Origin: Clostridia bacterium
GTDB taxonomy: Bacteria > Bacillota > DTU025
Assembly: GCA_034926675.1 (NCBI GenBank)
Contig: JAYFQW010000048.1
Location: 1 to 60,811 of the forward strand
Direction: 5' to 3'
DNA length: 60,811 bases
Below are positions 1-60,811 of the stretch, one piece after another. Made by a program: the position numbers and the translations under genes. Numbering within the stretch: the first letter of the stretch is position 1; the number at the start of each line of letters is the position of its first letter. The notes beneath the pieces were generated by a model. It was not told where the DNA came from and made no database searches. It saw only the letters and a list, made by a program, of their open reading frames with translations.

Positions 1-141
1 CCTCGCACGCTGTGCGCAATAGTGCTAGGCCGGTATGCTAGAGTCAATGGGCCAAAGTATGTCGTTAGGCGTTACCCCTAGTGCGCGGGCTAGTTTGTCG
101 ATCTCGACCGCAGTTGGCATCCGTTTATCGTGTTCAATAAG
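1..141. repeat. Terminal direct repeat (circular overlap), left copy
   Basis: The first 141 bases are identical to bases 60671-60811. A 141-base exact overlap matches the maximum k-mer of a widely used short-read assembler, so it most simply marks circular closure or a circularly permuted genome rather than a true phage terminal repeat. The unit genome is then about 60,670 bp. Confidence 0.95.
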
Positions 142-243
142 ACTCAGGGTATAGTTGGGCATTCCAGTTATTGCTGCAATGCGCAACTGCGTGAAATTTC
201 GCTCGCGCCTCAAAGAGCGTATCCGCTGTCCGTATGCGCCCAT
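25..243 (-). CDS. Cro-like HTH (XRE family) transcriptional repressor
   Basis: This 72-residue protein is almost entirely one helix-turn-helix domain of the XRE/Cro type, with the recognisable run from RIRSLRRERNFTQ to LARALGVTPNDIL. The start at 243 is chosen because a near-perfect ribosome site (AGGAGGTGATT) lies just upstream; an upstream ATG at 297 would lack one. It is transcribed divergently from the CI-like gene at 369, and across the circular junction it is the first gene of the long leftward early operon, 45 nt upstream of the HTH gene ending at 60649. By position and size it is the Cro of a lambda-like switch. Which of the two repressors maintains lysogeny is inferred, not shown. 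Confidence 0.85.
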   Translation of the reverse strand: MGAYGQRIRSLRRERNFTQLRIAAITGMPNYTLSLIEHDKRMPTAVEIDKLARALGVTPNDILWPIDSSIPA

Positions 244-262
244 GTAATCACCTCCTGATCTT

Positions 263-291
263 ATTGTAGTTAGTCTGTAGTACAAATGCAA
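263..291 (-). promoter_or_regulatory. Early leftward promoter (PR-like) with operator dyad
   Basis: On the minus strand a -35 of TTGCAT (291-286) and a -10 of TACAAT (268-263) are separated by 17 bp. An imperfect dyad, TTGTAGT-N8-AGTACAA (264-285), covers the -10 and spacer, so a repressor bound there would block this promoter. It drives the Cro-like gene and the whole early replication operon. Confidence 0.7.
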
Positions 292-310
292 TAGCAAAAT
301 CGCCTAACGG

Positions 311-349
311 ACAAAATATATTTGTGTGAGGCACTAAATGAGCTATGCT
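311..349 (+). promoter_or_regulatory. Repressor promoter with palindromic operator
   Basis: A plausible plus-strand promoter has TTGTGT (322-327) and TATGCT (344-349) with a 16-bp spacer. A 15-bp palindrome, ACAAA-ATATA-TTTGT (311-325), overlaps its -35. Transcription would begin near 356, which argues for the repressor start at 369 rather than at 345. It is a candidate autoregulatory operator for the CI/Cro pair. Confidence 0.5.
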
Positions 350-368
350 GGGTATGGGGGTGAAACGA

Positions 369-761
369 ATGGCTGCAAGCATCCTGGGCGAGCGACTGCG
401 CTGGGAACGAGAGCGCGCTGAGCTAACACAGATCCAGGCTGCTGAACGGCTGGGGACCAAGAATTATGTGATCGCCAACTATGAGAGCGGTCGAACTGAA
501 CCTCAAGCCGATTTTATTAGACGTGCAGCTGACTTATATGGATGCTCTACCGATTACCTATTAGGCAAAACCAACTGCAGGAATGAACATATATCTGACG
601 GCATTGGACCAGGCATCGCGACCCGCATCACGCGCATTACCGGTCTGGCTCCTGATGCCGAAGAAGATGTCCTCCAGGCGCTCAAATGGGCCGAATATGA
701 AGTTCGCAGGAAGATAGCATTGAACAAACGAACAGATAAGCCAGGCCCCACGCCTCAATAG
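369..761 (+). CDS. CI-like HTH (XRE family) repressor
   Basis: This 130-residue protein has an N-terminal XRE helix-turn-helix (about residues 5-60, with ERLGTKNYVIANYESGR as the recognition region and the common YGCSTDYLLGK ending) and a short C-terminal helical tail. It has no LexA-type peptidase domain, so it is unlikely to be inactivated by RecA-stimulated self-cleavage. The neighbouring ImmA/IrrE metalloprotease is the usual partner for cleaving such repressors, as in ICEBs1. The start at 369 follows a GGGGGTG ribosome site; an ATG at 345 overlaps the predicted -10. Probably the lysogeny repressor. Confidence 0.85.
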   Translation: MAASILGERLRWERERAELTQIQAAERLGTKNYVIANYESGRTEPQADFIRRAADLYGCSTDYLLGKTNCRNEHISDGIGPGIATRITRITGLAPDAEEDVLQALKWAEYEVRRKIALNKRTDKPGPTPQ

Positions 762-818
762 CCGCAGCCTTTTCGCGCTACACATCGCCTCGGGCCGATC
801 ATCATCGTAGGAGGGCTG

Positions 819-1283
819 ATGATGTCGCCTGAACAATTAGCCGATCTAGTTCGCCACACTTACTCTCAATGTATTGGTCCACCGGTAGACATCGCATCCA
901 TAGCCCGTCAGGCAGGCATTCAGGTTTTGCAATGGCCATTTGCCGATGTGGAGTTGTGCGGCCTACTACACTGGGTTGATGCTAGTCCAGTGATCATTGT
1001 AAACTCCCGGCACTCATGGGCGCGTAGACGCTTCACGCTGGCTCACGAGTTGTGGCACTACATGGTGGACATGCCGTCGCCCAGCGCGGCGCTTATGCTA
1101 AAGCGAGGAGCGCCACGAGGTCACGAGCGCGATGCCGATCATTTCGCGGCGTGCCTGCTGATGGAGGCTGATGCAGTGCGTGATCTGCGAGGGCGTGGCG
1201 TGCCGGCTGATGCCGTTGCCACAGCGCTTGGGGTGTCTAAGCAGGCACTTGAGTTCAGGTTCCGCGAGTTGGGCTTGCGATAG
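819..1283 (+). CDS. ImmA/IrrE-family zinc metallopeptidase
   Basis: The zinc-peptidase signature is complete: the HELWH motif (HExxH) near residue 76 lies in the context RFTLAHELWHYM, with a downstream ERDADHFAACLLM segment supplying the third ligand (E/D region). This is the hallmark of the DUF955 (ImmA/IrrE) family. In ICEBs1 and many Gram-positive prophages the enzyme cleaves the adjacent XRE repressor after DNA damage and so triggers induction. Its place directly after the CI-like gene, with a strong ribosome site (AGGAGGG), supports that role here. The tail (about 120-154) has an HTH-like helix pair often seen in the family. Confidence 0.9.
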   Translation: MMSPEQLADLVRHTYSQCIGPPVDIASIARQAGIQVLQWPFADVELCGLLHWVDASPVIIVNSRHSWARRRFTLAHELWHYMVDMPSPSAALMLKRGAPRGHERDADHFAACLLMEADAVRDLRGRGVPADAVATALGVSKQALEFRFRELGLR

Positions 1284-1294
1284 GAGGGGTTAGG

Positions 1295-2164
1295 GTGAGA
1301 CGTAGTATATTCTGGCTGGCTATCGCTGCAATGTTCACACTAATATTCCCTGCGACGACAAGCGCGGCGCTTCCCACCATCACACAGCTACGGGGTCTGT
1401 TCCCTCGCTCCGGGGTAGAGATGGACGAGACCGTCACCCATTCTGAGTCGCAATCGTTATACACTCTGACGGCGCGTGGCATGCCAGTTCAGATACAAGC
1501 GATAGTTGAGGATGATGCTGTCAAGATTGTCCAGGGCATCTTCCCGCGTCGATTCTCCGCGCAACCGCCCAAAGCCAATGATTTGATGGTTGCATTCTTG
1601 TATGCTTGCCATCCTGCATTCACCAGCGAAGACCTCAATGCTTGGATATATTACAGCGGATATATTAGTTGGAGTGGACAGCTGACAGGCGCGACCTCGG
1701 GTGACCCGTGGTATGGTCCTACAGAACTGGCAGACAAGTGGATCGCCGTCGCATACACTAGCGACCATGGCGCAAACGCGATAGGATTCCGTTTTGCAGA
1801 GGAGGCGTCGCGTCTAACATGCGGCATCAGCCCTGATAAATGGAACTCAAGCATATTGGAGCGCACATCCAAGCCAGCTCGTGTCTCCGCAGAGTCTTTG
1901 CAACGGTACCCAGAGCGATATCTGGGGCAGGCCGTTATCGTGAACGGTACAGTAGACCAGAAACTCAATGACGCGCATTATGTAGTGAAAACTTATGATG
2001 GTCGTCGTATATTCGTTATAATGATATTCGGAATGAATCCTACACGATTACTAGAGGACGATGCTGTGACGGTGGCGGGTATCAGTGCGGGGATCATCGT
2101 ATCATGCACGATATTGGGGAAATCAATGGAATTGCCTGCCATACTTGCGGTTGTGATTAAATGA
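1295..2164 (+). CDS. Exported protein with C-terminal OB-like domain
   Basis: The gene starts at a GTG preceded by AGGAGGGG and encodes 289 residues. Residues 1-25 form a classical Sec signal peptide (MRRS, a hydrophobic core, then a TTSA cleavage site). The central part is unrecognised. Residues of about 200-265 (YLGQAVIVNGTVDQ..., LLEDDAVTVAGI) resemble small OB folds of the tRNA_anti-like type found in secreted lipoproteins. It is co-oriented with the repressor genes and followed by a terminator, so it is probably expressed in the lysogen. A lysogenic-conversion or superinfection-exclusion role is possible but not demonstrated. Confidence 0.7.
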   Translation: MRRSIFWLAIAAMFTLIFPATTSAALPTITQLRGLFPRSGVEMDETVTHSESQSLYTLTARGMPVQIQAIVEDDAVKIVQGIFPRRFSAQPPKANDLMVAFLYACHPAFTSEDLNAWIYYSGYISWSGQLTGATSGDPWYGPTELADKWIAVAYTSDHGANAIGFRFAEEASRLTCGISPDKWNSSILERTSKPARVSAESLQRYPERYLGQAVIVNGTVDQKLNDAHYVVKTYDGRRIFVIMIFGMNPTRLLEDDAVTVAGISAGIIVSCTILGKSMELPAILAVVIK

Positions 2165-2186
2165 GTGAGGTTCTAGTTGCCATCAT

Positions 2187-2212
2187 GCCCGGCCTTCGCG
2201 CCGGGCTTTGCT
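2187..2212 (+). terminator. Rho-independent terminator of immunity operon
   Basis: A 7-bp GC stem (GCCCGGC/GCCGGGC) with a 6-nt loop is followed by TTTGCTC. It lies 22 bp after the stop of the exported-protein gene and should end plus-strand transcription of the repressor operon. Confidence 0.7.
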
Positions 2213-2457
2213 CTGCCGTTTTGGGTGTGGATATGTAAGATAGTCCCAAGTTAACATAATGACTATTATGCGACGTTACCCTGTGTCATCCCTGCTCACG
2301 GCACTATGCGCATATCCCTGTGGAGCGCCATGCACTGCAGATGTATATTTGTTGTATGGGCATGCAATATACAGGCGCGAAACGTGCATAAATGGATATG
2401 GCGAAGGCCCCAAAACAGACAACCCCATGGCCCAATTGCCAGCGGCGAGGTGAGCCT
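2213..2457 (+). other. Intergenic region between terminator and WGR gene
   Basis: These 245 bases hold no convincing gene. A short open frame at 2259-2453 lacks a ribosome site and has no recognisable protein features. The region presumably carries the promoter for the WGR gene; an AT-rich stretch near 2343-2375 contains possible -10 sequences but no good -35/-10 pair was found. Confidence 0.4.
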
Positions 2458-2703
2458 ATGGAGGCGCGATACACTAACACGACACCGCCACACCGCAAGT
2501 GGTATGCCCTGTCGGTCGAGCAGACCTTGTTCGGTCCTGCAGTTGTGCGCCGCTGGGGCCGGATAGGCGCCGTTGGACGAGAGAAGATTGACTTCTACAC
2601 CACCCGCGGCGAGGCGCTCCAGGAGTATACTCGCCATTGTGAGCGCCGGATCAAGCGCGGGTATCTCGTCGAGCCAATAGCGCCGCGTCCACCAACCCGT
2701 TGA
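2458..2703 (+). CDS. WGR-domain protein
   Basis: This 81-residue protein consists almost wholly of a WGR domain: a strand of the form KWYALSVEQTLFG, the diagnostic RRWGRIG, and then FYTTRGEALQEYTRHCERRIKRGY. WGR domains bind nucleic acid in PARPs and in bacterial MolR/YehI-like proteins, and small stand-alone copies are common on plasmids and phages. The ATG at 2458 follows GAGGTGA; a longer form from 2392 has no ribosome site. Its 3' end overlaps by 53 bp, tail to tail, the 3' end of the replication-initiator gene, so the two convergent transcripts could interfere with one another. Confidence 0.8.
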   Translation: MEARYTNTTPPHRKWYALSVEQTLFGPAVVRRWGRIGAVGREKIDFYTTRGEALQEYTRHCERRIKRGYLVEPIAPRPPTR

Positions 2704-3832
2704 TGTGGTCCTTCCTCGCCTGCTGAGACTTAGCACGCTTGAGCACGTAGTCACCCTCCTGCTCTGCACGGGCTGTCACTTCCTGCCGCAGCCTCTCCAG
2801 TCCCTCTGCTCCGAGTCTCTCCTTCTCCTGGGCAAGCCACATAACTTTGTCTTGCTCCTCCCGCGCGGCGACCTCCTGTTGCTGTTGTGCTGCTTCTGTT
2901 GAGGCTGCGGCTTTTTCCGCAGCCTCTCCTACTTCCCAGCCTTTTGTGAGAGCTGCAATGAGTGTGCCATTCTTGTCTCTGATATTGTGTTTGCTCTTGA
3001 TATAAGCGATGCACTTACGGACTCGTGACAGGCTTACGTCAGCTCCATCGCTTGCAAGAGATTCGAGGGTATCGACGGTAACTCCGTAACCCGCCTCGGA
3101 GAGGACAGCAACGACCTGTTTGTAGTTGTCTTTCATAGTACCCTTGTCTTTGTTGGTGCTCATGGTGGGTATACTCGTGGTGGCTACACCTGGCTTATGC
3201 TGGCCTGTTTTGGGTGTAGTCGTAGCGAGTATACTCATGGCGACCACACCGGGTGTATCCTCTGCGGGTATACTCATAGTAGGTATACGCGTGGCAGGTA
3301 TACTTGACTTGGGTATACTCATGGTGACTACACTGACCGGGGCAAACAAAGTAATCAATGTGCCAGCTTGTGTTGTCTCCCCGGTGGTGAGCAACCCGAG
3401 CTCACGCAGTTTGGCTATGTGGCGTATCACTGTGGCCTTGCTTAACTTGGTGCGCTCAGCCATCGCCCCATAGCCCACAACGCACTCACTACGGTTGAAC
3501 CCTACAGTCAGCCTGTAGAGATGCGCGTATACAACCCACTCAGTTGGACCCACCGCCGAGGGCAGAACGTCCCATAGCCAGTTAGCCGCGCGCACAAATC
3601 TATCTGGCGGCGGTTCCACTGGTGCGCTAGGTGTAGTCATGGCGAGTATACTCGTCATAGGTATACTCATGGCAGGTATACCCATAGTGACTACACTATC
3701 ATGCTGGTCATCTGCTGGGGGGGACTCTGCGGCCCTCAACTTTGCAGCTGCTCGTGCCGCTATGGAGAAGGTCTTAGATGAGTCATATTTGGGCACGACG
3801 TATGACCTCCTCGGCCAGGGCGGTGTAGTCAT
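2651..3832 (-). CDS. Winged-helix replication initiator containing in-gene iterons
   Basis: A protein of about 393 residues. Residues 75-150 (from FVRAANWLWDVLPS to RELGLLTTGE) form a winged-helix domain of the kind found in plasmid initiators and phage replisome organisers, with the motif YGAMAERTKLSKATVIRHIA as recognition helix. Two low-complexity stretches on either side are runs of xSIPx-type pentapeptides encoded by 15-bp DNA iterons. The C-terminal third is charged and coiled-coil-like. The start at 3832 follows GAGAGGAG (an in-frame ATG at 3856 has no ribosome site). It overlaps the 3' end of parA by 50 bp, so the two are co-transcribed. The parA-rep arrangement and iterons point to plasmid-type replication of the prophage. 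Family assignment is inferred. Confidence 0.7.
   Translation of the reverse strand: MTTPPWPRRSYVVPKYDSSKTFSIAARAAAKLRAAESPPADDQHDSVVTMGIPAMSIPMTSILAMTTPSAPVEPPPDRFVRAANWLWDVLPSAVGPTEWVVYAHLYRLTVGFNRSECVVGYGAMAERTKLSKATVIRHIAKLRELGLLTTGETTQAGTLITLFAPVSVVTMSIPKSSIPATRIPTMSIPAEDTPGVVAMSILATTTPKTGQHKPGVATTSIPTMSTNKDKGTMKDNYKQVVAVLSEAGYGVTVDTLESLASDGADVSLSRVRKCIAYIKSKHNIRDKNGTLIAALTKGWEVGEAAEKAAASTEAAQQQQEVAAREEQDKVMWLAQEKERLGAEGLERLRQEVTARAEQEGDYVLKRAKSQQARKDHINGLVDAALLARRDTRA
3166..3325. repeat. Iteron cluster A inside the initiator gene
   Basis: Six perfect GTATAC cores begin at 3169, 3229, 3268, 3283, 3298 and 3313; the last four are spaced exactly 15 bp apart. The plus-strand consensus is GGGTATACTCATGG. 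A degenerate copy (GTGTAT at 3253) keeps the same 15-bp phase, and GTGTAGTC/GACTACAC variants flank the array. Fifteen base pairs equal five codons, so the repeats keep the reading frame. Likely an initiator-binding origin, comparable in layout to lambda ori inside gene O. Confidence 0.75.
3629..3700. repeat. Iteron cluster B inside the initiator gene
   Basis: Perfect GTATAC cores begin at 3646, 3661 and 3676, again at 15-bp spacing, preceded in phase by a variant (GTGTAG at 3631) and followed by GTGACTACAC. Further single variants lie near 3821 and 3853. The array lies 5' of the winged-helix coding part, while cluster A lies 3' of it, so the DNA-binding domain is flanked by its presumed binding sites. 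Confidence 0.7.
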
Positions 3833-4556
3833 CGGCTCCTCTCTCTGTCCGGGCATACTCGTAGATGGTGCGGCATTGGCTCTGCGCGGCTTGTATTGGT
3901 GCGTTGACCCCTATTTCGGCGTCGAACACCTGCCCACCGAAGGTGGCCCGGATCTGCTCTGCCACGTCCCGCTGCACTCTCACGCGGCGGTCGAAATTAG
4001 TGATAAGCACTCCGAGAACAGCGAGCCGGGAATTTAGACCGTTGCGAATCTCGTCTATCTCGTCTGTAAGCATCTCGATACCAAAGAGGCTATACATCCC
4101 CGGCGTTATCGGGATTATGACATGATCTGATGCCGCCAGAGCGTTGATGGTGAGGATGTTCAATGCTGGCGGACAATCCACCAGAATGCAGTCGTAGTCC
4201 TCCCGGATGGCCTGCGTCAGTGCTTTATTGAGCAGAAGTGCGCTATCGTATTTGCGGAAATACTCCACGTCCGCGGCCCGTAGAAACTCGCTCGACGGAA
4301 CCAGATCGACGCCTGGAATCCTGGTGGACTCGATGAGCGTAGAGAGGGGGATCTTGCGGTCGCGCAGCGCATAATGCAGGTTGTTGGTCTTGTCCCAGTT
4401 CGCTTTTTCGAGTGTCTGCGATAGGTTCATCTGTGGGTCGAAGTCGATCAGCAGGACTCGCTTCTCCAGCAATGCCAGCGCATGGCCTAGCGTGAGGACG
4501 GTTGTGGTTTTGCCTACACCGCCTTTGTGGTTTGTGATGCTGATTATCTTGGACAC
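3783..4556 (-). CDS. parA: ParA-type partition ATPase
   Basis: A 257-residue Walker-type ATPase with the deviant P-loop KGGVGKTT at residues 10-17, switch I-like DFDPQ (about 39), and the Walker B region ILVDCPPAL (about 120). It has the usual length of type I/III small plasmid ParA/Soj proteins without an N-terminal HTH. ParA proteins segregate low-copy plasmids and plasmid prophages with a ParB-type adaptor and a centromere. No ParB is adjacent: the downstream partner is the initiator gene, which overlaps its 3' end. The dyad upstream (4585-4606) may be operator or centromere. Its presence with no integrase is the main argument for an extrachromosomal prophage. Confidence 0.93.
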   Translation of the reverse strand: MSKIISITNHKGGVGKTTTVLTLGHALALLEKRVLLIDFDPQMNLSQTLEKANWDKTNNLHYALRDRKIPLSTLIESTRIPGVDLVPSSEFLRAADVEYFRKYDSALLLNKALTQAIREDYDCILVDCPPALNILTINALAASDHVIIPITPGMYSLFGIEMLTDEIDEIRNGLNSRLAVLGVLITNFDRRVRVQRDVAEQIRATFGGQVFDAEIGVNAPIQAAQSQCRTIYEYARTERGADDYTALAEEVIRRAQI

Positions 4557-4584
4557 AGCAACGCCTCCCGCCCGAATTACTCAT

Positions 4585-4606
4585 CCTAATCTCAGGATTT
4601 ATTAGG
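4585..4606. promoter_or_regulatory. Dyad upstream of parA (operator or parS candidate)
   Basis: An inverted repeat CCTAAT-N10-ATTAGG lies 29 bp upstream of the parA start, between it and the terminator of the accessory operon. Its position suits an autoregulatory operator or part of a centromere; neither role can be decided from sequence. Confidence 0.45.
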
Positions 4607-4635
4607 TACGCGAGGCGGAATTCCTGCCGCACAAG

Positions 4636-4658
4636 AGAAAACCCCGGCAATGCCGGGG
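4636..4658 (-). terminator. Rho-independent terminator of the accessory operon
   Basis: On the minus strand a 7-bp stem (CCCCGGC/GCCGGGG) with a 3-nt loop is followed by TTTTCTCTT. It closes the operon that ends with the gene at 4693 and separates it from parA. Confidence 0.85.
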
Positions 4659-4692
4659 TGGTGGTATCGCGTGCGTTCCATAATACATTGCC

Positions 4693-5232
4693 CTAGCTCC
4701 CCATGTGCTCGGCACGGTCGAACATCTCCTGGAGCGTGTAGCAAACCTTCATGGCGTCTACCCACTGCGCATATTGCTGGCTGTAGAACGGATTATCCCA
4801 CGCATCCTGCCACGCCTCTTGAATCGCACGGTTGAAGTACGCAGGGAGGCTCACTGCGCGAAGCGCCCGGATTATCATGGTGTTGGAATCGACGCCAACC
4901 ATAGTGACTATATGGGTGCGCAGGATCGCCTCACGTGAGCCCGGGACGTATGGACGGTACATTGTGGGATCAAATGGCGTCTCGCCGTAAATCTCGCTAT
5001 CCGCAAACCGCCACAGGGGGAGCACGTTTTTATGGTCTGTGAAAGCGGAGACAAGCATTTTGTTGTGGCGTATGATCTCGCTCTCTTGGTCTGCCATGTC
5101 GGTCATGGCGATGATCAGGATGAAACCCGACTGATCCCAATCCAGCAGCATCATATCGCGGCCCCGGACCACCTGGTCAACATTGCGATAGTCCAGGCGC
5201 TGGCCGACGCTCATAGCCATATACTCAGTCAT
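4693..5232 (-). CDS. Hypothetical protein, last gene of the Ibr/methylase operon
   Basis: This 179-residue soluble protein is not recognised. It is rich in acidic and aromatic residues, with a hydrophobic segment FILIIAMTDMAD near residue 35 and no cysteine cluster or signal peptide. The ATG at 5232 overlaps the TGA of the IbrA-type gene by the 4-nt ATGA junction, so translation is coupled and the product is probably made in a fixed ratio with IbrA. It immediately precedes the operon terminator. Such tight coupling suggests it acts with the ATP pyrophosphatase; its function is unknown. Confidence 0.75.
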   Translation of the reverse strand: MTEYMAMSVGQRLDYRNVDQVVRGRDMMLLDWDQSGFILIIAMTDMADQESEIIRHNKMLVSAFTDHKNVLPLWRFADSEIYGETPFDPTMYRPYVPGSREAILRTHIVTMVGVDSNTMIIRALRAVSLPAYFNRAIQEAWQDAWDNPFYSQQYAQWVDAMKVCYTLQEMFDRAEHMGS

Positions 5233-6308
5233 AGTATTGCTCTCCATTTCTCCAGCCTATCTTTTATGTCGGGCTTTTTGCTCACGCCGATATTGTTTTC
5301 CCAATCGTTGATCAAGATCTGTCGGCACTGCTGCCGATACGTGTATTCATCCTGTTCCTGGCCCTCGAAGCGTTTCTGGAAACGCCCCTTCCGCTCGGGC
5401 GCGATAGGCGACGACTCCAGCAGGTAGTCTCGATACTCGCGCCATGTCGGGAATGCGTCGGGTAACTGGTCTGTGTTATACACCATAGCATCCCTCGCAT
5501 ACAGCGCCGCGCAGTGAGTGCTGCCCAGGCGCTTGATAATGCGTTCATAGGTATCTGGCTCCAGCTCCTGCAGCTCTGTCAGGCAATTGAACGATTTCTC
5601 GTGGATGAGATTCGATACCCGCATTGTGCTGTAGATTGAGTGATTCTTGCTGAACATCTTGTCGTAGATCTCGTTGTATGGCACACCGTGGTCGTCAATG
5701 TATTTCCAGATGTCGCCGTGGCCCCAGTCGTACAGCGGGTAAAACTTAAACGATTCCGGGTTGCTGCTCTTGGTGCTCCATTTGACATCCTCGTAGCCCG
5801 GGTTCTTGGTCACAGCCCTGAATCTATTCAGACTCTCGTCTGCCCGTAGCCCTACGAGGAATGCACTGCCCTCTGGCGCCTGCCGCTCGAACCACTCAAA
5901 GAACGGGTAAAACCTCTGCGGATACTCGCCTGCTATCTCGTGGATGCTATCGAGCTCCTTCTCACGCATCCACTCCTCGCCGGGCCCCCACGCATACAGA
6001 AGTTCCTCCGTGTAGCTTGTGGCATTGGTCATGCGGATCGGCACCTGATACCACAGCGGGATCACGTTGGGATGCTCCATCATGCCGCGCATGAGCCGGA
6101 TCGTCGAGCCATACTCCATCTCCTGGTCGAGGAAGAATAGATTGATCTTGCGGTTGCGTTTCACCGCCTCTTCGATCGCCAGGCGATAGAGAACCGTCGA
6201 ATCCTTGCCGCCCGACACGGATACATAGATGCTGTCGAAGCGGTCAAAGATGAAAGCATACCGCTCCCTAGCTGCGTCAAGGACGTTTGTTGTGAGATAC
6301 CGCTTCAT
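5229..6308 (-). CDS. IbrA-like PAPS-reductase-family ATP pyrophosphatase
   Basis: A 359-residue protein with the PP-loop SGGKDS (residues 33-38, context YVSVSGGKDSTVLYRLA) that binds ATP in N-type ATP pyrophosphatases, and the conserved LVGLRADESLNRFRA segment (about 170) typical of the PAPS reductase/DUF3440 family. In Escherichia coli IbrA is paired with the ParB-like IbrB, and an IbrB-like gene lies four genes upstream here (8372-8881). It lacks the CxxC cluster expected of the phosphorothioation enzyme DndC, so sulfur insertion into DNA is not supported. Activation of a nucleic-acid or nucleotide substrate is the family expectation. It overlaps the upstream gene by 32 bp. Confidence 0.85.
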   Translation of the reverse strand: MKRYLTTNVLDAARERYAFIFDRFDSIYVSVSGGKDSTVLYRLAIEEAVKRNRKINLFFLDQEMEYGSTIRLMRGMMEHPNVIPLWYQVPIRMTNATSYTEELLYAWGPGEEWMREKELDSIHEIAGEYPQRFYPFFEWFERQAPEGSAFLVGLRADESLNRFRAVTKNPGYEDVKWSTKSSNPESFKFYPLYDWGHGDIWKYIDDHGVPYNEIYDKMFSKNHSIYSTMRVSNLIHEKSFNCLTELQELEPDTYERIIKRLGSTHCAALYARDAMVYNTDQLPDAFPTWREYRDYLLESSPIAPERKGRFQKRFEGQEQDEYTYRQQCRQILINDWENNIGVSKKPDIKDRLEKWRAIL

Positions 6309-7140
6309 GCAATCCCTCCGTCAACCTGTTGGTGTCGGTCACAACTCGCTCGATCTCGCCCCGAAGATACCAGTCTACATTCAGGTCGGTCATGTGATAT
6401 GTCGTGTCGCCCGTGAGCTTGTAGAGTTTGCGCATGTCGGCAACGATGCTACGCTCCGGGCATATGCTTTGCGCGAACTTGGCCAGTCCTGTGATTATCG
6501 GCTTGATTGTCGTGCATTCCTCGAACAGCTTGTCCTTCAGCTCTGCATACCCCTTACGCTGGTCGGCTGTAGTTTGATGCACCTCGAATTCTATGCCAAA
6601 GTCGAAGTATCGCTCATAGTCGATCTCTGTCCACGCCTTCACCCGGTCGATGATCCAGCCGATATCGAGCGGGTCATCCTCCGTTAACCCATCCTCGTAG
6701 TTGCGATATGCGGACTCGATGGCGTAACTGTGCGGATACAATAGTATCGCCGGGTCAATGACTCCATACGGATACCACACGCGCCACTTCTCTTGCAAGA
6801 ATGGCACATGGTCGATGATGTATTTCGCTCCCGGTTTGGCGAAGTTATACATGTACTCGAACCGAATATCGCACCTGTTGGAGGGGCGAATCATGTCCGA
6901 CAACCCGACAACTATCATTGTGGCCTGGTCATCATCTATCAGCGCAGCCTGAGCATCCTTGCCGTAATCCGCGAACTCCACGAGCCGGGCCCCTGTGCCG
7001 GCCAGCCAGAGCAGAGTGTTGTCGCACACCCTGCTCCGCTGGTGATAGATGATTAGGCATTTTGCCGGACCCCTGGTCTGCAGTATCCGCTCCGCAATAG
7101 GCACCGCGGATTCTTTTGTCAGATAGACCTTGCCTTCCAC
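6277..7140 (-). CDS. Hypothetical protein of the Ibr/methylase cassette
   Basis: A 287-residue protein of unknown family. The start is a GTG at 7140 after GGGGGTGAT; a longer frame to 7281 overlaps the previous gene and has no ribosome site. The N-terminal half has an alternating strand/helix character (CLIIYHQRSRVCDNTLLWLA, then ATMIVVGLSDMIR) resembling a nucleotide-binding or helicase-like alpha/beta fold. The second half is rich in tyrosine and acidic residues. It starts 5 nt after the stop of the methyltransferase-like gene and overlaps the IbrA gene by 32 bp. A role with those two enzymes is inferred from gene order only. Confidence 0.75.
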   Translation of the reverse strand: MEGKVYLTKESAVPIAERILQTRGPAKCLIIYHQRSRVCDNTLLWLAGTGARLVEFADYGKDAQAALIDDDQATMIVVGLSDMIRPSNRCDIRFEYMYNFAKPGAKYIIDHVPFLQEKWRVWYPYGVIDPAILLYPHSYAIESAYRNYEDGLTEDDPLDIGWIIDRVKAWTEIDYERYFDFGIEFEVHQTTADQRKGYAELKDKLFEECTTIKPIITGLAKFAQSICPERSIVADMRKLYKLTGDTTYHMTDLNVDWYLRGEIERVVTDTNRLTEGLHEAVSHNKRP

Positions 7141-7144
7141 GGGA

Positions 7145-7729
7145 TCACCCCCGGTAGCCCATAATTTCTCGGGCCACGTAGTAGACGCACTTGGGGTTGA
7201 GATCGCTGCAGATAAACCTCTTTTCCTTCTCGGCCATGGCTCGCGCCAGGTTCCCATACCCGCAGGAGAAATCGAGCACACAATCGTATTGGCTTGCTAC
7301 CCACGCCAGCACATCATCGTTACTACAGCCAGGTATCTCTCTATCGTCGAACCAGATGCCCAACAGCGCCTCGTAGCCATGCAGCATCACGGGCTGAGTG
7401 CGCTCGGGATGCACCCATTTGAGCATGTGTTTGCCTAGCACCACGTATGCGGGCACTCCGAGCTCGTGGATGATAGAGTCTATTGCATTCAGATATCGCA
7501 GATATCCCGCATAGCTCGGATCGGTCGACACTCCGGCGCGTTGCGCGAACTTGGCGTATCCATCCTTCCACGCTGGCTCGGAGTAGATCGCATCTGCGCG
7601 CCGAAATCGCGGGTGGATCCCATGCGTCAGATCGCATTGGAATACCAACCCCTGCGGGGCCTCATATTCGTCGAGCTGGTCCTCTACAGGCAGCTCATCA
7701 TGCAATGCAGAGTGATACACCTCACGCAC
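7145..7729 (-). CDS. Methyltransferase paralogue with degraded catalytic motif
   Basis: A 194-residue protein with the same permuted beta-type layout as the methyltransferase just upstream. The motif IV region reads ADAIYSEPAWKDG where the neighbour has ADLIYCDPPWNTG, and the motif I region is VLDFSCGYGNLA with a following SDLNPK. The catalytic (D/N)PP(Y/F/W) has become EPAW, so catalysis is doubtful, but the SAM-binding part looks intact. The GTG start at 7729 follows GAGGCGG and overlaps the upstream stop by 8 nt. The best reading is a catalytically reduced partner subunit of the active enzyme. Confidence 0.75.
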   Translation of the reverse strand: MREVYHSALHDELPVEDQLDEYEAPQGLVFQCDLTHGIHPRFRRADAIYSEPAWKDGYAKFAQRAGVSTDPSYAGYLRYLNAIDSIIHELGVPAYVVLGKHMLKWVHPERTQPVMLHGYEALLGIWFDDREIPGCSNDDVLAWVASQYDCVLDFSCGYGNLARAMAEKEKRFICSDLNPKCVYYVAREIMGYRG

Positions 7730-8375
7730 TCTTAACCGCCTCCCATTCGCCGCCGAGCTTGGCCACCTCGTCAATCAGCACGGCCAGCCGGCGCGGGTTG
7801 AGTTCAGTGCCCACGAATCGTTTACCTAGCCGATAAGCCGTAATACCAGTAAGCCCGCGGCCCATACACAGATCGCCAACGCACTCAAATGGTTCGCTCA
7901 TTATAGCGGCTCGGGGTGTGTTCATGTCATCCATGTCTGTGAAGTCTACGCCCGTATGCCCCCATAGGCTCCCGCGTACCAGATACGAGCGGTTACGCTT
8001 GTAGTAGGTCACTGGCCATGTTTGCGTGTAGGGATACAGTTCTGCAAGCCGGGCTTCAAACAGGGCTAGGTTCTGTTTCCCAATCTCCAGATAGCAGACC
8101 TGAGGTCGAATGATCGAAATAGCATCGAAAAGCGCATCCGCGAAATCTGCAAACTCGCGCGTTTGCGGGATCCCGGCTTTCGTGTAGAAGCTGTTGATAT
8201 TGCCGGTATTCCACGGCGGGTCGCAGTAGATAAGATCCGCTTGTCGCATGTGGTCCGGCAGGCCATCGAACAAATCATGCACCATGACATAAGACAGCGT
8301 ATCCAGCTCGGTCCACAGTTCACCGGGCTCAATGGGGTGCCTCTCCCACGAGTCGCCGTAACTCCACCTGGTCAC
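7722..8375 (-). CDS. DNA adenine methyltransferase (DPPW type)
   Basis: A 217-residue amino-methyltransferase with catalytic DPPW (about residue 52, context ADLIYCDPPWNTGN) preceding the SAM-binding motif I (GDLCMGRGLTG, about 167) and motif II (FVGTELNPRR), a beta-class order. The predicted product is N6-methyladenine or N4-methylcytosine in DNA. There is no cognate restriction enzyme nearby. It starts at a GTG in a 4-nt GTGA overlap with the ParB-like gene, with GGAGG upstream. An expected role is self-protection from host restriction or marking of phage DNA, perhaps with its inactive-looking paralogue downstream. Confidence 0.88.
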   Translation of the reverse strand: MTRWSYGDSWERHPIEPGELWTELDTLSYVMVHDLFDGLPDHMRQADLIYCDPPWNTGNINSFYTKAGIPQTREFADFADALFDAISIIRPQVCYLEIGKQNLALFEARLAELYPYTQTWPVTYYKRNRSYLVRGSLWGHTGVDFTDMDDMNTPRAAIMSEPFECVGDLCMGRGLTGITAYRLGKRFVGTELNPRRLAVLIDEVAKLGGEWEAVKSA

Positions 8376-8881
8376 TCTACCGCCTCCCATGCTTTGCCGT
8401 AGTCCTTGTATTTGATAGCCTTGGCGATGCCCACAACCTGTTTGAGCCGCAGAACCTCCTCGTAGGTCATCCCCAGGTGCTTGGCTATGTCATCCTCGCG
8501 CCAGCCCTGCGCAACCAATGCCTTTACCAGCTCGCCCATGAGATCCACCTGGTGCTTTCCGCGGGCCCTGTTGTGGCGTATGGTGCTGGCCATGCGCTCA
8601 TCCAAAGGCTTGTCGATCACCGTTACCGGAATCTCCGGGCACTGGTATCGGTCGCGGAGGAGCAGATAGCGGTGGAATCCGTCCACGACTATATACTGAT
8701 CGGCCTCCTTATCGTGATAAACAACAATCGGCATGGTCACTCCATCGGCCTCTATGGAGTCTGCTAGCAGATCGAGCTCCGGTTTGGCGACGCGATTTGG
8801 ATTGTACTCGTTTGCCACCACTTTGCTGGTCGGCACCAGCCTAACTTGCAAGCACGGAAATGTTATCGTCTTTGGCACCAT
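8372..8881 (-). CDS. ParB-like (IbrB-type) protein
   Basis: A 169-residue protein with the N-terminal ParB/sulfiredoxin-like fold: VPTSKVVANEYNPNRVA, then VVDGFHRYLLLRD (the GxHR signature, about residue 68) and RHNRARGKHQV (about 101). The last 40 residues are helix-turn-helix-like (DDIAKHLGMTYEEVLRLKQV). This matches IbrB, the obligate partner of IbrA in E. coli, rather than a plasmid-segregation ParB, and it is 4 kb away from parA. It overlaps the SNF2 helicase end and the methyltransferase start, so it is inside one translationally coupled operon. ParB-fold proteins can bind CTP and DNA; its exact activity here is unknown. Confidence 0.88.
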   Translation of the reverse strand: MVPKTITFPCLQVRLVPTSKVVANEYNPNRVAKPELDLLADSIEADGVTMPIVVYHDKEADQYIVVDGFHRYLLLRDRYQCPEIPVTVIDKPLDERMASTIRHNRARGKHQVDLMGELVKALVAQGWREDDIAKHLGMTYEEVLRLKQVVGIAKAIKYKDYGKAWEAVE

Positions 8882-10274
8882 CTATCCACCTCCCTAGCTC
8901 CATTTTATCTTTGGTGCGGTCGATCTGCTTGCGGAATGCATCCACCAGGTTCTCCTTGCGCCGTAAACATCGGTGTATCTGCTCGTCTATGCTATCGCTG
9001 CAGACGATATCGAGAATATGGCAGTTGCGAGTTTGGCCTGCTCTATGGATCCGATCCTCCGATTGCGAGCGAGTCTCCCAACTGAAGTCATTGCTATAGT
9101 AGATCGCGTAGTTGCAGTGCTGCAAGTTCAGTCCGAATGCCCCTACCCTCTTGTTCGCCACGAGGAATCGAGCATTCTCCCGAAACCGCCGTAACTCCTG
9201 GTCCCGGTGTTTGGGCTGTATCCCGCCATGTAATACGGCCACCCCACCGCGCGACTCCAGGATCCGTTGTAACGTCTCTATCTCGTGCGTGTATTTGCAC
9301 CACAAGATACATTTGGAGTCCCGCGGCAGCTCCTCGATGGTGTCAAGTAGCACCCGTACTCGAGGGTTATCCATCGGGTCTGGGAATAGAGTCTTGCGGT
9401 CGAGCCACACTCCCGACATGATGCGCTGCAAGGCAGTAAACAGCCGGTAGATAGTGTGCGGCTTGGGGTTTTCATACTCCATCTCCGCAAGCATCCTGTC
9501 GCGCGTCACCTCGTAGAGTGCCCTTTGCTCCATGCCCATGTAACAATATCGGGAACCGTATGACTTCGGCGGCAGATCCAGGCATTCGTGTTTCCGCACC
9601 TGATACGTGTACGGCTGAATCTTGCGGGTCAGCAGCTCCACGTCGTGCGCCGCGACTACTCGCTGGGGATAATCCGGGTCGAACTCCAGATGGTTCGCCG
9701 CAAAGCTGTAATAGCTGTTATAACCCAGTATCCTCGGGTCGAGGAAATACCACTGCGAGTATAGATCCTGCTCGTTATTGCTGAGAGGAGTGCCGTTCAG
9801 GATCAACTTATACTGGCACCTCTCTGCGAGCCGCCACAGGGCCAGTGTGCGATTGGCCATGTGGTTTTTGATTAAACTCGACTCATCACACACCAGGAAG
9901 CACCGTTTGGCCTCCACCAGTTCCATCAGCCGGGCATTGAGAGAGATAGATGATGATAATCCCTCGATGCCGGCTATGTAGATGTGCGCGTGAGGATTGC
10001 GTATGGCCCTGGGCTGCACTATCTCCCACGTAGCGCCTGTGACGTGCTTGTCTACCTCATCGGCAATGGTCTGTCGCACCGACACAGGGCAGCACCACAG
10101 GATGCAATCCACTTTGCCGGCATTGAGACGCTTCACAGCAAGCTCCAGCGCAGTGAGGGTTTTGCCAGTTCCCATGTCGCAATAAAGCGCCCCGACCTTA
10201 ACCCTCGACAGCTTGTTCACTGCTGTTTGCTGATGCCTCATCATCGTCGTCTTGCAGGTCAGCAATGATGTCAT
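8841..10274 (-). CDS. SNF2-family DNA translocase/helicase
   Basis: A 477-residue superfamily 2 ATPase. Motif I (DMGTGKT) is at about residues 34-40, motif II is a DEAH-like CDESS near 149, motif III LILNGTPLSNN follows, and the C-terminal RecA lobe has the SNF2 signature QSEDRIHRAGQT (about 412-423) for motif VI. The minimal length fits phage SNF2 helicases that act in replication, recombination or restriction-like complexes. The start is uncertain: the ATG at 10274 overlaps the upstream gene by 77 bp, and ATGs at 10244/10241 are alternatives. The upstream gene may supply its DNA-binding domain in trans. Confidence 0.92.
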   Translation of the reverse strand: MTSLLTCKTTMMRHQQTAVNKLSRVKVGALYCDMGTGKTLTALELAVKRLNAGKVDCILWCCPVSVRQTIADEVDKHVTGATWEIVQPRAIRNPHAHIYIAGIEGLSSSISLNARLMELVEAKRCFLVCDESSLIKNHMANRTLALWRLAERCQYKLILNGTPLSNNEQDLYSQWYFLDPRILGYNSYYSFAANHLEFDPDYPQRVVAAHDVELLTRKIQPYTYQVRKHECLDLPPKSYGSRYCYMGMEQRALYEVTRDRMLAEMEYENPKPHTIYRLFTALQRIMSGVWLDRKTLFPDPMDNPRVRVLLDTIEELPRDSKCILWCKYTHEIETLQRILESRGGVAVLHGGIQPKHRDQELRRFRENARFLVANKRVGAFGLNLQHCNYAIYYSNDFSWETRSQSEDRIHRAGQTRNCHILDIVCSDSIDEQIHRCLRRKENLVDAFRKQIDRTKDKMELGRWIDGAKDDNISVLAS

Positions 10275-10860
10275 CCTCTCTAAATATCCCGCTGTAACGA
10301 GCGATCAGCCCGTCCAGCTCAGCCAGGCGCTTGGCGTGGTAGTCCCGCTCCTCCTGGAGTGCAGTTATGTCATACTCGCCTAGGACGGTGATGGCTGCGG
10401 GATAGTCCTGCAATGCCTTTTCAGCTGCCATGATGGGCACACCGCGAACCTCGAGTACCGTACCTTCCAGCGGGTCAACACCGCGGCGACTTTTGTGCGG
10501 GAACCCGCCGCTGATGGCCACCACATCGGTGCCCAGATCAACGTATCGGTCGGGGAATTTGCGCTGGGCCAGCTCACGCCCCAGCAGGAATAGATGCTCT
10601 ACATACACCAGGTCGTTGCTGAGTTTGTCAAGATCCACGCGCACGGCGGTTTTGGCGCAGCTCTCGTAATCGTCCGTGCCATAGATGTCCACCAACGTGC
10701 TTCTAACTGCAAACTCATCACGCGGGTCGAATAACCGCTGCTGCAGGCTGTCGCTCCACTTCCCGTTGCGCATTTTCGCGAACGACAAAAACGCCTGCGA
10801 GTAGGGGCAGGTAACGGCCAGCATGCCGTTACGAGTCTCGACCTTGACCATCATCCTCAC
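10198..10860 (-). CDS. HARP-like DNA-binding accessory of the SNF2 helicase
   Basis: A 220-residue protein. Residues 1-65 (a strand VTCPYSQAFLSFAK, then GKWSDSLQQRLFDPRDEF and RSTLVDIYGTD) have the pattern of the N-terminal HARP-like modules attached to some SNF2 enzymes, in which a patch of K-x-GKW-x-x-W/R-x-F contacts forked DNA. A coiled-coil segment (about 165-190) and a very acidic tail follow. It overlaps the helicase gene downstream by 77 bp. The GTG at 10860 or the ATG at 10854 follows GAGGAG. I infer that it is the split-off N-terminal part of the helicase; a profile search would settle this. Confidence 0.65.
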   Translation of the reverse strand: MRMMVKVETRNGMLAVTCPYSQAFLSFAKMRNGKWSDSLQQRLFDPRDEFAVRSTLVDIYGTDDYESCAKTAVRVDLDKLSNDLVYVEHLFLLGRELAQRKFPDRYVDLGTDVVAISGGFPHKSRRGVDPLEGTVLEVRGVPIMAAEKALQDYPAAITVLGEYDITALQEERDYHAKRLAELDGLIARYSGIFREDDIIADLQDDDDEASANSSEQAVEG

Positions 10861-11014
10861 TCCTCGCTTGGTCGATCATTTCCCGTACAATATCAGCCAT
10901 GCTACACTCGCGCCGGAAGGCCTGGGCGCGTAGCCATCTCCACTGATCCATGGGCAACATCAGGCAAAACTGTTGCTGTTCCTTTGGCGCTTGTGTCCCC
11001 TGCTGCTCTGCCAT
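10829..11014 (-). CDS. Small ribbon-helix-helix-like protein
   Basis: A 61-residue protein with a polar N-terminus and then QQFCLMLPMDQWRWLRAQAF followed by CSMADIVREMIDQAR: one strand and two helices in the order of CopG/Arc repressors. Such proteins bind operators as dimers and often autoregulate their operon. It is the first gene of the tightly packed block that runs to 4693, so autoregulation of that block is likely. The ATG at 11014 follows GAAGGG; the reading overlaps the next gene by 32 bp. Confidence 0.65.
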   Translation of the reverse strand: MAEQQGTQAPKEQQQFCLMLPMDQWRWLRAQAFRRECSMADIVREMIDQARSEDDGQGRDS

Positions 11015-11159
11015 TCGCAACATCCCTTCAATTTACTGCTACCGGCTGGGTCCGAGAATCACGGATCTACTCACCAGGGTTTGGGCGGGTCGTCCCAAAT
11101 GCGTACATGCGCGAGAGGCGCCGACCCCTCCGCCTCCGGAAGAGCCCACGCCCCGGCCA

Positions 11160-11594
11160 TTAGATGGGGATCGTCCCGACGACTCGCCCCGACCGACCGG
11201 GCGCGTCCTTCACGCCTCGTACGCCCACTCCGAGATATCGGTCGTCCCTCTCCAGTATCGCGAACAACTCCACCGGGGTCACGCCGACCAGCCGGAACAC
11301 GAATCTGTCGTTCTCGTCGCGGACGCGCTCGGTCTCCGCGACAAACACCCGGAACCCGCCGATGGTCGCGAGGACCGCGGCATAGATGCACATGTCCGTG
11401 CGGCCACCGAGGAGTATGCCGGAGGCTCCCTGCGCCTCAGCGGCTTTAAGCGCCTCGCACGCCGCGGCTTTGGCGTCCTCCGCCCCGCTGACCTCGCGGA
11501 GGAGTGGTTTGGGGTTGACCTCGTAGCCGAGGCCCCGATAGGCCTCCAGATACTCGGTCTGATCGTGCATTGTGAGGTTTGCAAGTCTAATCAA
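11160..11594 (-). CDS. Hypothetical Rossmann-like protein
   Basis: A 144-residue protein not matched to a known family. Its C-terminal half has strand-helix-strand character (ASGILLGGRTDMCIYAAVLA, then GFRVFVAETERVRD, then FVFRLVGVTPVELFAIL). The likely start is a TTG at 11594, 7 nt after GGAGGAG; a later ATG at 11567 is the alternative. It is the last gene of the block that begins at 14916. No signal peptide, membrane segment or cysteine cluster is present. Confidence 0.65.
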   Translation of the reverse strand: MIRLANLTMHDQTEYLEAYRGLGYEVNPKPLLREVSGAEDAKAAACEALKAAEAQGASGILLGGRTDMCIYAAVLATIGGFRVFVAETERVRDENDRFVFRLVGVTPVELFAILERDDRYLGVGVRGVKDAPGRSGRVVGTIPI

Positions 11595-11688
11595 TTCTGT
11601 TCTCCTCCTCCGGGGGCCCGGCTCATGCTGGTCCCCCGTGCAATACAATCGTGTACGAATGACAGGTTATCGAGGGGCGAAAATCCAC

Positions 11689-12474
11689 TTATCGGGCCCC
11701 GAAGAGGTCCAGTACCCTCTCGGGGTGCTGCAGTAGCCACTGCTCGGCTACAGCCAGGGGCGCAACTCCGTGCCGGCCGAACGGCGGATCGATGCAATCC
11801 CACCCGCACCTCTTGGCTATTAGCTCCGCCAGATACGGCGGGGAAAAGGGGCCATACACACGAGGCGACACCATATACCCGCGCCAACCCGGCGCTCTCT
11901 TTAGCTCGGAGTCGCGGCAGACGCGCTCCGCCGTGATCTCCAATACGTCCCCATTGCCGCGCGCCGTGGCCTGAAATCCCTCGTCGGTGTTCGCCGGCAG
12001 TGCTGCCGGCGTGATAGATATCGACTTGTAAGGCGGCGGGGTGGGTTGTGCCAACTCGACCAAGCTACGGATATCGTCGCGCACCAGCGCGACCAATACC
12101 TCATATGCGCCCTCTCCCGTATACTCGCGATGCTGCCGGGCGCCCCGGCAGTCCGCGACCGCAGCGCGCAGCTCTCCAGTAGGACTCACCCACACATTGG
12201 CATATGCTAGCGTAGATCCATCGCGATAATACCGCCGCGCGAGACTGATGTCCTTGGGCTCGCCGTAGAGCCCAGGCGCTAGTCCAATTACGGGCTGATC
12301 GTCGACCACATCCACATCCATATTACTCCACGTGCCGTCTAGCAGCGGAGATACCACCGCTATGCGACACCTTCCCGGCAGCCAACGGGCTGCCTCATCG
12401 TCAGCTTCGGGACAAGCCAGGGCCTTACGGACAGCGGCCATGGCTTGGGCGAGATCTCGCTTAGATAGATCCAT
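11689..12474 (-). CDS. Hypothetical protein
   Basis: A 261-residue soluble protein of unknown family. It has no clear catalytic motif; a mid-segment contains ISITPAALPANTDEGFQ and the C-terminus carries a short helical element (PLAVAEQWLLQHPERVLDLF). The ATG at 12474 follows AGAGGAGGATC; a longer frame to 12522 has a poor start. A 6-bp hairpin (GCCGGC/GCCGGC, 12491-12505) lies between it and the upstream gene. Acidic, GC-rich codons match its neighbours. Confidence 0.65.
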   Translation of the reverse strand: MDLSKRDLAQAMAAVRKALACPEADDEAARWLPGRCRIAVVSPLLDGTWSNMDVDVVDDQPVIGLAPGLYGEPKDISLARRYYRDGSTLAYANVWVSPTGELRAAVADCRGARQHREYTGEGAYEVLVALVRDDIRSLVELAQPTPPPYKSISITPAALPANTDEGFQATARGNGDVLEITAERVCRDSELKRAPGWRGYMVSPRVYGPFSPPYLAELIAKRCGWDCIDPPFGRHGVAPLAVAEQWLLQHPERVLDLFGAR

Positions 12475-12573
12475 GGTGATCCTCCTCTTGCCGGCTGAGC
12501 CGGCGTTATTGTGGCCTTGCACTCCCTGCGCCCCAGGACTCGCCTGGAGCGGAGGCAGGGCAAGAGCCCTGCG

Positions 12574-12837
12574 CTAACCGTAGCAGTGATACCGCGTCCC
12601 ACACCTGCACTCCAGCAGGCAGAGCCTCGCCTCCCAGTGCTGGATATCGGCCAGGCTCTTGGCCCCCACCTCGTTGCCGCGGCCGTCGGTCGCCGGCGCG
12701 CCGCACGCGGGGCAGTAGTCGCGCGCTACCCCATAGACGTTGCCGCACTCGTCGCGCCCCTCAAACTCGCGCCTGGCCTGGGGTGTGGAGAGTATGTAGC
12801 GCTCGGAGTAGTCCCGCTTATACTCACGCTTGGGCAT
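12574..12837 (-). CDS. Zinc-ribbon protein
   Basis: An 87-residue protein with four well-placed cysteines in a two-knuckle zinc-ribbon pattern: CPACG near residue 41 and ECRCG near residue 79, plus further cysteines at ECGN and LCLLEC. The N-terminus is basic (MPKREYKRDYSERY). The ATG at 12837 follows GAGGAGGG at good spacing. Such small phage zinc ribbons usually bind nucleic acid or protein partners, but nothing more specific can be said. Confidence 0.7.
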   Translation of the reverse strand: MPKREYKRDYSERYILSTPQARREFEGRDECGNVYGVARDYCPACGAPATDGRGNEVGAKSLADIQHWEARLCLLECRCGTRYHCYG

Positions 12838-12852
12838 GTCCAACCCTCCTCT

Positions 12853-13449
12853 CTAGTCAGCCAGGATCTCCACCATCCACTGATACTCATCCTCGGGATC
12901 GTCGCATGTCGCATCGCAATACAGGCGATACGTGCCCAATCTCATGGCCACCGGCGCCTCCTCCGGATCCCAGCCCGGTATTAGCAGTAGCAGGCCGCCA
13001 TAATACTCATCCGGCGCGAGCGTAACCAACGTGCCCTCCGGTATATCCACCTCAGCGAGAGGTAGCGGCTCGCCGCCGCCCGCGCACTCGGGCGGGTAGT
13101 AGGAGCACAACACCCGATACCCTGCTGCTAGCAATCGCTCCTTGACTGTCTTGGCCGCGATGGCCGCCTCCATCGCGCGATACATGCCCTCGGGGTCGTG
13201 GTATAGCTCGTCACACCACCGCCGATACATCTCCATGGTCATGATCAGCGGCCGCTCACCGCCGGGAACGCCCAGGTCGAGCACCCCTGTGCATCCTAGC
13301 TCGTCATCTGTCTCCGGCACCTGGTCGGCGATTGCGCCATCCGGGACCGCCAGGTCCACAAGCGGAACATCGCTGGTATCCGGCGTGTTGGTCACAATCA
13401 GGGCCACCTGATAGCCCGCCGCTAGCAGCTCGTCTTTGATGGTCATCAT
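12853..13449 (-). CDS. Internally duplicated hypothetical protein
   Basis: A 198-residue protein made of two homologous halves. Residues 2-100 begin TIKDELLAAGYQVALIVTN and residues 101-198 begin TVKERLLAAGYRVLCSYYP; both continue with VD-x-x-VPDG/IPEGT...A-x-Q/L, a LD/IPG-x-x-x-E...MTMEMYRRWCDE or RLGTYRLYCDA, and a DPE ending. The repeat spans about 97 residues and is diverged, so the duplication is old. The function is unknown; each half could be a small alpha/beta domain, and the protein may act as a pseudodimer. Confidence 0.75.
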   Translation of the reverse strand: MMTIKDELLAAGYQVALIVTNTPDTSDVPLVDLAVPDGAIADQVPETDDELGCTGVLDLGVPGGERPLIMTMEMYRRWCDELYHDPEGMYRAMEAAIAAKTVKERLLAAGYRVLCSYYPPECAGGGEPLPLAEVDIPEGTLVTLAPDEYYGGLLLLIPGWDPEEAPVAMRLGTYRLYCDATCDDPEDEYQWMVEILAD

Positions 13450-13465
13450 TGTGTGTGGTCCCCTC

Positions 13466-13711
13466 CTATGCGATCCTGCAAACCTGCAGCTTGGCGTTGT
13501 TGCCGCCGGTCACCTTGGCCTGATAGTTATCAAACTTGAATCCGAATGGCCTCTTGGTCATCTGCACGGGAAAACCCAGCTTGCTCGCAATAACCTTGCC
13601 ATACTCGTTGATGTCCTCATGCTCACGCTCATCCAGCCAGCGCCAATACAAGTTAACTATGAGCTGGATGTTAGCCATTACCTTCTGCACTCGCTCGGGA
13701 GTTGCTGCCAT
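13466..13711 (-). CDS. Small hypothetical protein
   Basis: An 81-residue protein (ATG at 13711 after AAGGAGGGG). It is basic, with a helical N-terminus (ERVQKVMANIQLIVNLYWRW) and a strand-rich end (KLGFPVQMTKRPFGFKFDNY). A longer open frame to 14194 overlaps the next gene and is rejected. The function is unknown. Confidence 0.7.
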   Translation of the reverse strand: MAATPERVQKVMANIQLIVNLYWRWLDEREHEDINEYGKVIASKLGFPVQMTKRPFGFKFDNYQAKVTGGNNAKLQVCRIA

Positions 13712-13724
13712 TACAATCCCCTCC

Positions 13725-14186
13725 TTACTTGTAAGCCTTGTGTTTGCGCAGCACGTCGTCGCAGGCGTTGTAGAGCATCGTGTCCACGGTGTCGCGGTGG
13801 TCGATCCACCACTTGGAGCTAGTCTCGGTGCGGAGCTTGCCCATGGTCGCCTCGTATACCCCGACATACTCCGTGCCCAGCGCGATTGTCTCGGGCTTGG
13901 TCGCCGCGGCCAGCGCCGCAGGGTCGATCTTGCGCACCTTGGCCGCGTTATCCAGCGCCTTGCGCCGGATCTGCTCCGCCCACGCGATCTGTTTAGGCGA
14001 TCCCACGAGCGCCGGGAGATCATCTGCTGCATTGGCCTTGGCCGCTCTCGCGCCCTCATCGGTGAGTTTGCACTGCCTGCACGGCTGGCTCTGCAGCCAC
14101 TCAACCTTCCGCTCACGCTCCGTGCGCGGGCCGAACAACTCGATGTCCGAGACGTGTCCGCACGTATGGGTGATCTCGTATTGCAC
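13725..14186 (-). CDS. Phage zinc-binding hypothetical protein
   Basis: A 153-residue protein that starts with MQYEITHTCGHVSDIELFGP and continues to QSQPCRQCK, giving a CxH...CxxC zinc-binding N-terminus of a type often seen in phage and plasmid accessory proteins. The second half has the common phrase GSPKQIAWAEQIR and ends with a helical, charged segment. It may recognise nucleic acid through the zinc module; no enzyme motif is seen. The ribosome site AAGGAGGG lies just upstream. Confidence 0.75.
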   Translation of the reverse strand: MQYEITHTCGHVSDIELFGPRTERERKVEWLQSQPCRQCKLTDEGARAAKANAADDLPALVGSPKQIAWAEQIRRKALDNAAKVRKIDPAALAAATKPETIALGTEYVGVYEATMGKLRTETSSKWWIDHRDTVDTMLYNACDDVLRKHKAYK

Positions 14187-14199
14187 GCCAGCACCCTCC

Positions 14200-14916
14200 T
14201 TACTTGACTATCGCGGCCAGCTCGCGTAACTCGGCAACCAGCGCCTCATCGCGAGGTATCCTCCGACCGATTGCGCCGGCCCCGCCGGTGGTGACATTGT
14301 TTGTGCTCCAGCAGTCGCCATCCCTGCCGTTGTTGCGGACATACCAGATCTCTGAGTCATTGAGCACAAACCAGTCGCCGCCACCATAAATGGTCTGAGT
14401 GTCAAATATCCTCTCGCCTCGGGCGTTGTTGTCGTTGGCCTCAGGCCGCTCGCCGCGCTGCTGGATGTCGCGTTTGATCTCCTCCAGCCGGGCCTTGGCT
14501 GCCTTGACCTTGAGCGCGGCCTCGCGCTTGGCGATGTAGGGAGCCGCCTCATCGGGCGTTGCCTCGCGGCATGTAGCGGTGTATGCGTACCCGCTCTCGT
14601 CGCCGACCCCGAAGCTCATGCCATCGTAGCGGTAGTATTTAGAGCTTGCATCCAGCACACACAACCACTCGGGATATCCTCGATCACGGTAGCTGTCTCC
14701 CGCCCGCATGATCTGCCCGCGCTGCCAGCCACGGTGGCCGTCGCCGCTGCCGGCGTAGAGTGTATAGGTTTTGGTTGCCTGCGGCACCTCGACATGTTTC
14801 GGGCACGTAACGTGCTCTGTGCGCCTGGTCGTTTTATCCCAGTTGATTGCGTCGCCGGGCTGTATGGCCTGGCCACACTTGGCGCATTTGCCGGGGTATC
14901 TCGCCTGGATGGTCAT
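14200..14916 (-). CDS. Zinc-ribbon protein, first gene of the accessory operon
   Basis: A 238-residue protein with an N-terminal knuckle (YPGKCAKCGQAIQPGDAINWD, cysteines CxxC at about residue 12 and a second C-x-x-H at TCPKH) of the kind that often introduces phage PARP-like or nicking-type proteins, followed by an unrecognised region and a coiled-coil (KAAKARLEEIKRDIQQ). The ATG at 14916 follows AAGGAGGGC. It lies directly downstream of a near-consensus promoter (14956-14984) and is the first gene of a leftward operon. Confidence 0.75.
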   Translation of the reverse strand: MTIQARYPGKCAKCGQAIQPGDAINWDKTTRRTEHVTCPKHVEVPQATKTYTLYAGSGDGHRGWQRGQIMRAGDSYRDRGYPEWLCVLDASSKYYRYDGMSFGVGDESGYAYTATCREATPDEAAPYIAKREAALKVKAAKARLEEIKRDIQQRGERPEANDNNARGERIFDTQTIYGGGDWFVLNDSEIWYVRNNGRDGDCWSTNNVTTGGAGAIGRRIPRDEALVAELRELAAIVK

Positions 14917-14955
14917 GTCAGCGCCCTCCTTGCTATGTTGTCCCCCTGTGATTAC

Positions 14956-14984
14956 AGTATAGCAAGGCATTGTAATATTGTAAA
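14956..14984 (-). promoter_or_regulatory. Strong sigma70/sigmaA-type promoter
   Basis: On the minus strand TTTACA (14984-14979) and TATACT (14961-14956) are separated by exactly 17 bp. The -10 lies about 40 bp upstream of the ATG at 14916. This is the best promoter in the window and fires the accessory operon leftward. Confidence 0.8.
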
Positions 14985-15216
14985 GCCCTTTTGGCAACAT
15001 ATTTCCGAGAAATTTCGAGAAGGCGCAACGGAATTCATTGTTTGGGGATTATCTGAACAGGTTAGCCCATACCGAACAACCGTTTGGCGGAAAATGACAC
15101 GCTGTGCGCCCCGTGACGCGGCTTTTAGGCATTGGGTGGTATGTCGAGATGGGGGAATCGGTGTGGAGGCGTGTAGGGGGTCTAGGGGGCCATTGAGGGA
15201 TCAGAAGGGGAAGGGA
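14985..15216. other. Intergenic region between accessory and structural operons
   Basis: About 230 bases without a supported gene on either strand. Plus-strand open frames across it continue from antisense of the zinc-ribbon gene and have no ribosome site. It contains a G-rich stretch (15150-15212) and upstream promoter sequence only. A small untranslated RNA cannot be excluded. Confidence 0.4.
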
Positions 15217-15240
15217 GCCCCGTTACAGGCGTAACGGGGC
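15217..15240 (-). terminator. Hairpin terminator at end of structural operon
   Basis: A perfect 10-bp stem (GCCCCGTTAC/GTAACGGGGC) with a 4-nt loop begins right after the stop codon of the metallophosphoesterase. On the minus strand it is followed by TCCCTTCCCC, on the plus strand by TTATCTTG, so neither U-tract is ideal; it may work in both directions. Confidence 0.6.
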
Positions 15241-16029
15241 TTATCTTGTGGTAACTGACACATTGCGGTTACCTTTGCACATCGAAATGGTCAGAATCGA
15301 CTGACAAGGGGCGGTAAGGGGGTAGCCCTTCATCTCGGCGTAGCTCCGCTCCGAGTTAAGCAGAGAGCCGTTTGTGACCTCCCAGTACAATCTTGGCGGA
15401 AGGTCGATGTTGTGCAGATCGGGCACATACCGCTGCAGGGGTCCGGCAAATGTCGCCTTGTGAATGTGGCCCTCCACGTAGATGTCGGCCTCGATGTTGC
15501 AGGTCTGCTTGTGGACAGCATTGAGCCCCGAGCCTATCATCGTGCCGCCGGAGGATCCATGCTTGACGGAGATGGTGTAGGCGATGCGCCTGGGCTTGTC
15601 CGACGCGTAGGCGACGCAGCCGAAGTGGCCGAAATATCTGTCACTGATACCTAGGCAGTCGGCAAGCACATCCATAGGGTCATCGCCGCCCTCGTCGGGT
15701 GAGCGATACTCGTGGTTGCCAAGGACGGCGCCATCTATGCGGTTTGCATGCGGCTTGAGCTTCCGCACCAACACCTTGCGCTGCTCCGGCAAAGGCAAGA
15801 CCTGCTCGGAAAGCAGGCCCTTACTTTTTCGCATCTTCGTTTCATGTAGATCACCCAGCAAGATCATCCGCATGTTAGGATCGGAATCTAGCAAGCCCAG
15901 GTAATAGTCAAGCAGTTTCTCGTCGAAACACATGTGGCCGACATGCAGATCAGAAAGCAGCAACACTCTCAGATCGTCGATGCCGGCCCCCACGCGTACA
16001 ACGTTTATGCGCTTACCCACACAGTTCAC
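15241..16029 (-). CDS. Calcineurin-like metallophosphoesterase
   Basis: A 262-residue protein with all five signature blocks of the metallophosphoesterase fold: SDLHVGH (about 26), GDLHE (about 58), GNHEY (about 103), a KHGSSGG block (about 157) and EGHIHKA (about 187), which provide the dinuclear metal site. Phage members of this family are phosphodiesterases or phosphatases of uncertain substrate, sometimes anti-defence enzymes that act on cyclic nucleotides. It is the last gene of the structural operon, 1 nt after a small tail protein, and a terminator follows directly. Its actual substrate is unknown. Confidence 0.9.
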   Translation of the reverse strand: MNCVGKRINVVRVGAGIDDLRVLLLSDLHVGHMCFDEKLLDYYLGLLDSDPNMRMILLGDLHETKMRKSKGLLSEQVLPLPEQRKVLVRKLKPHANRIDGAVLGNHEYRSPDEGGDDPMDVLADCLGISDRYFGHFGCVAYASDKPRRIAYTISVKHGSSGGTMIGSGLNAVHKQTCNIEADIYVEGHIHKATFAGPLQRYVPDLHNIDLPPRLYWEVTNGSLLNSERSYAEMKGYPLTAPCQSILTISMCKGNRNVSVTTR

Positions 16030-16030
16030 C

Positions 16031-16300
16031 CTATACCCACGGAGGCTGAATGTTGCCCCTGTCGAGCTGAGTTAGCCCCTCCGCATCCACGCCGGAGAAC
16101 TCATACGTCAGCGCCCCGTCGCCCAGGGGCAGGGTATACGGAGCCTCATAGCACCCCACATCAATGCGAGCCGGGGTAAGCTCTTTAATCAGTTTCCGGC
16201 TACCATCGTATATTCTCAATACCACGTCGGTCGGGTCGTATGGCTGTCCATCCCGCCCGTGGAATGTTCCTCGTATCCAAATCGTATCGCCTTGCTTCAT
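16031..16300 (-). CDS. Small beta-rich tail-associated protein
   Basis: An 89-residue protein predicted as an immunoglobulin-like or BppU-N-like beta sandwich (GDTIWIRGTFHGRDGQPYDPTD, then VVLRIYDGSRKLIKEL). Such modules occur in phage baseplate upper proteins and fibre adaptors. Its start overlaps the stop of the repeat protein upstream by 4 nt, so the two are translationally coupled and may assemble together. Confidence 0.6.
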   Translation of the reverse strand: MKQGDTIWIRGTFHGRDGQPYDPTDVVLRIYDGSRKLIKELTPARIDVGCYEAPYTLPLGDGALTYEFSGVDAEGLTQLDRGNIQPPWV

Positions 16301-17778
16301 CCAACCACCTCCAGCTCGGTCGTGCGGCCCTCGACGCCTAAAGGCAAGTCACGGCGCATCGCAACAAGCACCGTTTGCCGTCCTATAATGCCGCCAACGT
16401 AGCGCATGACCACAAGGCCATCCGCCGTGGCTACTGCTATACACTCGCCTTGCGGCAAGCATATCCGCGTGAGCCATCCCTCAGTATCTGCCGTTGGCAG
16501 TGCATCTCCCATGACGTGGCTGCGCCGTATCATGGTGCCATATACTGCCGCTTGCGCCATCGCATCGCCTGCGAGCTGTCTATATCTCCTCACCGCGCCG
16601 CTTGCGGTTGCCTGTGCATCCGCATAGCCCGATACCCTGCGCAATCTCGTTGCAGCGCCCGAGCCCGTCGCGGTGCTCGTGCTTGCTCCTGCCAGCATCC
16701 TCAGCGCCGAGAGCACACCATCTGCTATCGCCTGCGCCTCTGCATTGCCCGATAGCGCTCCGTATCTCGCTGCCTGGCCACTCGCCGCCGCCTCGGCGTG
16801 GGCTTGTCCCCCTGCCCACCGTATGCGTGTAATGGAGCCTGCCGCGTCCGTGGTGATGATGCAAGCGCCATCCAGTCCCGCGATGCGCGAGAGGATGCCC
16901 GTTGCCTCGAGTACCGCCGTGCAGTTACCCACAAGCCCGCGTATGGCGATAAGCGCCCCGTAAGCGTCTGTGGTGGCCTCACACTCGCCCATAACGGCCT
17001 TGCCTAATCTGAGCAGCCCTGTGGCCTCTGCAGCGCCTATGCTCTCGCCGCCTGCGAGCCCGTGACGTGTCACGTAGCCTGCTGCGAGAGAGGCTACATC
17101 GGCATGGCCCGAGAGGGATCGCTGCCGCGCTGTGTAGCCCTCGCCCGTGGCTTGAGCCTGTCCTGTGCCTGAGAGCGCCCGTATTGCCGCAAGCAGTCCC
17201 TCCGCCGTGCTCGTTGCCGTCGTGTCGCCCTGCATCGCCCTGGCCCTATAGGTCGCGCCTGCCGCCTCGATGGTGGGCAAGCACTCGCCGCTTACTGTCC
17301 GCGCCCTGCGAGTCGTTGCAGACGATGCAACAACTGCTTCTGTGTGCCCCGCAAGCGCCCGGTGGCGAGAGGTGGCCCCTGCGCCATCCGCTTGCCCTGT
17401 AATCGCGCCCTGCGCGAGTCTCACGGCTGTGCCGTGCCCTGTGGCGGTAGCCTCGAGTACCGCTGTGCCGCTCACTGTGCGTTGCCGTGTCGCCGCCCCT
17501 GCGCCCTCCGCCGCGATGGCTGCTATGCCCTCTGCGAGCCGTTGCCGCGAGAGAGCAGATATACCTACAACATCGCCCGTGGCAGTGCCCGCCGAGAGGC
17601 TGCGCCGCATGGCTGCACCCGTGGCGGTGGCTGCTGCCTCGCAGGAACCGGACAGCTCCTTGATGACGCGACTGGACACCCTCGCCGGGTACCCCATCGC
17701 GTCATGCCCTGCCGCTATCGGTCGCCCGTACTCGTCGTGCCGTCCGCTCGCGAACCTTCCCAGATGCGTGTGTCCCAT
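16297..17778 (-). CDS. Tail fibre-like protein built of twenty-one 20-residue repeats
   Basis: A 493-residue protein. Residues 45-463 are 21 consecutive units of 20 residues (the last has 19) with glycine at unit position 20 throughout, usually glycine at position 10, alternating A/T at positions 2-8, and arginine near 14 and 16 (for example NAEAQAIADGVLSALRMLAG). The N-terminus (GHTHLGRFASGRHDEYGRP) and the last 30 residues are unique. The regular two-strand-per-unit pattern suggests a beta-solenoid or stacked beta-hairpin fibre. Gene order among tail genes supports a virion fibre or spike role. The DNA also repeats with a 60-bp period, but is diverged. Confidence 0.75.
   Translation of the reverse strand: MGHTHLGRFASGRHDEYGRPIAAGHDAMGYPARVSSRVIKELSGSCEAAATATGAAMRRSLSAGTATGDVVGISALSRQRLAEGIAAIAAEGAGAATRQRTVSGTAVLEATATGHGTAVRLAQGAITGQADGAGATSRHRALAGHTEAVVASSATTRRARTVSGECLPTIEAAGATYRARAMQGDTTATSTAEGLLAAIRALSGTGQAQATGEGYTARQRSLSGHADVASLAAGYVTRHGLAGGESIGAAEATGLLRLGKAVMGECEATTDAYGALIAIRGLVGNCTAVLEATGILSRIAGLDGACIITTDAAGSITRIRWAGGQAHAEAAASGQAARYGALSGNAEAQAIADGVLSALRMLAGASTSTATGSGAATRLRRVSGYADAQATASGAVRRYRQLAGDAMAQAAVYGTMIRRSHVMGDALPTADTEGWLTRICLPQGECIAVATADGLVVMRYVGGIIGRQTVLVAMRRDLPLGVEGRTTELEVVG
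16390..17646 (-). repeat. Coding tandem repeat, 60-bp unit x 21
   Basis: Each 60-bp unit encodes one 20-residue repeat with glycines at unit positions 10 and 20. The DNA copies are diverged in sequence but conserved in length, which shows selection on protein structure rather than recent slippage. Confidence 0.8.
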
Positions 17779-17788
17779 CTACCTCACC

Positions 17789-18580
17789 TCACACGCGCAG
17801 GTTTAGCGGGGTGTAGGCGATGCGGGTGATGCGGTAGTTGCGGTAGTAAAGCGGCATGGCCGAGGAATTAGTATTAATCTGATTTGAGTCCTGACGGTCC
17901 CCCCACCATGCCCGCAGCAAGCGCCACGTAGCATAGGGCGCTGCGACGCGGATTAGGTTAGTGCCGTACAGCAGAAAGCAATACAGGTCCTTATTCGTGG
18001 CGCTCATCGGTTGTATGTAGCCGTATGCAGTGCTACTGTAGGGATTCGGTCCCTTGGTCAACACAGGATAATAGTTGTCATGTGCAACCACAACATCTGC
18101 GAGTGCTATATCGTAAGGGCCGATGCGCGTTGGCATACAGGCGAATGCCTTGTATTGCCAATCGACGCCTGCGCCCGACGCCCACAGATATGCGTCCACC
18201 GTATCGCCGACCGACGCGGGGATGGGCAAGTCCAGCGAGTTCAGCGTCCAGTATTGCGACGCTGATACATAACTGTTTGACCCCGTGCTGTGATTCGCCC
18301 CGTTGATCTTCACGCGCCAATAGACGGTCAGCGTCCCTCCGCTCGTGTTCTTGCCGCCTGCGCACAACATCATCATCTTACTATGTGGCAACTCGTATGG
18401 ACTCCACGTAGGCAAGTGCTTAGTCGCCAGCGTGAAACTCACTTGTGGACTAGCTGGTTCGCTCGTCGGCAGTGCCACAGGCGTTTCGAGCGGCGTTTCA
18501 TCGGGGTCAGGGTAACTGATGCTCACATCCACCCGACCTTTGAACAGCGGCGCACCCGTGCAGTTAGGACTCCTAGCCAT
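17789..18580 (-). CDS. Putative tail/fibre structural protein
   Basis: A 263-residue protein rich in aromatic, serine and threonine residues with a beta-strand pattern (TLTVYWRVKINGANHS, VDAYLWASGAGVDW) typical of carbohydrate-binding or fibre jelly-roll domains. No known family is recognised. It follows two small tail genes and overlaps the preceding stop by 8 nt. A receptor-binding or fibre-accessory role is inferred from position and composition. Confidence 0.6.
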   Translation of the reverse strand: MARSPNCTGAPLFKGRVDVSISYPDPDETPLETPVALPTSEPASPQVSFTLATKHLPTWSPYELPHSKMMMLCAGGKNTSGGTLTVYWRVKINGANHSTGSNSYVSASQYWTLNSLDLPIPASVGDTVDAYLWASGAGVDWQYKAFACMPTRIGPYDIALADVVVAHDNYYPVLTKGPNPYSSTAYGYIQPMSATNKDLYCFLLYGTNLIRVAAPYATWRLLRAWWGDRQDSNQINTNSSAMPLYYRNYRITRIAYTPLNLRV

Positions 18581-18761
18581 CTAGCACCACTCCAAACTGC
18601 GACAAGTCCATGCCCTCGGGGCCGCTGATGGTGAGGGTATCGTCGCCAAACGAATACCCCCACCCGTCTGCGCCCTTGGCCCTGAGTTGCGCGTCGAGCG
18701 CCATGACGCCATCGCCGGTGGACTGGTCAGGGATAACGGGATGCAATATGCGATAGTCCAT
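18573..18761 (-). CDS. Small tail-region protein
   Basis: A 62-residue protein (MDYRILHPVIPDQ...) with a strong AAGGAGG ribosome site. It contains no known motif; its pattern of short strands (GDDTLTISGPEGMDLSQFG) recalls small fibre chaperone or adaptor proteins. Overlapping frames on the same strand are rejected. Confidence 0.6.
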   Translation of the reverse strand: MDYRILHPVIPDQSTGDGVMALDAQLRAKGADGWGYSFGDDTLTISGPEGMDLSQFGVVLDG

Positions 18762-18774
18762 TCAGTCCACCTCC

Positions 18775-19074
18775 TTACGCTGGGGTTTTGGTGTAGGTGC
18801 CGCTCCACATGATATCTTGAGCTGCGGAATGAGTGTTTTTGAACTGCGCGTAGGAGCTGTTGGTGAGCCTCAATCCGTCGCCTGCCATGCAGGTCACATC
18901 GCCTTTGGTCACAAACACCCTTGTCGTGCCGTCATACAGATACAGCTCGCCAGGGTAGCCGTGGGCGAGATAAGCCAGCGACACCTCATGTCCGCTAGCG
19001 GGGCGTATGTCCGCGTACGCGTCCTTGGCAATGTTGGTCGCCTTGCCGCACCAGGCATCATCTATAGCTGCCAA
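18775..19074 (-). CDS. Small tail-region protein
   Basis: A 99-residue protein with a beta-rich core (ELYLYDGTTRVFVTKGDVTC) and no recognised family. It lies between two tail genes, with short spacers, and is probably a virion or fibre-assembly protein. It has no membrane segment. Confidence 0.55.
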   Translation of the reverse strand: MAAIDDAWCGKATNIAKDAYADIRPASGHEVSLAYLAHGYPGELYLYDGTTRVFVTKGDVTCMAGDGLRLTNSSYAQFKNTHSAAQDIMWSGTYTKTPA

Positions 19075-19085
19075 TCACATCACCC

Positions 19086-19505
19086 CTAGTCTAGCTTGAC
19101 GCTGATGCTACCTGCGCGAATGACGCACACATCGTTGACTGCGTAGGACTTATGCGGATTGTTGGTGTCGGGCAGCGTATACAGGCAATGGCCCTCTGTG
19201 GCAGCATCCCATAGCCCCAAATGCGTGATGGGTTGGCCTGCGCCCCACGGGCCGGTTGGGTCACCGAATGTCACTTCCGCGCTGTTCACGCATTTATAGC
19301 CCGTGCCATCGGATGTAGGTGCTGAGAATGCAATCTCCTGCCGGGCATAGCCCGTGTCCACAGTGCTCACTTCGCCCACCGAGCCGTCGTCGGTTGGGTC
19401 GGCAGTATGCAGCGAGATATACACCTTCGCTGGCGATGTGTATGCCGTCGCCCGCAAGGTGGCATTGAGCAGAGCCTGCTCTAGATAGTCAGAAAAGCCT
19501 GCCAT
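19086..19505 (-). CDS. Phage tail-fibre-family protein
   Basis: A 139-residue protein that fits a widespread phage tail family: MAGFSDYLEQALLNATLRATAYTSPAKVY..., LHTADPTDDG, GYARQEIAF, then ITHLGLWDAATEG and a CLYT strand. Members are short fibre or fibre-associated proteins near the lysis genes of siphoviruses. The match covers the full length. Confidence 0.8.
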   Translation of the reverse strand: MAGFSDYLEQALLNATLRATAYTSPAKVYISLHTADPTDDGSVGEVSTVDTGYARQEIAFSAPTSDGTGYKCVNSAEVTFGDPTGPWGAGQPITHLGLWDAATEGHCLYTLPDTNNPHKSYAVNDVCVIRAGSISVKLD

Positions 19506-19517
19506 TTGAGTTCCTCC

Positions 19518-19904
19518 CTATTTGCCCGGCGCGACAACGAGTCCCGTGATCGCGCCGCCCAGAATTCCTGCCAGTAGCCATGCGTATCTCTCGGTGCCCA
19601 TAAGCCGCTTGAGTTGTATAGCCTGCATATTTATGATGGAATCCCTGTCCGCGAGAGCGATGGTAAGCCGGTCAATCTCCATGCGGAGCAAGTCGCCGTC
19701 CCTCTCTGCCTCCTCATACAGCTTGAGAGTATCCTCCACCAGCGCCTTCTGCCTGCCCACCTCTGCCGAGAGTGTAAATGCCTGATCCTGCCATGCGAGA
19801 GCATCAGTCATGGCCTGCTCGTAGAGAGCCTTGTAATCCGGCGCTGCTAATGCGGGCAGCGAGATTAGCACGAGAGTCAATAGGACCATCAGTAGCCTCT
19901 TCAT
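19518..19904 (-). CDS. Signal-anchored, coiled-coil lysis-region protein (spanin-like)
   Basis: A 128-residue protein with an N-terminal signal peptide (MKRLLMVLLTLVLISLPALA, cleavage after ALA), a periplasm-like coiled coil (about 30-100) and a C-terminal hydrophobic helix (WLLAGILGGAITGLVV). The double-anchored layout recalls unimolecular spanins or lysis regulators, but Gram-positive phages usually lack these. The ATG at 19904 follows AGGGAGAG; a longer frame to 20141 is spurious. It overlaps the upstream membrane-protein gene by 4 nt. Confidence 0.65.
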   Translation of the reverse strand: MKRLLMVLLTLVLISLPALAAPDYKALYEQAMTDALAWQDQAFTLSAEVGRQKALVEDTLKLYEEAERDGDLLRMEIDRLTIALADRDSIINMQAIQLKRLMGTERYAWLLAGILGGAITGLVVAPGK

Positions 19905-20173
19905 CTGCCGCTCTCCCTTCTGATTCTCTCTGCCTCGCGCTTCCGGCGCTCCTTGGCGTCGAGCGTGTCCTGCACGGTGCGCCGTGCGCCCTCCACTACA
20001 GGATCGGGCTGCATGATGGCCTTGCCCGCGCCCGTGAGCCCTGCCGCGCCGGTGATCCCGATGCCAATGGCCTGCGCGAGCTTGTAGCCCAACACGGTGC
20101 CTATAATGAGAAGCAGCAGGCCCGCGCCTGCCGCAATCCATATCCGGTTAGCTCTAAGCCACGCCTTGATCAT
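19901..20173 (-). CDS. Small membrane protein of lysis cassette
   Basis: A 90-residue protein with two hydrophobic helices (IWIAAGAGLLLLIIGTVLGY and AIGIGITGAAGLTGAG) and a highly charged C-terminus (KERRKREAERIRR), a holin-like topology. The ATG at 20173 follows AGAAGGAGG. It sits between the other lysis genes, so it may be a holin or antiholin. Confidence 0.6.
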   Translation of the reverse strand: MIKAWLRANRIWIAAGAGLLLLIIGTVLGYKLAQAIGIGITGAAGLTGAGKAIMQPDPVVEGARRTVQDTLDAKERRKREAERIRRESGR

Positions 20174-20519
20174 CGGATGCCTCCTTCTGGCCAAATGCCG
20201 TCGGCCATGCGAGTTTGATCGCGTCGAACTGTCCCATGCTCAATAGCCATGCGATAATTGCTCTTGATAGCCACTCGCCCATATATGCCTGCCAGCCGCC
20301 GACATACGACCGTGCAGCGAATGCCGCTGACACCGCCAGTGATACCCACCATGCCAGCGCGATTAGGCGCGCCGTTCGCTCGCGTTTGGTCCCCGGTGCG
20401 TCGAGCCAGCGCCTAGCCCGCCGTCCGAACCATCCTCTCCGTAACCCGTTGATGATGTTCATTACAGCGAACGCGCAAGTTGCGTCAATGCCAATTCTCA
20501 TGAGACTGTCGAGGTTCAT
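20154..20519 (-). CDS. Holin-like membrane protein
   Basis: A 121-residue protein with two or three hydrophobic segments (ALAWWVSLAVSAAFAA, AIIAWLLSMG) and a basic loop (RRGWFGRRARRWLD). It begins 4 nt before the endolysin stop, so the two are coupled. Size, topology and position make it the best holin candidate. Confidence 0.6.
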   Translation of the reverse strand: MNLDSLMRIGIDATCAFAVMNIINGLRRGWFGRRARRWLDAPGTKRERTARLIALAWWVSLAVSAAFAARSYVGGWQAYMGEWLSRAIIAWLLSMGQFDAIKLAWPTAFGQKEASDDQGVA

Positions 20520-21007
20520 CTCTCAACCTCCCACTTCGGCCCGCCTAGCTTCTCAATCTCTCTCACGACATTCCAAATCTTCTGTGCATACTTGGGGTCT
20601 GTCGCCCACCCCGGTTCCCCATCGCTCGGCAGAATCGCGGACAAGAATCTGCTGGGGTCATGCGTTACGCTCAGAGCATCGTGGTACCAACTCAGGCGCG
20701 AGAGCAATCTGGAGTAGTCCACGATGCACTCGTTCCAACTGGGATACACGCGCCACTTGGCGACAGTGTCGTACCAGCCCTTTGCCTTGCTCCATTCCCT
20801 GGTCGGCAGCTCCAGCGTCTGCCCACTCCAACACTTGCCTGCCTTGATACCGAAAAGGTTGTTGGCGCGAGCGCAAAGCCCGCTGCTGCCCCAGTTTGAT
20901 TCCAATGCAGCCTGAGCGAACACAACAGGCTCGTTGAACTGTGCACCCTTCTGCCGGGCGACCTTGCACGCATTGCTCATGCGCTCGACAAACTCTGGTC
21001 TTGTCAT
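20516..21007 (-). CDS. Glucosaminidase-type endolysin
   Basis: A 163-residue enzyme of the FlgJ/LytG glucosaminidase family (GH73-like): VFAQAALESNWGSSGLC with the catalytic glutamate (about residue 36), ANNLFGIKAGKCW, then W-x-x-YPSWNECIVDYSRLL and the closing AQKIWNVVREI. It cleaves the glycan strand of peptidoglycan at the end of infection. The ATG at 21007 overlaps the TGA of the XhlA-like gene (ATGA). No signal peptide is present, so export depends on the holins next to it. Confidence 0.88.
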   Translation of the reverse strand: MTRPEFVERMSNACKVARQKGAQFNEPVVFAQAALESNWGSSGLCARANNLFGIKAGKCWSGQTLELPTREWSKAKGWYDTVAKWRVYPSWNECIVDYSRLLSRLSWYHDALSVTHDPSRFLSAILPSDGEPGWATDPKYAQKIWNVVREIEKLGGPKWEVER

Positions 21008-21255
21008 TTGGCTACCCGCGCCACGATAGCAGCGATGATAGCCGATACGCCCGCCATGCCAAGAGTCCTGAGCCATTCGGATTTAGCGAGTGACTGCTCG
21101 ATGCGCTTGGTGCTCTCGCGCAATTCCTTTATATCAGCCTTCATCTCGGTTACATCGTCGCGCAGGTATCCCACATCCTTTCCGAGGCTACGCCCATACT
21201 CGCAGCCGCGCTTATGCAGCTGTTCTGGGTCTATCTCTGTGTGCCCGTTTGCCAT
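21004..21255 (-). CDS. XhlA-like hemolysin/holin accessory
   Basis: An 83-residue protein with a coiled-coil amphipathic region (GYLRDDVTEMKADIKELRES) and a C-terminal transmembrane helix (TLGMAGVSAIIAAIVAR), the layout of XhlA in PBSX-like prophages. XhlA works with a holin to release the endolysin. It is the first gene of the lysis cassette and directly precedes the endolysin. This family is typical of Gram-positive phages. Confidence 0.8.
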   Translation of the reverse strand: MANGHTEIDPEQLHKRGCEYGRSLGKDVGYLRDDVTEMKADIKELRESTKRIEQSLAKSEWLRTLGMAGVSAIIAAIVARVAK

Positions 21256-21259
21256 TCGA

Positions 21260-21664
21260 TCACCTCAATACCCACCAAATCAAAAGGGCCTCGACCGCGA
21301 ATGTCGAAGCCCTTCCCATGTCTCGTTTGAACAGTTCCGCTCCAGCCCGATGCCACGGGCAGAGAAGTGTGCCGCTCTGCCATGCTTGGGGTCGCAAGAG
21401 GCTGTATGCTCCATCCACCACGTCCGGCAGCACTGCTCCCAGCACGCCCCACAACGCCCACGGCCAGCCTCGACAGAGCAAGACGATGCTCCTGGCCACC
21501 TGCCATAGCCACCAGGGCCAATAGCGGCGAGGAGGCCAGCCGCGAAACTCAGGGAGCAAGTAGTCCATGGCCGCGTGAGAAAGGATGCCCGCCGTGAATG
21601 CAAGTCCCGGCGGGCAGTGTCGGGCGATTACTATGCCCGCTGCGATGTGTCCAACTGCTGTCAT
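21260..21664 (-). CDS. Membrane metal-dependent hydrolase-like protein (YdjM-like)
   Basis: A 134-residue protein with several hydrophobic stretches and histidine/aspartate positions (TAVGHIAAG, GILSHAAMDYLLPE, GAVLPDVVDG) that resemble the YdjM/DUF457 family of inner-membrane hydrolase-like proteins. The ATG at 21664 lies 1 nt after the previous stop. A longer reading to 21895 is spurious. The role near the lysis genes is unknown. Confidence 0.5.
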   Translation of the reverse strand: MTAVGHIAAGIVIARHCPPGLAFTAGILSHAAMDYLLPEFRGWPPRRYWPWWLWQVARSIVLLCRGWPWALWGVLGAVLPDVVDGAYSLLRPQAWQSGTLLCPWHRAGAELFKRDMGRASTFAVEALLIWWVLR

Positions 21665-21665
21665 A

Positions 21666-22097
21666 CTACTTCCACTTGCCGATGGCGATGGCGTTGACAT
21701 TGAAATTGTCGCCCGCAATGCACACAGCAGAATGCACGGCAACGGCGATAACCACGGATGCGGTGGAGAGGGGAGCAACGTGCTGGTTATGGCTAATGTC
21801 GTACGGGTCGTCACGTCCGTTGATGCGTGGCTTTTCGATAGCGCACACAACAATGGGCGCTTCCCCGAAAACCGCGGGGAATGACCATTGGGCACGCATG
21901 TAACAGTCGTTTAGATAGGTGCCGTTCAGCCTCTTATAGCACACCTGTAGCCCGTTCTCCCACCGCACGTACGTGCCGTCGCTGTTGGAGTCCATATCTG
22001 AGATGCGAACACCCGCGAGAGCGTCGAGAGCAGCCGCCACTGTTGTTGGAGCAAAGCCCGATACAGAAGAATTATAATGCGATGTCTTGAGTCCCAT
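21666..22097 (-). CDS. Tail fibre C-terminal (receptor-binding) protein
   Basis: A 143-residue protein whose second half has the compact beta-barrel pattern of gp53-like fibre C-termini: QWSFPAVFGEAPIVVCAI and a final FNVNAIAIGKWK strand. Such modules bind host surface sugars or act as trimer ends. The N-terminal part (TSHYNSSVSGFAPTTVAAALDAL) resembles a linking helix. It is the likely receptor-binding tip. Confidence 0.65.
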   Translation of the reverse strand: MGLKTSHYNSSVSGFAPTTVAAALDALAGVRISDMDSNSDGTYVRWENGLQVCYKRLNGTYLNDCYMRAQWSFPAVFGEAPIVVCAIEKPRINGRDDPYDISHNQHVAPLSTASVVIAVAVHSAVCIAGDNFNVNAIAIGKWK

Positions 22098-22667
22098 TTA
22101 TGCCACCCCCACGGCGCGAAATGCGCAGGTGCCCGCTTTGCATGAATAGTGCAGCACACTGCATGTTCGCGGGAAGTTGTCTAGCACCTCGCCGCTTTTT
22201 AGCGTGAGCCGATTGCTCGGCGTTGCCGAACTGGCATCGAATGCGATGTACAGGTCAGTGCCGCCATCGTTGACAATGTGCGAGATCCACTTCACGGCGA
22301 AATCCGCATTGGCGTCCGATGTTGTAGCCGTCGCCGCCGCCTCGACTGAGGAGGCGAACCCATGCCCACGCATAGCCCATGGATCGGTGCCTGCTTGCCC
22401 TTGCTTGAGCGTGCCAATGTCCACCGTCAGGCCCTCTGCATTCACCGTAACCCCAGCAGCCAACACAAGCCGCCCTTCTGCATCCACCTGGACAGGCACT
22501 TCGGTTGCGCCGTATTTGCCCTTGATCGTCACCACGCCCAGCGCACGGGCGGCGCGATCTATTACATCGACGCCTTCCGGCACTCGTGTATGAATCGATT
22601 TATTGGTCACGTCTACCGGATTGTCTCCCGCGGTATGCAGGAGCTGTTGTAGTGTTACATCTGCCAT
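22098..22667 (-). CDS. Tail/baseplate structural protein
   Basis: A 189-residue protein with alternating strands (VTIKGKYGATEVPVQVDAEG) and a C-terminal FRAVGVA. It has no recognised family but shares its position and composition with neighbouring tail fibre genes. It is packed tightly against its neighbours (1-nt gaps), consistent with co-translation in the tail operon. Confidence 0.6.
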   Translation of the reverse strand: MADVTLQQLLHTAGDNPVDVTNKSIHTRVPEGVDVIDRAARALGVVTIKGKYGATEVPVQVDAEGRLVLAAGVTVNAEGLTVDIGTLKQGQAGTDPWAMRGHGFASSVEAAATATTSDANADFAVKWISHIVNDGGTDLYIAFDASSATPSNRLTLKSGEVLDNFPRTCSVLHYSCKAGTCAFRAVGVA

Positions 22668-22668
22668 G

Positions 22669-23040
22669 TCACCACTCCCATTGCACTCTCAGTGTTAAGC
22701 CATGTTCGTCGGCCCACGGCGGGCGGCCGCTCTGGCTCAACCAGTGATTGCACCAGTCCGTCAGCCTCACGCTCCACACGCCCCGCCGCGCCTCTGCCCA
22801 TACGGTGTAGTCCTGTCGCACAGGCACCCATGATGGCACTATGCCTGCCTTCCATACCCACTCGTCACACAAGCAGCGCAGTGAGTAGCCGATACCAAGC
22901 CAATCTGTGAGCGGATGCGTTCCGACAGTCTCCCATGTCCATTGCCGAGTTACGAGGTCATATTCGCCTGCGACTGTGTGCGAGGCCGCGCAAGGGGCGG
23001 CGAGAAGGAGAATTATGCACAGTAGTGTGACGTTACGCAA
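22669..23040 (-). CDS. Exported tryptophan-rich protein
   Basis: The best start is a TTG at 23040 (8-nt overlap with the upstream stop). It gives a clean signal peptide, with RNVTLLCIILLLAAPCAAS and cleavage after CAA or AAS. The mature part is about 100 residues and rich in tryptophan and cysteine (LRCLCDEWVWKAG, LTDWCNHWL). A longer reading from 23082 would hide the signal. An exported protein in a tail operon is unusual; it may be a membrane- or wall-acting conversion factor. Confidence 0.5.
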   Translation of the reverse strand: MRNVTLLCIILLLAAPCAASHTVAGEYDLVTRQWTWETVGTHPLTDWLGIGYSLRCLCDEWVWKAGIVPSWVPVRQDYTVWAEARRGVWSVRLTDWCNHWLSQSGRPPWADEHGLTLRVQWEW

Positions 23041-24046
23041 CCTGTAACACCGCCCAATGAGATATATACATTTTTCTGGCATTAGCGTCGGTGGTCTTGA
23101 CCTCGGCGTAGAATATCGCGTCATCGCCTAGATATATAGGCAAATTCGATGTAGCTTCACACGCCGAACCCTGCGTAACTTGCCATCGGCATACACCACC
23201 TGCAACGGTGATAATGATCTCTTTATTCGCTGTGGTATTGCCGGCGCCCGACGTGGATAATTCTGCTGTCTCCACAAGCGACGTGCCGTCGCCGTGTGCT
23301 CCGTAGATATAGCCGTCGCGGTAGGAAATACCCACAAACTGTTTACTAGCAGGAGTCCCGATGCCAGCATACCCCGTAACTGCGCTGTAAGAGTCATATC
23401 CAATCCCCATACGGATAAAGTAGGGTCTGGATGTGTCAAAATGCGTAGTAGCTGGGCATTCCTTGCGTAGGGTCGAAGATGCGCCGCTTTGAGCAGCCGT
23501 GGTTAGTTCAACATGGCGTTCGGTGCACACGGCTGTGCCCGTCTCAGCGAAACCATATACGGAATCGAAACGTGTAGAGTAATATATGCTGCCTGGACGC
23601 ATCACATCAACCAGGCTCGGCCACGGTGCATTAGGGGCGGTATTGTCGCCGTAATTATACCCCCCCACCGCCTCCCTTACAGTGCCTAGTTTGATATAGT
23701 CGCCTGCAGGCGGTCCCGTCGTCGAGTAGCTTGCAGTCGCGCCCGTGGCAAGACCTATGCCATCGCGGGTAAGACACAGATAGATTGCGTACGTATTATT
23801 ATTCATTGTAGGCTGAGGCATCTGCAGGTTAATCGGTGCGTCAGTCACCACACAATAGCCGGCGATCACTGCCACCCCCGCCGTGATGGGGAGGGTAGAG
23901 CCCTCTACCTGAGAGGGCAGATTGAAACCGCTGACCACGTAATTGCGGGCCCCCGGCATCATCCATCCTGCCAGGTTAATCTCCTTAAGCACCTTCTGAG
24001 TCGCCCCACCCACCGCATTGGCGCTAGGAAAAATCTTTATCCCCAT
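23033..24046 (-). CDS. Tail fibre or baseplate protein
   Basis: A 337-residue protein rich in G/S/T/A with regularly spaced beta strands (VVSGFNLPSQVEGS, LPITAGVAVIAGYCVV) of the kind that form upper-baseplate or long-fibre proteins. The N-terminus (MGIKIFPSANAVGG) is typical of fibres that attach to the baseplate. Specific family unknown. Confidence 0.65.
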   Translation of the reverse strand: MGIKIFPSANAVGGATQKVLKEINLAGWMMPGARNYVVSGFNLPSQVEGSTLPITAGVAVIAGYCVVTDAPINLQMPQPTMNNNTYAIYLCLTRDGIGLATGATASYSTTGPPAGDYIKLGTVREAVGGYNYGDNTAPNAPWPSLVDVMRPGSIYYSTRFDSVYGFAETGTAVCTERHVELTTAAQSGASSTLRKECPATTHFDTSRPYFIRMGIGYDSYSAVTGYAGIGTPASKQFVGISYRDGYIYGAHGDGTSLVETAELSTSGAGNTTANKEIIITVAGGVCRWQVTQGSACEATSNLPIYLGDDAIFYAEVKTTDANARKMYISHWAVLQVA

Positions 24047-24049
24047 CTG

Positions 24050-24508
24050 CTACGCCACCTCCAGCGGGAATGACCACTGTATTGCCCACACGTGCTGCGC
24101 ATCCTTGATCTGTGGCTCCAGCGCTACCCACGCGAACGGCACGCTGCCCGCAAACACCATCGCAGAACGCAGCGTCAACCCATTGCACATGTTGGATGCC
24201 AGGTAATACTGCGCCTCCAGCATGGGGCCATAGGTGCGTAGCGTCGAAAGGTCTGACCTCCACACCTCATCCACCGGCCCGGTCGCGTCAGCGGCGGGCG
24301 CTGTTGCGCTTGTGCCCAGTGCTATGGTGGTGAGCGGGGAGCCCACGCCGCGAAAACAGTCCCACAGTGCCGTTAGACCCGAGTCCAGCACTCGGTTATG
24401 CACTCGCTGATGACCTGCTAACTCCATACTAGGGTAATCGTAGATGCCAACATCAACGTTAAATGGCACGATCCGTATTGGGTCGCGCCGCATGTATATA
24501 ACGCGCAT
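24050..24508 (-). CDS. Tail structural protein
   Basis: A 152-residue protein that starts at 24508 in a TAATG overlap with the baseplate-hub gene and has GAGGTGG upstream. It is beta-rich (TIALGTSATAPAADATG, a common feature of phage tail accessory proteins) and ends WAIQWSFPLEV. The role is inferred from position. Confidence 0.6.
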   Translation of the reverse strand: MRVIYMRRDPIRIVPFNVDVGIYDYPSMELAGHQRVHNRVLDSGLTALWDCFRGVGSPLTTIALGTSATAPAADATGPVDEVWRSDLSTLRTYGPMLEAQYYLASNMCNGLTLRSAMVFAGSVPFAWVALEPQIKDAQHVWAIQWSFPLEVA

Positions 24509-26013
24509 TAGTCCACCTCGCAAAATCCGACCTCACTTATTGTGACCTCTGCTGGAGCATAGTCAGATATGTTCACGGAGCAGGTATCCGAGATCTTAAC
24601 CACATCCAGGATTACATGCACGATCGGCATGAACTCAGGTGCGAGCTGGTCTGCCGCCGATGCCTGTTCGCGTTCTCTGAGCAACGCCCGATAGTATTCG
24701 CGCCACCGGGGATTCTCTGAACCTACGGTCTCTACACTATATTGCAGCCTGTATGTTTCATCGACTGTTGGCTCTTCCTTGATCCGAATATTGTCGATCA
24801 GGAACTTTTTCCCGATGCTCAGCTCTGGCAGGGCGATGTCGAGCAGTTGCCCAGCATGCAACCCGTGCGTCGAGGTCCGAAACATCACCTTGGTGGGGAT
24901 GTGGTCATACTGCTCCAGAATGGTCTCTGCCTTGGCCGTGGCGATGTCCGCGCGGTCGATCCCCTCATCCACCTCAACGGCCTCATAGATCCCAGTGCCG
25001 CCCTCGATGGCCTGACGTGCAGTGATTTCATCTTTGTTCACCGCATATCCAAGGATTGGGAACCTGCCAAAATACGACAGCTCGACGACATCGCCCGCCG
25101 ACAGCGGGGTATCTCCGATGTAGCGAATGGTGTTGGAGCCTGGTTCGAATACCCATCGTATATTCGGGTCGCCGACACTCCCGATTAGTTGCACCACATC
25201 ATTGACCGTGATCTCAGGGGCCTTCTCGATCTCATCGTACGCAGTTGTTCCATTGACAGCCGTTGCATGCTGCACGTAAAACACGGTTTGCCCTGCGGTA
25301 GCGGTCCATCGAATCTGGCTGATCTTGTCGGCAGTGACCTTGGTCCCTTTCACGCGCTGCACATTACGATACTGCGATCTGTCATACTCAACTTGCAGGT
25401 CATACGCTATTAGGTCGCTGTTAGCCACGATGCCCCATGGAGCCGCGGTGGCAATACGCTCGACGAAATGCACGCCTTTGCCAGCGTCTACCCACCATTT
25501 ATAGCCGGTCAGCCGTGACAGCTCAGCCATGCAGTCAGCCACAGAGAGATAGGCAAACTGTGTTTTTTTGAGCACCGGCCCATCCTGGACATCGGCAACA
25601 GTGAACCCCTCGCCCGTGAGACCGTCGGCAATGAGACATTTGACGATGTCGCCCGCCTTGTAGTTGAGGTGCGTCCCCGAGTAGAACCGGCGCGACATTA
25701 TACAGCCCCAGTCCACGATGCTGAGGTGATGCATGAGACCTGCGCCAGCTGGCAGCAATTCGATGCCCGGCTTCTCTATCTGCCCATTGAACACCCCAGT
25801 GATGACCGGGTTCTCTGCACCCTCTGGAGGAGGCTGTACGTCCTCAATCACCACTGGCATGCCTGTCACTAAATGCAGTTCGTTGCCCTTATCATAAAGG
25901 TCCACCGAACATGTGTCGGTTGCGTTGATTTCCTCGGTGATAGACAGTGAGCCTAGCAGCACAAATGCCGAGACGTCCTTGCCGGCTATGGTAATGCGGA
26001 GTATCGGATTCAC
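24508..26013 (-). CDS. Baseplate hub / minor tail protein
   Basis: A 501-residue protein that resembles the siphovirus tail-hub (gp27-like) family: N-terminal strand ITIAGKDVSAFVLLGSLSI, then the NATDTCSVDLYD block, AGDIVKCLIADGL and YKWWVDAGKGVHF. It follows the tape measure as expected. The start is ambiguous: the GTG at 26013 overlaps its own Shine-Dalgarno (GGGGAGGTG), whereas an ATA codon at 26004 is at ideal spacing, so a rare ATA start is possible. Its ribosome site is partly inside a UUCG hairpin. Confidence 0.75.
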   Translation of the reverse strand: MNPILRITIAGKDVSAFVLLGSLSITEEINATDTCSVDLYDKGNELHLVTGMPVVIEDVQPPPEGAENPVITGVFNGQIEKPGIELLPAGAGLMHHLSIVDWGCIMSRRFYSGTHLNYKAGDIVKCLIADGLTGEGFTVADVQDGPVLKKTQFAYLSVADCMAELSRLTGYKWWVDAGKGVHFVERIATAAPWGIVANSDLIAYDLQVEYDRSQYRNVQRVKGTKVTADKISQIRWTATAGQTVFYVQHATAVNGTTAYDEIEKAPEITVNDVVQLIGSVGDPNIRWVFEPGSNTIRYIGDTPLSAGDVVELSYFGRFPILGYAVNKDEITARQAIEGGTGIYEAVEVDEGIDRADIATAKAETILEQYDHIPTKVMFRTSTHGLHAGQLLDIALPELSIGKKFLIDNIRIKEEPTVDETYRLQYSVETVGSENPRWREYYRALLREREQASAADQLAPEFMPIVHVILDVVKISDTCSVNISDYAPAEVTISEVGFCEVD

Positions 26014-26015
26014 CT

Positions 26016-26046
26016 CCCCGAAGGGGAAGGCCGGGTTGCCCCGGCC
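26016..26046 (-). promoter_or_regulatory. Tandem tetraloop hairpins between tape measure and hub
   Basis: Right after the tape-measure stop the RNA would form GGCCGGG-GCAA-CCCGGCC (GNRA loop) and then CCCC-TTC-GGGG, the second one reaching the hub Shine-Dalgarno. There is no U-tract, so this is more likely a stability or translation-control element than a terminator. Confidence 0.6.
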
Positions 26047-29000
26047 TACGCGTATGAGACTCTGGCGCGGATGTTCTCACGGCGCAGGGCCTCAACCGTC
26101 TTGCGCTGTATCTTGTCCGTGAGCGTTTCCACGTCTCGATCTGACATGATGTGGTTGCCGTGCACGTCCACATGCACGTGAATATCACCACCGCCATACC
26201 CCGCCGCCTTACTGCTGCGAAGCGGGATCACGGCTTCTGGCCCGGCCTCGCCGATGAGTGCGAATGTAGGCTTGGTCACTATGCCACCATCGGCAAGCGG
26301 TTTAGCCTGCGATGAGGGTTTATCGTCTTTTGACCAATTGCTTTGAATTGCCAGTAACGTTGCAAGCGCACCTGCAATTATCAAGGCGCCAATCGGCGAC
26401 CACATCCATTGGATGGCGGTTTGCACCGCTTCGCATGCCAGCACCGCGCCCACTGCCATTTCAATGAACGCCTTAAGCATGGAATTTAATGCGGTTTTCA
26501 AAATGGTGTTCCAGTCGCCCTCGCCGGTTATGAGTTTCATGCTAACATCTGTAACGAGTTTATTCATAGTGGACTGCGCGTCATGTTGGAATTTGTCGAT
26601 AACCTCTTGCATTGTCTTGAATGTACGTTGGGTTTCGCCGGTGATATCGACACCTAACTGTTCCCAGATTGCCTTCGCCTGCTCGGCAGTGACACCATGC
26701 GTTACAAGCAGGGTAGAGAACGCTTTTTCCGTCTCGCTATTGATACCCGCGCCGGTGGTGCGTGTCAGGGCGGTCATGTCTATGCCAGATCTCTCAAGCG
26801 TAGCAACGATTTTACCCCATACTTCTGTCGTCTTGTTCTTGAGCCGTTCCCATGCCGTACCTGTGCCCGCCGCAGATGTGACTGCATCTATCATGGTTTG
26901 ATCCAGTGTCAGCCCCGTCTCCGTCGCCGCACTGCTGATCTGCCCGAGCGACAGTCCCATCGCATCAGCTGTTGTTTGCCCAGCCAGTTGCAGCCCGCCC
27001 ATACTCTCCACCATGCGATCAATCGCTGAGGTAAACGGCTCCGGTTCGATGGCATCCAGTTTCAGCGCCCCACTGAGGGTCAGGGGCCCCATTGCCGCCA
27101 GCTGTTCATCGACCAGGTGCTGCAAATCAAAGTTCTGGAGGTTCGGCTTCAGTTCGGCGTCCAACTCTAGTGAGAGCGGTCCCTTCAATTGCTCCTGAAC
27201 CTTGTTGCCGAACAAATCCTTAAGGTTGTCCGGCACCAGCTTCATCTGATCTGCATCCAGCGTCAATGCCAGTTTAGCAGGCTTGGCATCGTCCAGCGCG
27301 CCGAGCGCCGAGTCCACGCCATATCGCATTGCAGCACCTGGGATAGATGCCGTCTGCCACCAGACGTTCTCCGTGTCGTCGCGCATAAGTCGCGCATTGT
27401 GCGCCATCCTTCGCGCCATCGATTCCAAATGGCCCGACAAGGTGTCCTCCATGCGCTCGCCTGCTCGCCCGAAGGTCTGCTCCACCGCGCTATGCAGTTC
27501 ATCCGACGATAGGAGGCCATCGGCTATGGTCTTATCTATCGCCCGCCCTGCATTTGTCAAATGCGAGAATGGGCCAGACTTGGCGTCCGAGTGAGGCAGT
27601 AGTTGCCCTGCATCGCCGAACTTGCCGAGGATCGCATCATACAGTGCATTACTGCTTGACGCGCCCTGCGCTAACGTCTCGATGATGGCTCGCCCGTTCG
27701 CAGTCAAATGCGAGAATGGGCCAGACTTGGCGTCCGAGTTCGTGAAAAGCTTTTTCGCTATCGTATCGAACGCTTTCAGCACTGCCTGAAATAGCGAATC
27801 AGAGGATGCAGCCCCTTCAGCCATGGTATCTACAATAGCCTTACCCGACTGCTTCGACGTGCCCGCAACCTGCGCCGCGAATGTCTTACCCTTGCCTTGC
27901 CATACGGCGACAAGCCCATCTAGGAGTTTGGCTTGGTCTGCAATAAGGAGCTTGCTATCCTTATCAAGGATGCTCGCGTCCACGAGATCTTGCGATGTAA
28001 CGCCGAGGTATTGCGCCGCGTCGAACGTTCGCTTCTCGTTCTTGGTGTCGCGCAACGTACTAGCTGCATGTGTAAACTGCATTTGCGAGACCTTGTCCAG
28101 ATCCATGAATTTCATCGGCGGTGCTGCTTGTATCTCTTTCTGCTTCTTGGCAACCTTGTCATACAGTAGGGCCAAGCCGCCGACTGCCAGGAATGTCATG
28201 CCCAGCGGAGTGGCCAGCCCCGCGATGATCTCCAGACTGCCAGCAACTACCTTGAGCCCTACACCGGCCCCAACTAGCAACCCAAGACCCTTAATCATCT
28301 GGTCCTGTTGCTCGGGCTTTATATTGTTCCAACTGCCGATGACCTTATCGAGGTAAGTCAGAACCTGTGGCAAGACCTTTTCGAGGTTCGCAGCGACCTT
28401 GTCTCCCAGCGGAGCCAATGCGACATCCAGCTTGTTACGCATAACCTGCATCTTCTCGCCGAAGCTCTCGGTCTCTTTGGACGTGCGTTCAATCGCGCCT
28501 TTGCTCGCGTCCAACTTCTTTGCGTACTCGTCTGCATTCATCGCGTTCCGCCTGATCGCGTCGGCCATGGGCTGAGCCGCGCGTGGACCAAACACGCGGG
28601 AGCTGATCGCTAGTGCCTCCTGCTCGGTCCGGGCCTGCCTAATGCCCTCGATCCATTTCGGGAACTCCCTTTTGGGGTCCAACCCCTGACTGGTTAGCTC
28701 GTTGATTGCGCTCTTGAACCCCATTGTGGCATCACTGACATCCACGCCGTGCTGGTAGAACGATACTAGCAGGGCTGTCGCCGAGCTTAGATCATAACCT
28801 AGCTGCCTAAACTGCGGCCCGGCATCGAACAGCGCAGCATTCAACTCGGTCACGCTGCCCGTAGACATTTGAGCTGCTTTGAACATGCGGTCCATCGTGC
28901 TGGAATAGTCCTGCTCTGCTACGCCCCACGACTGCACCATACGCGCGAAAGAACCGCTAACCTGCTTGGGATTCTCGCCGAACATCTTGCCAGTCAACAC

Positions 29001-29984
29001 AGCCTGCCTTGCAAGCCGATCCAACGCAGGCCCGCCCTCCATGTTGAGGCGTGCGCTTAGATCCCCGACGGCCGCGGATATATCGCCCAGACCCGCAGGC
29101 GTGGTGGTGGCTAGACGCCGGAATGTGTTCTCCAGTCCTATTAGCTTCTGCCCGGTCGCGCCAGTGCGTATGGCGATGTTGTCCAAAGCGTCATCAATGA
29201 CCATCGAGCTACGCACTGCCAATGTGCCCGCTAGAATCAGTGGCCCACTGATGTATTTGTTCCACGAGTTAGAGAACTTGTTGAGGCTGTCACCGGCCTT
29301 TTTGAGTCCATCGTGCAGCGTCTGGAGCCCATTTTGGGCCTTGGCGCTGATTTGATCTGCGGCCTTGCCGACCTCGGTTGCCGTTTCCTTGGCTGTGTTC
29401 TTGATCTCCTTGCCCGCATCGTCAGCGGCTTTGGCAGTCTCGCCCGCCGCTTGCTTCGCCGACTGCGCTGCATCCTTGGATGCCGTGTCCACAAGCCCGT
29501 ATGACGCCGCGTAGTCAGCCCATGCGGCATCAGCTAATTGTCCCGAGTTCGCAATGGCTGCCTGTGTCTGGCTAACCGACTGCGCCACGCTAGTAGCCGC
29601 TTTCTCTACTGCCTGAGTGGTAGAGGTTGTGACTGCCGCTGCTGTCTGCGCAGCCTGGCTCTCCAGCACGCCCAGCGCCGCCAGTTGCTGGCCAACTATA
29701 CCGCTGGGATCAATGGTCAGGTCCACCATCTCGCGCCCGATCTGGACGCGCACCTTCTGCATTTCCGACGCAGCCTTGGACGCTGCTGATGTCGCCGCCT
29801 GCGCTGATGCTTGAGCAGCTTTGGCGGTTCGCGATGCGGTTTGTTCCACTGCTCTCGTAGCAGTCTCGGCGCTAGACTTGATGGTCTCCAACGCGGCCCC
29901 AGTCTTTTCAAACTGCCGAGCAGCCTGATTGAGCCCTGACACATCAGCGCCTATGCGCACCATAATGGAGCCGAGGTCTGCCAT
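26046..29984 (-). CDS. Tail tape measure protein
   Basis: At 1312 residues it is the longest gene. It starts with the common MADLGSIMVRIGADVSGLNQA and has a long coiled-coil/alanine-rich N-terminus, the characteristic tape-measure core (about residues 270-560: NTFRRLATTTPAGLGDISAA, LLVSFYQHGVDVSDATMGF) and hydrophobic segments at about 580-620 and 1195-1240. A motif SDAKSGPFSHLT occurs twice in the centre. It sets tail length and may carry DNA into the cell. It lies directly after the chaperone pair, as in lambda. Confidence 0.95.
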   Translation of the reverse strand: MADLGSIMVRIGADVSGLNQAARQFEKTGAALETIKSSAETATRAVEQTASRTAKAAQASAQAATSAASKAASEMQKVRVQIGREMVDLTIDPSGIVGQQLAALGVLESQAAQTAAAVTTSTTQAVEKAATSVAQSVSQTQAAIANSGQLADAAWADYAASYGLVDTASKDAAQSAKQAAGETAKAADDAGKEIKNTAKETATEVGKAADQISAKAQNGLQTLHDGLKKAGDSLNKFSNSWNKYISGPLILAGTLAVRSSMVIDDALDNIAIRTGATGQKLIGLENTFRRLATTTPAGLGDISAAVGDLSARLNMEGGPALDRLARQAVLTGKMFGENPKQVSGSFARMVQSWGVAEQDYSSTMDRMFKAAQMSTGSVTELNAALFDAGPQFRQLGYDLSSATALLVSFYQHGVDVSDATMGFKSAINELTSQGLDPKREFPKWIEGIRQARTEQEALAISSRVFGPRAAQPMADAIRRNAMNADEYAKKLDASKGAIERTSKETESFGEKMQVMRNKLDVALAPLGDKVAANLEKVLPQVLTYLDKVIGSWNNIKPEQQDQMIKGLGLLVGAGVGLKVVAGSLEIIAGLATPLGMTFLAVGGLALLYDKVAKKQKEIQAAPPMKFMDLDKVSQMQFTHAASTLRDTKNEKRTFDAAQYLGVTSQDLVDASILDKDSKLLIADQAKLLDGLVAVWQGKGKTFAAQVAGTSKQSGKAIVDTMAEGAASSDSLFQAVLKAFDTIAKKLFTNSDAKSGPFSHLTANGRAIIETLAQGASSSNALYDAILGKFGDAGQLLPHSDAKSGPFSHLTNAGRAIDKTIADGLLSSDELHSAVEQTFGRAGERMEDTLSGHLESMARRMAHNARLMRDDTENVWWQTASIPGAAMRYGVDSALGALDDAKPAKLALTLDADQMKLVPDNLKDLFGNKVQEQLKGPLSLELDAELKPNLQNFDLQHLVDEQLAAMGPLTLSGALKLDAIEPEPFTSAIDRMVESMGGLQLAGQTTADAMGLSLGQISSAATETGLTLDQTMIDAVTSAAGTGTAWERLKNKTTEVWGKIVATLERSGIDMTALTRTTGAGINSETEKAFSTLLVTHGVTAEQAKAIWEQLGVDITGETQRTFKTMQEVIDKFQHDAQSTMNKLVTDVSMKLITGEGDWNTILKTALNSMLKAFIEMAVGAVLACEAVQTAIQWMWSPIGALIIAGALATLLAIQSNWSKDDKPSSQAKPLADGGIVTKPTFALIGEAGPEAVIPLRSSKAAGYGGGDIHVHVDVHGNHIMSDRDVETLTDKIQRKTVEALRRENIRARVSYA

Positions 29985-29985
29985 G

Positions 29986-30512
29986 TTATCTTCTCAGCTC
30001 CTTTAGCTGCTTCTCACGTTCTTGGTCCTGCGCTTTTAACCACGCTATCCACTCGGATAGTTCATACGATGTGAGAGAGCGCAGGAGTTGAGAAACTGTC
30101 ATCCCCAACTCCTGCGCTATACGAAAATACCAGGCCCGTTCAGAGCCTGGCCCTAGGAGTTTTTTGTGATTGCCTCATCGTCTCCGGTGAGCCCTGATAC
30201 CCTCAGCGCCGCGGTAGTGAGTCTGTCCAACGCCTTGCCGAATTTGCCGTTGAGCCGATCCCGATGTGTAGGCTTGAATACTGGCTGATTTGTCTCGGGG
30301 TCGTACACCGAGTAGATTATCAGCTCGGGTTGTATCCTCTCTACGTCCACCTTGCCCTTTTCATCCGTTGTCTTGGCAAGCTTAGCCCTTTGGGCTCCGG
30401 TAAGCCCCCTAACCAGCAACCTCTTGCCCCACTCAGGCACCTCAACTGTCTCGCTGGGGATGTCGTCCATGTCCAGGATCTCGTCCGCTAGTGATCTGGT
30501 TTCGTCTGCCAT
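29986..30512 (-). CDS. Tail assembly chaperone GT fusion (-1 frameshift)
   Basis: The upstream frame (30512-30153) is read to the slippery heptamer A-AAA-AAC (30165-30159) and a -1 shift then continues through 30158-29986, adding a tail of about 56 residues that ends ...WLKAQDQEREKQLKELRR. A stem-loop 8 nt after the heptamer (CCAGGC/GCCTGG, 30150-30130) would stimulate slippage. This is the classic gpG/gpGT arrangement between tail tube and tape measure. The shifted frame has a full, in-place stop at 29986-29988 just before the tape-measure ATG. Confidence 0.85.
30130..30165 (-). promoter_or_regulatory. Programmed -1 ribosomal frameshift signal
   Basis: The heptamer A AAA AAC is in phase with the zero frame (ACA AAA AAC). 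The downstream 6-bp stem has a 9-nt loop. Spacer and stem geometry agree with known chaperone frameshift sites. Confidence 0.85.
30153..30512 (-). CDS. Tail assembly chaperone G
   Basis: A 119-residue, acidic, mostly helical protein (LADEILDMDDIPSETVEVPE, GAQRAKLAKTTDEKGK, IIYSVYDPETNQPVF) that fits the family of siphovirus tail assembly chaperones. Gene order (tail tube, chaperone pair, tape measure) supports this. It is the zero-frame product and should be made in large excess over the fusion. Confidence 0.85.
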   Translation of the reverse strand: MADETRSLADEILDMDDIPSETVEVPEWGKRLLVRGLTGAQRAKLAKTTDEKGKVDVERIQPELIIYSVYDPETNQPVFKPTHRDRLNGKFGKALDRLTTAALRVSGLTGDDEAITKNS

Positions 30513-30522
30513 GTTGCCCTCC

Positions 30523-31137
30523 TTATGCCGCGTCGATATATTGTGGTATGCCAGTGATCTGAATGTTCAGGCTTTCGCTCAGCGCCGAGTCTGTTGCGTT
30601 CTTCACGCTGTCCGCGGTGAGATGTCCGTACACGTAATAGGCGACGCCATTCTTGAACCGCAGCTCAAGGCCCAACAGCGTTCCGGCGGTGATGCATCCC
30701 AGGAAAAACTCATCAAACCACCATCGCTCCACTGCAACAGTCCCGCCTTTGAGTAGCGGCTCATACTCTCTAAAACCCGCAGGCACTGTGTCCCATGATG
30801 TAACATCCAGCATGTCCTTCTGCAGATCCATGCTCCACGATTTGGAACCACCGAGTTTGTTGACTGCAGTGAAGTATTTGCCGGTCACAGTTACCTCGGT
30901 TCCTGCCTCCAGGCCAGGACTGTATGGGATTGCGCCACCTGCATGGGCGATGCCCGCCGTGGGCGCTACGCTCGCTGTTACCGCCTGGGATGGGTCCCAC
31001 CAGCGCTTAGCCGGGTTCGTGATCCTGTAGACTGTCCTATCGGCGTTGGCAGTAGTCGCCTCGGTCGTGAATGCCGCTGTGTTTTGCGTTGTATCAATGA
31101 GATATACCGATGATTCGTAACCGACGATGACGCCCAA
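30523..31137 (-). CDS. Tail tube (major tail) protein
   Basis: A 204-residue protein with a tube-like beta sandwich pattern: GVIVGYESSVYLID at the start, ATTANADRTVYRITN, EAGTEVTVTGKYFTA and YYVYGHLTADSV near the end. It is directly upstream of the chaperone genes. A second tube-like gene lies immediately upstream (31151), so one of the two may instead be a tail terminator or a second tube subunit. Confidence 0.75.
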   Translation of the reverse strand: MGVIVGYESSVYLIDTTQNTAAFTTEATTANADRTVYRITNPAKRWWDPSQAVTASVAPTAGIAHAGGAIPYSPGLEAGTEVTVTGKYFTAVNKLGGSKSWSMDLQKDMLDVTSWDTVPAGFREYEPLLKGGTVAVERWWFDEFFLGCITAGTLLGLELRFKNGVAYYVYGHLTADSVKNATDSALSESLNIQITGIPQYIDAA

Positions 31138-31150
31138 TCACATCACGCCC

Positions 31151-31540
31151 TTATGCGAATGTCGGCGCGCCGTTGAACTGGAAGTTGAACGAGCCAGTCG
31201 CTACGCCTTCCACGCTGGATTTGGAGCTTAGACTGGTGATGTACACGCTGCCTGACCACTTATGTGTGGAGTCCTCGTAGAGCTCGACTGTGGCCAGCGT
31301 GCCCTGCAGCCACGCATTGCGCAGAGCCGTCTGCCCCGCGTCCGTCGGGTCTGCGTATTTGAGGTTTACCGAGCCCGTCGCGCTCGCTAGCAGGGGAATG
31401 GATGTCTTGAAACCATTGTTGCCATCGTTCATTGAGGTTTTGTCAAACATGTCGCGAGAGCCCTCGAAGCTCCAGTCCGCTGTGCCCGCAACCGCCGTTG
31501 AACCGACCATGACCTTCGAGGCATATCCGACGATAGCCAT
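31151..31540 (-). CDS. Second tail tube-like protein
   Basis: A 129-residue protein that also has tube-type features (MAIVGYASKVMVGSTAVAG, DWSFEGSRDMFDKTSM, SGSVYITSLSSKSS, GSFNFQFNGAP) as in small SPP1/TP901-type major tail proteins. The ATG at 31540 follows AGGAGTGG; a longer frame to 31714 is spurious. The two tube-like proteins could form alternate rings or the larger may decorate the tube. Confidence 0.75.
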   Translation of the reverse strand: MAIVGYASKVMVGSTAVAGTADWSFEGSRDMFDKTSMNDGNNGFKTSIPLLASATGSVNLKYADPTDAGQTALRNAWLQGTLATVELYEDSTHKWSGSVYITSLSSKSSVEGVATGSFNFQFNGAPTFA

Positions 31541-31541
31541 T

Positions 31542-31973
31542 TTACAAACCACTCCTATGCCCACCCGCTGGCGGCTCCCGGAGCAGGTGGAAATTGCATG
31601 AGAAAACCGGACGACCATTCTCGTCCGGCCCAAGCGGGATGATGTCGCCTTGCGCCCATATCCCGTCATATTGAGTCCCGTTGATGCCCTGACTCGGCAA
31701 TGCCGCGAGCGCATCCCTGACTGTCAGCGCCTTCGCCCATGCGATGGGGTACTCGGTGTCAACAGGTCGGCCTCTCACATGCACCATCACAGTTGGCCTG
31801 TCCACACGCCATTTGGGATCAGGTGAAAAGCCGCCAGTATCGTATACGGTGATGCACCTATCTGGCGCAGCAGGCATTGAGCCCTGCGCGATGCGCCAGT
31901 CTGCTGTAGTCGTGCGCGTGCCCACGCCCGCGGCTACCAGCAGGTCGGCTATATCCTTCGATGGAGGGTTCAC
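31542..31973 (-). CDS. Tail terminator / minor capsid family protein
   Basis: A 143-residue protein of the head-tail terminator class (minor capsid protein 12-like): it begins PPSKDIADLLVAAGVGT, has PAAPDRCITVYDTGG, RPTVMVHVRGRPVD and ends in a beta strand. The GTG start overlaps the previous stop (GTGA). It caps the tail tube and joins it to the connector. Confidence 0.75.
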   Translation of the reverse strand: MNPPSKDIADLLVAAGVGTRTTTADWRIAQGSMPAAPDRCITVYDTGGFSPDPKWRVDRPTVMVHVRGRPVDTEYPIAWAKALTVRDALAALPSQGINGTQYDGIWAQGDIIPLGPDENGRPVFSCNFHLLREPPAGGHRSGL

Positions 31974-32470
31974 TTGAGTGCGCCACCTGCCTTGTCCTGG
32001 ACGATCTTGGTGAGGTCCACACTCTTAATTGCATCCTCTAGAAACTTAGCCTTACCACCCTTGGGATGGTCGAAGTCGACGCCCTCGTGTTGCGCTGCTG
32101 CGTATGGGACGCTAAACCCTACTATGACCATCGCACAGCCGTCCGGGCGCTTGTTGTCGCGGACCTTGCTGGGGTCCGCGCCCGTGGCCACGACGTCGCT
32201 TAGTTTGGTGGATGTGGCAGAGCTCTCGTAGTAGTTGATGGTTTTACCGTTCTTTTCTATAGATGCGGCTGTAAGCTCCGTGCCGTCATCCCAACGCAGG
32301 CTGCCCGACCGTCTGAGATCGCCCGTCTCGACTGGCGCATCCTGCACGGCTTGGCTGAGCACTGCCAGCCCGGTATCGCGTACGGCCTCAGCTGTCAGGC
32401 CCTCGACCTCTGCCAGCTTGGCGTTGAGCTCAGCAATGGCCTCATCTAGTCCGTCCAGCTTAGCTGGCAT
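31970..32470 (-). CDS. HK97-gp10-like head-tail protein
   Basis: A 166-residue protein with the typical helical N-terminus (LDEAIAELNAKLAEVE), the conserved VETGDLRRSGSLRW and a C-terminal PYAAAQHEGVDFDHPKGGKA-KFLEDAI, diagnostic of the gp10/minor tail family that connects neck and tail. The ATG at 32470 lies after GGCAGGTG. It overlaps the upstream stop. Confidence 0.85.
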   Translation of the reverse strand: MPAKLDGLDEAIAELNAKLAEVEGLTAEAVRDTGLAVLSQAVQDAPVETGDLRRSGSLRWDDGTELTAASIEKNGKTINYYESSATSTKLSDVVATGADPSKVRDNKRPDGCAMVIVGFSVPYAAAQHEGVDFDHPKGGKAKFLEDAIKSVDLTKIVQDKAGGALK

Positions 32471-32772
32471 TATATATACACCTGCCAATGATCTGTTTCG
32501 CCGTTGAGCCCCACACGTTCCAAGAGGCTCAGGGGTTCCTTGGCGCTGCTCACAGGCTCGCCTGCATGTCGCCCCGGCGCTATGCGGCCCTGCAGGTCGA
32601 TGGGCTGTAGCAGCCAATATACTGCACTGGCCACGAGCTCTCTGCCGTCCTTGCTCCGGACAAGCTTGGTCGTGCCCTGGTATCTGCATTTGAGTGTTTG
32701 CGGGACCCCGAATCCCCCGCCGCCCCACTCGCCGCCTTCACCTGGCGGCCAGTAGGTGCATTCCTGATCCAT
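32470..32772 (-). CDS. Head closure / minor capsid protein
   Basis: A 100-residue protein (MDQECTYWPPGEGG...) with a beta-barrel pattern (FGVPQTLKCRYQGTT, VASAVYWLLQPIDLQG) of SPP1 gp16-like stoppers and small minor capsid proteins. Upstream frame extension is not supported. The start lacks a strong ribosome site, so it is likely to be coupled to the gene ending 10 nt upstream. Confidence 0.7.
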   Translation of the reverse strand: MDQECTYWPPGEGGEWGGGGFGVPQTLKCRYQGTTKLVRSKDGRELVASAVYWLLQPIDLQGRIAPGRHAGEPVSSAKEPLSLLERVGLNGETDHWQVYI

Positions 32773-32782
32773 CGTTGCAATA

Positions 32783-33244
32783 CTAGACAATGGGCACCGC
32801 CCCCACCAACCACGGTCTAATGAGCATCTTGGCCTGCGCCGATAGGAGTCCGCCTGACTGCGCCCTTGCAAGCACCTCTGCGCTGTAACTTTCCGAGGCG
32901 TCGCCGATGCTAACCGCCGTCAAACCGTCCCTCTGCCTCGTCGCTCTCTGCGTGTCCTGCGAGAGGATAGCAAGAGCCTCTTCGCAGGTGGCGGCTTTGA
33001 CCGCCTCGGGAACCTCTGTCTCTGCGCTCCACGCGCCCCGCCAATAGACAGCCCGAGGAAATGCGAGAGGCTGCGCATCGCTGGTCGGGCGACCGCGCAA
33101 CCTCTGCATGTCTATCGTGCGCGTGGCGGTGATGAGCGCCTGCGTTTTGTGGACTTCGGTGGCTGCTCGCCACTGGTCAGCTCCGTATCGACTCCCGAAG
33201 TAGAGATCTGCATCGATCACGGAGATGTAGCTCTCAATCGCCAC
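32783..33244 (-). CDS. Head-tail adaptor (DnaT-like / gp6-like)
   Basis: A 153-residue helical protein: SYISVIDADLYFGSRYGADQ, ATEVHKTQALITATRTIDM and AVKAATCEEALAILSQ match the phage family annotated DnaT-like or gp6/gp15-type connector adaptor. It sits between the capsid decoration gene and the head closure gene, which is the expected location of the adaptor that binds the portal. Confidence 0.8.
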   Translation of the reverse strand: MAIESYISVIDADLYFGSRYGADQWRAATEVHKTQALITATRTIDMQRLRGRPTSDAQPLAFPRAVYWRGAWSAETEVPEAVKAATCEEALAILSQDTQRATRQRDGLTAVSIGDASESYSAEVLARAQSGGLLSAQAKMLIRPWLVGAVPIV

Positions 33245-33257
33245 GTGCTACGCCTCC

Positions 33258-34184
33258 CTAGACCATGAGGTATACATCGACGGCCTTGCCGTTCAAGGCG
33301 CTTGTCAGATCTACTGTGTTCGATTCCAGCGCAGTTGCGCTGACCGTCACTGTAACTCCGGCGTCTTTGGTGTTATCCAGGTATCCAGCTAGCACCGTGT
33401 CATGGGCCAGCTTGTACGGCAGACCCAGCACATCGGTAATGCCCACGGATACCCGGTCGTCCACGGAGCCGGGGGTCGTGTCGGTCGATGATGCATCCGG
33501 CGTCAGACCCTCGCAGGTGCCATTGGTGTAGGCGATGTTCAGCGTGGTGTCGTTGGCGTCGGCTACTTTGGTGGTCAGCACAACATCGGCCCCTGCGCCG
33601 CTTACAGCGAAATGGTCAGCCACGAGCGGAGCAATATAGCTCCGTATCTTACCCGCTACCGCCGCCGCGTCGTCATTGAGATCAACAGCAGCATGCATAA
33701 CCTTGTCACTCGTGTAGTGGGCAGATGTCACGGTCACTGTCACCGTGCCAGCTTTGGTGATGGCGCCTACGATGGTCGCCGTCTCTACCTGCTTAGTTCC
33801 GGCATGGGTCTGCGCCGGCAGTTCGATCTTGGTGACGGCCTTAAACGCCTTGGCGCCGTTCTTCGTTGACTTGCCGGCCAGCGCCAGTGTCTCCGTGATC
33901 GCGTTGCCCGCTAGATCAGTGCCGGTGATGATTACATCCCCGGTGATACCGGCCTCGTTACCCACAACAGACAGCGCGCGCGCGTAGTCGGGGTTGACGA
34001 GTCCGGCGGTGATGGACTGCGAAGCCGCCGTCAGATGGAACAATCCTACAGCATCGGCATCCGCTGCTGCCGGTCCAGTCCACTGCGCGTGAGCCACGAA
34101 GGCCCGGTCTGCATCTAGACCGGGCGCGTCCGTCTGTATGAGCTGCTCCAGCGCAGGATTGAACGGGTAGAACTTACTAGTCAC
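33258..34184 (-). CDS. Capsid-associated structural protein
   Basis: A 308-residue, A/T/V-rich protein with repeated strands of Ig-like character (GDVIITGTDLAGNAITETL, TVTVTVTSAHYTSDKV, GITDVLGLPYKL), similar to decoration or head-fibre proteins that follow a major capsid gene. It has no cysteine-rich or enzymatic motif. Assignment is from composition and location. Confidence 0.65.
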   Translation of the reverse strand: MTSKFYPFNPALEQLIQTDAPGLDADRAFVAHAQWTGPAAADADAVGLFHLTAASQSITAGLVNPDYARALSVVGNEAGITGDVIITGTDLAGNAITETLALAGKSTKNGAKAFKAVTKIELPAQTHAGTKQVETATIVGAITKAGTVTVTVTSAHYTSDKVMHAAVDLNDDAAAVAGKIRSYIAPLVADHFAVSGAGADVVLTTKVADANDTTLNIAYTNGTCEGLTPDASSTDTTPGSVDDRVSVGITDVLGLPYKLAHDTVLAGYLDNTKDAGVTVTVSATALESNTVDLTSALNGKAVDVYLMV

Positions 34185-34197
34185 TCCACGTCACTCC

Positions 34198-35136
34198 TTA
34201 CGCCTTAGGCGCGAGCACCGCGAACGGGTAGCGGGTCGCGTTGTTGGGATTCACGCGGTTGAGCGGGTTCGGTAGCTGCCAGCCAAGACGCATGACAGCA
34301 CGGATAGCCACCATATCCTGCTGGGGCAGGTTGTAGATGACCTTGCCGTCCGCGTCGGTGATGACCGCCTCAGTCAGCACCTTGTACGTGACATCCTTAC
34401 GCATCGCGTATACGAGCTGACTCCAGTCGCCAGAGATCAGCAGAGACTGCGCCGCGTCGATTGCTCCGTTGAGAGGGAACAGGCAATCCGTGCCGTCGAG
34501 GGTATAGCGGGTCTTTTCCTGTACGCTGGAGTTGAACAGCGGCACACCATTGGCGTCCCGCAGTCCGCGGAGCTTGGCCTTCATCGTCAGCGCCGCAATG
34601 TGCCCGGTAACGAGGTAGCCATCCTCCTCCACCTTGGAAAGCACGCCGCCCTCGACCATAACGTCATCATAGAGGTCAGCTCCAGCGCCGAGGTTGACCA
34701 CGTGCCCAGCGGCAGCCGCGCCAACCGTAATGCCATCCGGCCAGGTGCCAGGCTTGTTGGTGCCGTAGAGCACGGCCTGGTCAACTGCGATGCCGAACGC
34801 CTCTATCAGGCGCGGCTTGACCTCGCCCCAGATGTCGTACTCTGTGTCGTCGAGCACGTTGTCCGGGATGGGCACGATGACCGCGAGTTCCTCAGCGTAG
34901 ATGCTCTTTTTGTCCCAAGCCATTTTGGTGGTCTGCTTGAGGCCCGTATCGCCGTTGACGAAATACGCCTGCGCCAGTGCGCTCAGGATGGGCTGCGTAC
35001 GCTGCGCCGCCGTCATATCGGGCAGTCGCCGTGCCAGTCCCATGATTGCCGACTGCTGCGGCATAGACTGGAGAATCTCCTTGGCTGTTTCAACCGGGAT
35101 CAGACTATCCGCATCGCTGCGGGAGATCATTGGCAT
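34198..35136 (-). CDS. Major capsid protein (HK97 fold)
   Basis: A 312-residue protein with capsid hallmarks: SDADSLIPVETAKEILQSM, the AEELAVIVPIPDNVLDDT strand, the E-loop/spine region and an IRAVMRLGWQLPNP followed by YPFAVLAP ending. It follows the scaffold gene and precedes the connector genes. No long delta domain is present, which agrees with the separate scaffold gene upstream. Confidence 0.9.
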   Translation of the reverse strand: MPMISRSDADSLIPVETAKEILQSMPQQSAIMGLARRLPDMTAAQRTQPILSALAQAYFVNGDTGLKQTTKMAWDKKSIYAEELAVIVPIPDNVLDDTEYDIWGEVKPRLIEAFGIAVDQAVLYGTNKPGTWPDGITVGAAAAGHVVNLGAGADLYDDVMVEGGVLSKVEEDGYLVTGHIAALTMKAKLRGLRDANGVPLFNSSVQEKTRYTLDGTDCLFPLNGAIDAAQSLLISGDWSQLVYAMRKDVTYKVLTEAVITDADGKVIYNLPQQDMVAIRAVMRLGWQLPNPLNRVNPNNATRYPFAVLAPKA

Positions 35137-35169
35137 TGATTACACGCTCCTAAAATGAATTGACCGGGC

Positions 35170-35724
35170 TTAGCCCCGGCCTGCCGCCTTCCGAATGAAG
35201 GCATTCATGTCTGTTTTACTATTGGGCGCTCCGCCCGGATTGGTCCCGGCCCCCACGCTACCACCCTTGCCTTCAGCCCTCTTGATCCAGGGTTTTGTCT
35301 TGACCAGGGCTTCCAGAGCCTCCTTGACGCCTGTTACCTTGCCGCTCTTGAGCTCTACACTGTCGCGGTCGATGAGCGCATACGCCGCATCTCCGTCCAC
35401 GAGTCCCATGTCTGCAGCTATGGACTTGACTTCGGCGCGTATAAACATCTCGTTTGCGGCTTCCAGCGTCTTGGTAGCATTGGCCTCTGCCTCTTCCTTG
35501 GCAGCCTTCAACTTTTCGGTCTCGGTCATCGTTGCTTTTTTGCGCTCATCTTCCAGGGCTTTCTCTTTTTCCTTGGCTGCCCTAGCCAGGCGCTTCTCGA
35601 CGATAGAGTCAACTTCGGCCTGGGTGAACGTCTTACCGGCATCTCCCGCCGTGGGTGTATCCGTGTTGACCTGCACGTCAGGGGTTTGTTCGGTCTTCTC
35701 GCTCTTAGTATCCGTGTCTGCCAT
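35170..35724 (-). CDS. Scaffolding protein (GP20-like)
   Basis: A 184-residue, highly charged helical protein (KTFTQAEVDSIVEKRLARAA, EKEKALEDERKKATMTETEK) typical of SPP1/phi3626 GP20-like scaffolds, with a disordered N-terminus and a C-terminal capsid-binding helix. The ATG at 35724 follows GGGAGGTAG. Preceding it is a strong terminator, so scaffold and capsid could be transcribed partly from a separate promoter. Confidence 0.88.
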   Translation of the reverse strand: MADTDTKSEKTEQTPDVQVNTDTPTAGDAGKTFTQAEVDSIVEKRLARAAKEKEKALEDERKKATMTETEKLKAAKEEAEANATKTLEAANEMFIRAEVKSIAADMGLVDGDAAYALIDRDSVELKSGKVTGVKEALEALVKTKPWIKRAEGKGGSVGAGTNPGGAPNSKTDMNAFIRKAAGRG

Positions 35725-35782
35725 GTCTACCTCCCGTTTTAGGCCCGTCGGCCATAACCGGCTATAGCCCGCCGTGGGCATC

Positions 35783-35808
35783 AAAAAAACGCGCCCATAA
35801 TAGGCGCG
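35783..35808 (-). terminator. Rho-independent terminator in head operon
   Basis: On the minus strand a perfect 6-bp stem (CGCGCC/GGCGCG) with a 7-nt loop is followed by seven T residues. It lies between the HExxH protein gene and the scaffold gene and would stop or attenuate transcription of packaging genes before the scaffold and capsid. Confidence 0.85.
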
Positions 35809-35833
35809 CCGGGGAATACGTGATGTATGAAGT

Positions 35834-36268
35834 CTACTCAGTCACGCGAAAGGGTTCATCCTCTGCGCCATCGCGCAGGCTCTCGGGCAGTGGCAGCGCT
35901 ATCGTGATAGCAGCGGCAAGTGCATCGGTTACAAGCTCCCACTCGCGGTGCATTATATCGTTGGCCGTCGTCTGCAATTCAGTGCCCGCATTCGATAGCA
36001 GTAACTGCGCCGTCCGATACATCCCATAGGTATGTAGGTGTATCATCTCATGCGCTGCCAGCTCGTTAATGTCCTCGGCAGGCGTGCTACATATGCCCTC
36101 AGTGAGCTCCAATAATGCGGAGCAGCGTTGCCGGTTGGGAGTTACCTGCGCGACTGTGTCGTCATCGAGTGCATCCTTCCAGAGCACGCGGACCTTCCAG
36201 CGTTCGAGTCCAAGGCGTTGTCGCCACTCCGCGATGGCCTGTTCTATCTGCTCATGTGTGTATGCCAT
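35834..36268 (-). CDS. HExxH zinc metalloprotease-like protein
   Basis: A 144-residue protein with a zinc motif AAHEMIHLHTYGM (HExxH at about residue 79) and a distal EWELVTDALAAA glutamate, a minimal gluzincin/SprT-like layout. It is not a ClpP- or U35-type prohead protease. Its place between the MuF-type block and the scaffold raises the possibility that it processes capsid or scaffold protein. An alternative is a SprT-like repair or host-targeting protease. The sequence is full length for small phage members of the fold. Confidence 0.75.
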   Translation of the reverse strand: MAYTHEQIEQAIAEWRQRLGLERWKVRVLWKDALDDDTVAQVTPNRQRCSALLELTEGICSTPAEDINELAAHEMIHLHTYGMYRTAQLLLSNAGTELQTTANDIMHREWELVTDALAAAITIALPLPESLRDGAEDEPFRVTE

Positions 36269-36271
36269 GGC

Positions 36272-36685
36272 TCACCTCAATACCAGATCACTGCTGGTAT
36301 CGCCCGAAACGCCGGTGATCTTCCCGCACAGCACCACGCGATAGGGTTTTGGCTCATCATCAGTCGCTTCATCCTCTTCGCCGTCTTGCGCCGTGGCAAA
36401 TAGCACTCTGCACAGCGCATGGACGAGATGGTCATCCTGCTTATCACCAGCTAGATGTGCATATAGATGCACCAGCGCATGGTTGATGTTGTCGTTGATA
36501 TCGAGCTTGCGCCAGTTATCTGCGCCATACTTCGCGGCCCCGCGTCCTGCAATCTCGGCAAGCCGCAGCATCGCCTTGGCATCGAGCAGGTCAAAGCGAT
36601 ATGGACTGTAACTCTGCTTGCCGCCCTTTTCATTGACAGTCGGCGGCGCGTCCGGCCCCACGCCGGGAATCACAGTATCGGTCAT
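36272..36685 (-). CDS. dATP/dGTP diphosphohydrolase-like protein (DUF5664)
   Basis: A 137-residue protein with the full family signature: VNEKGGKQSYSPYRFDLLD, AEIAGRGAAKYGADNWRKL and DDHLVHALCRVLFA. Members are helical all-alpha NTP-pyrophosphatase-like proteins, one clade of which acts on dATP or dGTP in phages with modified purines. There is no PurZ-like gene here, so a general nucleotide-pool role is more likely than 2-aminoadenine synthesis. Confidence 0.85.
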   Translation of the reverse strand: MTDTVIPGVGPDAPPTVNEKGGKQSYSPYRFDLLDAKAMLRLAEIAGRGAAKYGADNWRKLDINDNINHALVHLYAHLAGDKQDDHLVHALCRVLFATAQDGEEDEATDDEPKPYRVVLCGKITGVSGDTSSDLVLR

Positions 36686-36993
36686 GCACTCCTCCTAATC
36701 GCCGTCCTCACAGACGGTTTGTAGTCGCACTCGATGCGTAGCCAATCATGCAACTCGCGCCATGACTCGTAGCGGTCATGCCAATGCGTCTCAATCTCCC
36801 GCCACGCCGCCTGCTTCCACCTGCGCCGCATATGCGCATGTCTGGTCTCGGCGCACCACTCGCACGTGCAGCGGTATCGGTAACTGTGTCTCGCCAACTT
36901 GCCGGGCTTGTCTACCCATGGCACTCGTGGCATCCTTCGCCTGATCATGCGCTCCCGCTGATATCTTGTGTATGCTCTGCCTCGTAGGCGCAT
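36682..36993 (-). CDS. Small basic hypothetical protein
   Basis: A 103-residue, highly basic, tryptophan- and histidine-rich protein (MRLRGRAYTRYQRERMIRRR; CTCEWCAETRHAHMRRRW). A CxCxxC segment could bind zinc. The ATG at 36993 follows AGGAGGTG. Composition suggests nucleic-acid binding; the function is unknown. Confidence 0.65.
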   Translation of the reverse strand: MRLRGRAYTRYQRERMIRRRMPRVPWVDKPGKLARHSYRYRCTCEWCAETRHAHMRRRWKQAAWREIETHWHDRYESWRELHDWLRIECDYKPSVRTAIRRSA

Positions 36994-37004
36994 CGCTGCA
37001 CCTC

Positions 37005-38120
37005 CTACCGCAATCCTGGCATTTTCACGTCCTGCCCTGCATCCCTCGCCGCGTAGTAGGCCCTGTTCTCCTTCGCCGACTGTTCCTTCCATGCTCGCTG
37101 CTCTCGCCCAAGTGACTGCTGTTGGCTGCGCGTCTCCCGCAGTTTCTCGCGGGCAGCCTTGTATTCATCGCTATCCTTGGGCAACACAGCAACCTTTTCT
37201 TCCAAGCGCTTGCGATCACGTCTGAGCGTGTTCTGCTGTTGTGAGCGCTCATACGCCGCTTTGTCGGCATCGCTCCGCTTGTCCTCGAATGGCGCGTTGC
37301 TCCTAGCCCGACGAGCTTCGGCGTCCTTGTCAAAGTTGGGAATATACGCGGCCACAGCGTGTATACAGTTTGGGTGAATATTGTTGTATCCGTCTGCAAA
37401 GCCCGGAACCTGATCTAGCCTCGGATACCCTGGTGTCTTGCCCTCGATGCTGTATACGCGCCCCTCATACATGGCGCAGATCTCGCACGGCGAGCGATGC
37501 TCTGTCATCTGCACCAGGTCATGCCCAAACCCTTTAAGTTGCATCATCGTGCCCGTATTGGCCGCCTCTGCAGTGGTGGTGCGCGTGACCATCTCAGCGT
37601 AGGTGTCGAGTCGCCACTGACGACCTGAGCCGTCCTTAATCGCCGTCAGGCCCTCGTCAACGAAGGTGTTGACCAAGTCGGCCTTCATGTCGCGTAGTGT
37701 CTCGCCTGTCGCAAACTTCTGCGCCGTAGCCTCCAGCGTCGCCGTTCTCACCTGGTCCTCAATGCGCCGTCCGACAAACGCCGTGGCATCCTTGAGTTGA
37801 TTGGCCATGTTCTGTGCGATAGCCTCGACAGCGGCCTGGTGCACCTGCGCAAAACCCTGAGGCAACGGAGGCGGTACGAGATCATTCATCGTCCACGGCA
37901 ATGCGGCAGCGTCAACACCGTATTTATACATCTTGGGAATTTGGGTCTTAACCCATGCCTCAGTCGTCTTGTCGAGCTGCCCGAGGGTCGACCGCACATC
38001 GCCAATGAGTGCCCGCTGGTATCGTGTGCTCTTGCACGCTAGCTCCTTTTGGGCGATACTTTCAAGCAGTCGCATGTAGGCATTGCGGTAGATTTGGATC
38101 AGGGCTGTTGCTGCGTCCAT
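37005..38120 (-). CDS. Phage minor capsid (MuF-like) protein
   Basis: A 371-residue protein with the MuF/SPP1-gp7-like core: TLRDMKADLVNTFVDEGL, RLDTYAEMVTRTTTAEAANT, SPCEICAMYEGRVYSIEG and NNIHPNCIHAVAAYIPNF; the last two give the Cys/His pattern of the family. The C-terminus is a charged coiled coil. It follows the portal and is injected or portal-associated in relatives. ATG at 38120 follows AGAAGAGGTGAT. Confidence 0.88.
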   Translation of the reverse strand: MDAATALIQIYRNAYMRLLESIAQKELACKSTRYQRALIGDVRSTLGQLDKTTEAWVKTQIPKMYKYGVDAAALPWTMNDLVPPPLPQGFAQVHQAAVEAIAQNMANQLKDATAFVGRRIEDQVRTATLEATAQKFATGETLRDMKADLVNTFVDEGLTAIKDGSGRQWRLDTYAEMVTRTTTAEAANTGTMMQLKGFGHDLVQMTEHRSPCEICAMYEGRVYSIEGKTPGYPRLDQVPGFADGYNNIHPNCIHAVAAYIPNFDKDAEARRARSNAPFEDKRSDADKAAYERSQQQNTLRRDRKRLEEKVAVLPKDSDEYKAAREKLRETRSQQQSLGREQRAWKEQSAKENRAYYAARDAGQDVKMPGLR

Positions 38121-38124
38121 AGGA

Positions 38125-38286
38125 TCACCTCTTCTGTCGCTGCAGCCCGTCGAACGCCATGGCCGCAAACACGAAGCCCAATAGCGTGTTCAGGAGCCAG
38201 CTCCAGCCGCCATCCGCAGTGACGCCAGCACGGGAAGCAGCCTCCCAACACCCGAGCGCTATCCACAAGCAGAATACCCTGCCCAC
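38125..38286 (-). CDS. Small membrane protein
   Basis: A 53-residue protein (GTG start, GAGG upstream) with one hydrophobic C-terminal helix (WLLNTLLGFVFAAMAF) and a charged end (DGLQRQKR). Its stop lies in the ribosome site of the MuF-like gene, so it is co-translated. Function unknown. Confidence 0.6.
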   Translation of the reverse strand: MGRVFCLWIALGCWEAASRAGVTADGGWSWLLNTLLGFVFAAMAFDGLQRQKR

Positions 38287-38290
38287 GCCC

Positions 38291-38479
38291 TCACACCGCC
38301 ATCCTTAACGCAGTCCAGACCCACCATACCGACGCGCAGGCCATAAGGAATACGAGCCCTGCCGCTGCTCGCGATACGCCATCATCGCCGATGAAGGCCC
38401 GTATGAAGAGGCTTAATGCCGTAATGATGGCAGCGGCAAAGTGAATCCAGCCCCAAACCTTGAATAGCGTCATGCTCAT
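38291..38479 (-). CDS. Two-helix membrane protein
   Basis: A 62-residue protein with two predicted membrane helices (WGWIHFAAAIITALSLFI and AAAGLVFLMACASVWWVW). It stands between portal-block genes, which is unusual for a holin; it may be a superinfection or assembly factor. Confidence 0.6.
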   Translation of the reverse strand: MSMTLFKVWGWIHFAAAIITALSLFIRAFIGDDGVSRAAAGLVFLMACASVWWVWTALRMAV

Positions 38480-38503
38480 ACCCCCTCAGTGTTTGGATGC
38501 GGC

Positions 38504-38944
38504 CTATCCCTCGATCTTCATGCCGAAGTTGTCACGCAGGCGAAGAATGACCTTGTCAACCACTTTGTCTATGCAAGTGCAATCTTCCAAACACGACTGG
38601 CCCCACTTCTTGGTAGGCCATCGACCGCCGCAACCGGAGCGCACGGGGAATGCCTGCTCCATCCCTGCCATTTCTAGGCAGCCGGCAGAGCAATAGACGC
38701 CACTCACGCCGCAGCAGCTGTGATGTCTCAGCGGCCTACCGCAATAATCACATTTGCCATAGACGCCATCTTCTACGGCCTCGGTTTTGGCATGCGCCTC
38801 GCAGTCAGGCTCCTCCAGCTGTGCCGCCAATGCCAGCTCGTCAGCCATGGCCCCCAAGTGCTTGCTGATGATCCGCGCCTTTCGTGCGAGTTTGTCTGTG
38901 TCTGCCGTTAGCTCGATATGCAGGTCACCCATCTTCATGCTCAT
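38504..38944 (-). CDS. Cysteine-rich zinc-binding protein
   Basis: A 146-residue protein with a treble-clef-like cysteine cluster (GKCDYCGRPLRHHSCCGVSG, VYCSAGCLEM, then CGG and CLEDCTCID). The N-terminus (MKMGDLHIELTADTDKLARKA) is helical. It lies just after the portal gene. Probably a zinc-binding structural or regulatory protein. Confidence 0.65.
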   Translation of the reverse strand: MSMKMGDLHIELTADTDKLARKARIISKHLGAMADELALAAQLEEPDCEAHAKTEAVEDGVYGKCDYCGRPLRHHSCCGVSGVYCSAGCLEMAGMEQAFPVRSGCGGRWPTKKWGQSCLEDCTCIDKVVDKVILRLRDNFGMKIEG

Positions 38945-38956
38945 TCCTCCTCCCGG

Positions 38957-40423
38957 CTATGCCGGTTTATTGGTCTCCTGCGGTAGCCCTAGCCCCTCGA
39001 ATATCCCGCCCAGGTTTGTCATGCTCGGCCCCGGAGGCGCAATCTGCATCTGGTCTGCTGCTATCCGGTCAAGCTCGGCCTCCAACTCCTCGCCTTCCAG
39101 CCCGTCCAAATGCTGTATGGCTCGCTCAGTGCTAATCAGCCCCGCGCCCTTGCGTGTGGACATTATGTTGGCCTGCTCCATCTCGTCATCCGGCAGGCCG
39201 TCCTGCCATGTGATGTGCACGTTGTCGAGCATTACTGCTCCTGGCATGCCCTGAGCGACCTCAAGCGCCGCGCATAGGCCGATTGCCTTGCATAGCGCCG
39301 GGTCAAAGCGCATGCGCATGCGGTTAACTTTGGCGAGTGGTGCCATCATCAGACGTCTCAGCGCCGAGCCACTCTCAGCCATGCCTGCTTTGATGTTGCC
39401 GAAGGCCGCGGCGGAAGTCTCGGATAGAGTGTAAAGCTGATCTAGTAATACATTGAACTGCTCAAACGCCGCACTCAGCTCGCCGCCCCACGTGACATAC
39501 TGAGGCACCGCGCCTGCTGCATTAGCGCCTAATGGTATTGGGAAATACTTGCTCCCGCCCTGCAGTTTATACTCGTGCGTATCGGGATCAAACTCCAGCA
39601 TGCTCTCAGGCCCTGCGAGGCTCGGTTCGGCATTCTTGTCGAGTATGCGGCTGATCTGCGCTATGCGCACTTCCAATTCACAGATGATGGAGTCGATGTC
39701 TGAGTAGTCGTCAATCCCGAACGGGTCATTCGACGTCTGCAGGTTGGGCGCCGGGATCACCAGGAACTCTCCGAGACCATGTTTCACCACTGCTGGGTTC
39801 GGCCCCGTAGCGCTCTCCAGCAGTCGCCCGATCCGGTCATTGATCACCTCATAGCGGTAGGTCATGATCCGGTCGGTATAATGGACCTCGGCGGTCAGAG
39901 TCCCTCGCCTGCTCTCGACCACAGTTGTCCACGCCAATACATGAGCTAGAACTTCATTGATGTTGTCCGGGTTGAACACTGGAAACCACAATTCCGGTGG
40001 CTGCGCCTCGATGTAAGCCCTGCGTTTGTCGCCGTCATACCTGATCTTGAATAGCCCCGTGCCCATAGCCGACGTGTCTAGGGCCACCTTGTAGCCCACA
40101 TTCATCAGGTCGTTGTCCTTGATGATGCGTTTACACGCCGCCTGCTCCGCCGACTCGCGCTCACCAGCCGTGATCGTAGGCGGCTCACCGAATAGCAAGT
40201 CGGCCCATAGCGTGGATAGGCGCTTGAACCAGTTCAACACCAGTTCCAGGCTCCTCTGATCGTCGCGCTTGAGCCGATTCCAGTTCTCGGTGAACACCTC
40301 AGCATGGTCGCCTTTGAAGAGCTTGCGGTTTTCGTCATACAACTTCAGCCTCGCCGTTTCGCTCTTGGGCGGCCATGGCTTGCCTCTATCGAGCCAGTTC
40401 ATATCAGTCAGCTTGTCAGCCAT
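38957..40423 (-). CDS. Portal protein
   Basis: A 488-residue protein of the SPP1-gp6-like portal family: LSTLWADLLFGEPPTI, MGTGLFKIRYDGDKR, GIDDYSDIDSIICELEVRIAQ and SETSAAAFGNIKAG are the usual blocks of wing, stem and crown. It follows the terminase genes with a 4-nt gap. It forms the dodecameric DNA entry gate. Confidence 0.95.
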   Translation of the reverse strand: MADKLTDMNWLDRGKPWPPKSETARLKLYDENRKLFKGDHAEVFTENWNRLKRDDQRSLELVLNWFKRLSTLWADLLFGEPPTITAGERESAEQAACKRIIKDNDLMNVGYKVALDTSAMGTGLFKIRYDGDKRRAYIEAQPPELWFPVFNPDNINEVLAHVLAWTTVVESRRGTLTAEVHYTDRIMTYRYEVINDRIGRLLESATGPNPAVVKHGLGEFLVIPAPNLQTSNDPFGIDDYSDIDSIICELEVRIAQISRILDKNAEPSLAGPESMLEFDPDTHEYKLQGGSKYFPIPLGANAAGAVPQYVTWGGELSAAFEQFNVLLDQLYTLSETSAAAFGNIKAGMAESGSALRRLMMAPLAKVNRMRMRFDPALCKAIGLCAALEVAQGMPGAVMLDNVHITWQDGLPDDEMEQANIMSTRKGAGLISTERAIQHLDGLEGEELEAELDRIAADQMQIAPPGPSMTNLGGIFEGLGLPQETNKPA

Positions 40424-40427
40424 CTCT

Positions 40428-41651
40428 TCACCCCAGCGTTGAACCCATTCTTGCGGGCCATATGGTGCGTATTACGTACCTCAATGCGTCTGCCGCATGG
40501 TCGTTAACCTTAACCGGCCTGTCCTCACCCTTCGCCTGTGCTTTGGCGTCCCACACGTAACCTGATAGCTCCTTGCGCAGATTCTTACAATTCTCGTGCA
40601 CAAACAACACGTCCCGGCTCATGTGGCTGGACACGTCTCGTATGCCGTCGAGCACGGAGTTGTCGGCGTGTCGGATAGGCCCGATGCCCTGCCGTCTGCA
40701 CTCGGCGATGAATGACGCCGCCGAAGGGTCAATAACTATGGCCTGGACGCCTTTGCCTGCAATAAACTCCTTCAAATCCTTGGCGTATTCTGAGTCCGTT
40801 TTCTGCCTGCCGGTCCTGCGCGAGTCATAGTAATACTCAGCCGGCACATAGATTTGGGCACCCGATTGACCGGCCAGCACAAACGCGGTGGGGTTGGCTG
40901 TCCCATAGTCCACGCCCACAGCCATACGGGTGAACTTATCCGGCATGTCACGGAAGAGGCGCTTATCCTCATCCCACATGTCGTAGACTGCGCCCTCGGC
41001 CATCACCCATAAGCCGGATATAAAGCGCTTATACCATAGCCCGGTATACTCGCGCTTCAGGCTCTCTACAAACTCCCGCGAGAGGTTCGGGTTGTCCTCT
41101 AACTCGAAATGCCAGGATCGTAGGTTGAGTTCCCCGGCACGATCCAGGTAGTCAACCTTCAGCCAATGCATGGGGCCATCGGGGTTTGTCGTGCCAAACA
41201 AAGATGCCCCTTCCACACTCAAGCGCGAAAGAAGCATCCTGAAGAAGCTTTCGGGCCACAGGGTCAGCTCATCGCCGTATGCCCCGGCAAGAGTCACACC
41301 CCGGATCTTGCTTTCCGACCGCTCGTCGTTTGCTCCTGCGATGTATACCCGCCGATCGAACAGTCGAGCTTCGCCGCTGCCCATGTTACAGCGGAAGTTA
41401 CCACGGCCTACGATGCTCTCTATAGGGTCCAGTATGTTGCGCTTCAGTGTCCGCTCGGTCTTGCCGGTCATGAGCAGGTCGCCCGGTGGCCCTGCCTTGA
41501 CATACTCCAGCCAACGCACCAGCGAGCAGATGGTTTTCGATGATCTGACAGCGCCTTCCCAGATGTTCAGCCTGGCTGTAGACTCCGCGATGCTCGTTAG
41601 GCCCTGTCGCGAGAACCCACCCCACGTGAATCTCTTAGTCGCCCTTGCCAA
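40428..41651 (-). CDS. Terminase large subunit (PBSX type)
   Basis: A 407-residue packaging motor. The ATPase N-domain has the variant P-loop GAVRSSKT (about residue 33) and Walker B AYGDELTLW (about 125), with LFGTTNPDGP as coupling motif. The nuclease domain has the RNase H-type aspartates in AVGVDYGTANPTAF, AIVIDPSAASF and KVNDHAADALRYV. A TTG start with GGGAGC upstream is the best choice. It overlaps the small subunit by 17 bp. The PBSX-type clade generally packages by a headful or cos mechanism; the type cannot be told here. Confidence 0.95.
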   Translation of the reverse strand: MARATKRFTWGGFSRQGLTSIAESTARLNIWEGAVRSSKTICSLVRWLEYVKAGPPGDLLMTGKTERTLKRNILDPIESIVGRGNFRCNMGSGEARLFDRRVYIAGANDERSESKIRGVTLAGAYGDELTLWPESFFRMLLSRLSVEGASLFGTTNPDGPMHWLKVDYLDRAGELNLRSWHFELEDNPNLSREFVESLKREYTGLWYKRFISGLWVMAEGAVYDMWDEDKRLFRDMPDKFTRMAVGVDYGTANPTAFVLAGQSGAQIYVPAEYYYDSRRTGRQKTDSEYAKDLKEFIAGKGVQAIVIDPSAASFIAECRRQGIGPIRHADNSVLDGIRDVSSHMSRDVLFVHENCKNLRKELSGYVWDAKAQAKGEDRPVKVNDHAADALRYVIRTIWPARMGSTLG

Positions 41652-42093
41652 GTTGCTCCCTGCTCTCTCGTATGGCAGCGGCTAGATCGTCGAGCGTGTT
41701 GACATTATTAGGCTGCGCGTCGCGCCATTTCTCAGGCTGCCTGTTCTTGAGCCAAAAGATTTGGGCTGTCACGTCCGGCAGGATCTGCTTCACAGTGGTT
41801 TTCTTTCGCGTCACTTGACCGCGCTTGTCCCTGACCTCTTCGGTTTCGGTGATCTCATACCCCAACGCCCTCTTAAAGAGGCTTGTCTCGACCTTGCTGT
41901 CAGATTCGGCCTTGCTCTCTTTTAGGGCGGCTAAAAACTCGGGGTAGCGCTTCTTCCAGTTCGTCACCGTAGCTTTACAGATGCTTAGTGACTCAGCTAT
42001 CTCGTCTTCCGTCCGTCCATCTCGTGCCAGGCATGCCGCAAGGAACGGGTGTCGCTCTGGGTCATACCGCGTGGGTCGCCCGCCCTTGCCCAC
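41635..42093 (-). CDS. Terminase small subunit
   Basis: A protein of about 152 residues with a helix-turn-helix N-terminus (GRTEDEIAESLSICKATVTN) and a long helical oligomerisation segment, ending near FWLKNRQPEKWRD, the common TerS ending. The GTG at 42093 follows GGAGGAG at good spacing; the GTG at 42102 overlaps that sequence. It recognises the packaging site and hands DNA to TerL. Confidence 0.88.
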   Translation of the reverse strand: MGKGGRPTRYDPERHPFLAACLARDGRTEDEIAESLSICKATVTNWKKRYPEFLAALKESKAESDSKVETSLFKRALGYEITETEEVRDKRGQVTRKKTTVKQILPDVTAQIFWLKNRQPEKWRDAQPNNVNTLDDLAAAIRESREQLGKGD

Positions 42094-42098
42094 TCCGA

Positions 42099-42278
42099 TC
42101 ACTCCTCCAACGGTTCTATGATTACCTTCAGTGCCATGCCCCCCATGGCTGACAGCTTCATGATCTCAATCCGGTATTGCTCCGGTATGTCCAGCTTCAC
42201 CCGCGCCCCGTTCTCGTCACCTGAAAGGCTGATGGCGCTCTGTATCGGGGGAAGTGAAGCTATGAACTCGATAGCCAC
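42099..42278 (-). CDS. Small conserved phage protein upstream of terminase
   Basis: A 59-residue protein (GTG start after GAGGAGGG). Its pattern (MAIEFIASLPPIQSAISLSG and IPEQYRIEIMKLSAMGGMAL) resembles small acidic proteins seen before the terminase in several phages. It overlaps both the HNH gene end and the TerS start. Function unknown. Confidence 0.7.
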   Translation of the reverse strand: MAIEFIASLPPIQSAISLSGDENGARVKLDIPEQYRIEIMKLSAMGGMALKVIIEPLEE

Positions 42279-42576
42279 AGTGCGCCCTCCTCGTCAGCTC
42301 CCGCGCCTCCGCTTCGGCCTCATCTGGCGTGATCCCTTCGCGCCTGGCTACGATGCTCTGCAGCATCTCGCGGCTGATGTTGCCTGCATGAACCCGCGTA
42401 TGGCACTCGGCGCACAAACACACAAGATTGCAGCAGTCATCCGGGCCTCCGCTGCCCTTGGTGATGATGTGATGCACCTCTAGCCTCATGCCTGTCCTCC
42501 CACACAGCTCGCACCATGGCTTCCTCACGGCTTCGATGGCTCGCTTGTCGCGTAGGCGCTGGGGCTTAGGCAGCAT
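42217..42576 (-). CDS. HNH endonuclease (packaging-associated)
   Basis: A 119-residue HNH nuclease: WCELCGRTGMRLEVHHIITKG (first zinc pair and catalytic HH), then CNLVCLCAECHTRVHAG. Such proteins next to terminase stimulate cos cleavage in HK97-type phages and are often required for packaging. The ATG at 42576 is in a TGATG overlap with the upstream gene. Confidence 0.92.
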   Translation of the reverse strand: MLPKPQRLRDKRAIEAVRKPWCELCGRTGMRLEVHHIITKGSGGPDDCCNLVCLCAECHTRVHAGNISREMLQSIVARREGITPDEAEAEARELTRRAHCGYRVHSFTSPDTERHQPFR

Positions 42577-42731
42577 CACGCCCGCCATATCCACTTGGCG
42601 TGTCGTATGCGCTGCTCCATCGGCCCTTTAGCATTCTGTGTATGCAAGTAGGCTCCAATATGGCGAGTCGCATTGAGCAGGGCCAGCGCCACGAATACAA
42701 AGCCCGCGATGATCACGCAGATCCTGAACAT
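42576..42731 (-). CDS. Single-pass membrane protein
   Basis: A 51-residue protein with one N-terminal hydrophobic helix (FRICVIIAGFVFVALALL) and a basic tail. The ATG at 42731 follows GGGAGGGAG. Could be a signal-anchored small protein; function unknown. Confidence 0.6.
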   Translation of the reverse strand: MFRICVIIAGFVFVALALLNATRHIGAYLHTQNAKGPMEQRIRHAKWIWRA

Positions 42732-43186
42732 TGCTGCTCCCTCCCTGGCCATTCCGACTCCTGGCCTTCCAAGCCTTCCAACCACTCAATCTCTGCCTTG
42801 ACTCTCCGTATCAGTTCACGCGCCGAAGGTTCGTAGATGGACAGTAGTTCGGGTTTGCCGCCCAATTGTTCATGCAACCTCGCTAGGCTTGCCTCTGCTT
42901 CGGGCAGCAGTTCGCGCATTGCTTTGAGTTTGTACTGGTGGGTTTCCCTCGTCATCCACGAGCCATCACCACACCAGACTATCTCTCGTTCTGGATACAC
43001 CTCAAGCACTCCGGGCACCTGCGCTATCCGCTGCGCATCCGTTTCATCAGCTTCGAGCGCAAGCCAATTGACTAGACCGCTACGAAACGCCACACGCCCG
43101 ATCTGCTCCAGCGATTCTATTGAGTCGGCATCGTAGCGGACCATGAAACGCATTGGCGTTGGCTTAGTCGTCGAATGGGCAACCAT
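42713..43186 (-). CDS. Hypothetical protein
   Basis: A 157-residue protein. Its N-terminal part (PTPMRFMVRYDADSIESLEQ, then LALEADETDAQRIAQVPG and VLEVYPE) resembles an inhibitor I9/propeptide-like fold, and the second half is a charged helix. The resemblance is weak. ATG at 43186 after GCGAGGAG. Confidence 0.6.
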   Translation of the reverse strand: MVAHSTTKPTPMRFMVRYDADSIESLEQIGRVAFRSGLVNWLALEADETDAQRIAQVPGVLEVYPEREIVWCGDGSWMTRETHQYKLKAMRELLPEAEASLARLHEQLGGKPELLSIYEPSARELIRRVKAEIEWLEGLEGQESEWPGREQQCSGSA

Positions 43187-43343
43187 AATAGTCTCCTCGC
43201 CGCCAATGCCGCCACGTGTGATATAGCCATTCCGCGCAATCGAGCAGCACTGCACCGATAAACATCAGCACACACACTGCGGCAAAAATCAAGCCGACCG
43301 TGATCTGGCCATTCGCACACATGCGTTCTATCTCTGCCAACAT
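43164..43343 (-). CDS. Small membrane protein
   Basis: A 59-residue protein with a central membrane helix (VGLIFAAVCVLMFIGAVLL) and a C-terminal aromatic/basic tail (WLYHTWRHWRRGDYYG). The ATG at 43343 follows AAGGAGTG. It is the first protein gene after the tRNA cluster. Confidence 0.6.
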   Translation of the reverse strand: MLAEIERMCANGQITVGLIFAAVCVLMFIGAVLLDCAEWLYHTWRHWRRGDYYGCPFDD

Positions 43344-43676
43344 CGCCGTCACTCCTTATCCCAGCATGGGCGAGGCCGGCCTTCTTGCCGCCCCGCCCAG
43401 TGCTGGTGTCGCAGCCGTCCAATTCTCTACGGGCTGTTGGCTGACGGTCCCACCACATGCCCTCCCGCCGCGACAAGCGGGGGATACCGTTGCATGGTCG
43501 GCCACCTCAGGTGACCCAGCACCCCATGTCGTACGGTATAATGGCCACCTTCAGGGCGGAACCTTTCCTCCCAGCTCCGTCAGGAGCCTGCTCCCTATTC
43601 GGGAACATTCCGTCGCGATCCCCTATTCTGGTGGCACAACTGCCAGCGGCGTGTCGGCGCTCACGCACTGGAAAAC
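43344..43676. other. Region between tRNA cluster and packaging genes
   Basis: About 330 bases with no convincing gene. Two very short minus-strand frames (33 codons starting MFPNREQAPDG, and 22 codons starting MQRYPPLVAAGG) occur. Only the second has a fair ribosome site (GAGGTGG). Candidate promoters for the packaging operon must lie here or upstream of the RNA genes, but no clear -35/-10 pair was found. Confidence 0.4.
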
Positions 43677-43751
43677 TGGTTGCGCGAGGAGGGATCGAAC
43701 CTCCGGCCGGTCGGATATCAGCCGACTGCTCTGCCGCTGAGCTATCGCGCA
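43677..43751 (-). tRNA. tRNA-Ile(GAT) with encoded CCA
   Basis: A complete cloverleaf: acceptor TGCGCGA/TCGCGCA, D-arm GCTC/GAGC, anticodon stem GTCGG/CCGAC with loop CTGATAT (anticodon GAT), T-arm GGAGG-TTCGATC-CCTCC, and CCA encoded. Confidence 0.93.
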
Positions 43752-43755
43752 ATAC

Positions 43756-43829
43756 TGGTTGCAGGGACGGGAATCTAACCCGTATCGCGAGGTCATGGGC
43801 CTCGTGAGTTGCCGTTACTCTACCCTGCG
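43756..43829 (-). tRNA. tRNA-Met(CAT), initiator-like
   Basis: A cloverleaf with acceptor CGCAGGG/CCCTGCA, so position 1-72 is a C-A mismatch, the key initiator hallmark. The D-stem GAGT/ACTC has the A11-U24 pair, and the anticodon stem CGAGG/CCTCG has two of the three initiator G-C pairs (30 and 31). Loop CCCATGA gives anticodon CAT. The T-loop is TTAGATT, with A instead of C56. CCA is encoded. It may serve as a phage initiator tRNA or be a diverged elongator. Confidence 0.85.
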
Positions 43830-43835
43830 ACAAAC

Positions 43836-43913
43836 TGGTCTGAGCGGCACGATTTGAACGTGCAACCCCCTACTCCCAAGGCAGGTGCGCTAGCCAAGTT
43901 GCGCTACACTCAG
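43836..43913 (-). tRNA. tRNA-Pro(TGG) with encoded CCA
   Basis: Cloverleaf with acceptor CTGAGTG/CGCTCAG, D-arm GCGC/GCGC, anticodon stem CCTGC/GTAGG and loop CTTGGGA (anticodon TGG), T-arm GCACG-TTCAAAT-CGTGC and an encoded CCA. Confidence 0.93.
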
Positions 43914-43920
43914 GCAAAAC

Positions 43921-44000
43921 TGGTGGACGCGCCGAGAGTCGAATTCGGCTCCGGTGCCGTGCGCTTCGGCTTTCGGCTCCGTCGAAACCATACCGCGCCC
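43921..44000 (-). ncRNA. tmRNA-like tRNA domain without tag reading frame
   Basis: An 80-nt element (77 nt plus encoded CCA). Acceptor GGGCGCG/CGCGTCC forms seven pairs with G3-U70 and A73, the alanine identity elements of tmRNA. Four nucleotides later comes GGTTTCGACGG, the D-arm replacement typical of tmRNA (GG-N-TTCGAC). The T-arm is CCGAA-TTCGACT-CTCGG (one A-C mismatch) with the tmRNA-type loop. Between them lies only a helix-2-like hairpin (GGAGCCG/CGGCACC, 14-nt loop), with no mRNA domain, pseudoknots or tag codons. It is the first RNA of the cluster. A degenerate conventional tRNA is the alternative, but no anticodon arm or D-stem can be formed. Confidence 0.75.
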
Positions 44001-44112
44001 GAAATTTATAGGCCCGGCCACACAATCTAGGCGTGGTCGTCACAAGGACGTTTTTCCCGGGCCTTACACATGGGCGTAAATTGCCCCTCATATATGGCTC
44101 CGAAGGCGCATT

Positions 44113-44664
44113 TTATAACCTGTTTTGGGCTACTGCTGAAAGTTTTTTCCCAATTTTCTTTCTAGCGGCTCCTAAATGCTTGTGAATCATCACTTGGGAT
44201 ATACCCAACTTCTGAGCCGTCTGCTCCTGCGTAAGCCCTCGATACTCACACCAAATCAATGCCTTGCGCTGCTTATCGGTGAGACTGCTTTTGATGCAAC
44301 TGCGCAATGCCCGCTTCAGTCCTCGTATGTAGTCTGAATTATCAGTCGCCTCCATCAGCAGATATGCCTCATAGCTTGCGTTGGCGTGCTTCGATGCCTT
44401 CATGCGCCTAATGCATGTGTAGGCATCATCGCAGTTGTCTCCGGCGTAATAACCCTCCACCGTACGTTTGGCACGGGTCATGTCGTCTAGCATGTCACGG
44501 AGGATCACAATCTGCCCAGCAAGTTTTGCGCCTTCAACGGCAGTGTCCTCACACTCTGCAAGCTGCTTTTCTCTAACCGCAATCATTTTCCGAATACCCT
44601 TGATGGTGGCGGTATACTGCTCTGGCATGTCGCCAATGAACTGCTCCTTGGATTGAAACTCCAT
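44113..44664 (-). CDS. Sigma-region-4-like late regulator
   Basis: A 183-residue protein with a helical N-terminal part and a C-terminal sigma-70 region 4/ArpU-type helix-turn-helix (LTDKQRKALIWCEYRGLTQE, QTAQKLGISQVMIHKHLGAA). Such proteins switch on late genes in Gram-positive phages. Position fits: it stands between the early terminator (44683-44729) and the RNA and packaging genes. ATG at 44664; the extended frame to 44703 runs into the terminator. Confidence 0.82.
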   Translation of the reverse strand: MEFQSKEQFIGDMPEQYTATIKGIRKMIAVREKQLAECEDTAVEGAKLAGQIVILRDMLDDMTRAKRTVEGYYAGDNCDDAYTCIRRMKASKHANASYEAYLLMEATDNSDYIRGLKRALRSCIKSSLTDKQRKALIWCEYRGLTQEQTAQKLGISQVMIHKHLGAARKKIGKKLSAVAQNRL

Positions 44665-44682
44665 AATTCTTGCCCCTTTCGC

Positions 44683-44729
44683 AAATAAAAAAGGCCAGAA
44701 CAACTCCCTCGAAAGGGATTGCTCTGGCC
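44683..44729 (-). terminator. Rho-independent terminator of early operon
   Basis: On the minus strand a long stem starting GGCCAGA/TCTGGCC, with further pairing of AATCCC/GGGAGTT around a TTTCGA loop, is followed by TTTTTTATTT. It closes the early operon and separates it from the late regulator gene. Confidence 0.93.
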
Positions 44730-44775
44730 TCCGGTTGTCCGGTCAGCTCAGGACACTATGTAGTTGTATCTCGCC

Positions 44776-44853
44776 TTACGAGTCGCTGTCTGATATTGGA
44801 GTCTTGCGTATTACCAGCTCAACATGCACTTTACAGACATGGACTCGTATCAT
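44776..44853 (-). CDS. 25-residue small protein
   Basis: A 25-codon frame (MIRVHVCKVHVELVIRKTPI...) with a perfect AAAGGAGGGG ribosome site and a 4-nt ATGA overlap with the gene upstream. Last gene before the early terminator. The strong translation signals make it credible despite its size. Confidence 0.55.
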   Translation of the reverse strand: MIRVHVCKVHVELVIRKTPISDSDS

Positions 44854-45029
44854 GCCGCCCCTCCTTTGGGGGGTATTTTGAACTTCTCTTTTATGTCTCC
44901 GCCGACCGGCCACCCATCCTGAATCTCGAAAGTGAGCGTCGCGTACCTAGCCGCCCTGGCACGGTGGTATTTTTCCAGGACGGCCATGTCGTCTGCACTC
45001 ACCTCGATCATTCGTCGGTCGGCCTCCAT
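44850..45029 (-). CDS. Small hypothetical protein
   Basis: A 59-residue charged protein (MEADRRMIEVSADDMAVLEK ... DIKEKFKIPPKGGAA). The ATG at 45029 follows GGGAGGG. It overlaps the next small gene by ATGA. No family recognised. Confidence 0.65.
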   Translation of the reverse strand: MEADRRMIEVSADDMAVLEKYHRARAARYATLTFEIQDGWPVGGDIKEKFKIPPKGGAA

Positions 45030-45040
45030 AGGTCCCTCCC

Positions 45041-45448
45041 CTAACTCAGCGCTCCATGTCCCTCGTGCCTGCGGCGGTCGTCCATTAACTCTGCCATCGC
45101 CCTATACGTTAATCGCCCCGGCTCTTGTGTAGGCAGAGCCGGCACCCGGAAACACAATCTACCCAGGTCTACCTTCAACTCGGGATTCTGCCGGACGAAC
45201 TCATCAAACTGCTTGCGCAGACTGCGATCCGCTCCATGCAGCACAATCGAAGCCCCGCCATTGAAATGCGTCTCCCCGTTTTCCTCCTGCGCTCCGCCAA
45301 AACAGATAGTGGCCTCATGAATGTTGAACTCGCCGCTGCCAATCTGCTTGGCCAGATGTTCCAAGTATCCGGCCACCGGCGACCAGTCAACGGGAGTCTG
45401 CAGGCTGGCATGCACCATCGCCTCTAGCCGCTCTCGCGTTGTCATCAT
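45041..45448 (-). CDS. Hypothetical protein
   Basis: A 135-residue protein with helical start (TTRERLEAMVHASLQTPVDW) and strand-rich centre (ATICFGGAQEENGETHFNGG). ATG overlaps the upstream stop (ATGA). Function unknown; early-operon gene downstream of RusA. Confidence 0.6.
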   Translation of the reverse strand: MMTTRERLEAMVHASLQTPVDWSPVAGYLEHLAKQIGSGEFNIHEATICFGGAQEENGETHFNGGASIVLHGADRSLRKQFDEFVRQNPELKVDLGRLCFRVPALPTQEPGRLTYRAMAELMDDRRRHEGHGALS

Positions 45449-45732
45449 CCCGCCTCCCCGCCCTTGAACTTGTCCTGCGCCTGCTTGAAGATGGCCTCCA
45501 CATTGATCTGCCCGCTTTCGCCTCGCGCTGTCGCAGCCATAGCCTCCATGCTCTGTATCATGCTGTTTATCACCAGCGGAAGTAGCTCGGCTCGCTCATC
45601 TCTCGGAATTCCATCCAGCATCTCTTTGTTATCGCGCATGGCTGCGCCAATATATCCAGCGCAAGTTTCTATGACGGTTAAAGCGACACGAGCCTGCATA
45701 AGCTTAGTGCACAGTTCCTCAACGGCGCTCAT
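45445..45732 (-). CDS. Helical hypothetical protein
   Basis: A 95-residue all-helical protein (MSAVEELCTKLMQARVALTV, INSMIQSMEAMAATARG). TAATG overlap with the RusA gene. Possibly a small partner of replication or recombination proteins; no family recognised. Confidence 0.6.
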   Translation of the reverse strand: MSAVEELCTKLMQARVALTVIETCAGYIGAAMRDNKEMLDGIPRDERAELLPLVINSMIQSMEAMAATARGESGQINVEAIFKQAQDKFKGGEAG

Positions 45733-46109
45733 TACCCCACCTCCCGAATCTCTATCTCAACCCTCGGATCGCCATACTGTTTGATAGCCTCTAGCTGCAC
45801 GATCTGCCCGTCATCCTGCCATATCATGCCGTTCAACGCATCCATCACGGTCTTGCAGTAATTGTCGATATCCGGCCTCACGCTCGGATATTCTCGCTTG
45901 CCCTTTTTCGGTCTTGGCAGGTAAAATGTCATTGCGACGGCTAATGGGCCTCGTAGTGGGGATGGCGGACGGTGCTGGGCTGCAATCCATTGCACCGTCT
46001 CCTCCCACTCTTTCGTTCGCTCGGGCGTGTAGCTGTGTGTCCTGCTGCCCCGGGTGACTGTCCTCGCTCTCGCCTTGGGCACTGGAGTGCCGGGAACTAC
46101 GATACGCAC
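45732..46109 (-). CDS. RusA-like Holliday-junction resolvase
   Basis: A 125-residue nuclease: VVPGTPVPKARARTV at the N-terminus and the acidic active-site run RPDIDNYCKTVMDAL with IWQDDGQIVQL, diagnostic of RusA. It resolves recombination intermediates before packaging. The GTG at 46109 follows GGAGGGTGAG; the longer frame to 46196 has no ribosome site. Confidence 0.92.
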   Translation of the reverse strand: MRIVVPGTPVPKARARTVTRGSRTHSYTPERTKEWEETVQWIAAQHRPPSPLRGPLAVAMTFYLPRPKKGKREYPSVRPDIDNYCKTVMDALNGMIWQDDGQIVQLEAIKQYGDPRVEIEIREVG

Positions 46110-46462
46110 TCGCTCACCCTCCACACGAATACCGGCTTGCCCTGTCTGTGCATCTCTAGGATCATGTTCGCCGTGCCCTTGCTCTCGCCGTCCCACCCAG
46201 CTAAGAGCGCGTCCGCGTATTCTGCCATCTCGCGATTACGAATAGGGCCTGCCGCCTTGCCGTGCTTGTCCCAGTCGGCAGGAAAACGCTTGATGGGAAT
46301 GTCGTTTTCTCGTGCCCATTCTTCACCCGCTAAGTCAACATTGCCCGACGCGCCGCTGACCAGTTCGGTGACATCATACGCCAACTCGAATTCGCATATT
46401 GCACAGCAAACTTCATCGGCGGCATCTGCTGCGTTACGAGTGCCTGCGATGATGAGCTTCAT
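46097..46462 (-). CDS. SLOG-domain protein (DUF2493/YspA-like)
   Basis: A 121-residue Rossmann-like protein: KLIIAGTRNAADAADEV, TELVSGASGNVDLAGEEWA, and RNREMAEYADALLAGWDGES-KGTANMI. These are the phosphate-binding and acidic motifs of the YspA/SLOG group, thought to bind nucleotide-derived ligands. ATG at 46462 after AGGCAGGGG. Confidence 0.88.
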   Translation of the reverse strand: MKLIIAGTRNAADAADEVCCAICEFELAYDVTELVSGASGNVDLAGEEWARENDIPIKRFPADWDKHGKAAGPIRNREMAEYADALLAGWDGESKGTANMILEMHRQGKPVFVWRVSECVS

Positions 46463-46776
46463 TCCCCTGCCTCCTCCCGCTCGCTCAGCACGGCTGTCAC
46501 TTCGGCAGGCCCCAAATCCCCGGCCGGGCCACAGAATATCGCGTCTGTACCGTCGCCTTTCCGCGCACCAAACGGAAGCTCTTTCCGCTCGTACCCCGCC
46601 TGCACCCGCCTGCTCCACACGGCACACGCTAGCTGTCGGTTGCTACACGTTCTAGTGCTCGCACCGCATACCGTGCAGCACACTGTGTGGAGCATCACCC
46701 CACTGCGCTCCTCTGTACGGGCAGAGAGGTATTGGGCCTTGCCGCCGCAGAAGGGGCAGGGTTTCAGCTCACTCAT
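46459..46776 (-). CDS. Lar-like restriction alleviation protein
   Basis: A 105-residue protein whose first 35 residues match Lar (SELKPCPFCGGKAQYLSA, CCTVCGAST), including the CPFCGG and CxxC zinc pairs. Lar family members relieve type I restriction by modulating host modification. The C-terminal half is unrelated. ATG at 46776 after GGGAGGTGG. Confidence 0.8.
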   Translation of the reverse strand: MSELKPCPFCGGKAQYLSARTEERSGVMLHTVCCTVCGASTRTCSNRQLACAVWSRRVQAGYERKELPFGARKGDGTDAIFCGPAGDLGPAEVTAVLSEREEAGE

Positions 46777-46796
46777 CACCATCCACCTCCCAATTT

Positions 46797-47006
46797 CTAC
46801 TCCTCGTCGAATCCGAGCATCGCCCGGAGCGCTCTGGCAGCGGGATGCGCCAGACAGTCGGCCCCGTAGCAGGTGGCGCACCCAATTAACGTCCTCGGAG
46901 CTCCGGGTTGTTCTATCGGGCAGCCAGTCTCCTCCATAAAATCCTCTAACTCAGGTATGAGGTCATATATACGCCTGAGCTTGATGTCAGCTTTAAGCTC
47001 ATTCAC
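46797..47006 (-). CDS. Small cysteine-containing hypothetical protein
   Basis: A 69-residue protein from a GTG (47006) after GGAGAGAAG. It contains four cysteines in its centre (TGCPIEQPG, GCATCYGADC), which might bind zinc or iron. Overlaps the upstream stop by 8 nt. Function unknown. Confidence 0.6.
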   Translation of the reverse strand: MNELKADIKLRRIYDLIPELEDFMEETGCPIEQPGAPRTLIGCATCYGADCLAHPAARALRAMLGFDEE

Positions 47007-47670
47007 CGCTCTTCTCTCCCTCCCTCGGCTCTAGCTCCATCAACCTGCGCTCTAGCTCCGTGTTTTGCGCCTCCCACGCAGTATCCTCCGCAGCAGCCCA
47101 CGCAACATCCCACGCAGCAGCCCACGCAGCATTCCCGGGCGAGGCTGTTACAGCAGCCCACGCAACAGCCCACGCAACAGCCTCCGTACCGTCCCACACA
47201 GCAGCTTTCGCAGCAGCAACCGCAGCCTTCCGCGCAGCATCCAGCGCTGCGTTGCTCGTCTCGCCGCGTAGCCACGCACGTTTTGCTTCTATCGCCGCCC
47301 AACTGCGGGGGTCAGGTTCGCATCCAGCGGCACGCTCCCGTTCCAGCGCCTGTTCCGCGCACCAACAAGCGAACTCATGCAGAGTGCGCGTGGCATCCGC
47401 CATCCATAGCACAGTGCGCTCTGAGGCGCAGAGTCTGTCGCCGTCCAGAATCTCACCGCCAAGCCCCACGCGGCAGACTATCGAGCCGGGCGCGAAAGCG
47501 AGCGCATCCAGCGGCCGTATGCTTGCGTGTAACCCGTGCTCGCACATCTTCAGCGGCGGTTCGACTCGTAATGTCTGTCCCGTCTCCACCAGTGTGTGCG
47601 GCGGAAACTGCAGTCTATGGTCATCATGCAGAAAATGCCATGCCAGGATGCCCGTTTCAGTCTCGGTCAT
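46999..47670 (-). CDS. DUF7666-like protein with Ala/Trp-rich repeats
   Basis: A 223-residue protein. The first 120 residues (ILAWHFLHDDHRLQFPPH, CEHGLHASIRPLDALAFAPG, CRVGLGGEILDGDRLCA) match a family common in phages. The second half is a run of AAWAVAWA-type repeats, coded by a GC-rich repetitive stretch (about 47080-47200). The repeats probably form an amphipathic helix. ATG at 47670 after GGGAGG. Confidence 0.75.
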   Translation of the reverse strand: MTETETGILAWHFLHDDHRLQFPPHTLVETGQTLRVEPPLKMCEHGLHASIRPLDALAFAPGSIVCRVGLGGEILDGDRLCASERTVLWMADATRTLHEFACWCAEQALERERAAGCEPDPRSWAAIEAKRAWLRGETSNAALDAARKAAVAAAKAAVWDGTEAVAWAVAWAAVTASPGNAAWAAAWDVAWAAAEDTAWEAQNTELERRLMELEPREGEKSGE

Positions 47671-48049
47671 CGCTCGATGCCTCCCCGTAATACATCCCCA
47701 GCGCACGCAGGGCCTCATGACGCTCACAACCGTCTTGCAGTTCGCACTCTCCGCAATCCTCTAGGCGCTCAGCCAGTCCGCCATAGCACTCGTCCGGCAT
47801 GCACGCTTCCAGCACCTCCGCCATCTCCCCGACCAGTGCGATCAGGCGGGGCACGTCGGGGTGGGAGACAAGATTCTCCATAGAAGCCTGCGACAACGGG
47901 AATACGTTTGGCGCATGTTTCCAAGGGGCAGTCGTAACCTCATACATCGACCTGCCTCTTTCGTCTCTTGTTGTCGTTACCCACCACGGTCCTCGCGCCT
48001 TGTCGGCCCGGTCTCGAATCTCCTGTAGCCATCCAGGTAGGTCAGTCAT
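47657..48049 (-). CDS. Ead/Ea22-like protein
   Basis: A 130-residue protein with the phage Ead/Ea22 pattern (LQEIRDRADKARGPWWVTTT, HPDVPRLIALVGEMAEVLEA) and a C-terminal cysteine group (ECYGG, CGECELQDGC). Function of this family is unknown. Confidence 0.65.
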   Translation of the reverse strand: MTDLPGWLQEIRDRADKARGPWWVTTTRDERGRSMYEVTTAPWKHAPNVFPLSQASMENLVSHPDVPRLIALVGEMAEVLEACMPDECYGGLAERLEDCGECELQDGCERHEALRALGMYYGEASSDDRD

Positions 48050-48074
48050 TGGCGTTCACCTCCATAATCGTCTC

Positions 48075-48260
48075 TCACGGCCCATCCCATTCGGGCAGGT
48101 TGTCGTATTTCTCCTGGGTCATCTCGCGGACTTTGATTGTGATCTCGTCGCCGACCTCTGAGTCCTCCAGGTCTGCCTCAAGCAGTTGCATAAGAAACGC
48201 TAAGTTCTCCGTGCACAACGTGCTCGCGCCCGGAAATAGCTCCACTTTCCACACCTTCAC
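48075..48260 (-). CDS. Small hypothetical protein
   Basis: A 61-residue protein (VKVWKVELFPGASTLCTENL ...). GTG at 48260 overlaps by one base the TAG of the DUF5131 gene and has GGAGGGG at 8 nt. Larger in-frame extension is antisense-like and rejected. Confidence 0.6.
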   Translation of the reverse strand: MKVWKVELFPGASTLCTENLAFLMQLLEADLEDSEVGDEITIKVREMTQEKYDNLPEWDGP

Positions 48261-49858
48261 TATTCCGTCCCCTCCGGATACTCGTCCCACTCGCGCCCAT
48301 CGAGCAGGCGACCAGACAGTGCCGCGCCGACGCGGTAACTGTATGACCCATCGGGCCACCTATGCGACTTAACCCCTGCGCACTGGCTGCACCGGTCGCG
48401 GTAGTCGGCGTCCACGATCCAATAGCAACCACCCTCACAGGCATGGCTGTCAGTGCAGCCGCACACCGGGCACGTCGTCTCGCCCGACATGATCTCGTCA
48501 AAGGTGTCGCGCTCAGGAGCCCACTGCCCCCAGCTCTTAAAATGGAAGGGCACACGTGCCGCCAGGCACTGGCCGCGCAGACTGCGAACCCAGTCGGGGT
48601 GCATGGGTCGGGCGTTGGTGCCCGTTTCGCCGCCGCAAATTACCCAGTCCAGACCTCGCCTTCCAAAAACGCAGGCAGAAGGTGTGCAACTCAGAATTCC
48701 CGGGCGCGATGAAGGATCACGAGTTTCCGCCAAAGGATTTTCGGGTCTGGTGCAGCCGCCGTTATAGTGATCGCAATCAGTAAATGGCGGTAGCCAGGAT
48801 GAAAGATCCACCGGTCCCAGCATCGGTTCCACGCTGACGAACCTCGCCGCCGCAGGTGTTTGAAGGAGGAGTGGTATCCGCTCATCGGCTCTGGCCTGAT
48901 TCTCGGCGGTCACACCTGCCCAACAATTCGACAGCGGCCAACTGATAGGAGGAGTAATGTAGGACACCTCACCGTGAGAATGGCCATTGCCATGCCTAAT
49001 CCGGTCCTGCCAATTGTCTTGCTGTGTGCCCCACCTCAGGTTCGGCAGGGCGTTATTTGTGGGATCACCGGTCCTATGGCACGCCTGTTCGCCGGGTTGG
49101 GGAGGTCGCACGAAGGCGGTTAGGACAAGTCGATGGACCAATTCCCGGTAGCCGATACCTTCGCGGTAGAGCATAACTCGCATGTGCCCATCCTCACCCG
49201 GCATCGGAGTCATTGGTGTAGGTGTGGGCGGAAAGGGTAAAGGCCTGCCTACTCGCTCGATGTATTGGGCCTTTTCTTTGCATTTCTGACTGCAGTAGCG
49301 CCGTTTCGCATATCCCGTAGTGTTATTACCGCAGTTGACGCAAGCGCCGCTTCCATGGCGACTGAAGATGACGCCATCATTGCGAACAAGATAGTTCTCG
49401 TAACCAGGCACGGGACGTGTTTCAAGTACCATATCGGCTGTCTCACGTGCCACCCCGGTCGAGTCAATGGCTCTGGCGACTCGGAATGGCGTCGCTGAAT
49501 CAGAGAGATACTCTCGCATCCTTTGCGGTCGCTTAGTGAGCACCATGAATATGTGTTGAGGACACAACGCCATCACCGCGAATACCCGGTGTATATACTC
49601 ATCCGGCACATCATCGTGGAACAGATCGCCCATGCTGCATACGAAAATCCTCGCCGGTTTCCACATCCTCAGCGGCTCCTTCAGTTTGTCCTCGTGCAGC
49701 GTTACCTTGAACGGCTCGTCCGCCGGGTATCCACACCTGCCCCGAAGGCGCTGAGCCATGCGCTTGGCATAGCAATTCGCGCAGCCTTCGGAGACCGGCG
49801 TGCAGCCCGTTACTATATTCCAAGTTTTCTCAGTCCAGCTGATTGACGTCGTGTTCAC
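48260..49858 (-). CDS. DUF5131 (Gp37/Gp68) radical-SAM-like protein interrupted by an HNH homing nuclease
   Basis: A 532-residue chimera. Residues 1-140 match DUF5131 (SISWTEKTWNIVTGCTPVSE, with GC-x7-CxxC, then FVCSMGDLFHDDVP, MVLTKRPQRM). Residues of about 145-297 are a NUMOD4-HNH nuclease with zinc knuckles (PVPGYENYLVRNDGVIFS, CVNCG, CSQKC, VHRLVLTAFVRPPQPGEQ, NNALPNLRWGTQQDN). DUF5131 then resumes (WPLSNCWAGVTAENQARADE, FVSVEPMLGPVDL, WVICGGETG). The frame is open throughout. Inteins end in HN-C/S/T; no such splice junctions are seen. GTG at 49858 follows GAGGGGTGG. Confidence 0.85.
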   Translation of the reverse strand: MNTTSISWTEKTWNIVTGCTPVSEGCANCYAKRMAQRLRGRCGYPADEPFKVTLHEDKLKEPLRMWKPARIFVCSMGDLFHDDVPDEYIHRVFAVMALCPQHIFMVLTKRPQRMREYLSDSATPFRVARAIDSTGVARETADMVLETRPVPGYENYLVRNDGVIFSRHGSGACVNCGNNTTGYAKRRYCSQKCKEKAQYIERVGRPLPFPPTPTPMTPMPGEDGHMRVMLYREGIGYRELVHRLVLTAFVRPPQPGEQACHRTGDPTNNALPNLRWGTQQDNWQDRIRHGNGHSHGEVSYITPPISWPLSNCWAGVTAENQARADERIPLLLQTPAAARFVSVEPMLGPVDLSSWLPPFTDCDHYNGGCTRPENPLAETRDPSSRPGILSCTPSACVFGRRGLDWVICGGETGTNARPMHPDWVRSLRGQCLAARVPFHFKSWGQWAPERDTFDEIMSGETTCPVCGCTDSHACEGGCYWIVDADYRDRCSQCAGVKSHRWPDGSYSYRVGAALSGRLLDGREWDEYPEGTE

Positions 49859-50169
49859 CAGCTCCACCCCTCTTCGCGCCGAATCTGTGCCTGCGCCACG
49901 TCCGCCAGCATCATGCAGTAGTTCGCCACATCAACCGCCTCTTCGATGACGGCGTATAGGTTAGTCAGCCCATCGTCGGTCAGGATCGCGTCCATAGCTC
50001 CGATCAGTTCTAAGACCTCTTCTGTCATCCCACCAACTAGGTATTGGAGCGTGCAGTTCTCCCAACCGCCTCTGTAGTCGCGCGCCCTGAGTTTGCATTC
50101 CATCAGTTGCGCGAACCAAGCCACTGTTGGTCTGGGCTCTGTATCAATCGCCTCTTTGAGTTCGTTCAC
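49855..50169 (-). CDS. MazG-like nucleotide pyrophosphohydrolase
   Basis: A 104-residue helical protein with the MazG metal-binding pattern: TEEVLELIGAMDAIL (E-x-x-E), then AVIEEAVDVANYCMMLADVA (E-E-x-x-D...N). It likely removes nucleotide triphosphates. The GTG at 50169 overlaps the upstream stop (GTGA) inside a junction sequence repeated at the next gene boundary. Confidence 0.75.
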   Translation of the reverse strand: MNELKEAIDTEPRPTVAWFAQLMECKLRARDYRGGWENCTLQYLVGGMTEEVLELIGAMDAILTDDGLTNLYAVIEEAVDVANYCMMLADVAQAQIRREEGWSW

Positions 50170-50369
50170 CAGCTCCACCCCTCCTCACCCTCGGCAACTG
50201 CCTTCTTGAGCGCAGCGAGCGCCGCCTCAGGGTTACCGCCGCGCCCCTCATACTTCGCCCACATCAGGCATGTCCCGCGTTGCCGCTTTACCATAGTAAC
50301 CGCCTCCCAGCTGTCCCAACTGACGCCCATGCAGATGCCCACATCTATGGCCCGCTCAATTTCTACCAC
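50166..50369 (-). CDS. Tandem paralogue 2 (EGWSW-ending protein)
   Basis: A 67-residue protein related to its upstream neighbour. Both have VTMVKRQRG / VVMIRRARG, an EAALAALKKAVAEGEEGW ending and similar sizes. GTG at 50369 follows GAGGGGTGG. The pair arose by local duplication. Function unknown. Confidence 0.65.
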   Translation of the reverse strand: MVEIERAIDVGICMGVSWDSWEAVTMVKRQRGTCLMWAKYEGRGGNPEAALAALKKAVAEGEEGWSW

Positions 50370-50572
50370 GTCCACCCCTCCTCGCCTTCAGCCACAGCCT
50401 GTTTGAGTGCTGCCAGAGCGGCCTCAGCAGAATCGCCGTGCACAAAATACTCTGGCCACCAGCTGTAAGCCCCTCTCGCGCGCCTGATCATAACGACCGC
50501 CGACCAATCACCACGCGCATTGGGGTATATACCGATGGCGCCCGATAACGCTCGTCTTGTGTCCATGGTCAT
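50363..50572 (-). CDS. Tandem paralogue 1 (EGWTW-ending protein)
   Basis: A 69-residue protein (MTMDTRRALSGAIGIYPNAR ...) with the same C-terminal pattern as its downstream neighbour (EAALAALKQAVAEGEEGWTW). ATG at 50572 follows GGAGGAGGTGG and overlaps the upstream stop (ATGA). Function unknown. Confidence 0.65.
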   Translation of the reverse strand: MTMDTRRALSGAIGIYPNARGDWSAVVMIRRARGAYSWWPEYFVHGDSAEAALAALKQAVAEGEEGWTW

Positions 50573-50736
50573 GCCACCTCCTCCGGTTTCAGCCGGCACT
50601 TCATGCGCCCCTCCTGCACCGCTTCCCATTCGAGGGGTTTGAGTTTGAACTCCGCGCCCTGACTGCATACCGGTTCGCCGCGAGTGTATAGTGGGCGAAA
50701 GTTAAGGCAATCCGCACAGTTGGTAAATTTGGGCAT
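50569..50736 (-). CDS. Four-cysteine small protein
   Basis: A 55-residue protein with NCADC, then VCS and KC positions that could form one zinc knuckle (MPKFTNCADCLNFRPL ... RMKCRLKPEEVA). ATG overlaps the methyltransferase stop and has GGAGG upstream. Too short for automatic detection but well supported by signals. Confidence 0.65.
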   Translation of the reverse strand: MPKFTNCADCLNFRPLYTRGEPVCSQGAEFKLKPLEWEAVQEGRMKCRLKPEEVA

Positions 50737-51245
50737 TATGCAGCCTCCACATCTACCGTTTTGGGCTTCTCGAACACTGTGAACACCCTGACCCTATTGC
50801 CGAACCCCACCACCACCGACACCAGAGCCAACAGTCGCGCGTCCTTTGCCGGTGGACGCGGCACAATGTAGTGCAGTATCCCCACACGCCCGCCCGGCTT
50901 GATTAACCGCCACGCCTCTCGTAGCAAGTCCTTTGGTTCCGGATACTCGTACCCGTATTGCGTCGCATCCTCTGGTGTGTATGGAGGGTCGATCAGGACC
51001 GCCTCGAAGCTCTCCGCTGGCAACCCCGTGTCCCGTGCATCTGCCACCAGGCTTGGCTCCATCGCGGGATTGAGATCAACAGTATAATCGCCTCGAACTG
51101 TCCCGCTGCACATGTGGCACATTTCCCCCGGCAGTAATGCCTTCGCCCGCCACAGGAACCCGCCCGGATACGCGCCGTAGTAGTGCTGTTTGGTCCGCGC
51201 CAGAATCCATACATCTGCTAGTGGACGATATGTATAGCCAGCCAT
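50736..51245 (-). CDS. DNA methyltransferase (DPPY type)
   Basis: A 169-residue class I methyltransferase: TVDLNPAMEPSLVADARDTG (SAM acidic loop) and the catalytic VLIDPPYTPEDATQYG (about residue 85), then LLREAWRLIKPGGRVGILHY. The CHMCS pair near the N-terminus may bind zinc. It modifies DNA or RNA amino groups. It stands alone in the early operon, downstream of the sliding clamp. Confidence 0.82.
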   Translation of the reverse strand: MAGYTYRPLADVWILARTKQHYYGAYPGGFLWRAKALLPGEMCHMCSGTVRGDYTVDLNPAMEPSLVADARDTGLPAESFEAVLIDPPYTPEDATQYGYEYPEPKDLLREAWRLIKPGGRVGILHYIVPRPPAKDARLLALVSVVVGFGNRVRVFTVFEKPKTVDVEAA

Positions 51246-51308
51246 TGAACCACTCCCTTATTTCATAATTCGACCCTGCAACACAATTACGCCCACCGTT
51301 TCACACGG

Positions 51309-52430
51309 TTATTGGCGTGGGCTTGAGTTAGTGGTCATCGGCATGATCACGTAACTATAGTCGGGATCGCCCTGGTCGAGCACTAGCACGGGATGCCCAA
51401 TGCCCGTGTAACCTATCCGCACGTCGCCCGTCATCACCCGCAGGGCATCGCGCAGGTATGACGGCCTGAGCGATACTTGCATAGTGGGATCATTTCCTTG
51501 GAAATCGCCGACGATGTTCAGCTCCTCTTTCGCATTGCCTATCTCCGGGTTCGTGGCCTCGACCAGCAGGTGGTCGTGCGTGTCCTCGTCGAGGGTGAAA
51601 CGCATGGGCGCCAGTTGGTCCTCGCACATCAGCGACACTCTCTCGATTGCGCTGAGCAGGGTATCACGCTCCACCGTGATCCATGCCTGTACCTTGGCCT
51701 GGTCGGGCATGACTCGCTCCCATTCTGGGTATGCACCCTCATACAGGCGAGCGATAAACCGTGTCTCGCCTACGGTGGCCTGCACGTGCTGGTTACCCAA
51801 TATGAGTCGCACAAAGGCGCCAGATATTCTCTCGATCTCGCTCAGAAACCGCGCAGGCAGAATTGTGCTCACCGACTCCTCGGTATCCATGCTTGCTCGG
51901 CGCACGGCCATGCGGAATGAATCGGTGGCCGCCATGGCCATCTTGCCGTCTGCCAACGTGGTCAGAACTCCTGCCATGACCGGCCTCGTCACATCTGTTG
52001 CTGTGGCAAACGCCACCCTGCGCACCATTGCGCAGAACTTATCGCCGGGTATGGTGAGCGACTTGCCGCTGGCCTCGGGCAGCGCAGGGTAGTCCTCCAC
52101 CGCCATGGTTTGCAATGTAAATCTCGACTTGTTGGCCTTGATAATCGCGCTCGTATTCTGTGCGGTGATAACCACCTCGGGATGCGGAAGCTTTTTAGTG
52201 ATGGCCTCAAATTGCTTGCCTGGGACGACTATTGCGCCCGGTTCCTCGACGGTCGCGGGTATGCGCGTCTCGATGGCCATCTCCAGATCGTATCCCGTCA
52301 GCATCAGCCCATTGCCATCTGCTGTCATCAGCATCCCGGTTACTATGGGAATATTCGCGCTATGGCTCACTGCTCGGGACACTACGCCGACCGCCTGTTG
52401 CAGCGCAATCGTGGACACCGAGAGTTTCAT
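51309..52430 (-). CDS. dnaN: DNA polymerase III beta sliding clamp
   Basis: A 373-residue protein that covers all three clamp domains: MKLSVSTIALQQAVGVVSRA, LMLTGYDLEMAIETRIPATV, VVPGKQFEAITKKLP, VEDYPALPE, FATATDVTRPVMAGVLT and a final YSYVIMPM. The C-terminal strand with VMPM/L is the partner-binding pocket. The phage encodes no DNA polymerase in this window, so it presumably loads or tethers the host Pol III C subunit. TAATG overlap with the gene upstream. Confidence 0.95.
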   Translation of the reverse strand: MKLSVSTIALQQAVGVVSRAVSHSANIPIVTGMLMTADGNGLMLTGYDLEMAIETRIPATVEEPGAIVVPGKQFEAITKKLPHPEVVITAQNTSAIIKANKSRFTLQTMAVEDYPALPEASGKSLTIPGDKFCAMVRRVAFATATDVTRPVMAGVLTTLADGKMAMAATDSFRMAVRRASMDTEESVSTILPARFLSEIERISGAFVRLILGNQHVQATVGETRFIARLYEGAYPEWERVMPDQAKVQAWITVERDTLLSAIERVSLMCEDQLAPMRFTLDEDTHDHLLVEATNPEIGNAKEELNIVGDFQGNDPTMQVSLRPSYLRDALRVMTGDVRIGYTGIGHPVLVLDQGDPDYSYVIMPMTTNSSPRQ

Positions 52431-52987
52431 TACGCTATCGCCTCCATTTCATCCGCTACCGCCTCGAACGCTGCTGGTTTGGCGTGCGCGCCTTCGAGCA
52501 CTAAGGCGATTACATCTTGGATACTCATGCGGTTCCCATCGGGGTGCAGCAACTCGCCAGCCTGAGCACGTTTCCATGCCGCGCCGAGTATGTACTCTAT
52601 CGCTCGCAGTCTAGCCAAGTCGCGCTCACTGAGCGGCGTCCGTGGGCTGCGCGGTGCGCCTTGCGGCACCTGCACCTGCGCATCTCTCATGCTCCTTACG
52701 TGTTTCAGGACGTCCTTCATCTGGCGCCCATAACCAGCTGCGCGTAGGCACTGCAATGTGTGCAACGCACCGTGCTCCCACTCGCGGAGGATGATGGCGT
52801 CCTCCTCGTCTGCCCATTCCTTGCTGTCGCGAAAATACAAATGGTGTCTGTATGCCTTGCTCTTGATCGCCTCGTATGTGCTGTGGGTGCCTATATCGGC
52901 TAGTCGCCGCTGCACGCCAACCACGCCCTCTGCCGGGTAGTAGTCGGTGAGTATGCGCTCTGCTTCAAGATTCCAAGTCGCCGCCAT
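52430..52987 (-). CDS. Tandem SANT/Myb-like DNA-binding protein
   Basis: A 185-residue protein with two consecutive three-helix repeats (TWNLEAERILTDYYPAEG to IKSKAYRHHLYF and EWADEEDAIILREWEHGALH to MKDVLKHVRSM), each in the SANT/Myb-like mode with W-x-x-E-E. The C-terminus contains a helical domain. It may be a transcription or replication regulator. ATG at 52987. Confidence 0.7.
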   Translation of the reverse strand: MAATWNLEAERILTDYYPAEGVVGVQRRLADIGTHSTYEAIKSKAYRHHLYFRDSKEWADEEDAIILREWEHGALHTLQCLRAAGYGRQMKDVLKHVRSMRDAQVQVPQGAPRSPRTPLSERDLARLRAIEYILGAAWKRAQAGELLHPDGNRMSIQDVIALVLEGAHAKPAAFEAVADEMEAIA

Positions 52988-53432
52988 GCTCGCCCTCCTC
53001 ATCCGCCGCGGTCTCCTCCACAGTCCACCAGGGTCGCGTCGTGGCATACACTGCTGCCCTACATATCGCCTCTGACAACCTGTCCTCCAGAACCAGCGAG
53101 GTCAGAGCCCTCTCACACCATCGGCGGGCCAGCTGGGCATCGTCCATCGGCACGCTGAACCACTCGGGTATGCCTGCCTGTGACCATAGCGCCGGGAAAA
53201 ATGTGTCGCGCGCTGCATTGTCATGGGATAGGACGAGTTTCAGAATGTCTAGCGCCTCTGCAGCGTGCTCGCAGTATAACGGCACCCCAAACAAATATGA
53301 GCTCTTATCCCGGCAAAACGGCGATCTCCCTGTCACCTTATCGCGCCATTCTATCTCCCGCCCGTATATATGCTCCGCTACTGCCGCATCCAGCTCACGC
53401 CCCGATAGACTCATGATCTCGTCGTATGTCAT
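52965..53432 (-). CDS. Phage ABA-sandwich protein
   Basis: A 155-residue protein of the ABA-sandwich type: YDEIMSLSGRELDAAVAEHI, then VPLYCEHAAEALDILKLV and ARRWCERALTSLVLEDRLSE-AICRAAVY. Such domains are common and uncharacterised in phages. ATG at 53432; TTG at 53438 possible. Confidence 0.75.
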   Translation of the reverse strand: MTYDEIMSLSGRELDAAVAEHIYGREIEWRDKVTGRSPFCRDKSSYLFGVPLYCEHAAEALDILKLVLSHDNAARDTFFPALWSQAGIPEWFSVPMDDAQLARRWCERALTSLVLEDRLSEAICRAAVYATTRPWWTVEETAADEEGEHGGDLES

Positions 53433-53586
53433 CGCCAAATGCCTCCCCTACTCCGTATCGCTGCTGCGCCCGCCATGTTCTCCATATGAGCTCCTGGTTG
53501 CCTATCTTGCCAGCCCGCCAGTCGCGCATCGCCTGCCGGCACTCCTCGGCGCACAGATACTCGCGTTGTTGTAGCGTCCAATTCAT
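53395..53586 (-). CDS. Small helical hypothetical protein
   Basis: A 63-residue protein (MNWTLQQREYLCAEECRQAM ...), mostly helix, with charged and aromatic residues. ATG at 53586 near AAAGGCGGG. Overlaps its neighbours at both ends. Function unknown; it lies next to the helicase gene. Confidence 0.6.
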   Translation of the reverse strand: MNWTLQQREYLCAEECRQAMRDWRAGKIGNQELIWRTWRAQQRYGVGEAFGDDIRRDHESIGA

Positions 53587-54896
53587 GCTGGCACCCGCCT
53601 TTCGAGGTTCTCGAAGCTCACAAACTCGGGATTCCACCTCAGCTCGACTGTGCCCACTGGGCCATTACGCTGCTTGGCGATGATGACCTCTGTAATGCCT
53701 TTGCGGTCTGTCTCCGGTTTGTAGTAATCCTCGCGCCAGAGGAAGAGCACCACATCTGCATCCTGCTCGATGTTGCCCGACTCGCGCAGGTGCTGGAGTT
53801 GCGGGCGCTTATCGGCGGTAGCCTCGACGGCCCTACTGAGTTGTGCGAGAACAATCACGGGAACCTTGAATTCCAGCGCCAGCCACTTGAATGCCCTCGT
53901 GTATTGGCCTATCTCCAGCTGTCTCTGATCAGGGTGAACCTCGGAGCTCAATAATTGCAAATAATCCACCACCACCAGGTCGCACCTTCCCTCTCGCTGC
54001 AGTTTGCGCACCGCCGCTTTGATGCGGACTGGACTAGGTCCGACAGGCCCAAACGTCCATGCCCTGAACTGCGATAGCTCGCCCAAAGCTTTCGACATAC
54101 GCGTCCACTCGTGATCCTGAACCAAACCTTTCCGCAGTCTGTCCGCCGACACTCGCGCTACCCGGGCAATGGCCCTCTGCATCAGGCTCTCAGGAGTCAT
54201 CTCCAGCGTAATGAACAACACTCCATATCCCTGTTTAGCTGCGTGTTCAGCTACGCACTGCCCGAACGCGCTCTTGCCCATGCTCGGTCGACCTCCCACT
54301 ATGATCAGATCGCCTTTCTGCCAGCCCGCGGTGTAGTGATCGAGGTCAATATACCCGCTGGGTATCCCGACAATGGGATTCTTGTTCCGACACCTTTCCT
54401 CGATCTCATTGAATGCTCTAAGCAGCGAATCCGCATACGGCACCGGCCCCGTCCGCAAGTCTCGGCCTTCCAGCTCCACCGCCCCGGCCTGCAGGGTGTC
54501 CACGGCAATGAGATTGCCGTCATAGGCTTGCTCTGCTGCCTCCGCTACCGTCGCGATCACTCGCCGGAGCTTGCTCTTCTCCAAAACAATCTTGGCATAG
54601 TCCTCCCAGTGCAACCATGACGGCACCGAGTTTGCCAAGGTGCTGATGTATGACGCGCCGCCGACCTGCTCCAGCGATTCCTGTTTTCGCAGGCGCTCAG
54701 TCACGGTAATGAGGTCAATGGCCTCTCCTGCCCTACAAAGCGCCGCAATCACCTGATATACCTGTCGGTGAGCATCGTGGTACAAGTCATTTGCAGTAAC
54801 TATCTCCAGCGCGCTCTCCGCTGCATCTTTGTCAAGGAGCATAGATCCTAGCAGCGCCTGTTCTGCCTCAAGGGATTGTGGAGGGACTCTATCCAC
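53583..54896 (-). CDS. dnaB: Replicative DNA helicase DnaB
   Basis: A 437-residue RecA-fold helicase: N-terminal PPQSLEAEQALLGSMLLD, P-loop GRPSMGKSAFG (about residue 200), LITLEM-like FITLEMTPESL, Walker B VVDYLQLL, arginine-finger region and SGNIEQDADVVLFL. Full length for phage and bacterial DnaB. The start at GTG 54896 suits the family (DRVPPQSLEAE) and overlaps the loader gene end. It drives the lytic fork. Confidence 0.95.
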   Translation of the reverse strand: MDRVPPQSLEAEQALLGSMLLDKDAAESALEIVTANDLYHDAHRQVYQVIAALCRAGEAIDLITVTERLRKQESLEQVGGASYISTLANSVPSWLHWEDYAKIVLEKSKLRRVIATVAEAAEQAYDGNLIAVDTLQAGAVELEGRDLRTGPVPYADSLLRAFNEIEERCRNKNPIVGIPSGYIDLDHYTAGWQKGDLIIVGGRPSMGKSAFGQCVAEHAAKQGYGVLFITLEMTPESLMQRAIARVARVSADRLRKGLVQDHEWTRMSKALGELSQFRAWTFGPVGPSPVRIKAAVRKLQREGRCDLVVVDYLQLLSSEVHPDQRQLEIGQYTRAFKWLALEFKVPVIVLAQLSRAVEATADKRPQLQHLRESGNIEQDADVVLFLWREDYYKPETDRKGITEVIIAKQRNGPVGTVELRWNPEFVSFENLERRVPA

Positions 54897-55752
54897 TGGC
54901 TTCACCCTCCTCTCCCCAAATCTGCCTCTTCAGCGCTTCTTCCGCATCCAATCGGCGGCGGGTTTCCTCGGCATTGGGGATGTAGCGACCAACGGGAGTC
55001 GCGCTCTCAACAGGCTTGTCCGCATCCGGAATGCCGTGAACGTAGTCCTCCCATGTGTGCTTGCCCAGGAAATTAACAGCCAGTTGAATGAATTTGGGCA
55101 CTTTACTCGCTGTTGCTTTGTCGTAGTTGCGAGCCGCATCAATAATCTCCGCAGGGTCTGGGGCGTTGCCTTTGTCATCGGCGGTATGGATTAGCCGCGC
55201 CCATGCGTCCTCTGCTCCTTTGCGGTTCTGCCGCTGTCGCGATGGATACGCCGCCCAAAACGTGTCGAAGTCCATCCGTTCACGGGGAGACAATAGAGGG
55301 GTACTATCTGTACATCTGTACTCTGTACCTCGTTCTGTCCTCGTTCTGTCCTCGTTCTGTCCTCGTTCTGTCCTCGTTCCCGGCTCGTTCTCGCTGGTAG
55401 GCTGCGTTTGCTGTTTTGCGCGGCTTTTCCGTTTGGCGACAGCCTCCGGTCGCGTCGAAGGGTAATCGTACTGCAATTCGCGGAAGTTGATTAATTCGAT
55501 AGAGCCGTCCTCGCGCCACTGAGCCATCTCCGCGACGGCGAGCCGTTTCATCAATGGCTCCAGATCCTCGGCGCGAATGCACAACAAACTGGCGAGTCCG
55601 TCCGTGTCGGCCACATGGATAACGCCCCGCTCAGAGGACTTATTAGCCAGCACCATCATGAAGATCCAAGCCCTAAACCAGTCGCCCGGCATGCCGCGCA
55701 TGGCCTGATTATCCATGATCTTGTTGTAGAGTCGGCACCACTCATAGGTCAT
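54889..55752 (-). CDS. Replisome organiser / helicase loader containing iterons
   Basis: A 287-residue protein with an N-terminal winged-helix domain (MRGMPGDWFRAWIFMMVLAN, LLCIRAEDLEPLMKRLA) like phage DnaD/replisome organisers and a C-terminal DFDTFWAAYPSR-type region found before DnaB genes. Between them, residues of about 122-142 are the charged repeat GTRTERGQNEDRTRTERG, coded by 11-bp iterons. DnaB follows with an 8-nt overlap. It probably binds the iterons in its own gene and loads DnaB. Confidence 0.85.
   Translation of the reverse strand: MTYEWCRLYNKIMDNQAMRGMPGDWFRAWIFMMVLANKSSERGVIHVADTDGLASLLCIRAEDLEPLMKRLAVAEMAQWREDGSIELINFRELQYDYPSTRPEAVAKRKSRAKQQTQPTSENEPGTRTERGQNEDRTRTERGTEYRCTDSTPLLSPRERMDFDTFWAAYPSRQRQNRKGAEDAWARLIHTADDKGNAPDPAEIIDAARNYDKATASKVPKFIQLAVNFLGKHTWEDYVHGIPDADKPVESATPVGRYIPNAEETRRRLDAEEALKRQIWGEEGEASG
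55329..55390. repeat. 11-bp iterons within the loader gene
   Basis: Six tandem units read on the minus strand as GAACGAGCCGG followed by four perfect GAACGAGGACA and one GAACGAGGTAC. The order and flanks match the second array at 55779-55829. Candidate lytic replication origin. Confidence 0.8.
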
Positions 55753-55778
55753 GGCTTTTGTTCCTCTCTACGCCATTA

Positions 55779-55829
55779 CTCGTTCTGTCCTCGTTCTGTC
55801 CTCGTTCTGTCCTCGTTCCCGGCTCGTTC
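55779..55829. repeat. 11-bp iterons upstream of the loader gene
   Basis: Five tandem units: GAACGAGCCGG, three perfect GAACGAGGACA and GAACGAGTAAT, between the loader start (55752) and a small upstream gene. Nearly identical to the in-gene array 390 bp away, so a protein could bridge both and loop the DNA. Confidence 0.8.
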
Positions 55830-55844
55830 CAAATTCGTGCGATT

Positions 55845-56000
55845 TCATGCTGCTCTCGCCGCCTTGATCTGTTCATCAATCGCCTTGATGCGGTAGATGC
55901 TGGCGTCGATAAGCGCCTGGTCAGTTAGCTCATCGAAGATGCTCATCTCGGTATCCCACTGGCGGTATAGCTCTCGTAGATGCTCTTTGAGGGTGTTCAT
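55845..56000 (-). CDS. Small helical protein
   Basis: A 51-residue, helical, charged protein (MNTLKEHLRELYRQWDTEMS ... IKAIDEQIKAARAA). ATG overlaps the upstream stop (ATGA) and has GAGGTG. Just ahead of the origin-like repeats; function unknown. Confidence 0.65.
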   Translation of the reverse strand: MNTLKEHLRELYRQWDTEMSIFDELTDQALIDASIYRIKAIDEQIKAARAA

Positions 56001-56254
56001 TCATACACCTCTCCTGTGGCCTCGAACGCTGCCTCGATCTCTAGTCGCTGCCATTCTAAACGGCGCAGGGTTAGTGCGACTCTCTCTGCTATCTGCTCGG
56101 GTTTGGCCTTCGACTCGTGGTGCGTGATCTGCCCACCTGCGCCAATACCCACCAATGTTGCCAGCTTTCCCTGCTGGATGCTCACTATAGCCTCGGGGCG
56201 CACAAGGAGCTTCGGATCGCCCCGCTTGGCGATGTTTACAAACCCGTTATACAT
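55997..56254 (-). CDS. Hypothetical protein
   Basis: An 85-residue protein (MYNGFVNIAKRGDPKLLVRP ... ERVALTLRRLEWQRLEIEAA) with a strand-rich start and a helical end. ATG at 56254 follows AGAGGTG. Function unknown. Confidence 0.6.
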   Translation of the reverse strand: MYNGFVNIAKRGDPKLLVRPEAIVSIQQGKLATLVGIGAGGQITHHESKAKPEQIAERVALTLRRLEWQRLEIEAAFEATGEVYE

Positions 56255-56349
56255 AGCGCTCACCTCTTGTTCCCGATAGCCCGTCCGGCGCGACGGGCAG
56301 TAATTGCTGCAGGGGTATTCATTCTCGCCGTGCGCCGCCGGCGGAGGGG

Positions 56350-56682
56350 TTATGCTCCTTTACCAGCCAGCCGCGCAAGCTCGACGTTGCGTAGCCGGAT
56401 CTCATGGTTATCGGCCTCAAGAACACGGATCATCTCTTTGGCGACCTCCAGCTCAATCCTGAGGTCCTCCGGCTCATTACGAGCTGTCACCAACCGTTCT
56501 AGCGCCTCTGCAGCCCGCACCTGCGCTTGGGCAGCCTCGACGTGGATGCACTCATTGGTGTCGGGGTTGTAGTGGGCGCAGCATTCGGTAGAACACGGTT
56601 TGCAGTCTGGGCTATGCGGACAATACAGGTCCCTGCCATGCTCAGTCCATGCTTCACTCCTGCGCGTTGCTAGATTCTTCAT
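56350..56682 (-). CDS. Cysteine-rich N-terminus with coiled coil
   Basis: A 110-residue protein with five cysteines in a short span (YCPHSPDCKPCSTECCAHYN), likely binding zinc, followed by a long coiled coil with heptads (VRAAEALERLVTARNEPEDL and on). ATG at 56682 after GGAGG. Function unknown. Confidence 0.65.
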   Translation of the reverse strand: MKNLATRRSEAWTEHGRDLYCPHSPDCKPCSTECCAHYNPDTNECIHVEAAQAQVRAAEALERLVTARNEPEDLRIELEVAKEMIRVLEADNHEIRLRNVELARLAGKGA

Positions 56683-56684
56683 CA

Positions 56685-56789
56685 CTATTCCTCCTCTGGC
56701 TCGGGAATGGTCTCGGGCTCCTTTATACCGTCAAACTCCACCGGCTCTTCCGGTCCCAACCCGTGTGTAGCCTTTATGAGCGCTATCAT
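56685..56789 (-). CDS. Short acidic protein (uncertain)
   Basis: A 34-codon frame (MIALIKATHGLGPEEPVEFD ... PEPEEE) in a region with coding-like continuation upstream (PHRRRKRQIAAAER) but no upstream start codon. Ribosome site weak. May be a longer gene with a non-standard start. Confidence 0.35.
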   Translation of the reverse strand: MIALIKATHGLGPEEPVEFDGIKEPETIPEPEEE

Positions 56790-56833
56790 CCGCTCAGCAG
56801 CGGCGATCTGCCGCTTGCGCCGCCGGTGCGGGG

Positions 56834-57271
56834 TTAGCTGCCTGCCAGGAACTGCTTCACAGCATTGAGTAGGTCGCCCGGATCGATCAGGGGGTCATGC
56901 TCCGCCTTGTGCGCAACATCTCGCAGCCTCTCGATGGCTTCCTTCACGAACTCTAGAATGTCGGACAGATTCTCATCGCCCCACACGGTGCACTCTAGCG
57001 CCGTATCCAGCACGCCAATCATGTCCGTGCGAATGATGGATACCTCCTCGCTAGCCTCGATATAGCCTTCCTCGACGGCCCATTCGCGGACTTCCTCAGC
57101 GGTGCCGCCTATCATCCATCCCACTGCGTCGTCAGGCCGTTTCTTGTGCACAATGCGCCAAAACGCCTCGGGCGCGGTCTCCTCGCGGGCCTTCACGCAG
57201 TCCTCACAATCAACCTGGCGATAGCACTCCGAGGCATCGCCAGCCGGGCAACTAGAACGGCACGGCATCAT
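56834..57271 (-). CDS. Cys-containing hypothetical protein
   Basis: A 145-residue protein with cysteines at CRSSCPAGDASECYRQVDC-EDC near the N-terminus and an acidic helical remainder (EVREWAVEEGYIEASEEVSI, FVKEAIERLRDVAHKA). ATG at 57271/57268 after GGAGGG. It overlaps the SSB gene end by 20 nt, so the two are coupled. Confidence 0.65.
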   Translation of the reverse strand: MMPCRSSCPAGDASECYRQVDCEDCVKAREETAPEAFWRIVHKKRPDDAVGWMIGGTAEEVREWAVEEGYIEASEEVSIIRTDMIGVLDTALECTVWGDENLSDILEFVKEAIERLRDVAHKAEHDPLIDPGDLLNAVKQFLAGS

Positions 57272-57620
57272 AGCCCTCCTGCGGCGCACTCTGTGCAGCC
57301 TGGCTGTTCTCGCCTGCACGAGAGAGGAAGTCCACCTGGCCGGCGATGATGGCCACTCGACTTTTGTTCTGGCCCGTCTGCTTATCCTGCCACTTCTCTA
57401 CCTGCAAGCGGGCTGTTATGCCCACCTGGCAGCCCTTCTTCATGTACTGCGCCGTTGTTTCAGCCACCTTGCCGAAGCAGGTGATCTCAAACCAATCAGT
57501 GGTCTTGGCCTCGTCGTTGCGGTTTACGGCCAAACTGAATCGCGCCACGCTCATACCGCTTTGTGTGGCTCTCATTTCCGGGTCGGCTCCCAGCCGACCG
57601 ATTAGGCATACCTGGTTCAT
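57252..57620 (-). CDS. ssb: Single-stranded DNA-binding protein
   Basis: A 122-residue OB-fold SSB: MNQVCLIGRLGADPEMRATQ, VARFSLAVNR, DWFEITCFGKVAETTAQYM-KKGCQVGI and QVEKWQDKQTG. The acidic tail is short and ends AVPF rather than the usual DDDIPF, so contacts with host partners may be altered. Replication and recombination role. Confidence 0.95.
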   Translation of the reverse strand: MNQVCLIGRLGADPEMRATQSGMSVARFSLAVNRNDEAKTTDWFEITCFGKVAETTAQYMKKGCQVGITARLQVEKWQDKQTGQNKSRVAIIAGQVDFLSRAGENSQAAQSAPQEGYDAVPF

Positions 57621-57630
57621 GCTGCACCTC

Positions 57631-58698
57631 CTAGCCTAGCGGCAACTGGCCGCACTGATCGCCGAATGTGTCATCCGCAGGTGGCTCTAGCTGCTCGTCG
57701 CTCCAACTGTCATCGACGGGCTCGGCAGGGGCTGGCTGCGCCTGGTGCCCCTCGATCCATGCGCAAGTCTCGTCATACTGCTCGCGGGTCAGTGCCTTGG
57801 TGCTCTCTACGCCAAACTGCATGCTGATGTAACCTTTGATCTCCTCGTTGGTCACGTGAACGCCATTGGCCATGGCGAAGAGTCGCTTGAGCTGTGCTTC
57901 GCTAGGCCCGCTTGCCTGCGCAGGCTGTGGGGCCTGTCCCTGTAGTAGCGTCTGTGCCGCGAGTTTGACTTGCTCATCCTGCGCCTTGTCGGCGAGCCAC
58001 TGCACGTAGCCGCTATCCTTGGCCCATGTATCGCTCAGGCTCTGCCCCTTGTATTTGCCGAAGGGCAGCACGAGTTCTCCGGGATTTCCGGATAACTGAG
58101 ACGCGGATTGTGCCGTAGGTTTGGGCGCTGTTTGCGCTGTGGGTTGTGGGGTGGGCTGTGTTTCGGCGGCAGGCTTGCTCTGTAAGTCGATGATTTCGCC
58201 ATCATCGGACACCTGCACCCGCTGCGCACCGGGGATGGAATCCACTTCGGATTCATCGGTAAAGCCCAGACCGCATATAGAGAGCGTCACTCGCCGCTTG
58301 CTCTTGGTCTCCGCTTTCATAAAAGCGTTGGCCAGGGCCTCGCCGCGCAGTCCAGCCAAAGGCACCGCGCCTATGGCCTCGTCTGTGCGTCTGTCGGGTG
58401 TAGTCGCCCGTGCAGTCACCACGTAAACGTCATCGACCTTCTCACGCGCCGTGATAGTGATGCTGATCTTGTCGCGCCTGCGCAGCTGGTCGGCAGCATC
58501 GCGGCGAGCATAGAGCGTCATCTTCCCTTGCAGAGTGATGTAGTCGAAGGGCCGCGTCGCCGGATTAAGCCCCAGCGATTCGCACACTTGCAAGTAGTAG
58601 CTGACACGCTCTGCTGCGCTGAGCTTGGACAGATCGCCCACCATCAACACCCGCTCCATCACAGCGGCGGTATCAGTGCGGGCCAGCTCTGTTCCCAC
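57631..58698 (-). CDS. RecT-like recombination protein with ExoX-C-like domain
   Basis: A 355-residue protein. Residues 1-175 (SAAERVSYYLQVCESLGLNP, MTLYARRDAADQLRRRDKIS, ALANAFMKAETKSKRRVTLS) fit a phage RecT/annealase-like family. Residues of about 205-240 contain the FGKYKGQSL ... GYVQWL motif of ExoX-C/DUF3820-like modules. The C-terminus (SEAQLKRLFAMANGVHVTNE) is a helical tail domain. No matching exonuclease gene is adjacent; SSB follows directly. GTG at 58698 follows GAGGAGGTG. Confidence 0.7.
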   Translation of the reverse strand: MGTELARTDTAAVMERVLMVGDLSKLSAAERVSYYLQVCESLGLNPATRPFDYITLQGKMTLYARRDAADQLRRRDKISITITAREKVDDVYVVTARATTPDRRTDEAIGAVPLAGLRGEALANAFMKAETKSKRRVTLSICGLGFTDESEVDSIPGAQRVQVSDDGEIIDLQSKPAAETQPTPQPTAQTAPKPTAQSASQLSGNPGELVLPFGKYKGQSLSDTWAKDSGYVQWLADKAQDEQVKLAAQTLLQGQAPQPAQASGPSEAQLKRLFAMANGVHVTNEEIKGYISMQFGVESTKALTREQYDETCAWIEGHQAQPAPAEPVDDSWSDEQLEPPADDTFGDQCGQLPLG

Positions 58699-58701
58699 TC
58701 G

Positions 58702-59340
58702 CTACACCTCCTCGGTCGTGACAACAAGCTTGGGTCCCCGCCCGATGACGGTCACACCCTCGACGATCTCGCCGGTGTCCCGGAGCACGATCCGGTTTCC
58801 GGTTACATCCACGACCTTCTTGAGGTCGGCCCACTTGGGCCTCTCGGTGACCTCAACATACTGGGTTCTGTCGTTGACCTTGAGATAACCCAACAGCGCC
58901 ACGTCGTCACGCTGGAATTCGGGTTGCTGCTGCCTGATTGCGAATGTGCCCGCGGGTGTCTTGAATGACTTGATCCGCGGTTCAACCTCGTGCAACGGCA
59001 GGTAGAACTCTGCGAGCTTACCTGTGAAAAAGTCCTCCTCACGCTGGAGCTTCGCGCGCTCGGCCTCGATCAGCATGTTCTGCCGCTCGACGAACGCCTG
59101 TGCCCGCCGGATCTCCACATCAGCAACAATCTTGAACTCGTTGAACCGCTTGCGGTGCTGTGCGAGCTTGCGCATGCACCATGTAGCCGACTCGACGCCG
59201 TCAACCGTGAACGCCGCTCTCCGCGTCTCGACCTGCTCCCGCTCATCCTCCGGCGTATCCTCTGCTGGAGCATCGGGAATGTCAGGTCCATCGAGCAAAT
59301 CGGCAGAGAACTGGGGAATATCCAACTCCTGCATACTCAT
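58702..59340 (-). CDS. Gam-like / Gp157-like nuclease inhibitor
   Basis: A 212-residue protein with a long central coiled coil (IVADVEIRRAQAFVERQNML ... AKLQREEDFFTG) and the tail AGTFAIRQQQPEF-RDDVALLGYLK typical of Mu Gam or siphovirus Gp157-like proteins. Gam blocks RecBCD-type nucleases and protects DNA ends. It precedes the recombinase, as in several lambdoid operons. Confidence 0.78.
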   Translation of the reverse strand: MSMQELDIPQFSADLLDGPDIPDAPAEDTPEDEREQVETRRAAFTVDGVESATWCMRKLAQHRKRFNEFKIVADVEIRRAQAFVERQNMLIEAERAKLQREEDFFTGKLAEFYLPLHEVEPRIKSFKTPAGTFAIRQQQPEFQRDDVALLGYLKVNDRTQYVEVTERPKWADLKKVVDVTGNRIVLRDTGEIVEGVTVIGRGPKLVVTTEEV

Positions 59341-59438
59341 GCACTATGCCTCCCCTCGCTGCGGCCTATCGCCCACCCGAACAACACGTATAACGTGATT
59401 GTGAACGCCGCTAGGATCAATGTGATCAGCTCATACAT
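59337..59438 (-). CDS. Small membrane protein
   Basis: A 33-residue protein with a hydrophobic core (YELITLILAAFTITLYVLFG) and a basic end. ATG at 59438 follows GGAGGG; the stop overlaps the Gam gene start (ATGA). Function unknown. Confidence 0.65.
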   Translation of the reverse strand: MYELITLILAAFTITLYVLFGWAIGRSEGRHSA

Positions 59439-59459
59439 GCCTGTCCCTCCATTGCGTGT

Positions 59460-59494
59460 CGGGCCACGCCGTGATACCCTGGAGGCGTGGCCCG
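59460..59494. other. Strong hairpin without U-tract
   Basis: An 11-bp perfect stem (CGGGCCACGCC/GGCGTGGCCCG) with a 13-nt loop lies between two early genes. There is no poly-U on either strand, so an RNA-processing or mRNA-stability role is more likely than termination. Confidence 0.55.
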
Positions 59495-59505
59495 GTCTTG
59501 CGAGC

Positions 59506-59745
59506 CTACGCCACTGCCGCCACAGGTGCATCTGTCGGCGGCTTTTCCATGCGCTGCTCCAGGTCAGCAGCGGCGAATCGTAGCTGATCGGCGATCTGCC
59601 ATGCCTGCGCCGCGCTAAGATAGAGCGATGCCCCGTCGATGTCGAGGCTGATGAATGGTGCCATACCTGGGTAATCCGGGATCGGCATGATCACTGTCGC
59701 CCTAGCCAGCTTCGCATCGGACGACACGTAGAATGTCGTCTTCAC
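59506..59745 (-). CDS. Small hypothetical protein
   Basis: A 79-residue protein (MKTTFYVSSDAKLARATVIM ... LYLSAAQAWQIADQLRFAAA) with a strand-helix pattern seen in small actinophage and Bacillota phage proteins. GTG start in a GTGA overlap. Function unknown. Confidence 0.6.
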   Translation of the reverse strand: MKTTFYVSSDAKLARATVIMPIPDYPGMAPFISLDIDGASLYLSAAQAWQIADQLRFAAADLEQRMEKPPTDAPVAAVA

Positions 59746-59861
59746 TGCCTGTCCCTCCTCTCGCCGTGTATCTCACGGCTCATCTCCTGTAGATTTAGCG
59801 CTATCGCTGTGAGTGCGAGCGTCAGAACCGCCATCATCATGACTGTCAATACTCTGTGCAT
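59742..59861 (-). CDS. Small membrane protein
   Basis: A 39-residue protein with a hydrophobic helix (VLTVMMMAVLTLALTAIAL) and a charged tail. ATG at 59861 follows AGGAGGAC. Stop overlaps the next start (GTGA). Function unknown. Confidence 0.65.
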   Translation of the reverse strand: MHRVLTVMMMAVLTLALTAIALNLQEMSREIHGERRDRQ

Positions 59862-59869
59862 GTGTCCTC

Positions 59870-60097
59870 CTAACTCGCTCGCTGGTATCCACCGAGGACT
59901 GACACCAGCTCCATGTCACGGCTGCCGCGATCCCGGTAGATCTCCACGACTGCTCCAGGCGCACCCTTGAGCAGCTTGTCCGCCGCATGGATCGCCTGCT
60001 CCTCGGTGGCCCTGCGACACACGTAGCGCCGCACACAAGAGCGCTGTGATGTGATGTGCACGGTAAATGGCTTGTAGCGGATCTCCATAGCTGTCAT
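59870..60097 (-). CDS. Small hypothetical protein
   Basis: A 75-residue protein (MTAMEIRYKPFTVHITSQRS ... YRDRGSRDMELVSVLGGY) with alternating strands. The ribosome site GAGGAGGC is very near the first ATG; the ATG at 60088 is an alternative. Function unknown. Confidence 0.6.
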   Translation of the reverse strand: MTAMEIRYKPFTVHITSQRSCVRRYVCRRATEEQAIHAADKLLKGAPGAVVEIYRDRGSRDMELVSVLGGYQRAS

Positions 60098-60106
60098 GCC
60101 TCCTCG

Positions 60107-60649
60107 TCAAGCTCCAGTCTCGAACAGACAAACGTCCCGGTCTGCCCCTAACTTGCGCGCCAATTTGGCGCGATGATGGGCGTCTGCATCACGCCGAATG
60201 GTCACATCGAAAGCATCTAGCGCTCCAGATAGCAGTCCCAGCGCATGGGCCAGGTCTGACACCACCTGCCCCGTCGCACGCACTAACTCCAGCCTGTCTC
60301 GCTGCAAGAACGCGGCTTCGAGTTTGGGCAGAGCTTCCTCCGCCTCGTGAATCTCCTCCCTCACGATCCATCCGGCTTCGCCTGGTCCCAAAACGGTCTG
60401 TGACACCGGAACTCGCTGCACCGGGACAATGACGGCCATCATGCCGTCCACCTCCACAGTGATCGGACCAACGCGATGAGCCGCACGTATCCCGCGCTCC
60501 ATGGTGATGGCACGGCTGCCACCCTCAATCGCGCTGACGTGCGGCTCATTTAGGACATCCATTACGGCGCACATCTGCGCCAGAGTCATTCGCGCCTGTT
60601 GCCTGCGCTCACGCAGGTCAACGGCTACAGCCATCGGTGTCTTGCGCAT
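60107..60649 (-). CDS. HTH (XRE-like) regulator, second early gene
   Basis: A 180-residue protein with an N-terminal HTH (DLRERRQQARMTLAQMCAVM, LNEPHVSAIEGGSRA) and a long helical C-terminal part (EEIHEAEEALPKLEAAFLQR). It follows the Cro-like gene across the junction (gap 45 nt) with a perfect AAAGGAGG site. Likely a CII-like or antirepressor-type early regulator. Confidence 0.75.
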   Translation of the reverse strand: MRKTPMAVAVDLRERRQQARMTLAQMCAVMDVLNEPHVSAIEGGSRAITMERGIRAAHRVGPITVEVDGMMAVIVPVQRVPVSQTVLGPGEAGWIVREEIHEAEEALPKLEAAFLQRDRLELVRATGQVVSDLAHALGLLSGALDAFDVTIRRDADAHHRAKLARKLGADRDVCLFETGA

Positions 60650-60670
60650 GATGTGATAACCTCCTTTCGC

Positions 60671-60811
60671 CCTCGCACGCTGTGCGCAATAGTGCTAGGC
60701 CGGTATGCTAGAGTCAATGGGCCAAAGTATGTCGTTAGGCGTTACCCCTAGTGCGCGGGCTAGTTTGTCGATCTCGACCGCAGTTGGCATCCGTTTATCG
60801 TGTTCAATAAG
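60671..60811. repeat. Terminal direct repeat (circular overlap), right copy
   Basis: Identical to 1-141. See the left copy. Confidence 0.95.
60695..60811 (-). CDS. Partial copy of the Cro-like gene (contig edge)
   Basis: The repeat contains the 3' part of the Cro-like gene, identical to 25-141. It is an artefact of the linear contig and should be merged with the full gene at 25-243. Confidence 0.9.
   Translation of the reverse strand, partial: LIEHDKRMPTAVEIDKLARALGVTPNDILWPIDSSIPA

Follow-up and report, generated by a model that had tools for sequence, protein, structure and literature searches.

The window analyzed here, a contig of 60,811 bp taken over its whole length, carries on its minus strand a small tmRNA-like gene that heads a four-gene array in the order TLD-Pro-Met-Ile, where TLD stands for the tRNA-like domain of tmRNA (Table 1). 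A tRNA-Pro gene begins 7 nt downstream of the element, as expected from the earlier note, which had placed the element first in a tRNA cluster. The spacers of the array are 4 to 7 nt long and begin with GTTT or GTAT after every encoded CCA. On the upstream side, a gene resembling region 4 of sigma-70 ends 112 nt before the element, and no consensus promoter or terminator was seen in this gap. The gap (folding z of −2.2) does contain a strong hairpin, GGCCCGG/CCGGGCC.

The first and last 141 bp of the contig are identical, and this exact overlap marks it as a circular phage genome that is complete, with a size of ~60.67 kb. Its genes include those for the small and large terminase subunits, portal, minor head and tape-measure proteins, a DnaB helicase and RusA. 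The genome also has a lysogeny-type pair, in which a phage metallo-protease (phrog_87) comes after a repressor-like protein; the window open reading frames tested included no integrase. Two other genes were recorded. One, encoding 535 amino acids, aligns over the full length of phrog_2045 (299 positions) but has ~230 extra residues with an HNH endonuclease domain, in the manner of an intein-like or in-frame homing insertion. The other resembles phosphoadenosine phosphosulfate reductase (phrog_2302, E = 1e-89). The phage contig was binned with a 3.38-Mb bacterial assembly, and the identity of the host rests on this binning. That assembly contains an intact 351-nt ssrA and an intact smpB. None of 10 TerL-related loci showed the element, which is thus not fixed in the phage lineage.

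Table 1. Features of the phage contig and of the host rescue loci (strand relative to the sequence as deposited; C6 is a contig of the host assembly, G000)
Feature	Coordinates	Strand	Basis
TLD-only (mRNA-domain-less) tmRNA gene, 80 nt with encoded CCA	43921..44000	-	sequence; model R2; family covariation
Acceptor stem 5' strand GGGCGCG, G3 = 43998	43994..44000	-	sequence, covariation
tmRNA-type D-arm replacement GGUUUCGAC, SmpB-contact motif, E. coli positions 13-21	43981..43989	-	sequence; PMC8363625
Helix 2 (P2) 5' strand CGGAGCC	43975..43981	-	covariation; one A-A mismatch in window copy
Apical motif GCCGAAGCGC, subtype with CCRAAGNG loop	43961..43970	-	recurs in otherwise different phages
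Helix 2 (P2) 3' strand GGCACCG	43952..43958	-	covariation
3-nt linker GAG; A at 43950 = E. coli A334 equivalent	43949..43951	-	conservation; PMC8363625
T-arm CCGAA-UUCGACU-CUCGG, A53-C61 mismatch at top	43932..43948	-	sequence, covariation
Acceptor stem 3' strand CGCGUCC, U70 = 43927	43925..43931	-	sequence, covariation
Discriminator A73 and encoded CCA	43921..43924	-	sequence
tRNA-Pro(TGG)	43836..43913	-	ARAGORN, Rfam
tRNA-Met(CAT)	43756..43829	-	ARAGORN, Rfam
tRNA-Ile(GAT), last gene of array	43677..43751	-	ARAGORN, Rfam
Hairpin between sigma-like gene and element	44010..44064	-	
Identical contig ends	1..141 and 60671..60811		
Repressor-like protein, then metallo-protease	345..1283	+	phrog_87
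Phosphoadenosine phosphosulfate reductase-like gene	5229..6308	-	phrog_2302
535-aa open reading frame with HNH domain	48260..49867	-	phrog_2045
Host ssrA, 351 nt	C6:109414..109764		
Host smpB	C6:109828..110253		

Composition and detection of the element

Read on the minus strand from 44000 to 43921, the RNA is GGGCGCG-GUAU-GGUUUCGAC-GGAGCC-GAAA-GCCGAAGCGC-AC-GGCACCG-GAG-CCGAA-UUCGACU-CUCGG-CGCGUCC-A-CCA. The parts listed in the earlier note are all present: a 7-bp acceptor stem with G3-U70, followed by A73 and an encoded CCA, the GG-N-UUCGAC sequence four nucleotides after the acceptor and the T-loop UUCGACU. The element described there is therefore real, but the description required three corrections: the strand is minus; the T-stem has an A53-C61 mismatch and helix 2 one A-A mismatch; and the type has a precedent in phage DS6A. 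The tmRNA-specific block GGNUUCGAC replaces the D-arm, and a short helix 2, CGGAGCC/GGCACCG, is capped by GCCGAAGCGC. Inspection of the sequence revealed no anticodon arm, D-stem, pseudoknot, resume codon, tag frame or stop.

The element shares with tRNA-Ala the G3-U70 pair, A73, CCA and T-arm but differs from it in lacking a D-stem and an anticodon arm. Neither ARAGORN nor RF00005 matched it and no cloverleaf was found, which settles the question raised in the earlier note of a higher-scoring canonical tRNA. With full-length one-piece tmRNA (RF00023), of which the host ssrA is an example, it shares the G3-U70/A73 acceptor, GGUUUCGAC, the T-arm and the conserved A334; the pseudoknots, resume codon, tag and stop of that RNA are missing, helix 2 is reduced to ~7 bp, and the length is 80 rather than 351 nt. 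A permuted two-piece tmRNA was considered and is excluded by the standard order of the parts and by the finding of a single model match in the complete phage genome, where no second tmRNA piece exists.

Standard annotation tools did not recover the element. ARAGORN and Rfam at the gathering threshold called the three tRNAs of the window but not their neighbor, and a permissive Rfam search of the window returned just a cyano_tmRNA fragment (8 bits, E = 8) that reaches the 5' end, with no full match. RF00023 exceeds its threshold in 45 of the 57 records that hold relatives; the window copy, which does not reach a score above 47 bits, is missed. When the element, or the entire array, was compared with phage records by blastn, no homologous element was found. 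A covariance model (R2) was decisive, having been built only from the elements of other phages; the window was left out of it together with its nearest relative in the subtype. It matched the window element at 68.6 bits (E = 7.9e-15) and nothing else in the 60.8 kb. This score is far beyond chance and lies in the middle of the range (~43 to 84 bits) of 87 relatives that were not used for training. With a related model (R1), the full-length tmRNA of the host scored 28 bits and most tRNAs scored below 25.

Fold and conserved bases

The pairing of helix 2, which no search pattern constrained, extends from the C of GGNUUCGAC to three nucleotides before the T-stem. In 130 listed elements reduced to 85% identity, its six variable pairs are formed in 127, 124, 121, 120, 113 and 104 cases (shuffle maxima, 65 to 77), and a register shift of one column abolishes the signal. 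Among 44 aligned elements the covariation score of helix 2 was 0.761, compared to 0.165 for shuffled and at most 0.154 for slid alignments. Folding of the window sequence by itself favors a different inner fold by ~5 kcal/mol; however, the family fold is the minimum free energy structure in only 64 of the 130 elements, and single-sequence folding is thus uninformative. The window-free model and the covariation across more than 100 phage homologs bear out the central proposal of the earlier note, that the end pieces of a tmRNA are joined here by a short helix-2 hairpin, with alanine identity and without a tag-coding domain.

Alanyl-tRNA synthetase (AlaRS) recognizes G3-U70 and A73 (PMC3968760), and in Escherichia coli tmRNA A15, U17 and A334 form a pocket for Trp122 of SmpB, while G19 packs on SmpB (PMC8363625). 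Among the distinct listed elements, G3-U70 was present in 175 of 176, A73 in all 176 and an A at the A334-equivalent position, the second linker base before the T-arm, in 174; the last was specified by no search. Acceptor pairs 4-69 to 7-66 vary freely and include all types. As elements were selected partly on their acceptor and T-stem pairings, the independent evidence consists of helix 2, the A334 equivalent and the occurrence of G3-U70 rather than G3-C70. From the conservation of G3-U70, A73 and A334, the family looks selected for alanine charging and SmpB binding.

The window copy is not a perfect member of this family. Its A53-C61 is the sole T-stem closing pair that is not G-C among 130 relatives and, together with the A-A mismatch in helix 2, makes some decay of this copy possible. 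These two helix mismatches, and the damaged D-loop in the copy of Streptomyces phage Alone3, are what might be seen if the element were a functionless, decaying relic of a full tmRNA gene once acquired by a phage. We find this reading improbable, given that helix 2 covaries, that at least 176 distinct sequences have kept G3-U70, A73 and the A334 equivalent with few exceptions despite drift at other bases and that the window copy scores in the middle of the range.

Distribution in phages

Pattern scans of IMG/VR yielded at least 240 elements in at least 240 loci, at least 176 of them distinct; the listed elements are 65 to 88 nt long, with a mode of 82. The carriers number in the hundreds and are phages that are not related to one another. 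The first, gapped pattern (GGTTTCGACGG, 19 to 49 nt, TTCGANTC) was run on viral contigs and gave 55 stretches with 34 complete elements. Two broader patterns, neither of which took account of helix 2 or of most of the 3' acceptor, had at least 120 matches each; of the new loci among the matches listed, 105 of 108 and 94 of 96, respectively, held complete elements. A rough capture-recapture estimate for one pattern suggests ~250 elements in the collection. Across 85,000 genomes of bacteria and archaea, a stricter pattern found only 3 places, and when R1 was run on 398 genomes from the phylum of the host, it identified two carriers, the window phage itself accounting for one. About eight named, cultured phages carry the element, mostly unannotated: Streptomyces phages pSt2308, Shaeky, LuckySocke, GiJojo (counted from a 97.5% match across the element only), BRock and Alone3, Stenotrophomonas virus Jojan60 and Pontimonas phage phiPsal1.

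Several candidates were set aside in these counts. Mycobacterium phage Adephagia, where the match adjoins the integrase, and Gordonia phage Schmidt gave no model match and look like cases of attachment-site fragments. ARAGORN calls of "tmRNA" overlapping elements in four loci (L089, L113, L142 and L294) were judged to be spurious extensions past the element. Stenotrophomonas phage QDWS359 has an ARAGORN-predicted permuted tmRNA (L296:1444-1861) with the tag ANDSVYAQAIAA, near tRNA-fMet and tRNA-Ile and unannotated in the record; it was not counted as an element. Some loci hold more than one copy: a contig of an Anaerolineae metagenome-assembled genome (L082:592-800) has a tandem pair scoring 61 and 36 bits, one of them a 67-nt form, and locus L208 has a second copy at 5-81.

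SmpB is encoded in none of the 57 element-carrying phage records, and a full-length tmRNA besides the element was found in one. In this record (L091; 123,582 bp), the TLD-only element lies at 46486-46567 and the full-length tmRNA at 77588-77979. Tyrosine integrases are present in 13 of the 57 records. Because ssrA is a common phage integration site, these integrases might point to an attP that duplicates the 3' end of the ssrA gene in the host, but such a source is scarcely credible for the window element: its longest identity to the host ssrA is 11 nt and falls at the 5' D-loop motif instead of the 3' end, whereas att cores are typically 30 to 45 bp (PMC10865867), and the contig is circular and the host ssrA intact.

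A tRNA lies within 300 nt of 17.5% of listed elements, compared to 6% of random positions. Other elements are found elsewhere; in one group of phages they are flanked by the genes for the prohead protease and the major capsid protein (L295:2501-2579 and loci L031, L087, L097, L111, L139, L168 and L263), a placement that may provide late, strong expression. Both of these settings, including the head of the window array, would suit a tRNA-like processing signal at which RNase P and tRNA 3' nucleases free the flanking tRNAs or the 5' end of the capsid mRNA. Recognition by RNase P, however, needs neither G3-U70, GGUUUCGAC nor A334, all of which are near-invariant, and with so few of the listed elements close to a tRNA, we regard a processing role as very unlikely. 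No protein neighbor is common to the elements generally, and the RNA may accordingly act on factors of the host.

A possible role in host ribosome rescue

Such RNAs are not without precedent, a point absent from the earlier note. Mycobacterium phage DS6A has a "TLD only" tmRNA, reported from that single phage (tmRNA Website; PMC4131195, PMC11915505). A 2025 census of 97,179 tmRNA sequences contained nine "standard, no CDS" forms, and the minimal forms that it names are DS6A and two ~65-bp plastid genes (PMC11915505). Compared by description only, the DS6A and window genes are alike in being phage genes without a tag reading frame; the window copy differs in belonging to a tRNA array and to a different phage. 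The tag-less mitochondrial tmRNA (RF02544) and the plastid TLDs also lack a tag reading frame (PMC11915505), but the mitochondrial form is usually permuted and organellar, whereas the window element has the standard order and is found in a phage. In a literature search that left bioRxiv mostly outside its scope, no paper on a phage-wide TLD-only family was found. The DS6A-like kind is thus known already but is far larger than reported, and the new information concerns how large and diverse the TLD-only phage tmRNAs are as a group and the selective signature that they bear.

Judged from its sequence, the window locus holds a gene with a covariation-supported fold, alanine-identity and SmpB-contact nucleotides, a place in a tRNA array and membership in a large phage family. 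We consider it probable that this gene is a TLD-only tmRNA that inhibits or diverts host trans-translation. The RNA would be the tRNA-like domain of a tmRNA from which the pseudoknots and the tag-coding region had been removed through truncation of helix 2. It may be co-transcribed with the three tRNAs, RNase P and 3' nucleases then trimming it. Charging would be carried out by host AlaRS, and host SmpB and EF-Tu would carry the charged RNA into non-stop ribosomes, where it would compete with host tmRNA and could donate one alanine. As there would be no message to switch to, normal tagging and release would fail, and the phage would in this way inhibit or divert host trans-translation. In line with this proposal are the conservation of G3-U70/A73 and A334, the presence of intact ssrA and smpB genes in the host and a published case of inhibition by a TLD-only RNA: an RNA similar to the DS6A form has been reported to inhibit tmRNA, and charging was not required. 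An alanyl-TLD-SmpB-EF-Tu complex has been crystallized on a stalled ribosome (PDB 4ABR, cited in PMC3968760).

That alanine identity has been kept although the published inhibition needs no charging suggests that more than SmpB binding is involved. Either entry into the ribosome would be needed for a good block, or the RNA would donate alanine without a template. The latter is the main rival explanation, in which the effect would be rescue rather than inhibition: the charged RNA and SmpB would add one or several alanines, a backup factor would release the chain and the phage would obtain ribosome recycling without an SsrA tag. The G3-U70 pair, at the frequency given above, goes beyond what pure titration of SmpB would need, and tag-less mitochondrial tmRNAs persist alongside SmpB (PMC11915505). 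The sole published functional data that we found on such an RNA, however, show inhibition of tmRNA. We know of no message-free release route, and we consider template-free rescue unlikely, although less so than the other alternatives discussed here.

At the level of the family, the balance tips slightly toward phages as a group possessing an RNA dedicated to countering, or re-routing, the rescue of bacterial ribosomes, in the form of alanine-charged, SmpB-bound, message-less tmRNAs. With similarly guarded preference, we suspect that this family is large and fast-moving and acts as dominant-negative RNAs or template-free alanine donors, DS6A having been a first glimpse and no exception. If so, blocking or diverting trans-translation would be a common phage strategy, carried by an ~80-nt RNA that standard annotation has mostly overlooked, and it would then have to be asked why interference with ribosome rescue is so frequent among phages. 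The elements may also be useful as naturally occurring minimal TLDs in message-free studies of SmpB and tmRNA. The conservation of G3-U70 makes one point sharp and testable, namely, that selection would keep the RNA chargeable even though the published inhibition did not need charging.
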